Origin: Zygnema cylindricum
Taxonomy: Eukaryota; Streptophyta; Zygnematophyceae; Zygnematales; Zygnemataceae
Assembly: GCA_037447655.1 (NCBI GenBank)
Contig: JBBHKE010002126.1
Span: forward strand, 1-64,000
DNA length: 64,000 nucleotides
Direction of reading: 5' to 3'
The notes below the pieces were generated by a model. That model did not search any database, was not told the origin of the DNA, and saw only the letters and a list, made by a program, of their open reading frames with translations. Shown here one piece after another: positions 1-64,000 of this stretch (its first letter is position 1; each line of letters begins with the position of its first letter). A program made the translations under genes and the position numbers.

Positions 1-255
1 CTCTCTCTCTAAGAGAGCTTGTAACTATAAAGGTCATCTTTGACCAGCCATAACTTACTGCTCAGGTGAGCAAATTCAGTGATTCTTTTTGCGTTTGACT
101 CAGGGGAGTCTTGTCCTCACAAGGGTGAGAGAAGTCAGAATATTTGTGTGCCTGGAGGGCGCTTATTCAGCGGGAAAGTAGAAGGGGCAAATATTATCCT
201 ATAGGCTTTACATAGGCTGCTCATTCTGTGGGTCAATGGAGACCACAGAATTTCA
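1..255. other. Non-satellite, hairpin-rich flank
   Basis: This stretch does not match the 40-bp satellite, which begins just after it. It holds a run of short inverted repeats: CT-rich 1-10 against 12-17, 32-36/41-45, 59-64/67-72, 97-101/106-110, 116-120/125-129, 160-163/169-172, the 8-bp palindrome at 198-205, and a 10-bp stem with one bulged base at 224-234/241-250. I see no coding frame of interest and no LTR or tRNA signature. It is cut by the window edge, so it may be the end of a larger insert. Identity unknown. Confidence 0.5.
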
Positions 256-3200
256 GTAAGATAACATTTCGTGTTAGCGCTAACAACTTGTTTAATTAAG
301 ATTACAGTTCTTGTTATTGCAAAATCTTTTTGTAATTTAGGTAACAATTTTTGTTATCGCTAACTGTTTGTGTAATTTAGGTAACAATTCTTGGTAAGGC
401 TAACAGTTTGTGTAATCTATGTAACAATTCTTGTTATCGCTAACTTTTTATGTAATTAAGGTAACAATTATTGTTATCGCTAACTTTTTGTGTAATTTAG
501 GTAACCGTTGTTGTTATCGCTAACTGTTTGTGTAATTTAGGTAAAATTCTTGTTATCGCTAATTGATTGTGTAATTTAGGTAATAATTCTTGTTATCGCA
601 AACAGTTTGTGTAATTTAGTTAACAATTCTTGTTCCCCCTAATAGTTTGTTTATTTTAGATAACAATTCCTATTATCGCTAACAGTTTGTGTAAGTTAGA
701 TAACAATTCTTGTTATTGCTAACTGTTTTTGTAATCTAGGTAAGAATTCTTGTTATCGCTAACTGTTTGTGTCATTTAGGTAACAATTTTTGATATCGCA
801 AATTGTTTGTGTAATTTAGGTAACAATTCCTCTTATCGCTGATAGTTTGTGTAAGTAAGATAAAAATTCTTGTTATCATTAACAACTTGTGTAATTAAGG
901 TGAAAAATCATGTAATCGCTAACTGTTTGTGTAATTTAGGTAACAATTCTTGTTATTTGTAACACTTTGTGTAAGTAAGATAACATTTTGTGTTAGCGCT
1001 ATTAGTTTGTGTAATTAAGATTACACTTCTTGTTATCGCTAAATTTTTTTGTGTATTAGGTAAATTCGTGTTATCGCTAACTGTTTGTGTAATTTAGGTA
1101 AAATTCTTGTTATCTCTAATTGTTCGTGTAATTTAGGTAACAATTCTTGTTATCGCTAATTGTTTATGTAATTTAGGTTACAATTCTTGTTATCCCTAAC
1201 AGTTTGTGTAAGTAAGATAACAATTCTTGTTATCGCTAACAGTTTGTGTAATTTAGGTAAAATTTATTGTTATCGCTAACTGTTTTTGTAATTTAGGTAA
1301 CAATTCTTGTTATCACTAACAGTTTATGTATTTTAGATATCAATTCATATTATTGCTAATTGTTTGTGTAATTAAGGTAACAATCCTTGTTATGGCTAAC
1401 AGTTTGTGCAATTAAGGAAACAATTCTTGTTATTGCTAACAATTTCTGTAATTAAGGTAACAATTCCTGTTATCGCTAACTGTTTCTGTAATTTAGGTAA
1501 CAATTCTTGTTTTTGGTAACTGTTTGTGTAATTTAGGAAACAATTCTTGTTAGAGCTAACAGTTTGTGTAAGTTAGATAACAATTCTTGTTATTGCTTAC
1601 TATTTGTGTAATTAAGGTAATAGATTTTGTTATCGCTAGAAGTTTGTGTATTTTAGGTAACAGTTCTTGTTATCGCTAATTGTTTGTGTAATTTAGGTAA
1701 CAATTCGTGTTATCGCTAACAGTTTGTGTATGTTACATAACAATTAATGTTAGCTCTAACTGTTTGTGTAACTTAGGTTACAATTATTGTTATCGCTAAC
1801 AGTTTGTGTATGTTAGATAACAATTCTTGTTAGCGCTAAAAGTTTTTGTAATTTAGATAACTGTTCCTATTATCGCTAAGTGATCCTATAATTTAGACAC
1901 CAATTCTTGTTATGGCTAACAGTTTGTGTAATTTAGGAAACTATTCCTGTTATCGCTAACAGTTTGTGTAATTTAGGTAACAATTTTTGTTCTCGCTAAC
2001 TGTTTGTGTAATTTAGGTAACAATTCTTGTTATCTCTTACTAATTGTGTAATTAACATAACAATTTATGTTAGCGCTAACTGTTTGTGTAATTTAGGTAA
2101 CAATTCATGTTAGCGCAATCAGTTTGTGTAAGTTAGGTAACTATTCTTGTTATCACTAACAGTTTGGGTAATTTAGGTAACAATTCTTGTTATCACTAAC
2201 AGTTTGGTTAATTTAGGTAACAACTTTTGTTATTGCTAACTCTTTCTGTAATCTAGGTAACAATTCTTGTTATCGCTAACTATTTGTGTCATTTAGGTAA
2301 CAATTATTGTTATCGCTAATTGTTTGTGTAATTTAGGTAACAATTCCTGTTATCGCTAACAGTTTTTGTAATTTAGGTAACAATTCTTTTTATTGCTAAC
2401 TCTTTGTGTAATTTAGGTAACAATTATTGTTAGCGCTAACAGTTTGTGTAAGTTAGATAACAATTCTTGTTATCGCTAACTGTTTCTGTAATCTAGGTAA
2501 CAATTTTTGTTAACGCTAACTGTTTGTGTCATTTAGGTCACAATATTTGTTAACGCTAATTGTTTGTGTAATTTAGGTAATAATTCTTGTTATCGCTAGC
2601 AGATTGTGTAAGTTACATAAAAATGCTTGTTATCGTTAACAACTTGTGTAATTTAAGTGAAAAATCCTGTAATCACTAACTAATTTTGTTATTTAGGTAA
2701 CAATTCTTGTTATCACTAACTGTTTGTGTAATTTAGGTAATTGTTCTTGTTATCGCTAACTGTTTGTGTAATTTAGGTAAAATTCTTGTTATCGCTAATT
2801 GATTGTATAATTTAGGTAACAATTCTTGTTATCGCAAACATTTTGTGTAATTTAGTTAACAATTCCTGTTACCCCTAACAGTTTGTGTATTTTAGATAAC
2901 AATTCCTATTATCGCTAAATGTTTGTGTAATTAAGGTAACAATTCTTGTTATGGCTAAGAGTTTGTGTAATTTAGGTAACAATTCCTGTTATTGGTAGCA
3001 TTTTGTGTAAGTAAGTTAACATTTCGTGTTAGCGCTAACAGTTTGTGTAATTTAGATTACAGTTCCTGTTATCGCTAACTCTTTGTATAATTTAGGTAAC
3101 AATTTTTGTTATCGCTAACTGTTTGTGTAATTTAGGTAACAATTCATGTTATCGCTAACTTTTTTTGTAATTTATGTAACAATTCTTGTTATCGCTAACT

Positions 3201-4651
3201 CTTTGTGTCATTTAGGTAACAATTCTTGTTAGCGCTAATAGTTTGTGTGAGTTAGATAATAATTCTTGTTATCGCTAACTGTTTTTGTAATTTAGGTAAG
3301 AATTCTTGTTATCGCTAATGTTTGTGTCATATAGGTAACAATTATTGTTATCGCTAATTGTTTCTGTAATTTTAGGTAACAATTCCTGTAATCGCTAACA
3401 GTTTGTGTAAGTTAGATAAATAATTTTGTTATCGTTTATAACTTGTGTAATTTAGGTGAAAAATTCTGTAATCGCTAACTATTTCTGTAGTTTAGGTAAC
3501 AGTTCATGTTATCGCTAATTGTTTGTGTATTTTAAGTAACAATTTCTGTTATTGGTAAAACTTTGTGTAAGTAAGATAACATTTAGTGTTAGCGCTAACA
3601 GTTTGTTTAATTAAGATTATTGTTCATGTTATTGCAAAATCTTTGTGTTATTTAGGTAACAATTTTTGTTATTGCTAACTGTTTGTGTAATTTAGGTAAC
3701 AATTCTTGGTAGCGCTAACAGTTTGTGTTATCTACGTAACAATTCTTGTTATCGCTAACTTTTTATGTAATTAAGGTAACAATTATTGTTATCGCTAACT
3801 GTTTGTGTAATTTAGGTAACCGTTCTTGTTATCGCTAACTATTTCTGTAATTAAGGTAAAAATCTTGTTATCGCTAATTGTTTGTGTAATTTAGGTAACA
3901 ATTCTTGTTATCGCTAATTGTTTGTGTAATTTAGGTAACAATTCCTGTTACCTATAACAGTTTGTGTAAGTTAGATAACAATTCTTGTTATCGCAAACAG
4001 TTTGTGTAATTTAGTTAACAATTCTTGTTATCGCTAACAGTTTGTGTATTTTAGATAACAATTCCTATTATCGTTAAATGTTTGTGTAATTTAGGAAACA
4101 ATTCTTGTTATCGCTAACAGTTTGTGAAATTTAGGTAACAATTCATGTTATCGCTAACAGTTTGTGTAATTTAGGTAACAATTCTAGTTATCGATAACTC
4201 TTTTTGTAGGTTAGATAACAATTCTTGTTATCACTAATAGTTTGTGTAAGTTAGATAACAATTCTTGTTATCGCTAACTGTTTCTGTAATCTACGTAACA
4301 ATTCTTGTAAACGCTAAGTGTTTGTGTCATTTAGGTAACAATATTTGTTATCGCTAATTGTTTGTGTAATTTAGGTAACAATTCCTGTTATCGCTAGTAG
4401 TTTGTGTAAGTTAGATAAAAATTATTGTTATCGTTATCAACTTTTGTTATTTATGTGAAAAATCCTATAATCGCTAACTGTTTTTGTAATTTAGGTAACA
4501 ATTCTTGTTATCACTAATTGTTTGTGTCATTTAGGTAACAATTCCTGTTATTGGTAACAGTTTGTATAAGTAAGATAACATTTCGTGTTAGCGCTAACAG
4601 TTTGTGTTATTCAAATTACAGTTTATGTTATTGCTAACTATTTCTGTAATT
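256..4651 (+). repeat. 40-bp satellite array, plus orientation (block 1)
   Basis: About 110 head-to-tail copies of a 40-bp unit. On + the unit reads gtaacaattcttgttatcgc and then taactgtttgtgtaatttag. Units differ by scattered substitutions and occasional 1-bp indels. Marked variants recur together: a unit with gtgaaaaatc, and some three to five units later one with gtaagataacatttcgtg. This pattern is seen near 900-1000, 3450-3600 and 4450-4590 and suggests higher-order repetition. The segment 260-480 closely resembles 3575-3795, about 83 units away. No gene is visible. Confidence 0.97.
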
Positions 4652-5340
4652 TATTGAAAAGTAAGCTTTAGTAAGTCTTAGAAATTTGAGTCTAGGACTT
4701 AGAATATTTTTGGAATACCAACTGTTCAATATTGACCGAATTTAGTGTGGATTTTTTGTAGTATCTACACGAATTGATATCTTTAAGTTAATTAGTGTGT
4801 AGGGCCGCCAATGAATGTAGACGTGATAAGAATCACCCGGATTTTTAGGGTATAGATATTGTTAGTGGACAATTCTGGTCCAAACACTTAGATTTTTGTT
4901 AGTACAGTGTCTGGTGAACCATGTACATACGTTTTAGATGTTTTCTAGATATTTTAGATGTTTTTAGATCTTTTGAGTATTTAGTTCAATTAGGATTGAT
5001 CATTTCAATACAGAATGTACATTCTACACAAGAATTAAGGAAATGAGAGCACTGAGTGCAGTTTAAGGTGTTTTATGCTCTATTGTCTATAATTTGCTTG
5101 TAGTACATGTTTGTTTGGTTGAAATACCTCTTTCGTTTGGAGTTACATATCTTACACTATAGATCTAGTCTTTTAGGCATTTCTCTTTGGGTTTGCTTCC
5201 GCTAACATGTCTGATAATGGCTCAGCTCCTATTGCAAGTGCTCCTATTAGCCCTAGTGCTCCACCTGCTCCTGCTGGTGCAAGTGTGGCTCCTAGTGGGA
5301 GTGGATCACAGCCGAGTCTTAATGCCCATGACCTTCAACA
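4652..5340 (+). mobile_element. Solo LTR, Copia family A
   Basis: A 689-bp LTR that starts TATTGAAAAG and ends CTTCAACA. It is flanked by the 5-bp target-site duplication TAATT (4647-4651 and 5341-5345), which is itself satellite sequence. The ends form an imperfect inverted repeat (TATTGAA/TTCAACA), with TA in place of the usual TG. No internal region is present, so it is a solo LTR left by LTR-LTR recombination. An ATG at 5207 opens the first 44 codons of gag (Ser/Pro/Ala-rich), which run in frame to the LTR end. It is nearly identical to the copies at 35363 and 39536. Confidence 0.93.
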
Positions 5341-8300
5341 TAATTTAGGTAACAACTTTTGTTATCGCTAACTGTTTGTGTAATTTAGATAACAATTCAT
5401 GTTATCGCTAACTTTTTCTGTAATTTATGTAACTATTCTTCTTATCACTAACTCTTTGTGTAATTTAGGTAACAAATTTTGTTAGCACTAACAGTTTGTG
5501 TAAGTTAGAAAACAATTTTTGTTATCGCTACTTTTTCTGTAATTTATGTAACAATTCTTGTTTTCACAAACTTTTTGTGTAATTTAGGTAACAATTCTTG
5601 TTAGCGCTAAGAACTTGTGTAAGTTAGATAAAAATTCTTGTTATCATTAACAACTTGTGTAATTTAGGTGAAAAATCTTGTAATCGCCAACAGTTTGTGT
5701 AATTTAGGTAACTATTCTTGTTATCGCTAATTGTTTGTTTATTTTAGGTAACAATTCCTGTTATTGGTAACACTTTGTTTAACTAAGATAACATTTTGTG
5801 TTAGCGCTAACAGTTTGTGTAATTAAGATTACAGTTCCTGTTATCGCTTAATCTTTCTGAAATTTAGGTAACAATTCTTGTTATCACTAACTGTTTGTGT
5901 AATTTAGGTAACAATTATTGTTAGCGCTAATAGTTTGTGTAATCTACGTAACAATTCTTTTTATTGCTAACTTTTTATGTAATTAAAGCTAACAATTCCT
6001 GTTATCTCTAACTATTTGTGAAATTTAGGTAACAGTTCTTATTATTGCTAACAGTTTGTGTTATTCAGGTTAAATTCTTGTTATCGCTAATTGTTTCTGT
6101 AATTTAGGTAACAATTCTTGTTATTGCTAATTGTTTGTGTAATTTAGGTAACAATTAATGTTATTACTAACAGTTTGTGTAAGTTGGATAACAATTCTTG
6201 TTATCGCTAACTGTTTGTGTAATTTAGGTAACATTTCTTGTAAGCACTAACAGTTTGTGTAATTTAGGTGACAAATCTTGTTATCGCTAACAGTTTGTGT
6301 ATTCTAGATATCGATTAATGTTATCGCTAACTGTTTGTGTAATTTACGTAACAATTTTTGTTAAGGCTAAGAGTTTGTGCTATTAAGGTAACAATTCTTG
6401 TTATTGCTAACAGTTTTTATAATTTAGGTAACAATTGATGTTATCGCTAACTGTTTGTGTTAATTAGGTAACGATATTTGTTAACGCTAATTGTTTGTGT
6501 AATTCAGGTAACAATTGTGTTATCGCTAGCAGTTTGTGTAAGTTAGATAAAAATTCTTGTTATCGTTAACAACTTGTGTAATTTAAGTGAAAAATCTTGT
6601 AATTGCTAACTTTTTTGTAATTTAGGTAACAATTTCTGTTATCTCTAAGTGTTTGTGTAATTTAGGTAACAATTTCTGTTATTGGTAATAGTTTGTGTAA
6701 GTAAGATAACATTTCGTGTTAGCGCTAACGGTTTGTGTAATATAGGTATTAATTCTTGTTATCGCTAAATATTTGTGTATTTTAGGTAACGATTCTTGTT
6801 CTCGCTTACTAATTGTGTAATTTAGGTAACAATTCTACTTATCGCTAACAGATTGTGTAAGTTAGGTAACGAATTTGTTAGCTTTAAAAGTTTGAGTAAG
6901 TTAGATAACAATTCTTGTTAGCGCTAACTGTTTGTGTAATTTAGGTAACAGTTCTTGTTATCGCTAACTGATTCTGTAATTTAGGTAACAATTCTTGTTA
7001 TTGCAAATTTTTTATGTAATTTAGGTAACAATTCTTGTTATTGCTACTTGTTTCAGTAATTTAGGTAACAATTATTGTTATCGCTAATAGTTTGTGTAAT
7101 TTAGGCATCAATTCTTGTTATCGCTAAAAGTTTGTGTAATTTAGATTACAATTCTAGTTATCGCTAACAGTTTGTGTAATTTAGATAATAATTTCTATTA
7201 TCGCTAAATGTTTGTGTAATTGAGGTAACAATTCATGTTATCGCTATTGTTTGTGTTAGTTAGGTAACCATTCTTGTTAGCTCTATCAGTGTGTGTAAAT
7301 TAGAAAACAATTCTTGTTATCGCTAATTGTTTAGGTAAGTTAGAAAACCATTATTGTTATCGCTAATAGTTTGTGTAATTTAGGTAACAATCCTTGTTAT
7401 CGATAACAGTTTGTGTAAGTTAGGTAACCATTCTTGTTAGCGCTAACCGTTTGTGTGAGTTAGATAACACTTTTTGTTATCTCTAACTATTTTTGTAATT
7501 AGGTCACAATTTTTGTTATTGCCGACTGTTTGTGTAATTTAGGAAACAATTCTTGTTATCGCTAACTGTTTTTGTAAGTTAGATAACAATTCTTGTTATT
7601 GCTAACTGTTTGTGTAATTTAGGTATTAATTCGTGTTATCGCTAACTGTTTCTGTAATTTAGGTAACAATTCTTGTTATCGCTAATTGTTTGTGTATTTC
7701 AGGTGATAATTTTTGTTATGGCTAATTGTTTGTGTAATTTAGGTAACAAATCTTGTTATTGCTAACAGTTTGTGTAACTTAGGTAACCATTCTTGTTAGC
7801 TCTAACAGTGTGTGTAATTTAGGTAACAATTCCTGTTATCGCTAACAGTATTTGTAAGTTAGATAACAATTAATGTTAACGCAAAAAGGTTGTGTAGTTT
7901 GAATTATAATTCCTATTAACCCTATGTTTGTGTAATTTAGGTAAAAATTCCTGTTATCGCTAACTGTTTGTGTAATTAAGGCACCATTCCCTATTATCGC
8001 TAAATGTTTGTGAAATTTAGTTAACAACAATTGTTTTTATCGCTAATTGTTTGTGTAATTTAGGTAACAATTCTTGATATCGATATATGTTTGTGTAAGT
8101 TAGATAACAATTCTTGTTATCGCTAACAGTTTGTGTAAGTTAGATAACAATTTTTGTTGTTGCTAAATGTTTGTGTAATTTAGGTAACAATTCCTGTTAG
8201 CGCTAACAGTTTGTGTAATTTAGATTAAAATTCTTGTTATCACTAATAGTTTGTGTAATTTATATAACAATTCTTGTTAGCGCTAAATGTTTGTGTAATT

Positions 8301-11300
8301 TATAAAAGAATTCCTGTTAACGCAAAAAATTTGTGTAATTTAGATAACAATTTATGTTATCGCTAACTGTTTGTGTAATTTCGGTAACAATTCCTGTTAG
8401 CGCTAACTGTTTGTGTAATTTAGATAACAATTCTTTTTATCACTAACAGTTTGTGTAAGCACGGTAACTACTCTTGTTAGCGTTAACAGTTTGTGTAAGT
8501 TATATAACAATTCTTGTTGGCGCTAACTGTTTTTGTAAATTAGGTAACAATTTTTGTTATCGCTAATTGTTTGTGTTATAGAGTAAACAATACATGTTAG
8601 CGCTAACTATTTGTGTAATTTAGGTAATAATTCTTGTTATCGCTAACTATTTGTTTTATTTAGGTAACAATTCTTGTTATAGCTAACTGTTTCTGTAATT
8701 GAGGTCATAGTTCTTGTTATCGCTAATTGTTTGTGTAATTTAGGTAAGAATTCGTGTTTATCACTAACTGTTTGTGTAATTTAGGTAACAATTCTTGCTA
8801 TCTAACTGTTTGTGTAATTAAGGTTATAATTCTTGTTATCGCTAAGAGTTTGTGTAATTTAGGTAACAATTATTGTTATCGCTAATTGTTTGTGTAATTT
8901 AGGTAACAATTATTGTTATCGCTAATAGTTTGTGTAATTTAGATTATAATTCCTGTTATCGCTAACACATTGTGTAAGTTAGGTAACCATTCTTGTTAGC
9001 TTTAAAAGTTTGTGTATGTTAGGTAACAATTCTTGTTATTGCTAATTGTTTCAATAATTTAGGTAACAATTATTGTTATCGCTAACAGTTTGTGTAATTT
9101 AGGCAAAAAAAATTGTTATCGCTTACAATTTGTGTAATTTAGATAACAATTCCTATTATCGCTAACTGTTTGTGTAATTTAGGTAACAATTGATGTTATC
9201 GCTATTGTTTGTGTTAGTTAGGTAACCATTCTTGTTAACTCTAACAGTGTGGGTAAATTAGAAAACAATTCTTGTTATCGCTAATTGTTTAGGTAATTTA
9301 GGTAACAATTCCTGTTATAGCTAACTGTTTGTATAAGTTAAGTAACCATTATTGTTAGCTCTAACTATTTGTGTAAGTTAGAAAACAATTCTTGTTATCG
9401 CTAATAGTTTGTGTAATTTAGGTAACAATCCTTGTTATCGATAACAATTTGTGTAAGATAGGTAACCATTCTTGTTGGCACTATCCGTTTGTGTAAGTTA
9501 GATAACATTTTTTGTTATCTCTAACTATTTTTGTAATTTAGGAAACAATTTTTGTTATCGCTAATAGTTTATGTAATTAAGGAAACAATTCTTGTTATCC
9601 CTAATAGTTTTTGTAAGTTAGATAATAATTCTTGTTATCGCTAAGTGTTAGTGTAGTTTAGATTACAATTCTTGTTAACGCTAACAGTTTGTGTAATTTA
9701 GGTAAAAATTCTTGTTATCGCTAACTATTTGTGTAATTTAGAAAACATTTCTTGTTATCGCTAATAGTTTGTGTAATTTAGATTATAATTCCTGTTATCG
9801 CTAACACATTGTGTAAGTTTAGGTAACCATTCTTGTTAGCTTTAAAAGTTTGTGTATGTTAGGTAACAATTCTTGTTATTGCTAATTGTTTCAATAATTT
9901 AGGTAACAATTATTGTTATCGCTAACAGTTTGTGTAATTTATGTGTAATTTAGGTAACAATTCTTGTTATTGCTAACAGTTTGGGTAATTTAGGTAACAA
10001 TTCATGTTATCGCTAACTATTTCTGTAATTGAGGTCACAGTTCTTGTTATCGCTAATTGTTTGTGTAATTTAGGTAACAATTCCTATTTATCGCTAACTG
10101 TTTGTGTAATTTAGGTAATAATTATTTTTATCTCTAATAATTTGTGTAATTTAGATTACTATTCCTGTTATCGCTAACAGATTGTGTAAGTTAGGTAACC
10201 ATTATTGTTAGCTTTAACAGTTTGTGTATGTTAGGTAACAATTCTTGTTATCGCTAATTGTTTCAAAAATTTAGGTAACAATTATTGTTATCGTTAACAG
10301 TTTGTGTAATTTAGGAAAAAAAAATTGTTATCGCTTACAGTTTGTGTAATTTAGATAACAATTCCTATTATCGCTATTTATTTGTGTAATTTAGGTAACT
10401 ATTCATGTTATTGCTATTGTTTGTGTTAGTTAGGTAACCATTCTTGTTAACTCTAACAGTGTGTGTAAATTAGAAAACAATTCTTGTTATCGCTAATTGT
10501 TTAGGTAATTTAGGTAACAATTCTTGTTATCGCTAACTGTTTGTGTAAATTAGGTAACCATTCTTGTTAGCTCTAACTATTTGTGTAAGTTAGAAAACAA
10601 TTATTGTTATCGCTTATAGTTTGTGTAATTTAGGTAACAATCCTTGTTATCGATAACAGTTTGTGTAAGATAGGTAACCATTCTTGTTGGCACTAACCGT
10701 TTGTGTAAGTTAGATAACATTTTTTGTTATCTCTAACTATTTTTGTAATTTAGGAAACAATTCTTGTTATCGCTAATTGTTTATGTAATTAAGGAAACAA
10801 TTCTTGTTATCCCTAATAGTTTTTGTAAGTTAGATAACAATTCTTGTTATCGCTAAGTGTTAGTGTAGTTTAGATTACAATTCCTATTAACGCTAACTGT
10901 TTGTGTAATTTAGGTAAAAATTCTTGTTATCGCTAACTGTTTGTGTAATTTAGGAACCATTTCTTCTTATTGCTAACTGTTTGTGTAATTTAGGTAACAA
11001 TTCTTGTTATCGCTAAATTTTTGTGTTATTTAGGTAAAAATTCTTGTGATCGCTAACAGTTTGTGTAATTAGATTACAATTCGTGTTAGCGCTAAATGTT
11101 TGTGTTATTTAGAAAACAATTCCTGTTAAAACAAACAGTTTGTGTAATTTAGATAACAATTCATGTTATCGCTAACTGTTTGTGTAATTTAAATAACAAT
11201 TTTTGTAAGCGCTATTTTTTTGTGTAATTTAGATAACAATTTTTGTTATCGCTAACAGTTTGTGTAAGCTAGGTAACTATTCTTGTAACCGCTAACAGTT

Positions 11301-11991
11301 TGTGTAAGTTATATAACAATTCTTGTTGGCGCTAACTGTTTGTGTAAATTAGGTAACAATTCTTGTTATCGCTAATTAATTGTGTTATTTAGGTAACAAT
11401 ACCTGTTAGCGCTAACTATTTGTGTAATTTAGGTAATATTTCTTGTTATTGCTAAGTGTTTCTGTAATTTAGGTAATAATTCTTTTTATTGCTAACTGTT
11501 TGTGTAATTTAGGTAACAATTCCTGTTTATCACTAACTGTTTGTGTAATTTAGGTAACAATTATTGTTATCGCTAACTTTTTGTGTAATTTAGGTTACAA
11601 TTCTTGTTATCGCTAAAAAATTGTGTATTTTAGGTAACAATTCTTGTTATCGCTAATTGTTTGTGTAATTTAGGTAACAATTCGTTTTATTGGTAACAGT
11701 TTGTGTAAGTAAGATAACATTTCGTGTTAGCGCTAATAGTTTGTGTAATTTAGATTATAGTTCCTGTTATCGCTAACTCTTTTTGTAATTTAGGTAACAA
11801 TTTTTGGTATCGCTAACTGTTTGTGTAATTTAGGTAACAATTCTTCGTAGCGCTAATAGTTTGTGTAATCTACGTAACAATTCTTGTTATCGCTAACTTT
11901 TTATGTAATTAAGGTAACAATTATTGTTATCGCTAAATGTTTGTGTAATTTAGGTAACCGTTCTTGTAATCGCTAACTGTTTGTGTAATTT
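5341..11991 (+). repeat. 40-bp satellite array, plus orientation (block 2)
   Basis: About 166 units in the same orientation as block 1. Higher-order structure is visible. A group of variant units (attataattcctg, then cacattgtgtaag, then gttagctttaaaag, then a unit with tttcaataattt) occurs near 8940, again near 9780 about 21 units later, and in a more diverged form near 10150. Another variant group (gtaagttagataaca followed by ttgttatctctaactattttt) is near 7440, 9480 and 10690. The segment from about 11200 is copied about 2.96 kb further right. No gene is visible. Confidence 0.96.
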
Positions 11992-13333
11992 GTTGTTATT
12001 TGGTCTAAAATAGACCGCAGAAGCAACCCAAACTATCAAATAAAATGTTAAGCAAAGCTAAGCCAATGAACAATCATTTGAAATGCATCCTCCATTTAAC
12101 ATACATGCATACACAGATGCAATCATTCATCCGCACATAGGCGGAGCAATCATCCGTACACAGACAAAGCAAGCATGCATACACAGATGCATAAATAACA
12201 TTTAGGGTTACATGAAAATCACAAGGAACCCTAAGACAAATGCATAAATAATGCATATCAAACACACATAAAATTAACACATATATATAATAATAAATGA
12301 ATGCATCACATATAAACAAAAGTATAATCAGATGATAAATGTATCATTTAAATGCATGACCTAATCAGCAACCCTAAAAGTCTACATATTCGGTCCCTAC
12401 TTTTTATGCTAAGCATTGATGATTTCGCTAACAAAGCTCATAGTTATATATAAACTTGAAATCAACAAATCACTAATTGTCAAAATATCCAACATAACTT
12501 CCACTAAAACATAATATCCTATTACGACATAAATCCTAAGTGGAAATTACGTAACTATCATTATCTCCTATTTAAACATGATAACCTACTATTAAGAATA
12601 AACTAATCGTAAGCGTACACTTGAAAGCCAGGCAATCGTAAACGTACATTTGTCTGCAAATACGACACATAAATTAGACTGTCCAAACCCTAATTGGCCA
12701 TATTAACATTATAATAAACTCTAATTAATTAATACAAATAACATAAACCAATGTTGTTCCAAATATTTACAGGTTCACAAAATCTTATATTGAGTCATGG
12801 TGAATAAATCAGCAGGACTTTGCGAATCTCGTTAAAGCATCCGGGACGTCCAAAAATAAATATTGTGTGATTGACGCGATTTTGCGTCACCACTACTTGA
12901 ATATAACGCGGCCTTTGTCACCCTTGATGTTGCGCCACGTGGCCCCAAAGTCTAGTTAACGAAAAGACGTCAACTCATCCAAATCAAACCGTACCGTACC
13001 CACGTGCTTCGTCATAAATATCGCCTGCCAAAATAAAGGTACACATGTCCCAAAAAGATTCACTGTACCTTCTCCATAGCTGTCGTCTGTCCCATTCTGT
13101 TTTGTACGTGCGACGTACTATTTTAACCTTTCAGAATATTTTACATCGGATCGCTTCCTGATACGCCGTCCATTTCACTTACGCATTCCGCGCCACTCAA
13201 TTAGTCAATAAATTTTAATCGTACAATAAACCTCCAATCCACAAATCCGTTCGATCCTCCACATTAATAAACTAATTACGTACGCAGGAAATACGCGCAC
13301 TAACGTGCGAAACTGAATCTTCCAAAAAAAATA
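11992..13333. other. 1342-bp island, copy 1 (unknown insertion)
   Basis: A non-satellite segment set inside the array and flanked by the 6-bp direct repeat TAATTT (11986-11991 and 13334-13339), which looks like a target-site duplication. It starts GTTGTTATTTGG and ends in an A-rich run (CCAAAAAAAATA). Near the left end is a perfect hairpin, GGTCTA-AAA-TAGACC. Internal features are a repeated catacacagatgca motif, several ACGT-core palindromes including CACGTG and GACGTC, and a GACGC/GCGTC hairpin near 12877. I see no convincing terminal inverted repeat, helitron end or coding domain; the 81-codon minus-strand frame at 12074-12319 has no recognisable domain. A retroposed sequence is possible because of the A-rich end. 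Function unknown. Confidence 0.7.
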
Positions 13334-13999
13334 TAATTTAGGTAAAATTCTTTTTATCGCTAATTGTTCGTGTAATTTAGGTAACAATTCTTGTTATCCC
13401 TAATAATTTGTGTAATTTAGATAACAATTCCTGTTATCACTAACAGTTTGTGTACTTTAGGTAACAATTCTTGTTATCGCTAACTGTTTGTGTAATTTAG
13501 GTAACAATTCTTGTTATCACTAACAGTTTGTGCATTTTAGATATCAATTCATGTTATTGCTAACTGTTTGTGTAATTTAGGTAACAATTCTTGTTATGGC
13601 TAACAGTTTTTGCAATTAAGGTAACAATTCTTATAATTGCTAACAATTTCTGTAATTTAGGTAACAATTCATGTTATTTTTAACTATTTCTATAATTTAG
13701 GTAACAATTCTTGTTATCGCTAACTGTTTGTGTAATTTAGGTAACAAAAATGTTGTTAGCGCTAACAGTTTGTGTAAGTTAGATAACAATTCTTGTTATC
13801 GCTAACTGTTTGTGTAATTAAGGTAACAGTTTTTGTTATCGCTAAAAGTTTGTGTATTTGAGATAACATTTCTTGTTATTGCTAATTGTTTGTGTATATT
13901 AGGTAACAATTCCTAGTATCGCTAACAGTTTGTGGAAGCTAGATAACAATTCTTGTTATCGCTAAGAGTTTGTGTAATTTAGGTAACAATTCTTGTTAT
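13334..13999 (+). repeat. 40-bp satellite array, plus orientation (block 3)
   Basis: About 16 to 17 units. The order of variant units, including a unit with a short insertion near 13741 (gtaacaaaaatgttg) and a gcaattaagg unit near 13609, is repeated to the right of island copy 2 from 16295 on. The repeat has a slightly larger offset because two extra units lie near 16390. Confidence 0.95.
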
Positions 14000-14126
14000 T
14001 ATTGAAAAGTAAGCTTTAGTAAGTCTTAGAAATTTGAGTCTAGGACTTAGAATATTTTTGGAATACCAACTGTTCAATATTGACCAAATTTAGTGTGGAT
14101 TTTTTGTAGTATCTACACGAATTGAT
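14000..14126 (+). mobile_element. Truncated LTR fragment, Copia family A
   Basis: The first 127 bp of the family-A LTR, starting TATTGAAAAG. It stops abruptly at cacgaattgat, where satellite resumes with tgttatcgc. The 3' part of the LTR and any second target-site copy are missing. The first 125 bases read the same as the fragment at 41352-41476, which stops at the same LTR position. Confidence 0.9.
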
Positions 14127-14952
14127 TGTTATCGCTAACTGTTTGTGTAATTTAAGTATTAATATCTGTTAGCGCTAACTGTAAGTGTAATTTAGATAAC
14201 AATTTTTGTTATCGCTAACTGTTTGTGTAAGCTAGGTAACTATTCTTGTAAACGCTAACTGTTTGTGTAAGTTATATAACAAATCTTGTTGGCGCTAACT
14301 GTTTGTGTAAATTATGTAACAATTCTTGTTATCGCTAATTGTTTGTGTTATTTAGGTAACAATACCTGTTAGCGCTAACTGTTTGTGTAATTTTGGTAAC
14401 AATTCTTATTAAAGCTATCAATTTGTGTAATTTCAGTAATCATTCTTGTTATCGCTAACAGTTTGTGTAATTTAGGTATCAATTTGTATTCATGCAAACA
14501 ATTTTTTTTATTTAGGCTACAATTCTTGTTATCACTAACAGTTTGTGTACTTTAGGTATTAATTCTTATTATCGCTAAAAATTTGTGTAAATTAGGTAAC
14601 AATTATTGTTATCGCTAACAGTTTGTGTAATTTAGGTAACAATTATTGTTAATGCTAAGAATGAGCGTAATTTAGGAAACACTTCTTATAATCGCTAACA
14701 GTTTGTGTAATTTAGGTAACAATTCTTGTTATCGCTAACTGTTTTTGTAATTTAGGTCACAATTCTTGTTATCGCTAATTGTTTGTGTAATTTAGGTAAC
14801 AATTCTTATTATCGCTAACTGTTTGTGTAATATAGGTAACAATTATTGTTATCGCTACTTTTTATGTAATTAAGGTAACAATTATTGTTATCGCTAAATG
14901 TTTGTGTAATTTAGGTAACCGTTCTTGTTATCGCTAACTGTTTGTGTAATTT
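14127..14952 (+). repeat. 40-bp satellite array, plus orientation (block 4)
   Basis: About 20 units. The series near 14190-14400 (gtaagctaggtaac, then gttatataacaa, then ttggcgctaac) matches 11225-11430 at an offset of about 2.96 kb. This makes the block the left part of the second copy of a large tandem duplication. The last units before island copy 2 match the last units before island copy 1. Confidence 0.95.
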
Positions 14953-16294
14953 GTTGTTATTTGGTCTAAAATAGACCGCAGAAGCAACCCAAACTATCAA
15001 ATAAAATGTTAAGCAAAGCTAAGCCAATGAACAATCATTTGAAATGCATCCTCCATTTAACATACATGCATACACAGATGCAATCATTCATCCGCACATA
15101 GGCGGAGCAATCATCCGTACACAGACAAAGCAAGCATGCATACACAGATGCATAAATAACATTTAGGGTTACATGAAAATCACAAGGAACCCTAAGACAA
15201 ATGCATAAATAATGCATATCAAACACACATAAAATTAACACATATATATAATAATAAATGAATGCATCACATATAAACAAAAGTATAATCAGATGATAAA
15301 TGTATCATTTAAATGCATGACCTAATCAGCAACCCTAAAAGTCTACATATTCGGTCCCTACTTTTTATGCTAAGCATTGATGATTTCGCTAACAAAGCTC
15401 ATAGTTATATATAAACTTGAAATCAACAAATCACTAATTGTCAAAATATCCAACATAACTTCCACTAAAACATAATATCCTATTACGACATAAATCCTAA
15501 GTGGAAATTACGTAACTATCATTATCTCCTATTTAAACATGATAACCTACTATTAAGAATAAACTAATCGTAAGCGTACACTTGAAAGCCAGGCAATCGT
15601 AAGCGTACATTTGTCTGCAAATACGACACATAAATTAGACTGTCCAAACCCTAATTGGCCATATTAACATTATAATAAACTCTAATTAATTAATACAAAT
15701 AACACAAACAAATGTTGTTCCAAATATTTAGAGGTTCACAAAATCTTATGCTGAGTCATGGTGAATAAATCAGCAGGACTTTGCGAATCTCGTTAAAGCA
15801 TCCGGGACGTCCAAAAATAAATATTGTGTGATTGACGCGATTTTGCGTCACCACTACTTGAATATATCACGGCCTTTGTCACCCTTGATGTTGCGCCACG
15901 TGGCCCCAAAGTCTAGTTGACTAAACGACGTCAACTCATCCAAATCAAACTGTACCGTACCCACGTGCTTCGTCATAAATATCGCCTACCAAAATAAAAG
16001 TACACATGTCCCAAAAAGATTCACTGTACCTTCTCCATAGCTGTCGTCTGTCCCATTCTGTTTTGTACGTGCGACGTACTATTTTAACCTTTCAGAATAT
16101 ATTACATCGGATCGCTTCCTGATCCGCCACCCATTTCACTTACGCATTCCGCGCCACTCAATTAGTCAATAAATATTACTCGTACAATAAACCTCCAATC
16201 CACAAATCTGTTCGAACCTCCACATTATTAAACTAATTACGTACGCAGGAAATACGCGCAATCATGTGCGAAACTGAATCTTCCAAAAAAAATA
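14953..16294. other. 1342-bp island, copy 2
   Basis: A second copy of the 11992-13333 island with exactly the same length and the same TAATTT flanks (14947-14952 and 16295-16300). Copy 2 lies 2961 bp to the right of copy 1, about 74 satellite periods. By eye the first 650 bases are identical; the first difference is 12642 against 15603. After that substitutions are frequent, for example around 15700-15730, 15866-15935 and 16120-16265. Because the flanking satellite is duplicated too, copy 2 arose by tandem duplication, not by an independent insertion. Confidence 0.72.
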
Positions 16295-18079
16295 TAATTT
16301 AGGTAAAATTTTTGTTATCGCTAATTGTTCGTTGGTTTAGGTAACAATTCTTGTTATCCCTAACAATTTGTGTAAGTTAGATAAACATTCTTGTTATCGC
16401 TAACAGTTTGTATAATTTAGGTAACATTTCTTGTTATTGCTAACTGTTTCTGTAATTTAGATAACAATTCCTGTTATCACTAACAGTTTGTGTACTTTAG
16501 GTAACAATTCTTGTTATCGCTAACTATTTCTGTAATTTAGGTAACAATTCTTGTTATCACTAACAGTTTGTGTATTTTAGATATTAATTCATGTTATTGC
16601 TAACTGTTTGTGTAATTTAGGTAACAATTCTTGTTATGGCTAACAGTTTTTGCAATTAAGGTAACAATTCTTCTAATTGCTAACAATTTCTGTAATTTAG
16701 GTAACAATTCATGTAATTTTTAACTATTTCTATAATTTAGGTAACAATTCTTGTTATCGCTAACTGTTTATGTAATTTAGGTAACAAAAATGTTGTTAGC
16801 GCTAACAGTTTGTGTAAGTTCGATAACAATTCTTGTTATCGCTAACTGTTTGTGTAATTAAGGTAACAGTTTTTGTTATCGCTAGAAGTTTTTGTATTTG
16901 AGGTAACACTTCTTGTTATTGCTAATTGTTTTTGTATATTAGGTAACAATTCCTGTTATCGCTAACAGTTTGTAGAAGTTAGATAACAATTCTTGTTATC
17001 GCTAACAGTTTGTGTAATTTAGGTAACAATTTTTGTTATCGCTAATTGTTTCTGTAATTTAGGTAACAATTCTTGTTATCGCTAATTTTTTGTGTAATTT
17101 AGGTAACAATTATTGTTATCACTAACAATTTGTGTATGTTATATAACAATTAATGTTAGAGCTAACTGTTTTTTTAACTGAGGTTACAATTCCTGTTATC
17201 GCTAACAGTTTGTGTAATTTAGATAATAATTCTTCTTAGCGCTAAAAGTTTATGTAATCTACATAACAATTATTGTTATCGCTAACTGTTTCTATAATTT
17301 AGGATACAATTCTTGTTATGGCTAATAGTTTGTGTAATTTAGGAAATAATTCCTCTTATCGCTTACTGTTTGTGTAATTTAGGTAACAATTCTTGTTATC
17401 TCTTACTATTTGTGTAATTAACAAAACAATTCTTGTTATCGCTAATTGTTTGTGTAATTTAGGTAACAATTCTTGTTATCGCTAACACTTTGTGTAATTT
17501 AGGTAACAATTCTTGTTAGCGCTAACTGTTTGTGTAATTTAGGTAACAATTCTTGTTATCACTAACAGTTTGTGTATTTTAGATATCAATTCATGTTATT
17601 GCTAACTGTTTGTGTAATTTAGGTAACAATTCTTGTTATGGCTAACAGTTTTTGCAATTAAGGTAAGAATTCTTCTAATTGCTAACAATTTCTGTAATTA
17701 AGGTAACAATTCATGTTATTTTTTACTATTTCTATAATTTAGGTATTAATTCTTGTTATCGCTAACAGTTTGTGTAATTTAGGTAACAATTCTTGTTATC
17801 GCTAATTGTTTGTGTAATTTAGGTAACAATTCTTCTTATCACTAACAATTTGTGTATGTTACATAACAATTAATGTTAGCGCTAACAATTTTTTTAACTG
17901 AGGTTAGAATTCCTGTTATTGCTAACAGTTTGTGTAATTTAGATAATAATTTTTCTTAGCGCTAAAAGTTTTTGTAATTTAGATTACAATTCCTATTATG
18001 CTGACTGTTTCTATAATTTAGGATACAATTCTTGTTATGGCTAATAGTTTGTGTAATTTAGGATACAATTCTTGTTATC
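16295..18079 (+). repeat. 40-bp satellite array, plus orientation (block 5)
   Basis: About 45 units. A group of five or six variant units (tttgcaattaagg, then ttctaattgctaac, then catgtaattttta/catgttatttttt, then tctataatttagg) starts near 16641 and recurs near 17643, about 25 units later. It is also seen near 13601, exactly 76 periods to the left. The stretch 17652-17982 reappears reversed in the corrupted block that follows. Confidence 0.95.
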
Positions 18080-18477
18080 GATTTAATGTTTTTGAAAATC
18101 GCGATTCTTTTTAATAATAGATTTAATGTGTTTGACAATCGTTATTGTCCTTAAGATTGGAGTCAATTTTTTTAACAATCGCGATTGTAATTAACAATAC
18201 ATTGTATGTGTTTAACAATCACTATTCTTCTTAACAATGGATTTAATGTGTTTGTTAATCGCTATTGTTCTTAACAATGGATTTAATGTGTTTGACAATC
18301 GCTATTGTTCTTAATTATGGATTTAATATCTTTATCATTTTTTATTGTACTTAACAATGGAATTAATGTCTTTAACAATCGTTAATCTTCTTAAGAATGG
18401 AATTAACGTTNNNNNNNNNNAGAGTAAAGGAATTAAGAACACATCTTACATGTAAGACATAACTTTACTAGTTAGGA
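18080..18477. other. Reversed (not complemented) block around an assembly gap
   Basis: 18080-18410 reads as the exact character reversal of 17652-17982: base x equals base 36062-x for 331 of 331 positions, with no complementing. On the far side of the gap, 18421-18477 is the reversal of 57 bases of the family-A LTR, equivalent to 4992-5048. Of these, 18421-18456 mirror 18478-18513. If the whole 398-base block is flipped as text, it reads LTR piece, ten N, satellite piece. DNA cannot normally be copied this way, so I treat it as an assembly or gap-filling error and not as a second satellite. Confidence 0.93.
18411..18420. other. Sequence gap (10 N)
   Basis: Ten unresolved bases. The two flanks are satellite and LTR, both in reversed text order. 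The gap length is probably a placeholder. Confidence 1.
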
Positions 18478-18805
18478 GAATGTACATTCTACACAAGAAT
18501 TAAGGAAATGAGAGCACTGAGTGCAGTTTAAGGTGTTTATTGCTCTATTGTCTATAATTTGCTTGTAGTACATGTTTGTTTGGTTGAAATACCTCTTTCG
18601 TTTGGAGTTACATATCTTACACTATAGATCTAGTCTTTTAGGCATTTCTCTTTGGGTTTGCTTTCGCTAACATGTCTGATAATGGCTCAGCTCATATTGC
18701 AAGTGCTCCTATTAGCCCTAGTGCTCCACCTACTCCTGCTAGTGCAAGTGTCGCTCTTAGTGGGAGTGGATCACAGCCGAGTCTTAATGCCCATGACCTA
18801 CAACA
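18478..18805 (+). mobile_element. Partial LTR, Copia family A (3' portion)
   Basis: Matches the family-A LTR from gaatgtacattc to its CA end (ctacaaca at 18805), followed by satellite. The left part of the LTR is missing because of the corrupted gap next to it. The gag ATG at 18671 and the Ser/Ala/Pro-rich gag N-terminus are present up to the LTR end. Whether this was a solo LTR or part of a longer element cannot be told from this assembly. Confidence 0.85.
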
Positions 18806-20596
18806 AGGTACCCATTCTTGTACGCGCTAACAGTTTGTGTAAGTTAGGCAACCCTTCTTATTAGCCTTCATTGATTATGTTATGTAGGAAACAATTCTTG
18901 TTATCGCTAATAGTTTGTGTAAGTTAGGTTACAATTTTTGTTAGCCCTTAGAGTTTGTGAAGAGTTAGGTAACAATTCTTAATATCGCAAAATGTTTGTG
19001 TAATTTAGGTAAGAATTCTTGTTATTGCTAATTGTTTGTGTAATTTAGGTAACAATTCCTCTTATCCATAAGAGTTTGTGTAAGTTAGGTAACCATTATT
19101 GTTAGCGCTAACAGTTTGTGTAAGTTCGATAACAATTCATGTTATCGCTAACAGTTTCTATAATTTAGGAAACAATTTTTGTTATCACTAACAGTTCTGT
19201 AAGTTAGATAACCATTCTTGTTAGCGCTAATTGTTTGTGTAATTTAGGTAACAATTATTGTTATCGCTAACAGTTTCTGTGAGTTAGACAACAATTCTTG
19301 TTAGCCCTAATAGTTTGTGTAACTTAGGTAACAATTTTTGTTATCGCTAATTGTTTGTTTAAGTTAAATAATAATTCTTGTTATCGCTAACTGTTTGTGT
19401 AAATAAGATAACAGTTCTTGTTAAAGCAAACAATTTGTGTAATTTAGATAACAATTCTTGTTATCGTTAATAGTTTGTGTAAATAAGATAATAATTCTTG
19501 TTATCGCTAAATGTTTGTTGAATTTAGGTAATAATTTTTATAATCGCTAACAATTTGTGTAATTTAGGTAAGAATTCTTGTTATTGCTAACTGTTTGTGT
19601 AATATAGGTACGAATTCGTGTTATCGCTAATTGTTTGTGTAATTTAGGTAACAATTCTTGTTTTCGCTAACTGTTTGTCTAATTTTGATATTAATTCATG
19701 TTATCGCTAACAGGTTGTGTAAGTTAGGTAACAATGTCTGTTAGCCCAAATAGTTTGTGTAATTTACAAACAATTCCTGTTATCGCTAACAGTTTGTGTA
19801 ATTAAGGTAACAATTTTTGTTATCGCTAAGTGTTTGTGTAATTTAGGTAACAATTATTGTTATCGCTAATTATTTGTGTAATTAATGTAACACTTCTTGT
19901 TATCGCTAACTGTTTGTGTAATATAGGTAAGAATTTTTGTTATCGCTAACAATTTGTAATTTAGGTAACAATTTTTGTTATCGCGAATTGTTTGTGTAAT
20001 TTAGGTAACACTTCTTGTTATGGCTAACAGTTTAGGTAATTTAGGTAACAATTCCAGTTATAGCTAACTATTAGTGTAATTTAGGTAAGAATTCTTGTTA
20101 TCGCTAATTGTTTGTGTAATTTAGGTAACAATTGTTGTTATCACTAACTTTTTATGTAATTTAGTAAACAGTTCTTGTTATCGCTAACTATTTGTGTAAT
20201 TTTGGTAACAATTCTTATTATCGCTAACTGTTTGTGTAATTTAGGTAAGAATTTTTGTTATCGCTAAATGTTTTTGTAATTTAGGTAACACTTCTTGTTA
20301 TCGCTAACTTATTGTGTAATCTAAATAGCAATTATTGTTATCGCTAACTGTTAATGTAATTTAGGTAACAATTCTTGTTATCGCTAACTGTTGTGTAATT
20401 TAGGTGAAAATTCTTGTTATCGCTAACTATTTGTGTAATTTAGGTGAGAATTTTTATTATCCTTAAATGTTTTTGTAATTTAGGTTACAATTCTTGTTAT
20501 CGCTAATAGTTTTTGTAATTTAGATAACAATTTCCTTATCGCTAACTGTTTTTGAAATATAGATATTAATTTTTGTTTTCGCTAACAGTTTGTGAA
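18806..20596 (+). repeat. 40-bp satellite array, plus orientation (block 6)
   Basis: About 45 units, somewhat more diverged than block 5, with several 1-3 base indels. Nothing else is visible. Confidence 0.95.
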
Positions 20597-20672
20597 ACTC
20601 TGAACCTCCATAAGTCCTCAGAGTGGACAGCTTCCAAAAAGCCTCTAGGATAATCCTGACCCCTTTAAGTTT
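20597..20672. other. 76-bp non-satellite island
   Basis: A short sequence unlike the 40-bp unit, running from ctctgaacctcc to cccctttaagttta between satellite units. It contains the inverted repeats CTCTGA/TCAGAG and AGGAT-A-ATCCT. I see no target-site duplication and do not recognise it. It resembles the 1-255 flank only in being hairpin-rich. Confidence 0.6.
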
Positions 20673-21185
20673 AGTGTAATTTAGGTAACAATTCTTTTTA
20701 TCGCTAATAATTTGTGTAAGTTAGGAAATAATTACTGTTAGCGCTAAGAATTTGTGTATTTAGGTAACAATTCCTTTTAGCGCTAACTGTTGTGTAATTA
20801 AGATAAAAATTATTGTTAACGCTAACATTTTGTGTAATTTAGGTAACAATTTTTGTTATCGTTATTAGTTTGTGTAATTTAGGTAACAATTCCTATTATT
20901 GCTAACAGTTTGTGTAGTTTAGATAAAAATTATTGTTATCGCTAATAGTTAGTGTAATTTAGGTAACAATTCTTGTTATGGCTAATAGTTTGTGTAAGTT
21001 AGGAAAACATACTTGTTAGCTCTAAAAATTTGTGTATTTAGGTAACAATTCTTGTTAGCGCTAACAGTTTGTGTAAGTTAGGTAACAATGCTTCTTCGCA
21101 CAAACAGTCTGTGTAATTAACAAAACAATTCCTATTATCGCTTACAGTTTGTGTAATTTAGGAAACATCTCTTGTTATCGCTAAC
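20673..21185 (+). repeat. 40-bp satellite array, plus orientation (block 7)
   Basis: About 13 units up to the insertion site of the full-length family-A element. The last five bases, CTAAC, are the target-site duplication. Confidence 0.95.
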
Positions 21186-21875
21186 CATTGAAAAATAAGC
21201 TTTAGTAAGCCTTAGAAATTTGAGTCTAGAACTTATAATATTTTTGGAATACCAACTGTTCAATATTGACCAAATTTAGTGTGGATTTTTTGTAGTATCT
21301 ACACGAATTGATATCTTTAAGTTAATTAGTGTGTAGGGCCGCCAATAAATGTAGACGTGATAAGAATCACCCGGATTTTTAGGGTATAGATATTGTTAGT
21401 GGACAATTCTGGTCCAAACACTTAGATTTTTGTTAGTACAGTGTCTGGTGAACCATGTACATACGTTTTAGATGTTTTCTAGATATTTTAGATGTTTTTT
21501 AGATCTTTTGAGTATTTAGTTCAATTAGGATTGATCATTTCAATACAGAATGTACATTCTACACAAGAGTTAAGGAAATGAGAGCACTGAGTGCAGTTTA
21601 AGGTGTTTTATGCTCTATTGTCTCTAATTTGCTTGTAGTACATGTTTGTTTGGTTGAAAGACCTCTTTCTTTGGGAGTAACATATCTTATAATATAGATC
21701 TAGTCTTTTAGGCATTTCTCTTTGGGTTTGCTTCCGCTAATATATTTGATAATGGCTCAGCTCCTATTGCAAGTGCTCCTATTAGCCCTAGTGCTCCACC
21801 TGCTCCTGCTGGTGCAAGTGTGACTCATAGTGGGAGTGGATCACAGCCGAGTCTAAATGCCCATGACCTTCAACA
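21186..21875 (+). repeat. 5' LTR of family-A element
   Basis: Starts CATTGAAAAAT, where other copies have TATTGAAAAG, and ends CTTCAACA directly before the primer-binding site. The ATG that begins gag in other copies is ATA at 21742-21744. LTR roles (promoter, R region and integrase end sequences) are family knowledge; I see no strong TATA box in this LTR. Confidence 0.9.
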
Positions 21876-22686
21876 GGTTATGGGCCCATCGCCCAAATTG
21901 CCTATTTTTGACGGAACTGACTACTTATACTGAGAAGATATGTTGAGCTCATATTTCGAGGAGAGGGATTTGTCACCCATTCTGGAAGGAACAGCGGATG
22001 TGACTGCGCCGGATTGGAGAACGAAGAATCTCCATTGCCTCAACGTCTTGAAGCAGTCTATGACAAAAGATTTGGTAATGTCGTATCTTGAGATGAAGAA
22101 AGCATCTGATGTTTGCTTTAGTGTACGTGCTGTGTATGTTCAGCTAGATGTTACCGTCTAGACTAACATAGCCACTCAGATTTCTGAATTTAAGTATTCT
22201 GGAGGTAGTATGTCAGATCATTGTCATGCTATGAAAAGGTTGTTTCTTCAGAGTACTAGTGCAGGTGGGGACTTTTCACCACCTCAGCAAGCTATGTTGT
22301 TGATGAGAACTTTGCCCGATGAATATAAGGGAGCCATTTATAGGCTTAGGGCTATTCCACAACGTCAATGGAACATAGCATTAGCAATTCAACTTATTTT
22401 GAGTGAAGAAGCTAACCAAATGTCACAAAGAGGTAGTAGTAAGTCTGTTCAGGCACTAGCTAACCAGTTTTCAGACTCTAAGATTGGCAATGGCAGTGGC
22501 AGAGGTAGTGGTCCTAGAAAGACACCTTTGACATGCTATTATTGTGATGAAAAAGGCCATGTTTTCAGATTGTGTAATGCCTACAAGAGAGCGAAAGCTA
22601 CAGGAAATTTTCGCTATGGTTGGGACGAAAGCCGGGTTCCTTCTCAATCTGGTGGACGACCAACTTCTTTATTCAACGAAATATAG
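21742..22686 (+). pseudogene. Copia gag remnant (nucleocapsid with CCHC zinc knuckle)
   Basis: Gag builds the virus-like particle and binds element RNA. The frame runs from the lost start (ATA at 21742) through the LTR/internal boundary. In-frame stops lie at 21931 (TGA, Trp expected from the family-B sequence at the matching site) and 22159 (TAG, where the minus-strand copy has CAG). The part from 22210 is open. A zinc knuckle CYYCDEKGHVFRLC (CX2CX4HX4C) lies near 22537-22578. The frame ends with TAG at 22684-22686, and the protease frame follows in the same register. The same TAG occurs in the minus-strand copy (34851-34853), so this stop is shared by the family while the two upstream stops are private. 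Confidence 0.88.
21876..21888 (+). promoter_or_regulatory. Primer-binding site, half initiator tRNA-Met type
   Basis: GGTTATGGGCCCA begins right after the LTR end. It is the reverse complement of TGGGCCCATAACC, the anticodon stem-loop of eukaryotic initiator tRNA-Met. That is the primer type of Drosophila copia, which uses a cleaved 5' tRNA half. The usual plant site complementary to the tRNA 3' end (TGGTATCAGAGC) is absent. The site lies inside the gag frame and encodes Val-Met-Gly-Pro. Confidence 0.85.
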
Positions 22687-23913
22687 GAGGAGGATGTGAG
22701 CAGCTATCCCATCAAAAGCGAAAAGAAATACTTTGCGATGGCACAAGCAACGGAAGGCGTGGAGGAAGACGAATGGATAATGGACTCCGGTACATCTGCC
22801 CACATGTGCCGCAATCGCCATCTATATGAGAGTGTTCAATATATTTCACCCATCAAAATTTATTTTAGTGATGATACCTTTGTTGAGTCAAAAGCAAAGG
22901 GGAGGGTGTCACTTATGTTGAACGTAGAGGGAAAACCTGTGAAAAGGGTTTTGGAAGATGTGTTGCATGTCCCAGCTTTTAAAAGAAACTTTTTCTCTAC
23001 GTCAGTGGTAGAAAAGAAAGGTTTTAAAACTATATCTGAGAATGGAAAGAAAAGAGTGAGTAAGAATGGGAAAATAGTTGTAGAAGGATTTGCTGGAGGA
23101 AACAATTTGTATCGGTTGAGTCTTGCAAATGATAATGACAATGATGTTATGTACTCAAGTGTAATCAGTGATTGTGATTTATGGCATAAACGTTTAGGAC
23201 ATGTGAATTATGATAGATTAGAAAAGATGGTAAATCAAAAAATGGTGGAAGGTGTAAAAACTAGTCAAAAACGAGCATCAAATGTATTTGATGGTTGTGC
23301 AATGGGAAAAATTAATAAGTTGCCTTTTCCTTTGCAAACTGATCATAGAAGTAGCAGGGTGTTAGAACTAATTTATTCAGATGTATGGGGGCCATCTAGG
23401 TATCCATCTGTGGGAGGTACTAAGTTTATGCTTACCTTTACTGATTACTATAGTAGATTTACTTCAGTTTATTTTTTAAAGAGTAAGGATGAAGTTTTTT
23501 CAAAATTTATGGAGTATAAGGCTTGGGTTGAAAATCTGCATGAGAGAAAGATAGGGGGATTCAGATCTGATAATGGAGGGGAGTACATTTCTAATGAATT
23601 TGCAGAATTCCTAAAATTGCATAGAATCTCATGTCAGCTAACCGTTCCCTATTCTCCGGAACAAAATGGTGTTTCACAGAGGATGAATAGGACCATATCA
23701 GAGTGTGCTAGGAGAATGATGGGTGATATGGACATAGATTACAAGTTTTGGGCAGAGGCCATAAATTGTGGAGCTTATGTGAGAAACAGGCTAGAAACAA
23801 GGGCAGTAAAGGATAAACCACCTTACGAAATGTGGACAGGACAAAAACCAGATGTAAGTTACTTCAAAGTTTTTGGAAGTAAGATATTTATGCTAGATAA
23901 TGATCCACAATAA
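22687..23913 (+). pseudogene. Copia protease-integrase remnant
   Basis: The frame continues in register after the TAG at 22684. The aspartic protease motif Asp-Ser-Gly is intact at 22783-22791. A GAG-pre-integrase/zinc-binding region follows (WHKRLGHVN); in the final Cys pair the first Cys is Phe (23287-23289), while the minus-strand copy keeps Cys. The integrase core shows SDVWGP and SDNGGEY, carrying the first two catalytic Asp. The catalytic Glu is Gln at 23677-23679 (NGVSQRMNR). The frame ends at a TAA at 23911-23913, but homology continues. With the Glu lost, integrase should be inactive. Confidence 0.9.
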
Positions 23914-24642
23914 TGGAAAATAGAGCCAAAAGGCATACCAGGCATATTTTTAGGGTATGATGATCATGCCAAAGGTTATAAAGTTTATGACATTAGGAGA
24001 AATATAGTTGTGGTAGCCAAAAAATATCATAGTGAAGGATGAGGGAAAAGGAATAGATGTATTTAGTCAGCATACAGATGAAAAGAAAGATAGAAGTGTT
24101 GATTATATCTTTTTAGAGGAAAATCCTATGTTTTTCAAGAAAAATGTAGAAAATGCATCTAGTTTAACTCAAAATGACTTGGAATCATCTTCTCCACGAG
24201 AAACAGGAAGTCTTATGCCTGAAAGAGTTGTAGAATCTCCTCTACCTCAAGCCGAAACTGAATTACAAGAGGAATCACATGTATCGAGGAAGAGGAACTA
24301 ACCATCTATACCAGCGACAGAATTTCCAGGTGGAGTTAGGCGAAGTGCACGACTGAGGGGAGAAAGTGCAGCCTTTGCTCATTCTGCACACGTAGAAGAG
24401 CCTTTAACATTGAAAGAAGCTTTTTCGAGTAATGAAAGGGAACATTGGGTGGAAGCCGTCAATGAGGAAATGAAGTCCATCATGGAGGCCCAAACATGGG
24501 ATCTGGTGAAACTTCCTCCTGTAAGAAAGGCTATTGGAAGTAAATGGGTGTTTAAATTAAAATTGAACCCAGATAATACCATAGAAAAGGAATAAGGCTC
24601 GCTTGGTTGCTAAGGGATATAATCAAAAGGAGGGGATAGATT
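23914..24642 (+). pseudogene. Broken link region between integrase and reverse transcriptase
   Basis: Homology to the integrase C-terminal region (GYDDHAKGYKVYD) continues past the TAA at 23911. The frame then shifts near the A-run around 24020. The next open part (from 24032) is acidic and Ser-rich, as is usual between the two domains. It meets a TAA at 24299-24301, continues in the same frame into the start of reverse transcriptase (WVFKLKLNPDNT), and is broken again by a frameshift before the TAA at 24593-24595. A further shift lies at the A-run near 24645. Compare the family-B element, where the upstream part of this region is open to 45156. Confidence 0.8.
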
Positions 24643-25983
24643 ATGAAAAAAACTTTTTCACCGGTTGTAAGGTTTCCATCTGTCCGCATCTTACTTACAT
24701 TAGCTGCCATAAAGGATTTTGACATCCACCAAATGGATGTCAAAACTGCATTTTTGCATGGTGATTTAGATGAGGTCATCTATATGAAGCAACTAGAGGG
24801 TTATGAGGAAGCAGGAAAAGAAAATCTTGTTTGCAAACTTTTAAAATCATTCTATGGCCTAAAACAGGCCCCTAGGCAGTCGAACCGAAAGTTAGATGAG
24901 TTCTTGACAGGATTAGGGTTTACTAGAATTAGCTCAGATCATTCAGTATATGTGATGTGTGGTGATAATCCTGATGAGGTGATATTCATTGTTGTGTATG
25001 TTGATGATTTGCTGCTAATAAGTAGGAATAAAAAAAGAATTGCTAGAGTAAAATATGCTCATAATTCACAATTTGAAATGAAGGATTTGGGTGAGGCTAA
25101 ATACATTCTTAGAATACAATTTGAAAGAGATAGAGAAAAAAAAATCATTAGGCTAACTCAAAAAGAAGCGATAGGAAACATGTTGGAAAAATTTGGCTTG
25201 GCTGATGCCAAAGGTTGTGCAACTTTTATGGAGTATAAGCAAAAACTTGAAGGAATGGAGCATGAGTTTGGAGTCATAATAGATGAGGAACTCAGTGCAG
25301 AAGAGCAAAAATTTATGTCCCAAGTACCCTACAGACAAGTAGTAGGAAGTCTAATTTACTTCATGAATTGTACTAGGCCCGATATAGCTGCTGCTGTAGG
25401 TGTATTGAGCAGATGTCTGCAAAATCCACGAAAGAGAGATTGGGAGGCTGCAAAAAGGGTGTTAAGGTATCTTGTTGGTATTAGAAATCTTTGGCTTACA
25501 TTGGGAGGGGACAAGGTTAGCATTAATACTTGGAGTGATGCTAGCTATCGTGATGTGCCTAGAAGGAAGTCTACAACTAGGTATGTCATTCAGATTGGAA
25601 GTGGTACTTGTAGTTGGAGTAGTAAACTTCAAAAGGTCACGGCTCAATCTACGATGGAAGCTGAATACATGGCTACGAGCGCAGCCTTGAAAGAGTTGCT
25701 ATGGATGAAGGCATTTCTTCAAAAATTGGGTTTTAGGCAACACGGGACAGAAATAATGTGGTGCGACAATCAAGCAGCCATTTCTGTGGCTACAAACCCA
25801 AGTCACCATTTTAAGAGTAAACATATGGACATTCAGCTACATTTGGTACGTGAGAAAGTCTTTGCAAAAGTAGTAAAACTTTGTTATTTGCCTGATGAGA
25901 AAATGGTTGCGGACATGTTGACAAAAGCCCTTTCCACTCCTAAATTGGAGTACTGCAGAAATGCATGTGGTCTAAGTGAGTAA
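24643..25983 (+). pseudogene. Copia reverse transcriptase-RNase H remnant
   Basis: An open frame of 446 codons with no stop, although upstream breaks detach it from gag-pol. Reverse transcriptase motifs are visible: HQMDVKTAFLHGDL, the YGLKQAPRQ block (followed by Ser-Asn where family B has Trp-Asn) and the catalytic YVDD at 24997-25008. The RNase H part has WSDASY, STMEAEY and WCDNQAAI and ends with the KHMDIQLHLVREK block typical of Copia. Two Gly near the RNase H start are Arg here compared with family B. The polyprotein ends at 25983, just before the polypurine tract. The first Met is only the first in this open part, not a real start. Confidence 0.9.
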
Positions 25984-25997
25984 GCCTTCTAAAGCTT

Positions 25998-26005
25998 AAG
26001 GGGAG
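25998..26005 (+). promoter_or_regulatory. Polypurine tract
   Basis: AAGGGGAG lies directly before the 3' LTR start. In this class it primes plus-strand DNA synthesis. The family-B element has the matching AGGGGAG at 46682-46688. Confidence 0.85.
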
Positions 26006-26697
26006 TATGGAAAAGTAAGCTTTAGTAAGCCTTAGAAATTTGAGTCTAGAACTTGGAATATTTTTGAAAATACTAACTGTTCAATATTTACCAAATTTAG
26101 TGTGGATTTTTTGTAGTATCTACACGAATTGATATCTTTAAGTTAATTAGTGTGTAGGGCCGCCAATGAATGTAGACGTGATAAGAATCACCCGGATTTT
26201 TAGGGTATAGATATTGTTAGTGGACAATTCTGGTCCAAAACACTTAGATTTTTGTTAGTACAATGTCTAGTGAACCATGTACATACATTTTAGACGTTTT
26301 TTAGATATTTTAGATGTTTTTTAGATCTTTTGAGTATTAAGTTCAATTAGGATTGATCATTTCAATACATAATGTACATTTTACACAAAAATTAAGGAAA
26401 TGAGAGCACTGAGTATAGTTTAAGGTGTTTTATGCTCTATTGTCTCTAATTTGCTTGTAGTACATGTTTGTTTGGTTGAAATACCTCTTTCGTTTGGAGT
26501 CACATATCTTACACTATAGATCTAGTCTTTTAGGCATTTCTCTTTGGGTTTGCTTCCGCTAACATGTCTAATAATGGCTCAGCTCCTATTGCAAGTGCTC
26601 GTATTAGCCGTAGTGCTCCACTTGTTCCTGCTGGTGCAAGTGTGGCTCCTAGTGGAAGTGGATCACAGCCGAGTCTTAATGCCCATGACCTTCAACA
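26006..26697 (+). repeat. 3' LTR of family-A element
   Basis: Starts TATGGAAAAG and ends CTTCAACA, followed by the target-site copy CTAAC. Unlike the 5' LTR it keeps the gag ATG (26563). It shares the variants agtaagccttag and ctagaactt with the 5' LTR, and the other LTR-A copies do not have them. That supports one insertion. Confidence 0.93.
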
Positions 26698-29600
26698 CTA
26701 ACAGTTTCTGTAAGTTAGGTAACAATTCGTGTTATCGCTAACTGCTTGTGTAATTTAGGTAACAATTCTTGTTATCACCAACAGTTTGTGTAAGTTAGAT
26801 AACAATTCCTATTATCTTTAACATTTTGTGTAATTTAGGTAACAATTCCTCTGATTGCTAACTGTTTGTGTAAGTTAGGTTACCATTCTTGTTAGCTCTA
26901 ACAGTTTTTCTAATATAGGTAACAATTCTTGTTATCGCTAACTGTTTGTGTAATTAAGGTAACAATTCTTGTTATTGCTAATTGTTTGTGTAATTTAGAA
27001 AACAATTCTTGTTATCGCTAACTGTTTCTGTAATTTTGGTAACAATTGTTGTTATCGCGAATTGTTTGTGTTATTTAGGAAACAATACTTGTTATCGCTA
27101 ACTGTTTCTGTAATTTAGGTAACAATTGTTGTTATAGCGAATTGTTTTTGTAATTTAGGAAACAATACTTGTTATCGCTAAAAGTTTGTCTAATTTAGAT
27201 AACAATTCTTGTTATCGCTAACTGTTGTGTAAGTAAGGTAATAATTATTGTTAGCACAAAAAATTTGTGTAATTTAGGTTACTATTCCTGTTAGCCGTAG
27301 CTGTATGTGTAATTTAGGAAACAATTTTTGTTATCGCTAACAGTTTGTGTAAGTTAGGTTATAATTCCTGTTAGCGCTAATAGTTTGTGTAATTTTGGTA
27401 ACAATTCTTCTTATCGCTAACAGTTTGTGTAATTTAGGTAACACTTTTTGTTATCGCTAACAGTTTGTGTTATTTAGGTAACAATTCCTGTTATTGCTAA
27501 ATGTTTGTGTCATTTAGATATCAATTCATATTATTGTTAACAGTTTGTCTAAGTTAGGAAACAATTCCTGTTAACGCTAAGAATTTGTGTAATTTGGGTA
27601 ACAATTCCTTTTTGCGCTAACTGTGTCTGTAATTTAGGAAACAATTTTTGTTATCACTCACTGTTTGTGTAATTTAGGTAACAATTCTTGTTATCGCTAA
27701 CAGTTTGTGTAATTTAGGTAACAATTCTTGTTATCAAAAACAGTTGGTGTAAGTTAGATAACAATTCCTGTTAGCGCTGAGAGTTTGTGTAAGTTAGATA
27801 ACAATCCGTGTTATCGCTATTTGTTTGACTAATTTATGTAACAATTCTTGTTATCGCTAATTATTTGTGTACTTTAAGTAACAATTTTTGTTATCGCTTA
27901 TAGTTTGTGTAATTTAGGTAACAATTCCTATTATCACTAACACTTTGTGTAAGTTAGGAAACAATTCTTGTTAGCGCTAAGAATTTGTGTAATTAAGGTA
28001 ACAATTCCTGTTAGTGCTTACTGTTTTGTTGAAATTTAGGAAACAATTTTTGTTATCACTAACTGTTTGTTTAATTAAGGTAACAATTATTGTTATCGCT
28101 AACAGTTTGTGTAATTTAGGTAACAATTCTTGTTATCGCTAACAGTTTGTGTAATTTAGATAAGTATTTTTGTTATCGCTAACAATTTGTGTAATGAAGG
28201 TAACAATTCTTGTTACTGCAAACTGCTTTTGTAATTTAGGTAACAATTCTTGTTATCGCTAATAGTTTGTGTAAGTAAGATAACAATTCCTGTTAGCGCT
28301 AACTGTTATTGTAAGTTAGATAGCAATTCCTGCTATCACTAACAGTTTCCATAATTTAGGTAACAATTCTTGTTATCGCTACCTGTATTTGTAATTTAGG
28401 TAACAATTCTTGTTATCACAAACTGTTTGTGTAATATAGCTAACAATTCTTGTTAGTGGAAACAGTTTGTGTAAGTTAGGTAACCATTCTTGTTAGCTCT
28501 AACTGATTGTGTAATTAAGGTAACAATTTTTATTATCACTAACTGTTTGGGTAATTTAAGTAACAATTCCTGTTATTGCTAATTATTTGTGTAATTAGTT
28601 CAATTCTTGTTATCACTAATTGTTTGTGTAATTTAGGTAACAATTCTTGTTATTGCTATAGCTTGTATAATTTAGATAACAATTACTGTTATCGCTAACT
28701 CTTTTTGTATTTAAGATATCAATTCTTGTTATTGCTTATAGTTTGTGTAAGTTAAGTAACAATGTCTGTTTGCCCAAAGAGTTTGTGTAATTTAGAAAAC
28801 AATTCTTGTTATCATTGAGTTTGTGTAATTTAGGTAGCAAATATTGTTATCCCTAATACTTTCTGTAAGTTAGGTAACAATTCCTCTTATCGCTAACTGC
28901 TTGTGTAATTTAGGTAACAATTCTTGTTATCGCTAACAGTTTGTGTAATTTAGATTAAAACTCATGTTAACTGTTTGTGTACTAGATATCAATTCCTGTT
29001 ATCGCTAATAGTTTGTGGAAGATAGGTAACAATGTTTATTTGCCCAAATAGTTTGTGTAATTTAGAAAACAATTGTTGTTATTGTTAACAGTTTGTGTAA
29101 TTTAGGTAACAATTCTTGTTATCGCTAACAGTTTTTGTAAGTTAGGTAACAATTCCTCTTATCCCTAACTGCTTGTGTAATTTAGGTAACAATTCTTGTT
29201 ATCGCTAACAGTTTGTTTGAGTTAGATTACAATTCCTCTTATCGCTAACAATTTGTCTAAGTAAGGTAACCATTTTTGTAAGCGCTAATAGTTTGTGTAA
29301 ATAAGATAACAATTCCTGTTATCGCTAACTGTTTTTGTTATTTAGGTAACAATTCTTGTTAGCGCTAACAGTTTGTGTAAGTTAGGTAACCATTCTTCTT
29401 AGCGCTAACTGTTTGTGTTATTTAGGTCACAATTCTTGTTATCGCTAACAGTTTGTGTAAGTTATATAACAATTCCCGTTATCGCAAACTGTTTGTGTAA
29501 TTTGGGTAAAAATTCTTGTTATCGCTAATTGTTTGTTTAATATAGGTAACAATTCTTGTTATTGCTAACAGTTTGTGTAAGTTAAATATCAATTCCTATT

Positions 29601-31248
29601 AGCGCTAATAGTTTGTCTAATTTAGGTAACACTTCTTGTTATCACTAATAGTTTGTGTAAGTTAGGAAACAATTTCTGTTAGCGCTAAGAATTTGTGTAT
29701 TTAGGTAACAATTCCAGTTAGCGCTTACTGTTTGTGTAAGTTAGGTAACAATTTTTGTTATCGCTAACTGTTTGTGTAATTTAGGTAACAATTCTTGTTA
29801 TCGCTAACAGTTTGTGTAATTTAGATAACAATTCCTGTTATCTTTAACATTTTGTGTAATTTAGGTTATCACTTCCTCTAATCGCTAACTATTTGTGTAA
29901 GTTAGATAACATCTCTTGTCATCGCTAACTGTTTCTGTAATTTAGGTAACAGTTATTGTTATCGTTAACTGTTTGTGAAAATTAGATAACAATTCGTGTT
30001 AAAGCTAACAGTTTGTGTAATTTTGATAACAATTCTTGTTATCGCTAACTATTTGTGTAAGTTAGGTAACAGTTGCTGTAAGTGCAAACAATTTGTGTAA
30101 TTTAGGTAACAATTCCTGTTAGCGCTAATTGTTTGTGTAATTTAGGAAAAAATTCTTGTTATCGCTTACAGATTTTGTAAGTTAGATTACAATTCCTGTT
30201 AGTGCAAACAGTTTGTGTAAGTTAGGTAACAATTCTTGTTATCGCTAAATGTTTGTGTAATTTAGGTCATAATTCTTTTTATAGCTAACAGTTTGTGTAA
30301 TTTAGATAACAATTCGTGTTACTGCTAATTGTTTGAGTAATTTAGGTAATAATTCTTGTTATCGCTAATTGTTAGTGTAATTTAGGTATGAATTTTTGTT
30401 ATCACTGAAAGTTTGTCTAATTTTGGTAACAATTGTTGTTATCGCTAATTATTTATGTAATTTAGATATCAATTCGTGTTATCGCTAATAGTTTGTGTAA
30501 GTAAGGAAACTATTTCTGTTAGCGCTAAGTATTTTTGTAATTTAGGTAACAATTCTTGTTATCGCTAATTGTTTGTGTAATTTAGGTGAAAATTCTTGTT
30601 ATCTCTAAGAGATTGTGTAATTTTGGTAAAAATTCCTATTATCGCTAATTTTTAGTGTAATTTAGTTAACAATTCTTGTTATCGCTAATTGTTTGTATAA
30701 TTTAGGTATCAAGTCTTGTTATCGCTAACAGTTTGTGTAATTTAGGTATCAATTCTTGTTATCGCTAACAGTTTGTGTAATTTAGGTAACAATTCTTGTT
30801 ATCGCTAATAGTTTGTGTAATATAGGTAACAATTATTGTTAACGCAAACAATTTGTGTAAGTTAGGTAACCATTCTTGTTACAGCTAACTGTTTATCTAA
30901 TTAAGATAATAATTCTTGTTATCGCTAACTGTTTGTGGAATTTAGGTAATAATTTTTATTATTGCTTATAGTTTGTGTAATTTAGGTAACAATTCTTGTT
31001 ATCGCTAACTGTTTGTGTAACTTAGGTAACACTTTTTGTTATCGCTAATTGTTTGTGTAATTTAGGTAACAATTCTTGTTATCGTTAACAGTTTGTGTAA
31101 TTTGATTATAATTTCTGTTATCGCTAACAATTTTTGTAATTTAGATAAAAATTCGTGTTATCGTTAACTGTTTGTGTAATTTAGATATAAATTCCTGTTA
31201 TTGCTAACATTTTATGTAAGTTAGGAAACAATTCTTGTTAGCGCTAAG
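26698..31248 (+). repeat. 40-bp satellite array, plus orientation (block 8)
   Basis: About 114 units with many variant units and small indels. Short partial units occur near 28590 and 28960-28990. No gene or island is visible. Confidence 0.95.
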
Positions 31249-32097
31249 TGTTGTTTTGAAAGCTTTAGTTCTCACTAAGCTTCATAGGTGAGGGAAGTGT
31301 TCTCTCAGTACTAACATAATTAATGTTATAGTGAACAGTGAGGGAGTTCACGGTGTGACACACTTCAGGACACGCGTCGATAATTAAGTTACTCTACAAA
31401 GATCCGTTCGTACTATTCAGACTTACCATAAAGACCGAGGCGTCACATAAAAGTTTCATCTTGGATGAAACTTCTAAATGATGGAAGGTGAAGATTTGCT
31501 GCTGACGGGAGGTGGTCATCCGGGACCACGTCTGTAATTATTTGACTTGTTTATGCACGGTGGACTGTGATGTTACTTATATCTAGTTTGTATAGAAGCG
31601 TGTTTTGTTTGATTAGTGTTTCAATTCAGATTCATTCTGTATGACATACTTTGACATATTCAGGTATCCTCCTTTCATGAGTAGATAATATTGATGCATG
31701 GCTCGTATGTCTTCCCTGCTTAGTTAGGGTAATGAGTGGTTGCTAACTCTTAGAAAAATAGATTTTTTAGGTATAAATATAGGACTTAGCCATTTCAGAA
31801 TTAGGAACTTGTTGTATCAAAATTATGCTGTGTCATTTTTAATATCTTTTGACTGAGAATATCTCTCAGATCTGTTTGCAGATTTCTGTGTAATTTTGCA
31901 CCTCTGTTCCTTTGTGAATTATCTACATTGTGTCATATTTCTAGGCTATTTGGTTTGACTAAATTATCTTTGGCTGTGTTCCAAAGTTGTGAGTATTTTT
32001 CTGAGCATCTGTGAGAGCTTCTTGCTTATCTCAATTCTGTGATGTCTACTCCAGTATCATCTTCATCCTCACTTGGTGTGGCAGTCACATAACAACA
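31249..32097 (+). mobile_element. Solo LTR, Copia family C
   Basis: An 849-bp LTR with canonical ends, TGTTGTTTTG to ATAACAACA. It is related to the family-B LTR: both start TGTTGTTTT(T/G), share the block around GAAAGCTTTAG, carry a TATA box followed by aggacttag, and end with the first 18 codons plus two bases of gag. Here gag starts at 32042 (Met-Ser-Thr-Pro, then a Ser run), and codon 17 is TAA. No 5-bp target-site duplication is seen (CTAAG before, TCTTG after). That suggests recombination or loss after insertion. Confidence 0.85.
31772..31779 (+). promoter_or_regulatory. TATA box in family-C LTR
   Basis: TATAAATA lies shortly upstream of aggacttag, in the same relative place as TATAAAAG in the family-B LTR. 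That conservation supports a core promoter. Confidence 0.6.
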
Positions 32098-33816
32098 TCT
32101 TGTATTCGCTAACAGTTTCTGTAATTTAGATAAGAATTTGTGTTATCGCTAACAGATTTTGTAATTTAGGTAACAATTCTTGTTATCTCTAATAGTTTGT
32201 GTAATTTAGGTAACAATTCTTGTTATCCCTAACTGTTTGTTTAATTTAGACATCAATTCCTATTATCGCTAAGAGTTTGTGTAAGTTAGGATATAATTCC
32301 TGTTCCCCCTAAGAATTTGTTTAATTTAGGTAACAACTTTTGTTAGCGCTTACTGTTTCTGTAATTTAGGAAACAATATTTGTTATCGCTAATTTTTTGT
32401 GTAATTTAGGAAAGAATTCTTCTTATCGCTAACAGTTTGTGTAATTTAGGTAAAAGTTCTTGTTATCGCTAACAGTTTGTGAAATTTAAATAACAATTCC
32501 TGTTATCTCAAAGAGTTTGTGTAATTTAAAAAAGAATTCGTGTTATCCATAACAAATTATGTAATTTAGGTAACAATTCTTGTTATTGCTAACAGTTTGT
32601 GAAAGATAGATAACAATTCCTGTTATCGCTAATTGTTTGTGTAAGTTAGATAACAATTCTTGTTATCGCTTACAATTTCTATAATTTAGGTAACAATTCT
32701 GGTTATCACTAACATTTTGTGTAATATAAATAACAATTTTTGTTAGCGCAAACAATTTGTGTAAGTTAGGTAACAATTCTTGTTGGCGCAAACAGTTTGT
32801 GTAAGTTAGGTAACAATTCCTGTTAGCGCTAACATTTTGTGTAAGTTAGATAACAATTCCTGTTATCGCTAACTGTTTGTGTAATTTTGGTAACAATTCT
32901 TCTTATCACTAATAGTTTGTGTAGATAGGTAACAATTTTTGTTAGCGCAAACAGTTTGTGTAAGATAGGTAACCATTCTTGTTAGCGCTAACTGTTTGTG
33001 TAATTTAGGTTACAATTATTGTTATAGCTAATAGTTTGTGTAATTAAGATAACAATTCTTGTTATCGCTAACTGTTTTTGTAATTTAGGTAACAATTCTT
33101 ATTATCGCTAACAATTTGGTTAATTTAGGTAACAATTCATGTTATCGCTAACTGTTTCTGTAATTTAGGTAACAATTCTTGTTATTGCTAACTATTTGGG
33201 TAATTTTGGTAACAATTCTTGTTATCTCTAATTGTTTGTGTAATTTAGGTAACAATTCCTGTTATCGCTAACAGTTTGTGTAATTTAGATGACAATTCGT
33301 TTTATCGCTAAGTGTTTGTGTAATTTTGATATCAATTCTTGTTATCGCTAATAGTTTGTGTGAGTTAGGAAAACTAAATCTCAGCGCTAAAAATTTGTGT
33401 ATTTTTGGGTAACAATTCGTGTCAGCGCTAACTATTTGTGTAAGTTAGGTAACAATTCGTGTAATCTCTAACTGCTTGTGTAATTTAGGTAACAATTCTT
33501 GTTATCGCTAATAGTTTTTGTAAGTTAAATAACAATTCCTATTAGCGCTAACTGTTTGTGTAATTTAGGTAACAATTCATGTTATCTCTAATTGTTTGTG
33601 TAATTTAGATAACAATTCTTGTTATCGCAAACTGTTTGTGTAATTTAGGTAACAATTCTCGTTATCGCTAATTGTTTGTGTAATTTAGATATAAACTCTT
33701 GTTATCGCTAAGAGTTTGTGAAAGTATGGAAACAATTCCTATTAGCACTAGGAATTTTTGTAAGTTAGGTATTCATTTCAGTTATCGCTTACAATTTGTG
33801 TAATTTAGGTAACAAT
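32098..33816 (+). repeat. 40-bp satellite array, plus orientation (block 9, last before inversion)
   Basis: About 43 units. This is the last satellite in the plus orientation. After the rearranged element at 33817-36065 the unit runs the other way. Confidence 0.95.
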
Positions 33817-34055
33817 TGTAGAAGGTCATGGGCATTAAGACTTGGCTGTGATCCACTCCCACTAGGAGTCACACTTGCACCAGCAGGAGCAAGTGGAGCA
33901 CTAGGGCTAATAGGAGCACTTGCAATAGGAGCTAAGCTATTATCAGACATGTTAGCTGAAGCAAACCCAAAGAGAAATGCCTAGAAGACTAGATCTATAG
34001 TGTAAGATATGTAACTCCAAACGAAAGAGGTATTTCAACCAAACAAACATGTACT
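33817..34055 (-). repeat. 3' portion of family-A LTR (minus strand)
   Basis: Matches the last 239 bp of the LTR, including the gag start region (ATG on the minus strand, complement at 33949-33951). It ends at the LTR's CA terminus next to satellite. Confidence 0.88.
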
Positions 34056-34850
34056 CTTTAAAAAATAAACTATAGTAAATCTACTATAGTCATCAGTAAA
34101 GGTAAGCATAAACTTAGCACCTCCCACAGATGGATACCTAGATGGCCCCCATACATCTGAATAAATTAGTTCTAGCACCCTGCTACTTTTATGATCAGTT
34201 TGCAAAGGGAAAGGCAACTTATGAATTTTTCCCATTGCACAACGATCACATATATTTGATGCTGGTTTTTGACAAATTTTTACACCTTCCACCATTTTTT
34301 GATTTACCATCTTTTCTAATCTATCATAATTCACATGTCCTAAACGTTTATGCCATAAATCACAATCACTGATTACACTTGAGTACATAACATCATTATC
34401 ATTATCATTTGCAAGACTCAACCGATACAAATTGTTTCCTCCAGCAAATCCCTCTGCAACTATTTTCCCATTCTTACTCACTGTTTTCTTTCCATTCTCA
34501 GATATAGTTTTAAAACCTTTCTTTTCTACCACTGACGTAGAGAAAAAGTTTCTTTTAAAAGCTGGGACATGCAACACATCTTCCAAAACCCTTTTCACAG
34601 ATTTTCCCTCTACGTTCAACATAAGTGACACCCTCCCCTTTGCTTTTGACTCAACAAAGGTATCATCACTAAAATAAATTTTGATGGGTGAAATAGATTG
34701 AATACTCTCATATAGATGGCGATTGCGGCACATGTGGGCAGATGCACCGGAGTCCATTATCCATTCGTCTTCCTCCACGCCTTCCGTTGCTTGTGCCATC
34801 GCAAAGTATTTCTTTTCGCTGTTGATGGGATAGCTGCTCACATCCTCCTC
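34056..34850 (-). pseudogene. Copia protease-integrase fragment (minus strand)
   Basis: The frame is in register after a TAG (34851-34853) that closes gag. The protease Asp-Ser-Gly is present in the WIMDSGASAHMC block. The zinc-binding region keeps both Cys (ICDRCAMGK), unlike the plus-strand element. The integrase core shows SDVWGP and FTDDYSRF and stops after FLKS, where the sequence joins the LTR fragment. The catalytic Glu and everything downstream are deleted. What remains is less damaged than the same region of the full-length element. Confidence 0.88.
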
Positions 34851-35362
34851 CTATAGTTCGTTGAATAGAGAAGTTGGCCGTCCACCAGATTGAGAAGGAA
34901 CCCGGCTTTCGTCCCAACCAGAGCAAAAATTTCCTGTAGCTTTCGCTCTTTTGTAGGCATTACACAATCTGAAAACATGGCCTTTTTCATCACAATAATA
35001 GCATGTCAAAGGTGTTCTTCTAGGACCACTACCTCTGCCACTGCCATTGCCAATCTTAGAGTCTGAAAACTGGTTAGCTATTGCCTGAACAGACTTACTA
35101 CTACCTCTTTGTGACATTTGGTTAGCTTCTTCACTCAAAATAAGTTGAATTGCTAATGCTATGTTCCATTGACATTGTGGAATAGCCCTAAGCCTATCCA
35201 TGGCTCCCTTATATTCGTCGGGCAAAGTTCTCATCAACAACATAGCTTGCTGAGGTGGTGAAAAGTCCCCACCTGCACTTGTACTCTGAAGAAACAACCT
35301 TTTCATAACATGACAATGATCTGACATACTACCTCCAGAATACTTAAATTCAAAAATCTGAG

Positions 35363-35869
35363 TATTGAAAAGTAAGCTTTAGTAAGTCTTAGAAATTTGA
35401 GTCTAGGACTTATAATATTTTTGGAATACCAACTGTTCAATATTGACCAAATTTAGTGTGGATTTTTTGTAGTATCTACACGAATTGATATCTTTAAGTT
35501 AATTAGTGTGTAGGGCCGCCAATGAATGTAGACGTGATAAGAATCACCCGGATTTTTAGGGTATAGATATTGTTAGTGGACAATTCTGGTCCAAACACTT
35601 AGATTTTTGTTAGTACAGTGTCTGGTGAACCATGTACATACGTTTTAGATGTTTTCTAGATATTTTAGATGTTTTTAGATCTTTTGAGTATTTAGTTCAA
35701 TTAGGATTGATCATTTCAATACAGTCACTTCAGCTGCGAACGCACTACCACTGTGCCACCAGCTCGATGTAGAGACTGGCGGGTCCGTACCCTTTTCTTA
35801 CAGGTGGCTCGAATATGGATATTCCATGTTCTACCCCGTATTGGACCGGCTTCACGTGCCAATCCAACA
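35363..35869 (+). mobile_element. Nested chimeric LTR insertion in gag
   Basis: Flanked by the 5-bp duplication CTGAG (35358-35362 and 35870-35874), which matches the uninterrupted gag site in the plus-strand element. It starts as a family-A LTR (TATTGAAAAG, 362 bp to 35724) but then changes into an unrelated 145-bp segment that ends CCAACA. Both ends therefore look like LTR ends, yet the right part is not family A. Confidence 0.75.
35725..35869 (-). other. 145-bp segment with tRNA-like A box (possible SINE or other LTR end)
   Basis: On the minus strand it begins TGTTGGATTGG and ends gcagctgaagtga at the LTR junction. A Pol III A-box-like TGGCACAGTGG (complement of 35748-35758) sits in a tRNA-like context (ggtggcacagtggtagtgc). 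No B box follows, because the segment is cut at the junction; a weak B-box-like motif, ATTCGAGCC, lies on the wrong side. It could be a truncated tRNA-derived SINE or part of another LTR family. GC content is higher than in its surroundings. Confidence 0.4.
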
Positions 35870-36065
35870 CTGAGTCGCTATGTTAGTCTGGACGGTAACA
35901 TCTAGCTAAACATACATAGCACGTACACTAAACCAAACATCAGATGCTTTCTTCATCTCAAGATACGACATTACCAAATCTTTTGTCATAGACTGCTTCA
36001 AAACGTTGAGGCAATGGAGATTCTTCTTTCTCCAATCCGGCGCAATCACATCCGCTGTTTCTTCC

Positions 36066-39000
36066 CGATAACAAGAATTAACACCTAAATTACACAAACA
36101 GTTAGCGATAACAAGAATTAATACCTAACTTACAGAAACAATTAGCGATAATAGGAATTGATATCTAAATTACAGAAAATAGTTAGTGAAAACACGAATT
36201 GTCATCTAAATTACACAAACTGTTAGCAATAACACGAATTGTTTCCAAAATTACAAAAACAATTAGAGGTAATTAGAATTGTTACCAAAATTACAAAAAC
36301 AATTAGAGGTAATTAGAATTGTTACCAAAATTACACAAACAGTTCGCAATAACAAGAATTGTCACCTCAATTACACAAACAGTTAGCGATAACAAGAATT
36401 GTTACCTAAATTACACAAACAGTTAGGGACAACAAGAATTTTTACCTAAATTACACAAACAGTTAGCGATAACAAGAATTGTAACCGCAATCACACAAAC
36501 TGTTAGCGATAACAAGAATTGTTACCTAAATTACACAAACTGTTAGCGATAACAAAAATTAATACCTAAATTACAGACACAATTAGCGATAATAGGAATT
36601 GTAACTTAAATTACACAAACAATTAGCGATAACAGAATTGTTACCTAAATTACAAAAAAAGTTAGCGATAACAAGAATTGTTATCTAACTTACACAAACT
36701 GTTAGTGATAACTAGAATTGTTACCTAAATTACACAAGCAGTTAGCGATAACAAGAATTGTTATCTAACTAACACAAATTGTTAGCGATAATAAAAATTG
36801 TTTCCTAAATTACAAAAACAGTTTGCGATAACAAGAATTGTTACCTAAATTACACAAACAGTTAGCGATAACAAGAATTGTTACCTAAATTACACAATCA
36901 GTTAGCGATAACAAGAATTGTTACCTAAATTACACAAACAATTAGCGATAACAATAATTGTTACCTAAATTACACACACAATTAGCGATAACAAGAATAG
37001 TGACCTAAATTACACAAACAGTTTGCGATAACATGAATTAATACCTAAATTACAGAAACTATTAGCGCTAACACGAATTGTTACCCAAAATTACACAAAT
37101 TTTTAGCGTTGACAAGAATTTTTTCCTAACTTACACAAATTGTTAGCGATAACAGGAATTGTTATCTAAATTACACAAACTGTTAGCAATAACACCAATT
37201 GTAATCTAAATTAACAAAATTGTTATCGCTAACATAAATTGTTATCTAACTTACACAAACTTTTAGCGATAACATAAATTGTTAACTATATTACACAAAC
37301 AATTATCGATAACAACGATTGGTACCTACATTATAAAAACAATTAGCGATAACAGGAATTGTTATCTAAATTACACAAAGTGTAAGCAATAACACCAATT
37401 GTAATCTAAATAAAAAAAACTTTAAGCGCTAACATAAATTAATACATAACTTACACAAACTGTAAGCGGTAACAGAATTTTTTTACCCAAATACACAAAT
37501 TCTTAGCGCTAATAAGAATTGTTTCCTAACTTGCACAAACTCTTAGCGATAACAAGAATTTATATCTAAATTACACAAACAATTAGCAATAATAATTGAA
37601 TTGTTATCTAACTTACACAAACTCTTAGCGATAACAACAATTGTTACCTAAATTACACAAACAGTTAGCGAAGACAACAATTAGTACCTAAATAACACAA
37701 ACAATTAGCGATAACAGAAATTGTTACCTAAATTACACAAAAAGTTAGCGATAACATGAATTGTTATCTAACTTACTCAAACTGTTAGTGATAACAAGAA
37801 TTGATACCTAAACTACACAAGCAGTTAGCGATAACAAGAATTGTTACTTAACTTACACTTCTTGTTAGCGCTAACAAGAATTCTTACCTAAATTACACAA
37901 GCAGTTAGCGATAACAAGAATTGTTATCTAAATTACACAAACTATTAGCGATAACAGGAATTGTTATCTAATTTACAGAAACAGTTAGGGATAACAAAAA
38001 TTGTTTCCTAAATTACAAAAACAGTTTGCGATAACAAGAATTGTTATCTAAATTACACAATTAATTAGCGATAACAGGAATTGTTACCTAAATTACACAA
38101 ACAATTAGCGATAACAAGAATTGTTACCTAAATTACACAAAGTGTTAGCGCTAAGAGGAATTCTTACCTAAATTACATAAACAGTTAGCGATAACAGGAA
38201 TTGTTATCTAAATTACACAAACTGTTAGCGATAACACCAATTGTAATCTAAATTAACAAAACTATTAGCGCTAACATAAATTGTTATCTAACTTAGACAA
38301 ACTATTAGCGATAACATAAATTGTTACCTAAATTACACAAACAATTAGGGATATCAATAATTCTTACCTAAATTACACAAACAATTATCGATAACAAGAA
38401 TTGTTATCTAAATTACACAACTCTAAGCGATAACACTAATTGTTATCTAAATAAAGAAAACTGTTAGCGCTAACATAAATTGTTATCTAACTTACACAAA
38501 CTGTTAGCGATAACATAAATTGTTACCTAAATTACACAAACAATTAGCAATAAAAAGAATTGTTATCTAAATTACACAAACAGTTAGCGATAACAAGAAT
38601 TTACACCTAAATTACACAAGCTGTTTGCGATAACAGGAATTGTTATCTAAATTACACAAAGAGTTAGCGATAACAAAAATTGTTATCTAACTTACACAAA
38701 CTCTTAGCGATAACAACAATTGTTACCTTAATTACACAAACTGTTAGCAATAACAATAATTGTTATCTGTGTTACACAAACTGTTACAATAAAAGGAATT
38801 GTTACCTAAATTACACAAACAATTAGCGATAAAAAGAATTGTTACCTAAAAAACACAAACAGTTAGCAATAACAAGAATTGTTATTTAAATTATAGAAAT
38901 TGTTAGCGATAACAAGAATTGTTATCTAACTTACACAAACTGTTAGCGCTAACAAGAATTGTTACCTAAATTATTGAAACAGTTAGCGATAACATAAAAT

Positions 39001-39535
39001 TGTTACCTAAATTACAGAAAAAGTTAGCTTGTTACCTAAATTACACAAACAGTTAGCGATAACAATAATTGTTACCTAAATTTTAGAATAAAACAAGAAT
39101 TGTTACCTAAATTACACAAACAATTAGAGGTAAGAAAAATTGTTACTTAAATTACAGAACTAGTTAGCGATAACAGGAATTGCTATCTAAAATACACAAA
39201 CGGTTTGCGATAACAAAAATTGTCACCTTAATTACATAAACAGTTAGCGATAACAAGAATTAATACCTAAATTACACAAAATGTTTGCGATAATAGGAAA
39301 TGTTATATAATTTACTCAAATAGTTAGCAATAACAAGAAATGTTACCTAGCGATAACAAGAATTGTTACCTAAATTACACAAACAGTTAGCGATAACAAG
39401 AATTGTTACCTAAATTACACAAACTATTAGCGATAACAGGAATTGTTATCTAATTTACAGAAACAGTTAGCGATAACAAAAATTGTTTCCTAAATTACAA
39501 AAACAGTTAGCGATAACAATAATTAATACCTAAAT
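36066..39535 (-). repeat. 40-bp satellite array, minus orientation (block 10)
   Basis: About 87 units of the same satellite on the opposite strand (read on + as aattgttacctaaattacac followed by aaacagttagcgataacaag). The unit series near 37840-39100 recurs after the solo LTR at about 40420-41560; for example tgttatctgtg is at 38761 and 41218. Confidence 0.96.
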
Positions 39536-40224
39536 TGTTGAAGGTCATGGGCATTAAGACTCGGCTGTGATCCACTCCCACTAGGAGCCACACTTGCTCC
39601 AGCAGGAGCAGGTGGAGCACTAGGGCTAATAGGAGCACTTGCAATAGGAGCTGAGCCATTATCAGACATGTTAGCGGAAGCAAACCCAAAGAGAAATGCC
39701 TAAAAGACTAGATCTATAGTGTAAGATATGTAACTCCAAACGAAAGAGGTATTTCAACCAAACAAACATGTACTACAAGCAAATTAGAGACAATAGAGCA
39801 TAAAACACCTTAAACTGCACTCAGTGCTCTCATTTCCTTAATTCTTGTGTAGAATGTACATTCTGTATTGAAATGATCAATCCTAATTGAACTAAATACT
39901 CAAAAGATCTAAAAACATCTAAAATATCTAGAAAACATCTAAAACGTATGTACATGGTTCACCAGACACTCTACTAACAAAAATCTAAGTGTTTGGACCA
40001 GAATTGTCCACTAACAATATCTATACCCTAAAAATCCGGGTGATTCTTATCACGTCTACATTCATTGGCGGCCCTACACACTAATTAACTTAAAGATATC
40101 AATTCGTGTAGATACTACAAAAAATCCACACTAAATTTGGTCAATATTGAACAGTTGGTATTCCAAAAATATTCTAAGTCCTAGACTCAAATTTCTAAGA
40201 CTTACTAAAGCTTACTTTTCAATA
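39536..40224 (-). mobile_element. Solo LTR, Copia family A (minus strand)
   Basis: A complete 689-bp LTR, the same length as the solo at 4652. It is flanked by the duplication TAAAT (39531-39535 and 40225-40229). The gag ATG (complement at 39667-39669) and N-terminal codons run to the LTR end. It is nearly identical to the copies at 4652 and 35363, so these LTRs appear young compared with the full-length family-A element. Confidence 0.93.
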
Positions 40225-41351
40225 TAAATTAAAGAAACAGTTAGTGATAATAGGAATTGTTACTTAAATTACACAAACAATTAGTGATAACAGAAATTGA
40301 TACCTAAATTACACAAAAAGTTAGCGATAACAGGAATTGTTATCTAACTTACACAAACTGTTAGTGATAACAAGAGTTGTTACCTAAATTATAGAAGCAG
40401 TTAGCGATAACAAGAATTGTTACTTTACTTACACTTCTTGTTAGCGTTAACAAAAATTCTTACCTAAATTACAGAAGCAGTTAGCGATATCAAGAATTGT
40501 TATCTAAATTACACAAACTATTAGCGATAATGGGAGTTGTTACCTAAATTACACAAAGAGTAAGCGATAACAAGAATTGTTACCTAAATTACACAAACTG
40601 TTAGCGCTAACAGGAATTGTTACCTAAATTACATCAACAGTTAGCGATAACAGGAATTGTTATCTAAATTACACAAACTGTTAGCGATAACACCAATTGT
40701 AATCTTAATTAACAAACCTATTAGCGCTAACATAAATTGTTATCTAATTTAGACAAACTATTAGCGATAACATAAATTGTTACCTAAATTACACAAACAA
40801 TTAGGGATAACAATAATTCTTACCTAAATTACACAAACAATTATTGATAACAAGAATTGTTACCTACATTATAGAAACAATTAGCGATAAGAGGAATTGT
40901 TATCTAAATTACACAAACTCTAAGCGATAACACCAATTGTAATCTAAATTAAAAAAACTGTTAGCGCTAACATAAATTGTTATCTAACTTACACAAACTG
41001 TTAGCGATAACATAAATTGTTACCTAAATTACACAAACAATTAGCAATAACAAGAATTGTTACCTAAATTACACAAACAGTTAGCGATAACAATAATATT
41101 TACCTAAATTACACAAGCAGTTTGCGATAACAGGAATTGTTATCTAAATTACACAAACAGTTAGCGATAACAACAATTGTTAACTAAATTACACAAACTG
41201 TTAGCAATAACAATAATTGTTATCTGTGTTACACAAAAAGTTAGCGATAATTGGAATTGTTACCTAAATTACACAAACAATTAGCGATAACAAGAATTGT
41301 TACCTAAATTACACAAACAGTTAGCAATAACAAGAATTGTTACCTAAATTA
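40225..41351 (-). repeat. 40-bp satellite array, minus orientation (block 11)
   Basis: About 28 units, largely a second copy of the unit series seen in the right half of block 10, at an offset of about 2.46 kb that includes the solo LTR. Confidence 0.95.
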
Positions 41352-41476
41352 TATTGAAAAGTAAGCTTTAGTAAGTCTTAGAAATTTGAGTCTAGGACTT
41401 AGAATATTTTTGGAATACCAACTGTTCAATATTGACCAAATTTAGTGTGGATTTTTTGTAGTATCTACACGAATTG
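41352..41476 (+). mobile_element. Truncated LTR fragment, Copia family A
   Basis: The first 125 bp of the LTR, starting TATTGAAAAG. It switches into minus-orientation satellite at cacgaattg. It ends at the same LTR position as the fragment at 14000. Satellite variants here contain acacgaattg, so LTR and satellite share about ten bases at the breakpoint. Confidence 0.9.
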
Positions 41477-41881
41477 TTACCTAAATTATTGAAACAGTTA
41501 GCGATAACATAAAATTGTTACCTAAATTACAGAAAAAGTTAGCTTGTTACCTAAATTACACAAACAGTTAGCGATAACAACAATTGTTACCTAAATTACA
41601 CAAACAATTAGAGGTAAGAAAAATTGTTATCTAAATTACAGAACTAGTTAGCGATAACAAGAATTGCTATCTAAAATACACAAACGGTTAGCGATAACAA
41701 GAATTGTCACCTAAATTACTTAAACAATTAGCGATAACAAGAATTAATACCTAAATTACACAAAATGTTAGCAATAATAGGAATTGTTATCTAATTTACA
41801 CATAAAGTTAGCGATAACAGGAAATGTTACCTAGCGATAACAAAAATTGTTACCTAAATTACACAAACAGTTAGCGATAAC
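41477..41881 (-). repeat. 40-bp satellite array, minus orientation (block 12)
   Basis: About 10 units. They include a unit with attattgaaac and a shortened unit (gaaaaagttagcttg) that also occur together near 38970-39030. The block ends in ATAAC, the target site of the family-B element. Confidence 0.95.
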
Positions 41882-42618
41882 TGTTGTTTTTAGAAAGCTT
41901 TAGTCCTCTTTGTGCCTGAGCTGTGAGAGAGAGCTGTTCAGGACTTAAGCTATTTTTGGTTGAGTTCGGTTCAGTACTTACCGAAATTAGTGTGACAGTG
42001 AAGTTGGGAGTTCACGGTTCATTCACACTTCGGACACCTGTCGTCACTTCGGAGAATGCGTGAGTATGTCCTCCGTGGACGTACGCAAATTCTGCAGGAC
42101 CACTTGACTTCGTGAAGTTAATTCTACGGTGCCAAATCCTCTAATCGGACCGCTGACAGCCGCCGCCAACAAATAGTGACGAGGCGTGACTAGATCATTA
42201 TCACTTTACGTTGTCTGAACTTCGGTGTAAATATTTGTGATAGAAAGTTAGATGTACGGCTGGAATGCCTCCGTACAGCTTAGTGTAGTTTCGGTGTATA
42301 AAAGTAGGACTTAGTGAATTTGATTTTTAGGAACAAATGATATGAAAACTGTACACTCAGTTTTATGTAATTTCATTTCTACATATCTCACAAATTTGTG
42401 AGCGGAATTCATTGAAATTTTGTGTGTGTGTTCTTTGTATTTTTTCTAAATTGTGGAAATTTTTCAGGATGTTTGAAGTATTTTTCTGAAAGTTATAGTC
42501 TGTCAAAATTTCTGTTCAGCCATCGGTATTTGTGGAAGCTTCCTCTCTTGATTTGTTCAACGATGACTACTGCTGCATCTTCTTCATCTTCAGTTCCAGC
42601 ACTTGTCTCAGAACAACA
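41882..42618 (+). repeat. 5' LTR of family-B element
   Basis: 737 bp with perfect 7-bp inverted ends (TGTTGTT/AACAACA). A TATA box lies at 42297-42304. The gag ATG at 42563 and 18 codons plus two bases are inside the LTR. Confidence 0.93.
42297..42304 (+). promoter_or_regulatory. TATA box in family-B 5' LTR
   Basis: TATAAAAG, followed by taggacttag. The same motif is at 47104-47111 in the 3' LTR, and a related one is in the family-C LTR. Confidence 0.65.
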
Positions 42619-43420
42619 GGTCACGGGCCCGCCTTCACGAATTCCGCTCTTTGATAGACGTGAATATCTGTATTGGGCAGATTTGGTTAAGTCTTACTTC
42701 AAGCAAGTGAAACTTATTGATGTGTTAAATGGATCATTGGCAGAATCTGATGCCACCTTTGATCAGAAAAATGACCAGGCTTTGCATTTAGTAAAGCTTA
42801 TGATATCAAAATAATTGCATATGACATATATTAATGTTGCAAAGGCATCAGATTTGTGGGATGCATTGAAATCTTCTTATGTTAAAGCTAGTGACCAGCA
42901 TGAGATTATAACTGCTGGTCAAATCTATGAGTATAAGTGCACAGGTGGTAGCATGGTGGAATACACTAATCGGTTTCGAATGTTACTGTAAGAAAATGCA
43001 TGTTCTGGGGGGACTTTCTCCCCTTATCATCAAGCCATGAATTTCTAAAGGGGCTTCCTAATGAATATAAAGGAGCCTCAGATGAAATGAAAAAATTGTC
43101 TAAACCTCTTTGGAATTTGCAAACAGCTATAGAGTTTATCTTGGCAGAAGAGGCTACTCAGACAGTTTTAGGATTTGGAAAACCAGCTGTAGCATTTACG
43201 GCTCAGTTTCAGAGGGAAAATAGATATCAAGGGAATCAGTTTAATCCTCAGTTTGAAAAATGTGTTTATTGGCATACTGATGGTCACTCCTTCAGAGCTT
43301 GTCCTTTGTATATAAAAGCTCTTGAAACAGGTACCTTTCGGAAAGGATGGAGACACCGCGGACCTCTCATTTCCCAAAAACCTCCAAATAAAATTGTTGC
43401 ATTTTCAGCGGAGGATACGG
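42563..43420 (+). pseudogene. Copia gag remnant, family B
   Basis: Begins at the LTR-borne ATG with a Met-Thr-Thr-Ala-Ala and Ser-run N-terminus. After the LTR end the frame reads into the YLYWADLVKSYF region seen in family A (there YLY, then a stop). In-frame stops are at 42812-42814 (TAA) and 42989-42991 (TAA). A frameshift lies close to 43030-43045, after which the frame beginning at 43000 carries the homology (NEYKGASDEMKK). The zinc knuckle at 43261-43302 has its second Cys changed to Trp (43270-43272), which should break zinc binding. There is no stop between gag and protease, unlike family A. The 3' limit given here is approximate. Confidence 0.85.
42619..42631 (+). promoter_or_regulatory. 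Primer-binding site, family B
   Basis: GGTCACGGGCCCG begins right after the LTR. It corresponds to the family-A site GGTTATGGGCCCA with three transitions. Against the initiator tRNA-Met anticodon arm it has ten Watson-Crick pairs, two C-A mismatches and one G-U pair. It lies within the gag frame. Decay or a slightly different primer are both possible. Confidence 0.65.
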
Positions 43421-45159
43421 AATTGGAGAAGAAAAAGACCGAGGAAACGACACCTGATGTGATCTGTTTTCCAAAAACTGATGACAAAGAGTTCTTTGCT
43501 CTCGCCAAACTCGACATGATGGAAGGAGAAAAGGACCTCGGATGGATAATGGATTCCGCCAGCTCTTCACACATGTGCTGGAACAAGTCTTGGTTTAAGG
43601 AGATGTCTTCTATTCTTTTACGTCAGATCTTTTATGCTTGTGGCGATGTTGTTGAATCAAATGCCAAAGGAAACATAGATCTCGATTGTGTGATAGATGG
43701 AAAGGTTGTTAAGAGAACTTTGTTTGATGTCTTGTATGTTCCAAAGTTCAAGAAAAATATGTTTTCTACGTCTGTAGCTGAAAGCAAAGGCTTTGAGGTT
43801 CTCCAGAAAAATGGCAAGAAAATAGTGAGGAAGAATGGAAGAGTAGCTCTAATAGGAACTAGAGGCCCAAACTTTTTGTACCGCATGGACCTGGCTAATA
43901 AAATTGATTTTGCGTACTCCAGTGTCCTATGTGATAATGTTTTGTGGCATAAAAGGCTTGGTCATGTGCATCATGAGAGACTTACTAAGATGATAAACCA
44001 TAATATGATAGAGGGAGTCAAGCGTAGTCAAAAAGAGTCCCATGTTTGTGATGGTTGTGCTCTCGGAAAGCTTCACAAGCTTCCTCTACCACAAGTTTCT
44101 GATCATCGAGCCACAGATCTCCTTGGTATTATTCACTCTAATGTCTTCGCCCCTTCCAAAGTTCCCTCTCTTGGTGGCAGCCGCTTCTTTGTCACCTTTA
44201 CAGACGATTACTCCCGATATAGTTGCCTATACTTGATGAAGGAGAAGGGAGAAGTCTTCACTCACTTTAAGCACTACAAAATCTGGGCGGAGAAACTTCA
44301 CGGCAAATCTATTCTTGCTTTGCGAACGGATAATGGTGGAGAGTATGTATCTCATGCATTTGCTGATTTTTTGAAAGAGAATGCCATCTCTCGTGAATTT
44401 ACTGCTCCGTACACACCGAAACAAAATGGTGTTGCCGAGAGACTTAATCGGACTTTCACTGAATGTGCTCGATCTATGATGGCCGATAAAGGTGTGGATC
44501 CAAAGTTTTGGGGGGAAGTTTTTCATTGTGCTTCCTACATCAGAAATAGAGTGGAAACCCGAGCTGTTAGGGGTAAGACACCTTATGAAGTGTGGACAGG
44601 CAGAAAGCCAAATGTTAGTCATTTTAGAGTTTTTGGTAGCAAATGTTTTATCTTGGATAATCTTCCTAATTGGAAGCTTAGTCCAAAATCTGTACCTGGT
44701 GTCTTTTTAGGCTATGATGATGAATCTGCAGGTTATAGAGTCTATAATCTTCAGAGAGGATGCCTTCAAACAGCTAGGAATATTGAGATTAAAAAAGAAA
44801 GTCAATCTGTTGACGTTTTTAGCATGGATGCAACTAAAAGGAATGAGAAAATACAAGAATATATCATTCTTGAGCAGGTACCTTTTACTCCATCCTCTTC
44901 TACTTCTTCTACCTCTCTCCCAAATGACTCTGGGCCGTCTAATACTCCTTGTGGAGCTGCTCCTTCTGTTGATGCTCCTCCCAATACACGCCCTGTGCGG
45001 CAAGGTAGGGAACCAACAGTTCCCGCGTCATATTTTCCGGGGGGAAGAAGGCAAAGCAGCCACCTTCGAGGCGACCGAGTTGAGAGTGCTTTTTCTGCAA
45101 GCCCAGGGGAGCCGCTTACTATTCATGAAGCTTTTTTTGTTCCTGAAAAGGATCACTAG
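43421..45159 (+). pseudogene. Copia protease-integrase remnant, family B
   Basis: Open in one frame with the gag C-terminus from 43000. The protease site reads Asp-Ser-Ala at 43552-43560 in place of Asp-Ser-Gly. The zinc-binding region is complete (WHKRLGHVHH, then VCDGCALGK). In the integrase core the first catalytic Asp is Asn at 44140-44142 (IHSNVFAP), while RTDNGGEY and NGVAERLNR keep the second Asp and the Glu. A Ser/Thr/Pro-rich linker follows near 44880-45000. The frame stops at TAG 45157-45159, where the family-A copy has Trp in EHWVEA. The 5' limit is approximate. Confidence 0.9.
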
Positions 45160-45887
45160 ATCTCGGCTGCAAAAGACGAGATAAAGTCAATTATGGAAGC
45201 CCAAACTTGGGAACTTGTGGAGCTCCCACCGAACCGGAAAGCTATCGGTTGTAAGTGGGTCTTCAAATTAAAATTGAATCCTGATAATACAATTGAGAGA
45301 TATAAAGCTAGACTGGTTGCTAAGGGATTAGCCAAAAGGAGGGAATTGACAATGAAGAGACCTTCTCTCCTGTGGTTCACTTTCCTACTGTTAGAGTTTT
45401 GCTATCTTTTGCTGCAATAGAGGATATGGAATTGCATCAGATGGATGTTAAAACTGCTTTCTTGCATGGTGATTTGGAGGAAGTAATTTATATGAAGCAG
45501 CCAGAGATGTATGCAGAAAAAGGGAAAGAAAATCTGGTCTATAAATTGTTGAAGTCCCTGTATGGTCTGAAACAGGCTCCGAGACAATGGAACCTAAAAT
45601 TAGATGAGTTTTTAACCAAACTTGGCTTTACCAGGATCAGTTCAGATCACTCAGTCTATGTAATGCAAGGTGATGATGGAGTGATTTATGTGGCAGTTTA
45701 TGTAGATGATTTGCTACTGATTAGCAAATCTATCAATGAGATTAATAAAATAAAATCAGCTTTGAATTCCCAGTTTGAAATGAAAGACTTGGGTGAGGCT
45801 AAGTATATTCTAGGAATTCAAGTAGAAAGAGACAGGAAACAAAAAATTATTTATTTAACTCAAAAGGAAGCAACAAGAACATGTTAG
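45160..45887 (+). pseudogene. Copia reverse transcriptase remnant, family B
   Basis: After the TAG the frame continues unchanged (IMEAQTWELVELPP, WVFKLKLNPDNT) until a frameshift between about 45330 and 45372. The next frame holds HQMDVKTAFLHGDL, YGLKQAPRQWN and the catalytic YVDD at 45699-45710. A second frameshift near 45870-45885 ends this frame at 45887. Both shifts are in the direction expected for loss of one base. Confidence 0.88.
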
Positions 45888-46665
45888 AAAAGTTTGGCAT
45901 GTCGGACGCAAAGGGGAGTGCCACTCCTATGGAATTCAGGCAGAAATTGGAAGGCACGGAAACGGATGGTGGTGTTTTGGTTGATGGTTTCTTAGATTCA
46001 TGGGAGGCAGATTCTATGTCCTCCATTCCTTACAGGCAGATTGTCGGAAGCCTCATTTATTTCATGAATTGTACTCGTCCCGACATCGCAGCAGCGGTTG
46101 GAGCCTTAAGCCGAAGCCTTCAGAATCCAAGGAAATCAGACTATGAGGCAGCAAAGAGAGTTCTTCGTTATCTTGCAGGAACTCAAAATCTTAGACTCTC
46201 TCTCGGTGGAGAGAAAGCGATGCGAGCTACGGAGATATGCCAAGCCGACGCTCCACCACCGGATACATTTTGAAGATCGGAAGTGGAACTTGCTGCTGGA
46301 TGAGCAAACTTCAGAAGGTAACAGCTCAGTCAACCATGGAGGCTGAGTACATGGCTGCCAGCTCGGCAGTTAAAGAGTTACTTTGGGTAAAGTCTCTTCT
46401 CCAAGAGCTTCTCTTTATGCAATCTGGACCACAGATAGTGTGGTGTGATAATCAGGCAGCAATCGCTATTGCATCTAATCCTAGTCATCACTTTAAGAGT
46501 AAGCACATTGATATCAAGCTACACTTTGTAAGAGAAAAGGTGATGGGAAAAGTCTTGAAGTTGAGTTATTTACTGGATGAGCAAATGGTGGCTGATATGA
46601 TGACGAAACCCTTACCTGCTCCCAAATTGAAGTTTTGTAGAGAGGCATGTGGACTAAGAGACTAG
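45881..46665 (+). pseudogene. Copia reverse transcriptase C-terminus and RNase H remnant, family B
   Basis: The frame from 45881 has MLEKFGMSDAKGSATPMEF, SLIYFMNCTRPDIAAA and VLRYLAGTQNL. A small deletion near 46220 then removes the Trp-containing start of RNase H and shifts the frame, so the codons for Ser-Asp-Ala-Ser-Tyr are out of register. The final frame (from 46237) has STMEAEYMAA, WCDNQAAI and KHIDIKLHFVREK and ends at 46663-46665. The Copia C-terminus is therefore complete in sequence but split. Confidence 0.87.
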
Positions 46666-46681
46666 CACAGTCTAAAGCTTT

Positions 46682-46688
46682 AGGGGAG
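46682..46688 (+). promoter_or_regulatory. Polypurine tract, family B
   Basis: AGGGGAG lies immediately before the 3' LTR start TGTTG. The preceding aaagcttt is shared with the family-A tract region. Confidence 0.85.
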
Positions 46689-47425
46689 TGTTGTTTTTAG
46701 AAAGCTTTAGTCCTCTTTATGCCTCAGCTGTGAGAGAGAGCTGTTCAAGACTTAAGCTATTTTTGGTTGAGTTCGGTTCAGTACTTACCGAAATTAGTGT
46801 GACAGTGAAGTTGGGAGTTCACGAATCATTCACACTTGGGACACGTGTCGTCACTTCTGAGAATGCGTGAGTATGTCCTCCGTGGACGTACGGAAATTCG
46901 GCAGGACCACTGGACTTCGTGAAGTCAATTCTACGGTGACAAATCCTCTAATCGGACCGCTGACAGCCGCCGCCAACAAATAGTGACGAGGCGTGACTAG
47001 ATCATTATCACTTTACGTTGTCTGAACTTCGGTGTAAATATTTGTGATAGAAAGTTAGATGTACGGCTGGAATGCCTCCTTACAGCTTAGTGTAGTTTCG
47101 GTGTATAAAAGTAGGACTTAGTGAATTTGATTTTTAGGAACAAATGATATGAAAACTGTACACTCAGTTTTATGTAATTTCATTTCTACATATCTCACAA
47201 ATTTGTGAGCGGAATTCATTGAAATTTTGTGTGTGTGTTCTTTGTATTTTTTCTAAATTGTGGAAATTTTTCAGGATGTTTGAAGCATTTTTCTGAAAGT
47301 TATATTCTGTCAAAGTTTCTGTTCAGCCATCGGTATTTATGGAAGCTTCCTCTCTTGATTTGTTCTACGATGACTACTGCTGCATCTTCTTCGTCTTCAG
47401 TTCCAGCACTTGTCACAGAACAACA
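46689..47425 (+). repeat. 3' LTR of family-B element
   Basis: 737 bp, the same length as the 5' LTR, with about 21 substitutions and no indels by eye. It carries the ATG and 18 gag codons to the LTR end; satellite then follows through the ATAAC target copy. Confidence 0.93.
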
Positions 47426-50400
47426 ATAACAAGAATTAGTACCTAAATTACAGAAACAGTTAGCGATAATAGGAATTGTTACTTAAATTACATAAACAAT
47501 TAGCGATAACATGAATTGTTATCTAACTTACTCAAACTATTAGTGATAACAAGAATTGATACTTACCTAAATTACAGAAACTGTTAGCGATAACAAGAAT
47601 TGTAAGCTAAATTACACAAGATATTAGCACTAACAAAAATTGCTACCTAAATTACAAAAACACTTAGCGATAACAAGAATTGTTACCTAAATTACACAAA
47701 CAGTTAGCGATAACAAGAATTGTTACCTAAATTACACAAATTGTATACATTAATAAGAATTGTGACCTAAATTTCACAAATTGTTAGCGATAACAAAAAT
47801 TGTTATCTAAATTACAAAAATTGTTAGCGATAACAAGAATTGTTACCTAAATTACACAAACTGTTAGCATTAACAAGAATTGTTACCTAAATTCTAAAAA
47901 CAGTAAGCGATAACAAGAATTGTTACCTAAATTACACAAACAGGTAGCGATAACAAGAATTGTTACCTTAATTACACAAATTGTTTGCGATAACAAGAAT
48001 TGTTACCTAAAATTAGAAAAACTGTTAGCGATAAAAAAAATTGTTACCTAAATTACACATATCGTTAGCGAGAACAATAATTGTTACCTAAATTACACAA
48101 ACAGTAAGCAATAACAATAATTGTTACCAAAATTACACAAACTATTAGCGATAACAAGAATTATAACCTAAATTACACAAATTGTTTGCATTAATAAGAA
48201 TTGTTACCTTAATTAAACAAATTGTTAGCGATAACAAGAATTCTGACCTAAATTACACCAATTGTTAGTGATAACAAAAATTGTTACCTAAATTACAAAA
48301 AAAGTTAGCGATAACAAAAATTGTTACCTAAATTACACAAACAGTTAGCGATAACAAGAATTGTTACCTGAATTACAAAAATAGTTAGCGATAACAAAAA
48401 TTGTTACCTAAATTACACAAACAGTTAGCGATAACAAGAATTGTTACCTGAATTACAAAAATAGTTAGCGATAACAAGAATTGTTACCTTAATTACATAA
48501 ACAGTTAGCGATACCAAAAACTGTTACCTAAATTACACAAACTGTTAGCGATAACAAGAATTTTCACCTAAATTACACAAATTGTTAGCGATAACAAGAA
48601 TTGTTATCTTAATTACACAAATAGTTAGCAATAACAAAAATTGTTACCTAAATTACACAAATTGTTAGCGATAACAAGAATTGTTACCTAAATTACAAAA
48701 AATGTTAGCCATAAAAAGAATTGCTACCAAAATTACACAAATTGTTAGCGATAACAAGAATTATCACCTAAATTATACAAACAGTTAGCGATAACAAGAA
48801 TTGTTGCCTAAATTTCACAAACTGTTAGCGATAAAAAGAATAGTAACCTAAATTACACAAATTGTTTGCATTAATAAAAATTGTTACCTAAATTACACAA
48901 ATTGTTAGCAATAACAAGAATTGTTATCTAAATTACACAAATTGTTAGCGGTAACAAAAATTGTCACCTAAATTACACAAACTGTTAGCATTAACAAGAA
49001 TTGTTACCTAAATTCTAAAAACACTAAGCGATAACAAGAATAGTTACCTAAATTACACAAACACTTAGCATAACAAGAATTGTTATCTAAATTACATAAA
49101 TTGTTACCGATAACAATAATTGTTACCTAAAATTACAAAAACTGTTAGCGATAAAAGAAATTGTTACCTAAATTACACAAATTTTTAACGATAACAAAAA
49201 TTGTAACCTTAATTAAAAAAACAGTAAGCGATAACAGTAATTCTTACCAAAATTTCACAAACTATTAGCGATAACAATAATTATAACCTAAATTACACAA
49301 ATTGTTTGCATTAATAAGAATTGTTACATTAATTACACAAATTGTTAGCGATTATAAGAATTGTGACCTAAATTACACCAATTGTTAGAAATAACAAGAA
49401 TTGTTACCTAAATTACACAAACAGTTAGCGATAACAAGAATTGTTACCTAAATTACAAAAACAGTTAGCAATAACAAGAATTGTTACCTAAATTAAGCAA
49501 ACAGTTAGCAATAACAGAATTAATACCTAAATTACAGAAACATTTAGCGATAATAGGAATTGTTACTTAAATTACACAAACAATTAGAGATAACAGCAAA
49601 TGTTACCTTAATTACACAAAAAGTTAGCGATAACAGAATTGTTATCTAACTTACACAAACTGTTAGTGATATCAAGAATTGTTACCTAAATTACACAAGC
49701 AGTTAGCGATATCAACAATTGTTACTTTACTTACACTTCTTCTTAGCGGTAACAAAAATTCTTACCTAAATTACAGAACCAGTTAGGAATAACAAGAATT
49801 GTTATCTAAATTACACAAACTATTAGCGATAACAAGAATTGTTATCTAATTTACACAAACAGTTAGCGATAACAAAAATTGTTTTCTAAATTACAAACAC
49901 AGTTTGCGATAACAAGAATTGTTATCTAAATTACATAAACAATTAGCGATAACAAGAATTGTAACCTAAATTACACAAACGGTTAGCGATAACAGGAATT
50001 GTTACCTAAATTAAACAAACACTTTGCGATAACAAGAATTGCTACCAAAATTACACAAATTGTTAGCGCTAACGCGAATTGTTACCTAAATTATAGAAAC
50101 AATTAGCGATAACAAGAATTGTTATCTAAATTACACAAACAGTTAGCGATAACACCAATTGTAATCTAAATTAAGAAAACTGTTTGTGCAAAAATAAATT
50201 GTTATCTAACTTACACAAAGTGTTAGCGATAACATAAATTGTTACCTAAATTACACAAACAATTAGCGATAACAAGAATTGTTACCTAAATTACACAAAC
50301 AGTTAGCGATAACAAGAATTGTTACCTAAATTACACACACAATTAGCGATAACAAAAATTGTTACCTAAATTACACAAACAGTTAGCGATAACAAAAATT

Positions 50401-53400
50401 AATACCTAAATTGCAGAAACTGTTAGCGCGAACAGGAATTGTTACCTAAATTACACAAACAGTTAGCGATAACAAGAATTAATACCTAAATTACACAAAC
50501 AGTTAGCGATAACAAGAATTAATACCTAAATTACAGAAACAATTAGCGATAATAGGAATTGATATCTAAATTAGAGAAATAGTTAGCGATAACACAAATT
50601 GTCATCTAAATTACACAAACTGTTAGCTATAACAGGAATTTTTACCAAAATTACACAAACAATTAGAGGTAAAAAGAATTATTACCTAAATTACACAAAC
50701 AGTTAGCAATAACAAGAATTGTTACCTCAATTACACAAACTGTTAGCGATAACAAGAATTGTTACCTAAATTACACAAAAAGTTAGCGATAACAAGAATT
50801 GTTGTCTAAATTACACAAACAGTTAGCAATAACAAAAAATTAATGCCTTAATTACAGAAACTGTTAGCGCTAACAGGAATTGTTACCCAAAATTACACAA
50901 ATTTTTAGCGCGGACAATTTTTTTTTCATTACTTACACAAACTGTTAGCGAATACAGGAATTGATATCTAAATTACACAAATAGTTAGCTCTAACAGGAA
51001 TTGTTACCTAAATTACACAAACAATTAGAGGTAACAAGAATTGTTACCTAAATTACACACACAGTTAGTGTTAACAAGAATTGTTACCTAAATTACACAA
51101 ACAGTTAGCAATAACAAGAATTGTTACCTAAATTAAGCAAACAGTTAGCAATAACAAGAATTAATACCTAAATTACAGAAACATTTAGCGATAATGGGAA
51201 TTATTTCTTAAATTACACAAACAATTAGGGATAACAGCAAATGTTACCTAAATTACACAAGCAGTTAGCTATAACAACAATTGTTACTTTACTTACACTT
51301 CTTGCTAGCGGTAACAAGAATTCTTACCTAAATTACAAAAGCAGTTAGGAATAACAAGAATTGTTATCTAAATTACAAACACAGTTTGCGATAACAAGAA
51401 TTGTTATCTAAATTACATAAACAATTAGTGATAACAGGAATTGTAACCTAAATTACACAAACACTTAGCGATAACAGGAATCGTTACCTAAATTACACAA
51501 ACATTTAGCGATAACAAGAATTGTTACCTAAATTACACAAATTGTTACCGCTAACTGAAATTGTTACCTAAATTATAGAAACAATTAGCGTAACAAGAAT
51601 TGTTATCTAAATTACAAAAACTGTTAGCGATAACACCAATTGTAATCTAAATTAAGAAAACAGTTAGCGCTAAAATAAATTGTTATCTAACTTAAACAAA
51701 TAGTTATTGATAACATAAATTGTTACCTAAATTACACAAACAATTAGCGATAACAAGAATTGTTACCTAAATTACACAAACAGTTAGCGATAACAAGAAT
51801 TGTTACCTAAATTACACACACAATTAGCGATAACAATTTTTTTTACCTAAATTACACAAACAGTTAGCGATAACAAAAATTAATACCTAAATTGCAGAAA
51901 CTGTTAGCGCGAACAGGAATTGCTACCTAAATTACACAAACAGTTAGCGATAACAAGAATTAATACCTAAATTACACAAACAGTTAGCGATAACAAGAAT
52001 TACAAACTATTAGCGATAACAAGAATTATAACCTAAATTACACAAATTGTTTGCATTAATAAGAATTGTTACCTTAATTACACAAATTGTTAGCGACAAC
52101 AAAAATTGTGACCTAAATTACACCAATTGTTAGCGATAACAAGAATTGTTACCTAAATTACACAAACAGTTAGCGATAACAAGAATTGTTACCTAAATTA
52201 CAAAAATAGATAGCGATAACAAGAATTGTTACCTAAATTACGCAAACTGTTAGCGATAACAAGAATTGTTACCTAAATTACACAAACTGTTAGCATTAAT
52301 AAGAATTGTTACCTAAATTACAAAAACAGTTAGCGATATCAAGAATTATTATCTAAATTACATAAATTGTTAGCGATAACAAGAATTCTTACCTAAATTA
52401 CACAAACTGTTAGCATTAACAAGAATTGTGACCTAAATTCTAAAAACAGTTAGCGATAACAAGAATTGTTACCTAAATTACACAAATTGTTAGGGATAAC
52501 AAGAATTGTTACCTAAAATTACAAAAACTGTTAGCGATAAAAAAAATTGTTACCTAAATTACACAACTTGTTAGCGATAACAAGAATTGTTACCTAAATT
52601 ACCCAAACAGTAAGCGATAACAAGAATTGTTACCAAAATTACACAAACTATTAGCGATAACAAGAATTATAACCTAAATTACACAAATTGTTTCCATTTA
52701 TAAGAATTGTTACCTTAATTACACAAATTGTAATCGATAACAAGAATTGTGACCTAAATTACACCAATTGTTAGCGATAACAAGAATTGTGACCTAAATA
52801 ACACCAATTGTTAGCGATAACAAGAATTGTTACCTAAATTACACAAACAGTTGGCGATAACAAGAATTGTTACCTAAATTACAAAAACAGTTAGCGATAA
52901 CAAGAATTGTTACCTAAATTTCACAAACAGTTAGCGATAACACAAATTGTTACCTAAAATACACAAATTGTTAGCGATAACAAGAATTGTTACCTAAATT
53001 ACAAAAACTGTTAGCGATTAAAGAATAGTTACCTAAATTACACAAATTGTTAGCGATATTAGGAATTGTCACCTAAATTACACAAACAGGTAGTGATAAC
53101 AAGAATTGTTACCCAAATTACACAAACTGTTAACGATAAAAAGAATTGTAATATAAATTACACAAATAGTTAGCGATAACAAAAATTGTTATTAAAATTA
53201 CAAAACAGTTAGCGATAACAAGAATTGTTACCTAAATTACACAAATAGTTAGCGATAACAAGAATTGTTACCTAAATTACACAAATTGTTTGCAATAACA
53301 AGAATTGTTACCTAAAGTACACAAACAGTTAGCGATAACACGAATTATTATCAAAATTACACAAACTGTTAGCGATAACATGAATTGTTTCCTAAATTAC

Positions 53401-56400
53401 ACAAATAGTTAGCGATAACAAGAATTGTTACCCAAATTTCACAAAGTGTTAGCGATAACAAGAATTATTACCTAAATTACACAAATTGTTAGCATTAACA
53501 AGAATTGTTACCTAAATTACAAAAACAGTTAGCGAAAACAAGAATTGTTACCTAAATTACACAAATTGTTAGAATAACAAGAATTGTTACCTATATTACA
53601 AAAACTATTAGCAATAACAAGAATTATGACCTAAATTACACAAATTGTAAGCGATAACAAGAATTGTTACCTAAATTACACAAACAGTTAGCGATAACAA
53701 AAATTGTTACCTAAATTACAAAAACAGTTAGCCTTAACAAGAATTGTTACCTAAATCACACAGATGTTAGTGATAACAAGAATTGTAACCTAAAATTACA
53801 AAAAGTGTTAGCGATAAAAAAAATTGTTACCTAAATTACACAAATTGTTAGCGATAACAAGAACTGTTACCTAAATTACACAAACAGTAAGCGATTTCAA
53901 GAATTGTTACCAAAATTACACAAACTATTAGCGATAACAAGAATTATAACCTAAATTACACAAATTGTTTGCATTAATAAGAATTGTTACCTTAATTACA
54001 CAAATTGTTAGCGATAACAAGAATTGTTACCTAAATTACACCAATTGTTAGCGACTACAAGAATTGTTACCTAAATTACACAAACACTTAGCGATAATAA
54101 GAATTGTTACCAAAATTACAAAAACAGTTAGCGATAACAAGAATTGTTACCTAAATTACACAAATTGTTAGCGATAACAAGAATTATTACCTAAATTACA
54201 CAAATTGTTAGCAATAACAAGAATTGTTACCTAAATTACAAAAACTATAAGCAATAAAAACAATTGTTACCTAAATTACACAAATTGTAAGCGATAACAA
54301 AAATTGTTACCTAAAATACACAAACAGTTAGCGATAGCAAAAAATGTTACCTAACTTATAAAAAACAGTTAGCGATAACAAGAATTGTTACCTAAATTAC
54401 ACAAACAGTTAGCGATAACAATAATTGTTACCTAAATTACAAAAATAGTTAGCGATAACAAGAATTGTAACCTAAATGACACAAACAGTTAGCGATAACA
54501 AGAACTGTTTCCTTAATTACAGAAACAGTTAGCGATAACGAGAATTGTTACCCAAATTACACAAACTGTTAGCATTAACAAGAATTGTTACCTAAATTCT
54601 AAAAACAATAAGCGATAACAAGTATTGTTACCTAAATTACAAAAACAGTTAGCGATAACAAGAATTGTTACCTAAATTACACAAACAGGTAGAGATAACA
54701 AGAATTGTTACCCAAATTACACAAAGTGTAAGCGATAACAATAATTATTACCTAAATTACACAAATTGTTATCATTAACAAGAATTGTTGCCGTATTACA
54801 AAAACAGTAAGGGATAACAAAAATTGTTACCTAAATTACACAATTTGTTAGAATAACAGGATTTGTTACCTATGTTACAAAAACTATTAGCAATAAAAAC
54901 AATTGTTACCTAAATTACACAAATTGTAAGCGATAACAAAAATTGTCACCTAAATTACACAAACAGTTAGCGATAACAAGAATTGTTACCTAAATTACAA
55001 AAACTATTAGCGATAACAAGATTTGTTACCTAAATTACACAAACATTAAGCGATAACAAGAATTGTTACGTAAATTACACAAACAGTTAGCAATAACAAA
55101 AATTGTTACCTAAATTACAAAAACAGTTAGCGATAACAAGATTTGTTACCTAAATTACACAAACTGTTAGCGATAACAAGAATTGTTACCTAAATTACAC
55201 AAACATTAGCGATAACAAAAATTGTTACCTAAATTACACAAACAGTTAGCGATAATAAGAACTGTTACCTAAAATACACAAATAGTTAGCGATAACAAGA
55301 ATTATGACCTAAATTACAAAAACAGTTAGCGATAACAAGAATTGTTACCTTAATTACACAAATTGTTTGCAATAACAATATTTCCTGCCTAAATTACATA
55401 CGGACTAAGCGATAACAAGAATATTTACCTAAATTACACATATTGTTAGCAATGACAATTTTTTTTTCCTAAATTACAAAAACTATTAGCAATAAAAATA
55501 ATTGTTACCTAAATTACACAAATTGTTAGCGATAACAAGAATTGTTACCTAAATAACACAAACTGTTATCGATAACAACAATTATTACCTAAATTACAAA
55601 AATTGTTAGCATTAACAAGAATTGTTACCTAAATTACAAAAACAGTAAGAATAACAAGAATTGTTGCCTAAATTACAAAAAGAGTTAGCGATAACAAGAA
55701 TTGTTACCTAAATTACACAAATTGTTAGCAATAACAAGAATTGTTTTCTAACGTACACAAACAGTTAGCGATAACACGAATTGTTATCTAAATTACACAA
55801 ACTGTTAGCGATAACATGAATTGTTTCCTAAATTACACAAATTGTTAGCGATAACAAGAATTGTTACCTAAATTACACAAACTGTTAGCGATAACAAGAA
55901 TTATTACCTAAATTACACAAATTGTTAGCAATAACAAGAATTGTTACCTAAATTACAAAAACTATTGGCAATAAAAACAATTGTTACCTAAATTACACAA
56001 ATTGTAAAGGATAACAAAAATTGTTACCTAAAATACACAAACAGTTAGCGATAACAAAAAATGTTACCTAAATTATAAAAAACAATTAGCGATAACAAGA
56101 ATTGTTACCTAAATTACACAAACAGTTAGCGATAACAATAATTGTTACCTAAATTACAAAAATAGTTAGCGATAACAAGAATTGTAACCTAAATGACACA
56201 AACAGTTAGCGATAACAAGAACTGTTTCCTAAATTACACAAACAGTTAGCGATAACAAGAATTGTTACCCAAATTACACAAACTGTTAGCATTAACAAGA
56301 ATTGTTACCTAAATTCTAAAAACAATAAGCGATAACAAGTATTGTTACCTAAATTACAAAAACAGTTAGCGATAACAAGAATTGTTACCTAAATTACACA

Positions 56401-59400
56401 AACAGGTAGAGATAACAAGAATTGTTACCCAAATTACACAAACTGTTATCGATAAAAAGAATTGTAACCTAAATTACACAAATAGTTAGCAATAACAAGA
56501 ATTGTTACCTAAAGTACAGAAACAGTTAGCGATAACACGAATTGTTATCTAAATTACACAAACTGTTAGCGATAACAAGAATTGTTACCTAAATTACACA
56601 AACAGGTAGAGATAACAAGAATTGTTACCCAAATTACACAAAGTGTAAGCGATAACAATAATTATTACCTAAATTACACAAATTGTTATCATTAACAAGA
56701 ATTGTTGCCGTATTACAAAAACAGTTAGGGATAACAAAAATTGTTACCTAAATTACACAATTTGTTAGAATAACAGGATTTGTTACCTATGTTACAAAAA
56801 CTATTAGCAATAAAAACAATTGTTACCTAAATTACACAAATTGTAAGCGATAACAAAAATTGTCACCTAAATTACACAAACAGTTAGCGATAACAAGAAT
56901 TGTTACCTAAATTACAAAAACTATTAGCGATAACAAGATTTGTTACCTAAATTACACAAACATTAAGCGATAACAAGAATTGTTACCTAAATTACACAAA
57001 CTGTTAGCGATAACAAGAATTGTTACCTAAATTACACAAACAATAGCGATAACAAAAATTGTTACCTAAATTACACAAACAGTTAGCGATAATAAGAACT
57101 GTTACCTAAAATACACAAATAGTTAGCGATAACAAAAATTGTTACCTAAATTACAAAAACAGTTAGCGATAACAAGAATTGTTACCTTAATTACACAAAT
57201 TGTTAGCGATAACAAGAATTATGACCTAAATTACACAAATTGTTTGCGATAACAAGAATTGTTGCCTAAATTACAAAAAGAGTAAGCGATAACAAGAATA
57301 TTTACCTAAATTACACAAATTGTTAGCAATGACAATTTTTTTTTCCTAAATTACAAAAACTATTAGCAATAAAAATAATTGTTACCTAAATTACACAAAT
57401 TGTTAGCGATAACAAAAATTGTTACCTAAATTACACAAACTGTTATCAATAACAACAATTATTACCTAAATTACAAAAATTGTTAGCTTTAACAAGAATT
57501 GTTACCTAAATTACAAAAAGAGTTAGCGATAACAAGAATTGTTACCTAAATTACACAAATTGTTAGCAATAACAAGAATTGTTTTCTAACGTACACAAAC
57601 AGTTAGCGATAACACGAATTGTTATCTAAATTTCACAAACTGTTAGCGATAACATGAATTGTTTCCTAAATTACACAAATTGTTAGCGATAACAAGAATT
57701 GTTACCTAAATTACACAAACTGTTAACGATAACAAGAATTATTACATAAATTACACAAGTAGTTAGCTTTAACAAGAATTGTTACCTAAATTACAAAAAA
57801 AGTTAGAATAACAAGAATTGTTGCCTAAATTACACAAATTGATAGCAATAACAAGAATTGTTACCTAAATTACAAAAACTATTAGCAATAACAAAAATTG
57901 TTACCTAAATTACACAAACAGTTAGCGATAACAAGAACTGTTACCTAAATTACACAAATAGTTAGCGATAACGAAAATTGTTACCTAAATTACAAATACA
58001 GTTAGCGATAACAAGAATTGTTACCTTAATTACACAAATTGTTAGCGATAACAAGAATTGTGACCTAAATTACACAAATTGTTAGCGATAACAAGAATTG
58101 TTCTTTAAATTACAAAAATAGTTAGCGATAACAAGAATTGTTGCCTAAATTACAAAAACAGGTAGCGATAACAAGAATTGTTGCCTAAATTACAAAAAGA
58201 GTAAGCGATAACAAGAATTATTACCTAAATGACACAAATTGTTAGCATTAACAAGAATTGTTACCTAAATTACAAAAACAGTTAGCGATAAAAAGAATTC
58301 TCACCTAAATTACACATATTGTTAGAGATGACAAGAATTATTACCTAAATTACACAAATTGTTAGAAGTAACAAGAATTGTTACCTAAATTACACAAACA
58401 GTTAGCGATAACAAGAATTGTTACCTAAATTACAAAAACAGTTAGCGATAACAAGAATTGTTACCTAAATTACACAAATTGTTAGAGATAACAAGAATTA
58501 TTACCTAAATTACACAAATTGTTAGAAGTAACAAGAATTGTTACCTAAATTACAAAAACAGTTAGAATAACAAGAATTGTTACCTAAATTACACAAATTG
58601 TAAGCGATAACAAGAATTATTACCTAAATTACACAAACAGTTAGCGATAATAAGAACTGTTACCTAAAATACACAAACAGTTAGCGATAACAAAAATTGT
58701 TACCTAAATTACAAAAACAGTAAGCGATAACAAAAATTGTTACCTAAATTACAAAAACAGTTAGCGATAACAAGAATTGTTACCTTAATTACACAAATTG
58801 TTAGCGATAGCAAGAATTGTGACCTAAATTACACAAATTGTTAGCGATAACAAAAATTGTTACCTAAATTACAAAAACAGTTAGCGATAACAAGAATTGT
58901 TGCCTAAATTACAAAAACAGGTAGCGATAACAAGAATTGTTACCTAAATTACACAAATTGTTAGCGATAACAAGAATTGTTGCCTAAATAACAAAAACTA
59001 TTAGCAATAAAAATAATTGTTACCTAAATTACACAAATTGTAAACGATAACAAGAATTGTTACCTAAATTACACAAACAGTTAGCGATAAAAAAAATTGT
59101 TGCCTAAATTACACAAACAGTTAGCGATAACAAGAACTGTTACCTAAATTACACAAATAGTTAGCGATAACAAAAATTGTTACCTAAATTACAAAAACAG
59201 TTAGCGATAACAAGAATTGTTACCTAAATTACACAAATTAATAGCAATAATAAGAATTGTTACCTAAAGTACACAAACAATTAGCGATAACACGAATTGT
59301 TATCTAAATTATACAAATTGTTAGCGATAACATGAATTATTTTCTAAATTACACAAATTGTTAGCGATAAAAGAATTGTTACCTAAATTACACAAACTGT

Positions 59401-62400
59401 TAGCGATAACAAAAATTATTACCTAAATTACACAAATTGTAAGAATTAACAAGAATTGTTACCAAAATTACAAAAACAGTTAGAATAACAAGAATTGTTA
59501 CCTTAAGTACACAAACAATTAGCGATAACACGAATTGTTATCTAAATTACACAAACTGTTAGTGATAATATGAATTCTTTCCTAAATTACACAAACAGTT
59601 AGCGATAACAAGAATTGTTACACAAATTACGCAAAGTGTTAGCGATAACAAGAATTATTACCTAAATTACACAAATTGTTAGCATTAACAAGAATTGTTA
59701 CCTAAATTACAAAAACAGTTAGAATAACAAGAATTGTTGCCTAATTACAAAAACAGTTAATGATAACAAGAATAGTTACCTAAATTACACAAATTGTTAG
59801 AATAATAAGAATCGTTACCTATATTACAAAAACTATTAGCAATAAAAACAATTGTTACCTAAATTACACAAATTGTAAGTGATAACAGAATTGTTACCTA
59901 AATTACAGAAACTGTTAGCGATAACAAAAATTGTTACCTAAATTACAAAAACTATTAGGAATAAAAATAATTGTTACCTTAATTACACAAATTGTAAGCG
60001 ATAACAAGAATTGTTACCTAAATTACACAAACAGTTAGCGATAACAATAATTGTTACTTAAATTACAAAAACAGTTAGCGATAACAAGAATTGTTACATA
60101 AATTACACAAATTGTTAGAGATAACAATAATAATTACCTAAATTACACAAATTGTTAGAAGTAACAAAAATTGTTACCTAAATTACAAAAACAGTTAGAA
60201 TAACAAGAATTGTTACCTAAATTTCACAAATTGTAAGCGATAACAAGAATTTTTACCTAAATTACAGAAACAGTTAGCGATAACAAAAATTGTTACCTAA
60301 ATTACACAAACAGTTAGCGATAACAAGAACTGATACCTAAATTACAAAAATAGTTAGCGATAACAAAAATTGTTACCTTAATTACACAAATTGTTAGCGA
60401 TAGCAAGAATTGTGACCTAAATTACACAAATTGTTAGCGATAACAAAAATTGTTACCTAAATTACAAAAACAGTTAGCGATACCAAGAATTGTTGCCTAA
60501 ATTACAAAAACAGGTAGCGATAACAAAAATTGTTACCTAAATTACACAAATTGTTAGCAATAACAAGAATTGTTACCTAAATTACAAAAACTATTAGCAA
60601 TAAAAACAATTGTTACCTAAATTTCACAAATTGTAAGCGATAACAAGAATTGTTACCTAAATTACACAAATAGTTAGCTTAAAAAAAATTGTTACCTAAA
60701 TTACACAAACAGTAAGCAATAACAACAATTGTCACCTAAATTACACAAATAGTTAGCGATAACAAAAATTGTTACCTTAATTACAAAAACAGTTAGCGAT
60801 AACAAAAATGTTACCTAAATTACACAAATGGTTAGCGATAACAATAATTGTGACCTTAATTACACAAACAGTTAGCAATAACAAAAATTGTTACCTAAAT
60901 TGCACAAACTATTAGCGATAACAAGAATTGTTACCTAAATTACACAAACAGTTAGCGATAAAAAGAATTTTTTCCTAAATTACAAAAACTATAGAATTGT
61001 TTCCTAAATTACACAAATGGTTAGCGATAACAAGAATTGTTACCTAAATTAACCAAACAGTTAGAGATAACAAAAATTGTTACCTATATTACACAAATTG
61101 TTAGCGATAACAAGAATTTTTACTTAAACTTCCCAAATTGTTAGCAATAACAAGAATTGTCACCTAAATTATCCAAATAGTTAGCGATAACAAAAATTGT
61201 TACCTAAATTACACAAACAGTTAGCGAAAACAAGAACTGTTACCTAAATTACAAAAATAGTTAGCGATAACAAAAATTGTTACCTAAATTATAAAAACAG
61301 TTAGCAATAACAAGAATTGTTACCTAAATTAAACAAATTGTTAGCAATAACAAGAATTGTTACTTCAAGTACAGAAACAATTAGCGATAACACGAATTGT
61401 TATCTAAATTACACAAACTATTAGCTATAACATGAATTGTTTCCTAAATTACACAAATTTTTAGCAATAACAATAATTGTTACCAAAATTACACAAACTG
61501 TTAGCGATAACAAGAATTATTACCTAAATTACACAAATTGTTAGAATTAACAAGAATTGTTACAAAAATTACAAAAACAGTTAGAATAACAAGAATTGTT
61601 ACCTAAAGTACACAAACAGTAAGCGATAACACGAATTGTTATCTAAATTAAACAAACTGTTAGCGATAACATGAATTGTTTCCTAAATTACACAAACAGT
61701 TAGCGATAACAAGAATTGTTACCCAAATTACACAAAGTGTTAGCGATAACAAGAATTATTACCTAAATTACACAAATTGTTAGCATTAACAAGAATTGTT
61801 ACCTAAATTACAAAAACAGTTAGAATAACAAGAATTGTTGCCTAATTACAAAAACAGTTAGTGATAACAAGAATTGTTACTTAAATTACTCAAATTGTTA
61901 GAATAACAAGAATCGTTACCTATATTACAAAAACTATTATAATAAAAACAATTGTTACCTAAATTACACAAATTGTAAGCGATAACAAGAATTGTTACCT
62001 AAATTACACAAACAGTTAGCGATAACAAGAATTGCTACCTAAATTACAAAAACTATTAAATAAAAACAATTGTTACCTAAATTACACAAATTGTAAGCGA
62101 TAACAAGAATTGTTACCTAAATTACACAAACAATTAGCGATAACAAGAATTGTTACCTAAATTACACAAACTGTTAGCGATAACAAAAATTGTTACCTAA
62201 ATTACAAAAACAGTTAGCGATAACAAGAATTGTTACCTAAATTACAAAAACAGTTAGAATTACAAGAATTGTTATCTAAATTACACAAATTGTAAGCAAT
62301 AACAAGAATTGTTACCTAAATTACACAAACAGTTAGCGATAACAAAAATTGTAACCTAAATTACACAAACAGTTAGGGATAACAAGAATTATTACCTAAA

Positions 62401-64000
62401 TCACACAAATAGTTAGCGATAACTAAAATTGTTACCTAAATTACAAAAACAGTTAGCGATAACAAGAATTGTTGCCTAAATTACAAAAACAGGTAGCGAT
62501 AACAAGAATTGTTACCTAAATTACACAAATTGTAAGCGATAACAAGAATTGTTACCTAAATTACACAAACAGTTAGCTATAACAAAAATTGTTACCTAAA
62601 TTACATAAAGAGTTAGCGATAACAACAACTGTTACCTATATTACACAAATAGTTAGCGATAACAAAAATTGATACCTTAATTACAAAAACAGTTAGCGAT
62701 AACAAGAATTGTTACCTAAATTACACAAATGGTTAGCGATAACAATAATTCTGACCTAAATTACACAAACAGTTAGCAATAACAAGAATTGTTACCTAAA
62801 TTGCACAAACTATTAGCGATAACAAGAATTGTTACCTAAATTACACAAACGGTTAGCGATAACAAGAATTGTTACCTAAATTAACCAAACAGTTCGAGAT
62901 AACAAAAATTGTTACCTATATTACACAAATTGTTAGCGATAACAAAAATTGTTACTTAAACTACCCAATTTGTTAGCAATAACAAGAATTGTTACCTTAA
63001 TTAACGAAACAGTTAGCGATAACAAAAAATTGTTACCTAAATTACACAAACAGTTAGCGATAACAAAATTTGTTACCTAAATTACAAAAGTTGTTAGCGA
63101 TAACAAGAATTGTGACCTAAATTACACAAAAAATTAGCGATAACAAGAATTGTTACCTAAATTACAAAATCTTTTAGATATAACAAGAACTGTTACCTAA
63201 ATTACACAAACAGTTAGCGATAACAAGAATTGTTTTGAATTACACAAACGCTTAGCGATAATAGGAATTAGTACGTAAAGTACACAAACTGTTAATGATA
63301 ACAAGAATTGTTTCCTAAATTACACAAACAGTTAGCGATAACAAGAATTGTTTTGAATTACAGAAACGCTTAGCGATACTAGGAATTGGTACGTAAAGTA
63401 CACAAACAGTTAGCGATAACAAAAATTGTGACCTAAATTACACAAATTGTTAGCGATAACAAGATTTGTTACTTAAACTACACAATTGTTAGCGATAAAA
63501 AAAATTGTTACCTAAATTACACAAATTGTTAGCGATAACAAGAATTGTTACCTAAATTACACAAATTGTTAGCGATAACAAGAATTGTTACCTAAATTAC
63601 ACAAACTAATATCGATAACAAGAATTATTTTTTAAATTACACAAATTGTTAGCATTAACAAGAATTGTTACCTAAATTACACAAATTGTTAGCAAAGACA
63701 AGAACTGTTACCTAAATTACAAAAACTATTAGCAATAAAAACAATTGTAACCTAAATTAAACAAATTGTTAGCGATAACAAGAATTGTTACCTAAATTAC
63801 ACAAACTAATATCAATAACAAGAATTATTATTTAAATTACACAAATTGTTAGCATTAACAACAAGTGTTACCTAAATTACACAAATTGTAAGTGATAACA
63901 AGAATTGTTACCTTAATTACATTAATAGTTAGCGATATCAAAAATTGTTACCTAAATTACACAAACAGTTAGCGATAAGAAGAACTGTTACCTAAATTAC
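47426..64000 (-). repeat. 40-bp satellite array, minus orientation (block 13)
   Basis: About 414 units without any visible insertion, running off the window edge. The common variant here has acaaattgttagcg and acaaaaacagttagcg, while gctaactgtttg types dominate the plus arrays. Segmental duplications are visible. Units near 49491 recur near 51131, exactly 41 periods away. A block from about 54360 to 55500 recurs at 56080-57400 with an offset that changes from 1717 to 1916 bp. A three-unit repeat is at 63231 and 63349. No gene is present. Confidence 0.97.

Follow-up and report, generated by a model that had tools for sequence, protein, structure and literature searches.

Mirror repeats of the known kind, those associated with H-DNA, are homopurine-homopyrimidine, and the fold-back or palindromic chimeras that occur in assemblies are reverse complements of their source. 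Text that has been reversed and not complemented is also used on purpose: in the parts of the two papers considered here, HPRT1R serves as synthetic DNA lacking coding information (PMC11006607) and reversed decoys are employed in benchmarks (PMC11099658). The edges of gaps are the working place of gap-closing programs. In those sections of their descriptions that we drew upon, GapFiller (PMC3446322), PBJelly (PMC3504050), LR_Gapcloser (PMC6324547), TGS-GapCloser (PMC7476103) and RFfiller (PMC9575681) fill gaps, partly by extension of the contig edges, and can leave gaps partly closed. Overfilled gaps are described for PBJelly (PMC3504050), and RFfiller (PMC9575681) treats left and right extension separately, with a reverse-complement step. 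They serve here as points of comparison.

The window, by which we mean the whole stretch of 64,000 nucleotides that was analysed (positions 1–64000 of contig C1600), contains a single N run. The second arm of a perfect mirror stops at this run: 17652–17982 and 18080–18410 agree in every letter (331 of 331) when one of them is read backwards, position x corresponding to 36062−x, and the run of identity is maximal. The first-pass annotation had described a perfect 331-base reversal with a 97-bp spacer beside a 10-N gap, and the comparison confirms this, the arm ending at 18411–18420. The features at the gap are collected in Table 1.

Table 1. Features in and around the gap of the window, with the LTR copies used for comparison
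Feature	Position	Strand	Remark
Source arm	17652–17982	+	Ordinary 40-bp satellite, left contig; forward arm of the mirror
Spacer	17983–18079	+	97 bp, genuine satellite
Left-edge piece	18080–18410	.	Text-reversed 17652–17982; DNA of neither strand
N run	18411–18420	.	10 N
Right-edge piece	18421–18477	.	57 text-reversed bases of copia LTR
Right flank	18478–18805	+	3' part of an LTR copy; abrupt start at the equivalent of 5013 in 4655–5342
LTR copy identical to the un-reversed 57-base piece	4992–5048	+	Exact match
Second LTR copy identical to the un-reversed 57-base piece	39828–39884	-	Exact match
688-bp LTR copies in the window	4655–5342, 21189–21875, 39536–40221		

Against the rest of the window, the 331 bases of the block in their written order score 30 and 31 (two strands), and 20 shuffles of the block score 29–42. 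When the block is un-reversed and its source masked, the score rises to 448 (285 of 324 aligned bases), the match being the next higher-order copy of the local satellite. In alignment the source arm is 88% identical to a higher-order copy 719 bp upstream. Its longest exact copies elsewhere in the window, the block included, reach 65 bases in direct orientation and 82 in reverse complement, and the best other match in the genome, among the 40 of 2855 candidates scored, is 88% identical. Since the source arm has no other close copy, the reversed piece is almost certainly derived from 17652–17982 itself. The spacer agrees with 17263–17360 at 88 of 97 aligned bases. Because it is genuine satellite, the left contig must extend to 18079 or beyond, and the portion of flank copied in the backwards piece ends 97 bp inside the contig. 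When the block is masked out, mirror runs in the rest of the 64 kb reach 19 bases at most, and complement runs 17. A triplex-forming mirror repeat (H-DNA) was considered and rejected, as the arms are not homopurine-homopyrimidine; the source arm holds 100 A, 46 G, 148 T and 37 C, that is 44% purine (146/331).

The satellite around the gap has a higher-order structure of its own, in which 17657–18079 repeats 16938–17360 at a distance of 719 bp; their alignment has two small indels and identity at 373 of 422 aligned bases (88%). Its 40-bp unit runs in one orientation in 262–33817 and in the opposite one in 36066–64000, and between the two halves lies a copia-type fragment on the minus strand (34035–35378) with frames similar to those in 22162–23913. 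Exact searches of viral_contigs and genome_contigs with the satellite consensus found no match; 12 letters of it recur in one PMC paper about testing for a bee virus, apparently without any connection. Two Ty1/copia-type elements with broken frames occupy 22162–25983 and 42970–46665, and Pfam identified gag, integrase and reverse transcriptase domains in the four frames scanned. The reverse transcriptase frame at 24640–25983 is 41–46% identical to the best 120 of 4249 relatives, the organisms named there being plants. Elsewhere in the genome PPR repeats are plentiful, with at least 150 matches (150 of 767 candidates scored), and contig C185 carries a cluster of PPR-repeat frames at about 10–99 kb, including one open frame of 2240 aa. 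The reverse transcriptase relatives and the PPR repeats point to a plant or streptophyte alga.

To the right of the N run the reversed text is not satellite. A 688-bp repeat behaves as an LTR, with at least 40 copies at 96–100% identity, some of them in the window and on contigs C274, C1596 and C2459; several copies form pairs at a distance of about 4.8 kb, their scores being equal or nearly so, and those at 4655–5342 and 39536–40221 look like solo LTRs. Read backwards, the 57 bases at 18421–18477 are identical to 4992–5048 (57/57) and match 39828–39884 in reverse complement, which agrees with the earlier reading of this piece as backwards LTR, 36 bases of which mirror the adjacent forward LTR. 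The last 36 bases of the un-reversed piece equal the adjoining right flank (18478–18513). The other 21 come from further upstream in the LTR, and in two longer LTR copies they precede the flank sequence. Correctly oriented, the piece would lengthen the right contig by 21 bases. Judged from its longer relatives, the LTR copy in the right flank would be short of about 358 bp, if it was once whole.

The same annotation had taken the whole 398-base block, N run included, to be reversed as one unit. This does not hold. If the entire block were turned back, the satellite flank would be followed by the LTR piece and the LTR flank preceded by the satellite piece, whereas each gap-edge piece in fact agrees with the flank that it adjoins. 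We therefore conclude that the pieces were reversed each in place and not as a single 398-base unit.

A scan of the assembly for exact reversals next to N runs had been proposed, together with the warning that other joins may be unreliable. We searched the genome (352.8 Mb, 2689 contigs) with the block as written and obtained at least 41 matches (40 of 50 first-look candidates scored), none of them a free-standing copy away from a gap, so that a second 40-bp satellite family can be discarded. All 41 matches were examined, 30 as loci L009–L038 and 11 as short stretches L058–L068, and 41 of 41 adjoin an N run and are reversed text, in keeping with the earlier view that 18080–18410 only seemingly represents a second satellite. 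Two of the loci (L025 and L028) lie on opposite sides of the same gap, which leaves 40 distinct gaps. Besides the window's own, 39 further gaps on many contigs show the same reversal, and the warning about other joins was thus well founded. A single slip or hand edit at the window's gap alone would suit a window holding just one N run; it is refuted by the 39 other gaps, and we give it next to no credence.

The orientation map of these loci shows reversed text starting from the N run and then a switch to ordinary satellite; at a few loci the two are separated by sequence not recognisable as satellite. Both edges are reversed, each matching its own side, also at L011, L014, L025, L032, L066 and L067. 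Two reversed pieces do not read as satellite, namely the left one at L032 (253 bp) and the right one at L066 (70 bp); the pieces at L062 and L067 are satellite-like in part only. Together with the LTR piece of the window, the L032 and L066 pieces show that the reversal is not restricted to satellite. The N run is exactly 10 long at 23 of the 40 gaps, some other runs being cut by the end of the stretch, and this suggests a fixed minimum. We treated N runs as assembly gaps, some of which may be masked rather than true gaps.

For every gap edge we then compared the 40 bases next to the N run with up to 1400 bases of the flank on the same side (less for L058–L068) and recorded the longest exact mirror. 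An anchored mirror of at least 25 bases is present at 39 of 39 right edges in view, which is largely a selected number because the gaps were reached via reversed satellite and mostly through the right edge, and at 8 of 27 left edges in view (40 gaps); the remaining 19 left edges are without reversal. At the right edges the exact mirrors are 28–334 bases long (n = 39), the shortest being those of L018 (28) and L009 (37). Less selected counts come from the side opposite to the one through which a gap was entered. Here, left edges are reversed in 5 of 24 in view for gaps entered through a right-edge match, and right edges in 3 of 3 in view for gaps entered via a left match (L009, L066 and L025/L028; the right edge of L068 is outside the view and hence not counted). 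The reversed pieces occur one per edge, each drawn from its own flank, with a strong bias towards right edges.

None of the 39 right or 27 left edges in view carries an anchored reverse complement of at least 25 bases, so an inverted repeat or simple fold-back, whose arms would be reverse complements, was rejected at every edge in view. A related possibility is that fold-back chimeric reads added the flank to the contig edge a second time in inverted form, the complement being dropped in a later step. The geometry of arm, spacer and arm close to a contig edge would fit such reads, but the absence of any anchored inverted repeat at these edges speaks against them, as do the LTR piece and the pieces with a reversed spacer, which extend beyond the flank. 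A text error would be required in any case, and we judge this origin highly improbable.

As a null sample, 3000 pseudo-edges in 150 kb of gap-free DNA gave no mirror of at least 25 bases, the longest being 14. The mirror-run, shuffle and pseudo-edge controls together rule out chance or low complexity as the source of the reversals. Direct repeats of at least 25 bases are present at 10 right and 7 left edges, but also at 1226 of the 3000 null positions. As direct repeats are so common in the null, we draw nothing from the direct flank copies at the left edges of L022 (278 bases), L015 (141) and L037 (89). Their offsets are 1122, 200 and 160 bases, respectively, and the last two are multiples of the 40-bp unit. 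At L022 (contig C1415) the exact direct repeat of at least 278 bp ends at the gap and may be either a natural duplication or a piece written forwards.

The 150 kb of comparison DNA, chosen regardless of reversal, is free of N runs; it consists of five stretches taken from large contigs, four from C1600 outside the window, and six from C133 and C1334. Among 10,665 windows of 60 bp in this DNA and the window (214 kb in all), 12 read as reversed satellite; all 12 lie within 18081–18400 and none outside it. N runs being rare, the link between reversed text and N runs is not explained by an abundance of gaps.

These counts also bear on the idea that the mirror copies are real DNA, made by an unidentified process that copies a strand in parallel orientation. 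Only the perfection and the recurrence of the mirror speak for it. All 41 matches lie at N runs with none elsewhere in the 214 kb scanned, the pieces favour one side relative to the way in which the assembly file is written, something that a cell has no means of knowing, and the source arm, with its purine content, is not of the homopurine kind. Known polymerases copy antiparallel. We regard parallel copying as practically impossible, and the reversed block is almost certainly an artefact and not a biological feature.

The content of the pieces bears on when the artefact arose. We grouped the 29 right edges of L009–L038 by satellite-orientation scores, the grouping being our own. In nine of the 29, the stretch between the piece and its source is itself reversed satellite, so that these edges, like the LTR piece of the window, hold new sequence plus an overlap. 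In 14 of the 29 (with L029 and L034 mixed), the intervening stretch is forward satellite and the piece copies the interior of the flank, like the satellite piece of the window. Six of the 29 remained ungrouped, among them the window's LTR edge, which is settled by the other LTR copies. New sequence plus overlap is what extension with overlapping reads or k-mers might add, save for the order of the letters. The copies of flank interior (14 of 29 right edges and the left piece of the window) do not take the contig any further, which is not what one expects of an extension step. Had the reversal arisen after assembly, during record conversion, curation or copying, duplicated flank and new overlapping sequence (nine of 29 right edges; the 21 LTR bases) would not be expected, since plain conversion adds neither, and a late origin of this sort seems very unlikely to us.

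We consider a repeated error of an assembly step that adds short pieces to contig edges at gaps very probable, the pieces not being the organism's DNA. The first-pass annotation had likewise proposed a software error, in gap filling or scaffolding, and the 41 of 41 reversed-satellite matches adjoining N runs support it; gap filling would be the faulty step. In this process the program would have taken a piece matching the contig edge and written its letters in reverse order. The piece would sometimes reach past the contig edge, as with the 21 bases of the LTR piece, and sometimes lie wholly inside the flank, as with the satellite piece 97 bp in. Written backwards, its overlap with the contig would probably go unrecognised and untrimmed, and the N run would be left in place. 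A pure reversal could result from a coding slip in which a piece from the minus strand is complemented but not reversed, or one from the plus strand reversed but not complemented. Leftward extension of a right contig presumably requires reverse-complementing there and back, and loss of one half of the operation would give reversed text. The strong bias towards right edges fits this need for reverse-complementing in a contig that is extended leftwards. The eight reversed left edges call for a further assumption, for example a second pass on flipped scaffolds or reads from the minus strand.

Such a fault would be carried over into gap statistics, catalogues of satellites and the annotation of repeats. 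Text written backwards mimics a second satellite family and finds no database match. It also conceals missing sequence, here about 358 bp of LTR (if the copy was whole) behind what is presented as a gap of 10 N. It is conceivable, and to us somewhat less than an even prospect, that a distributed assembly or gap-closing program has an undocumented fault by which contig extensions come out reversed, mostly at right edges, and that other public assemblies are affected. If so, other assemblies would hold up to hundreds of mirror-text bases at partly closed gaps, which, if anyone has come across them, would have been taken for orphan repeats or alien sequence. Any assembly can be tested simply by looking beside N runs for anchored exact reversals of at least 25 bases; in the present genome, 0 of 3000 gap-free positions showed one.

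No report of a reversal fault of this kind was found among the titles and abstract openings surveyed in open-licence PMC papers. The gap-closing programs share with the present case the addition of sequence at contig edges, and differ from it in that pieces written backwards are not described in the sections drawn upon for GapFiller, PBJelly, LR_Gapcloser, TGS-GapCloser and RFfiller. H-DNA shares the two mirror-symmetric arms, but in the present case purines make up 44% of one arm, and the arms occur in association with N runs. In fold-back chimeras, too, a contig edge carries a copy of the flank turned round after a spacer, whereas the reverse-complement test was negative at all edges in view. 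In the text itself there is a likeness with HPRT1R and the benchmark decoys, as far as the parts of those papers considered here describe them: the letters are reversed without complement in the same way, but there by design, and here by accident and within an assembly.
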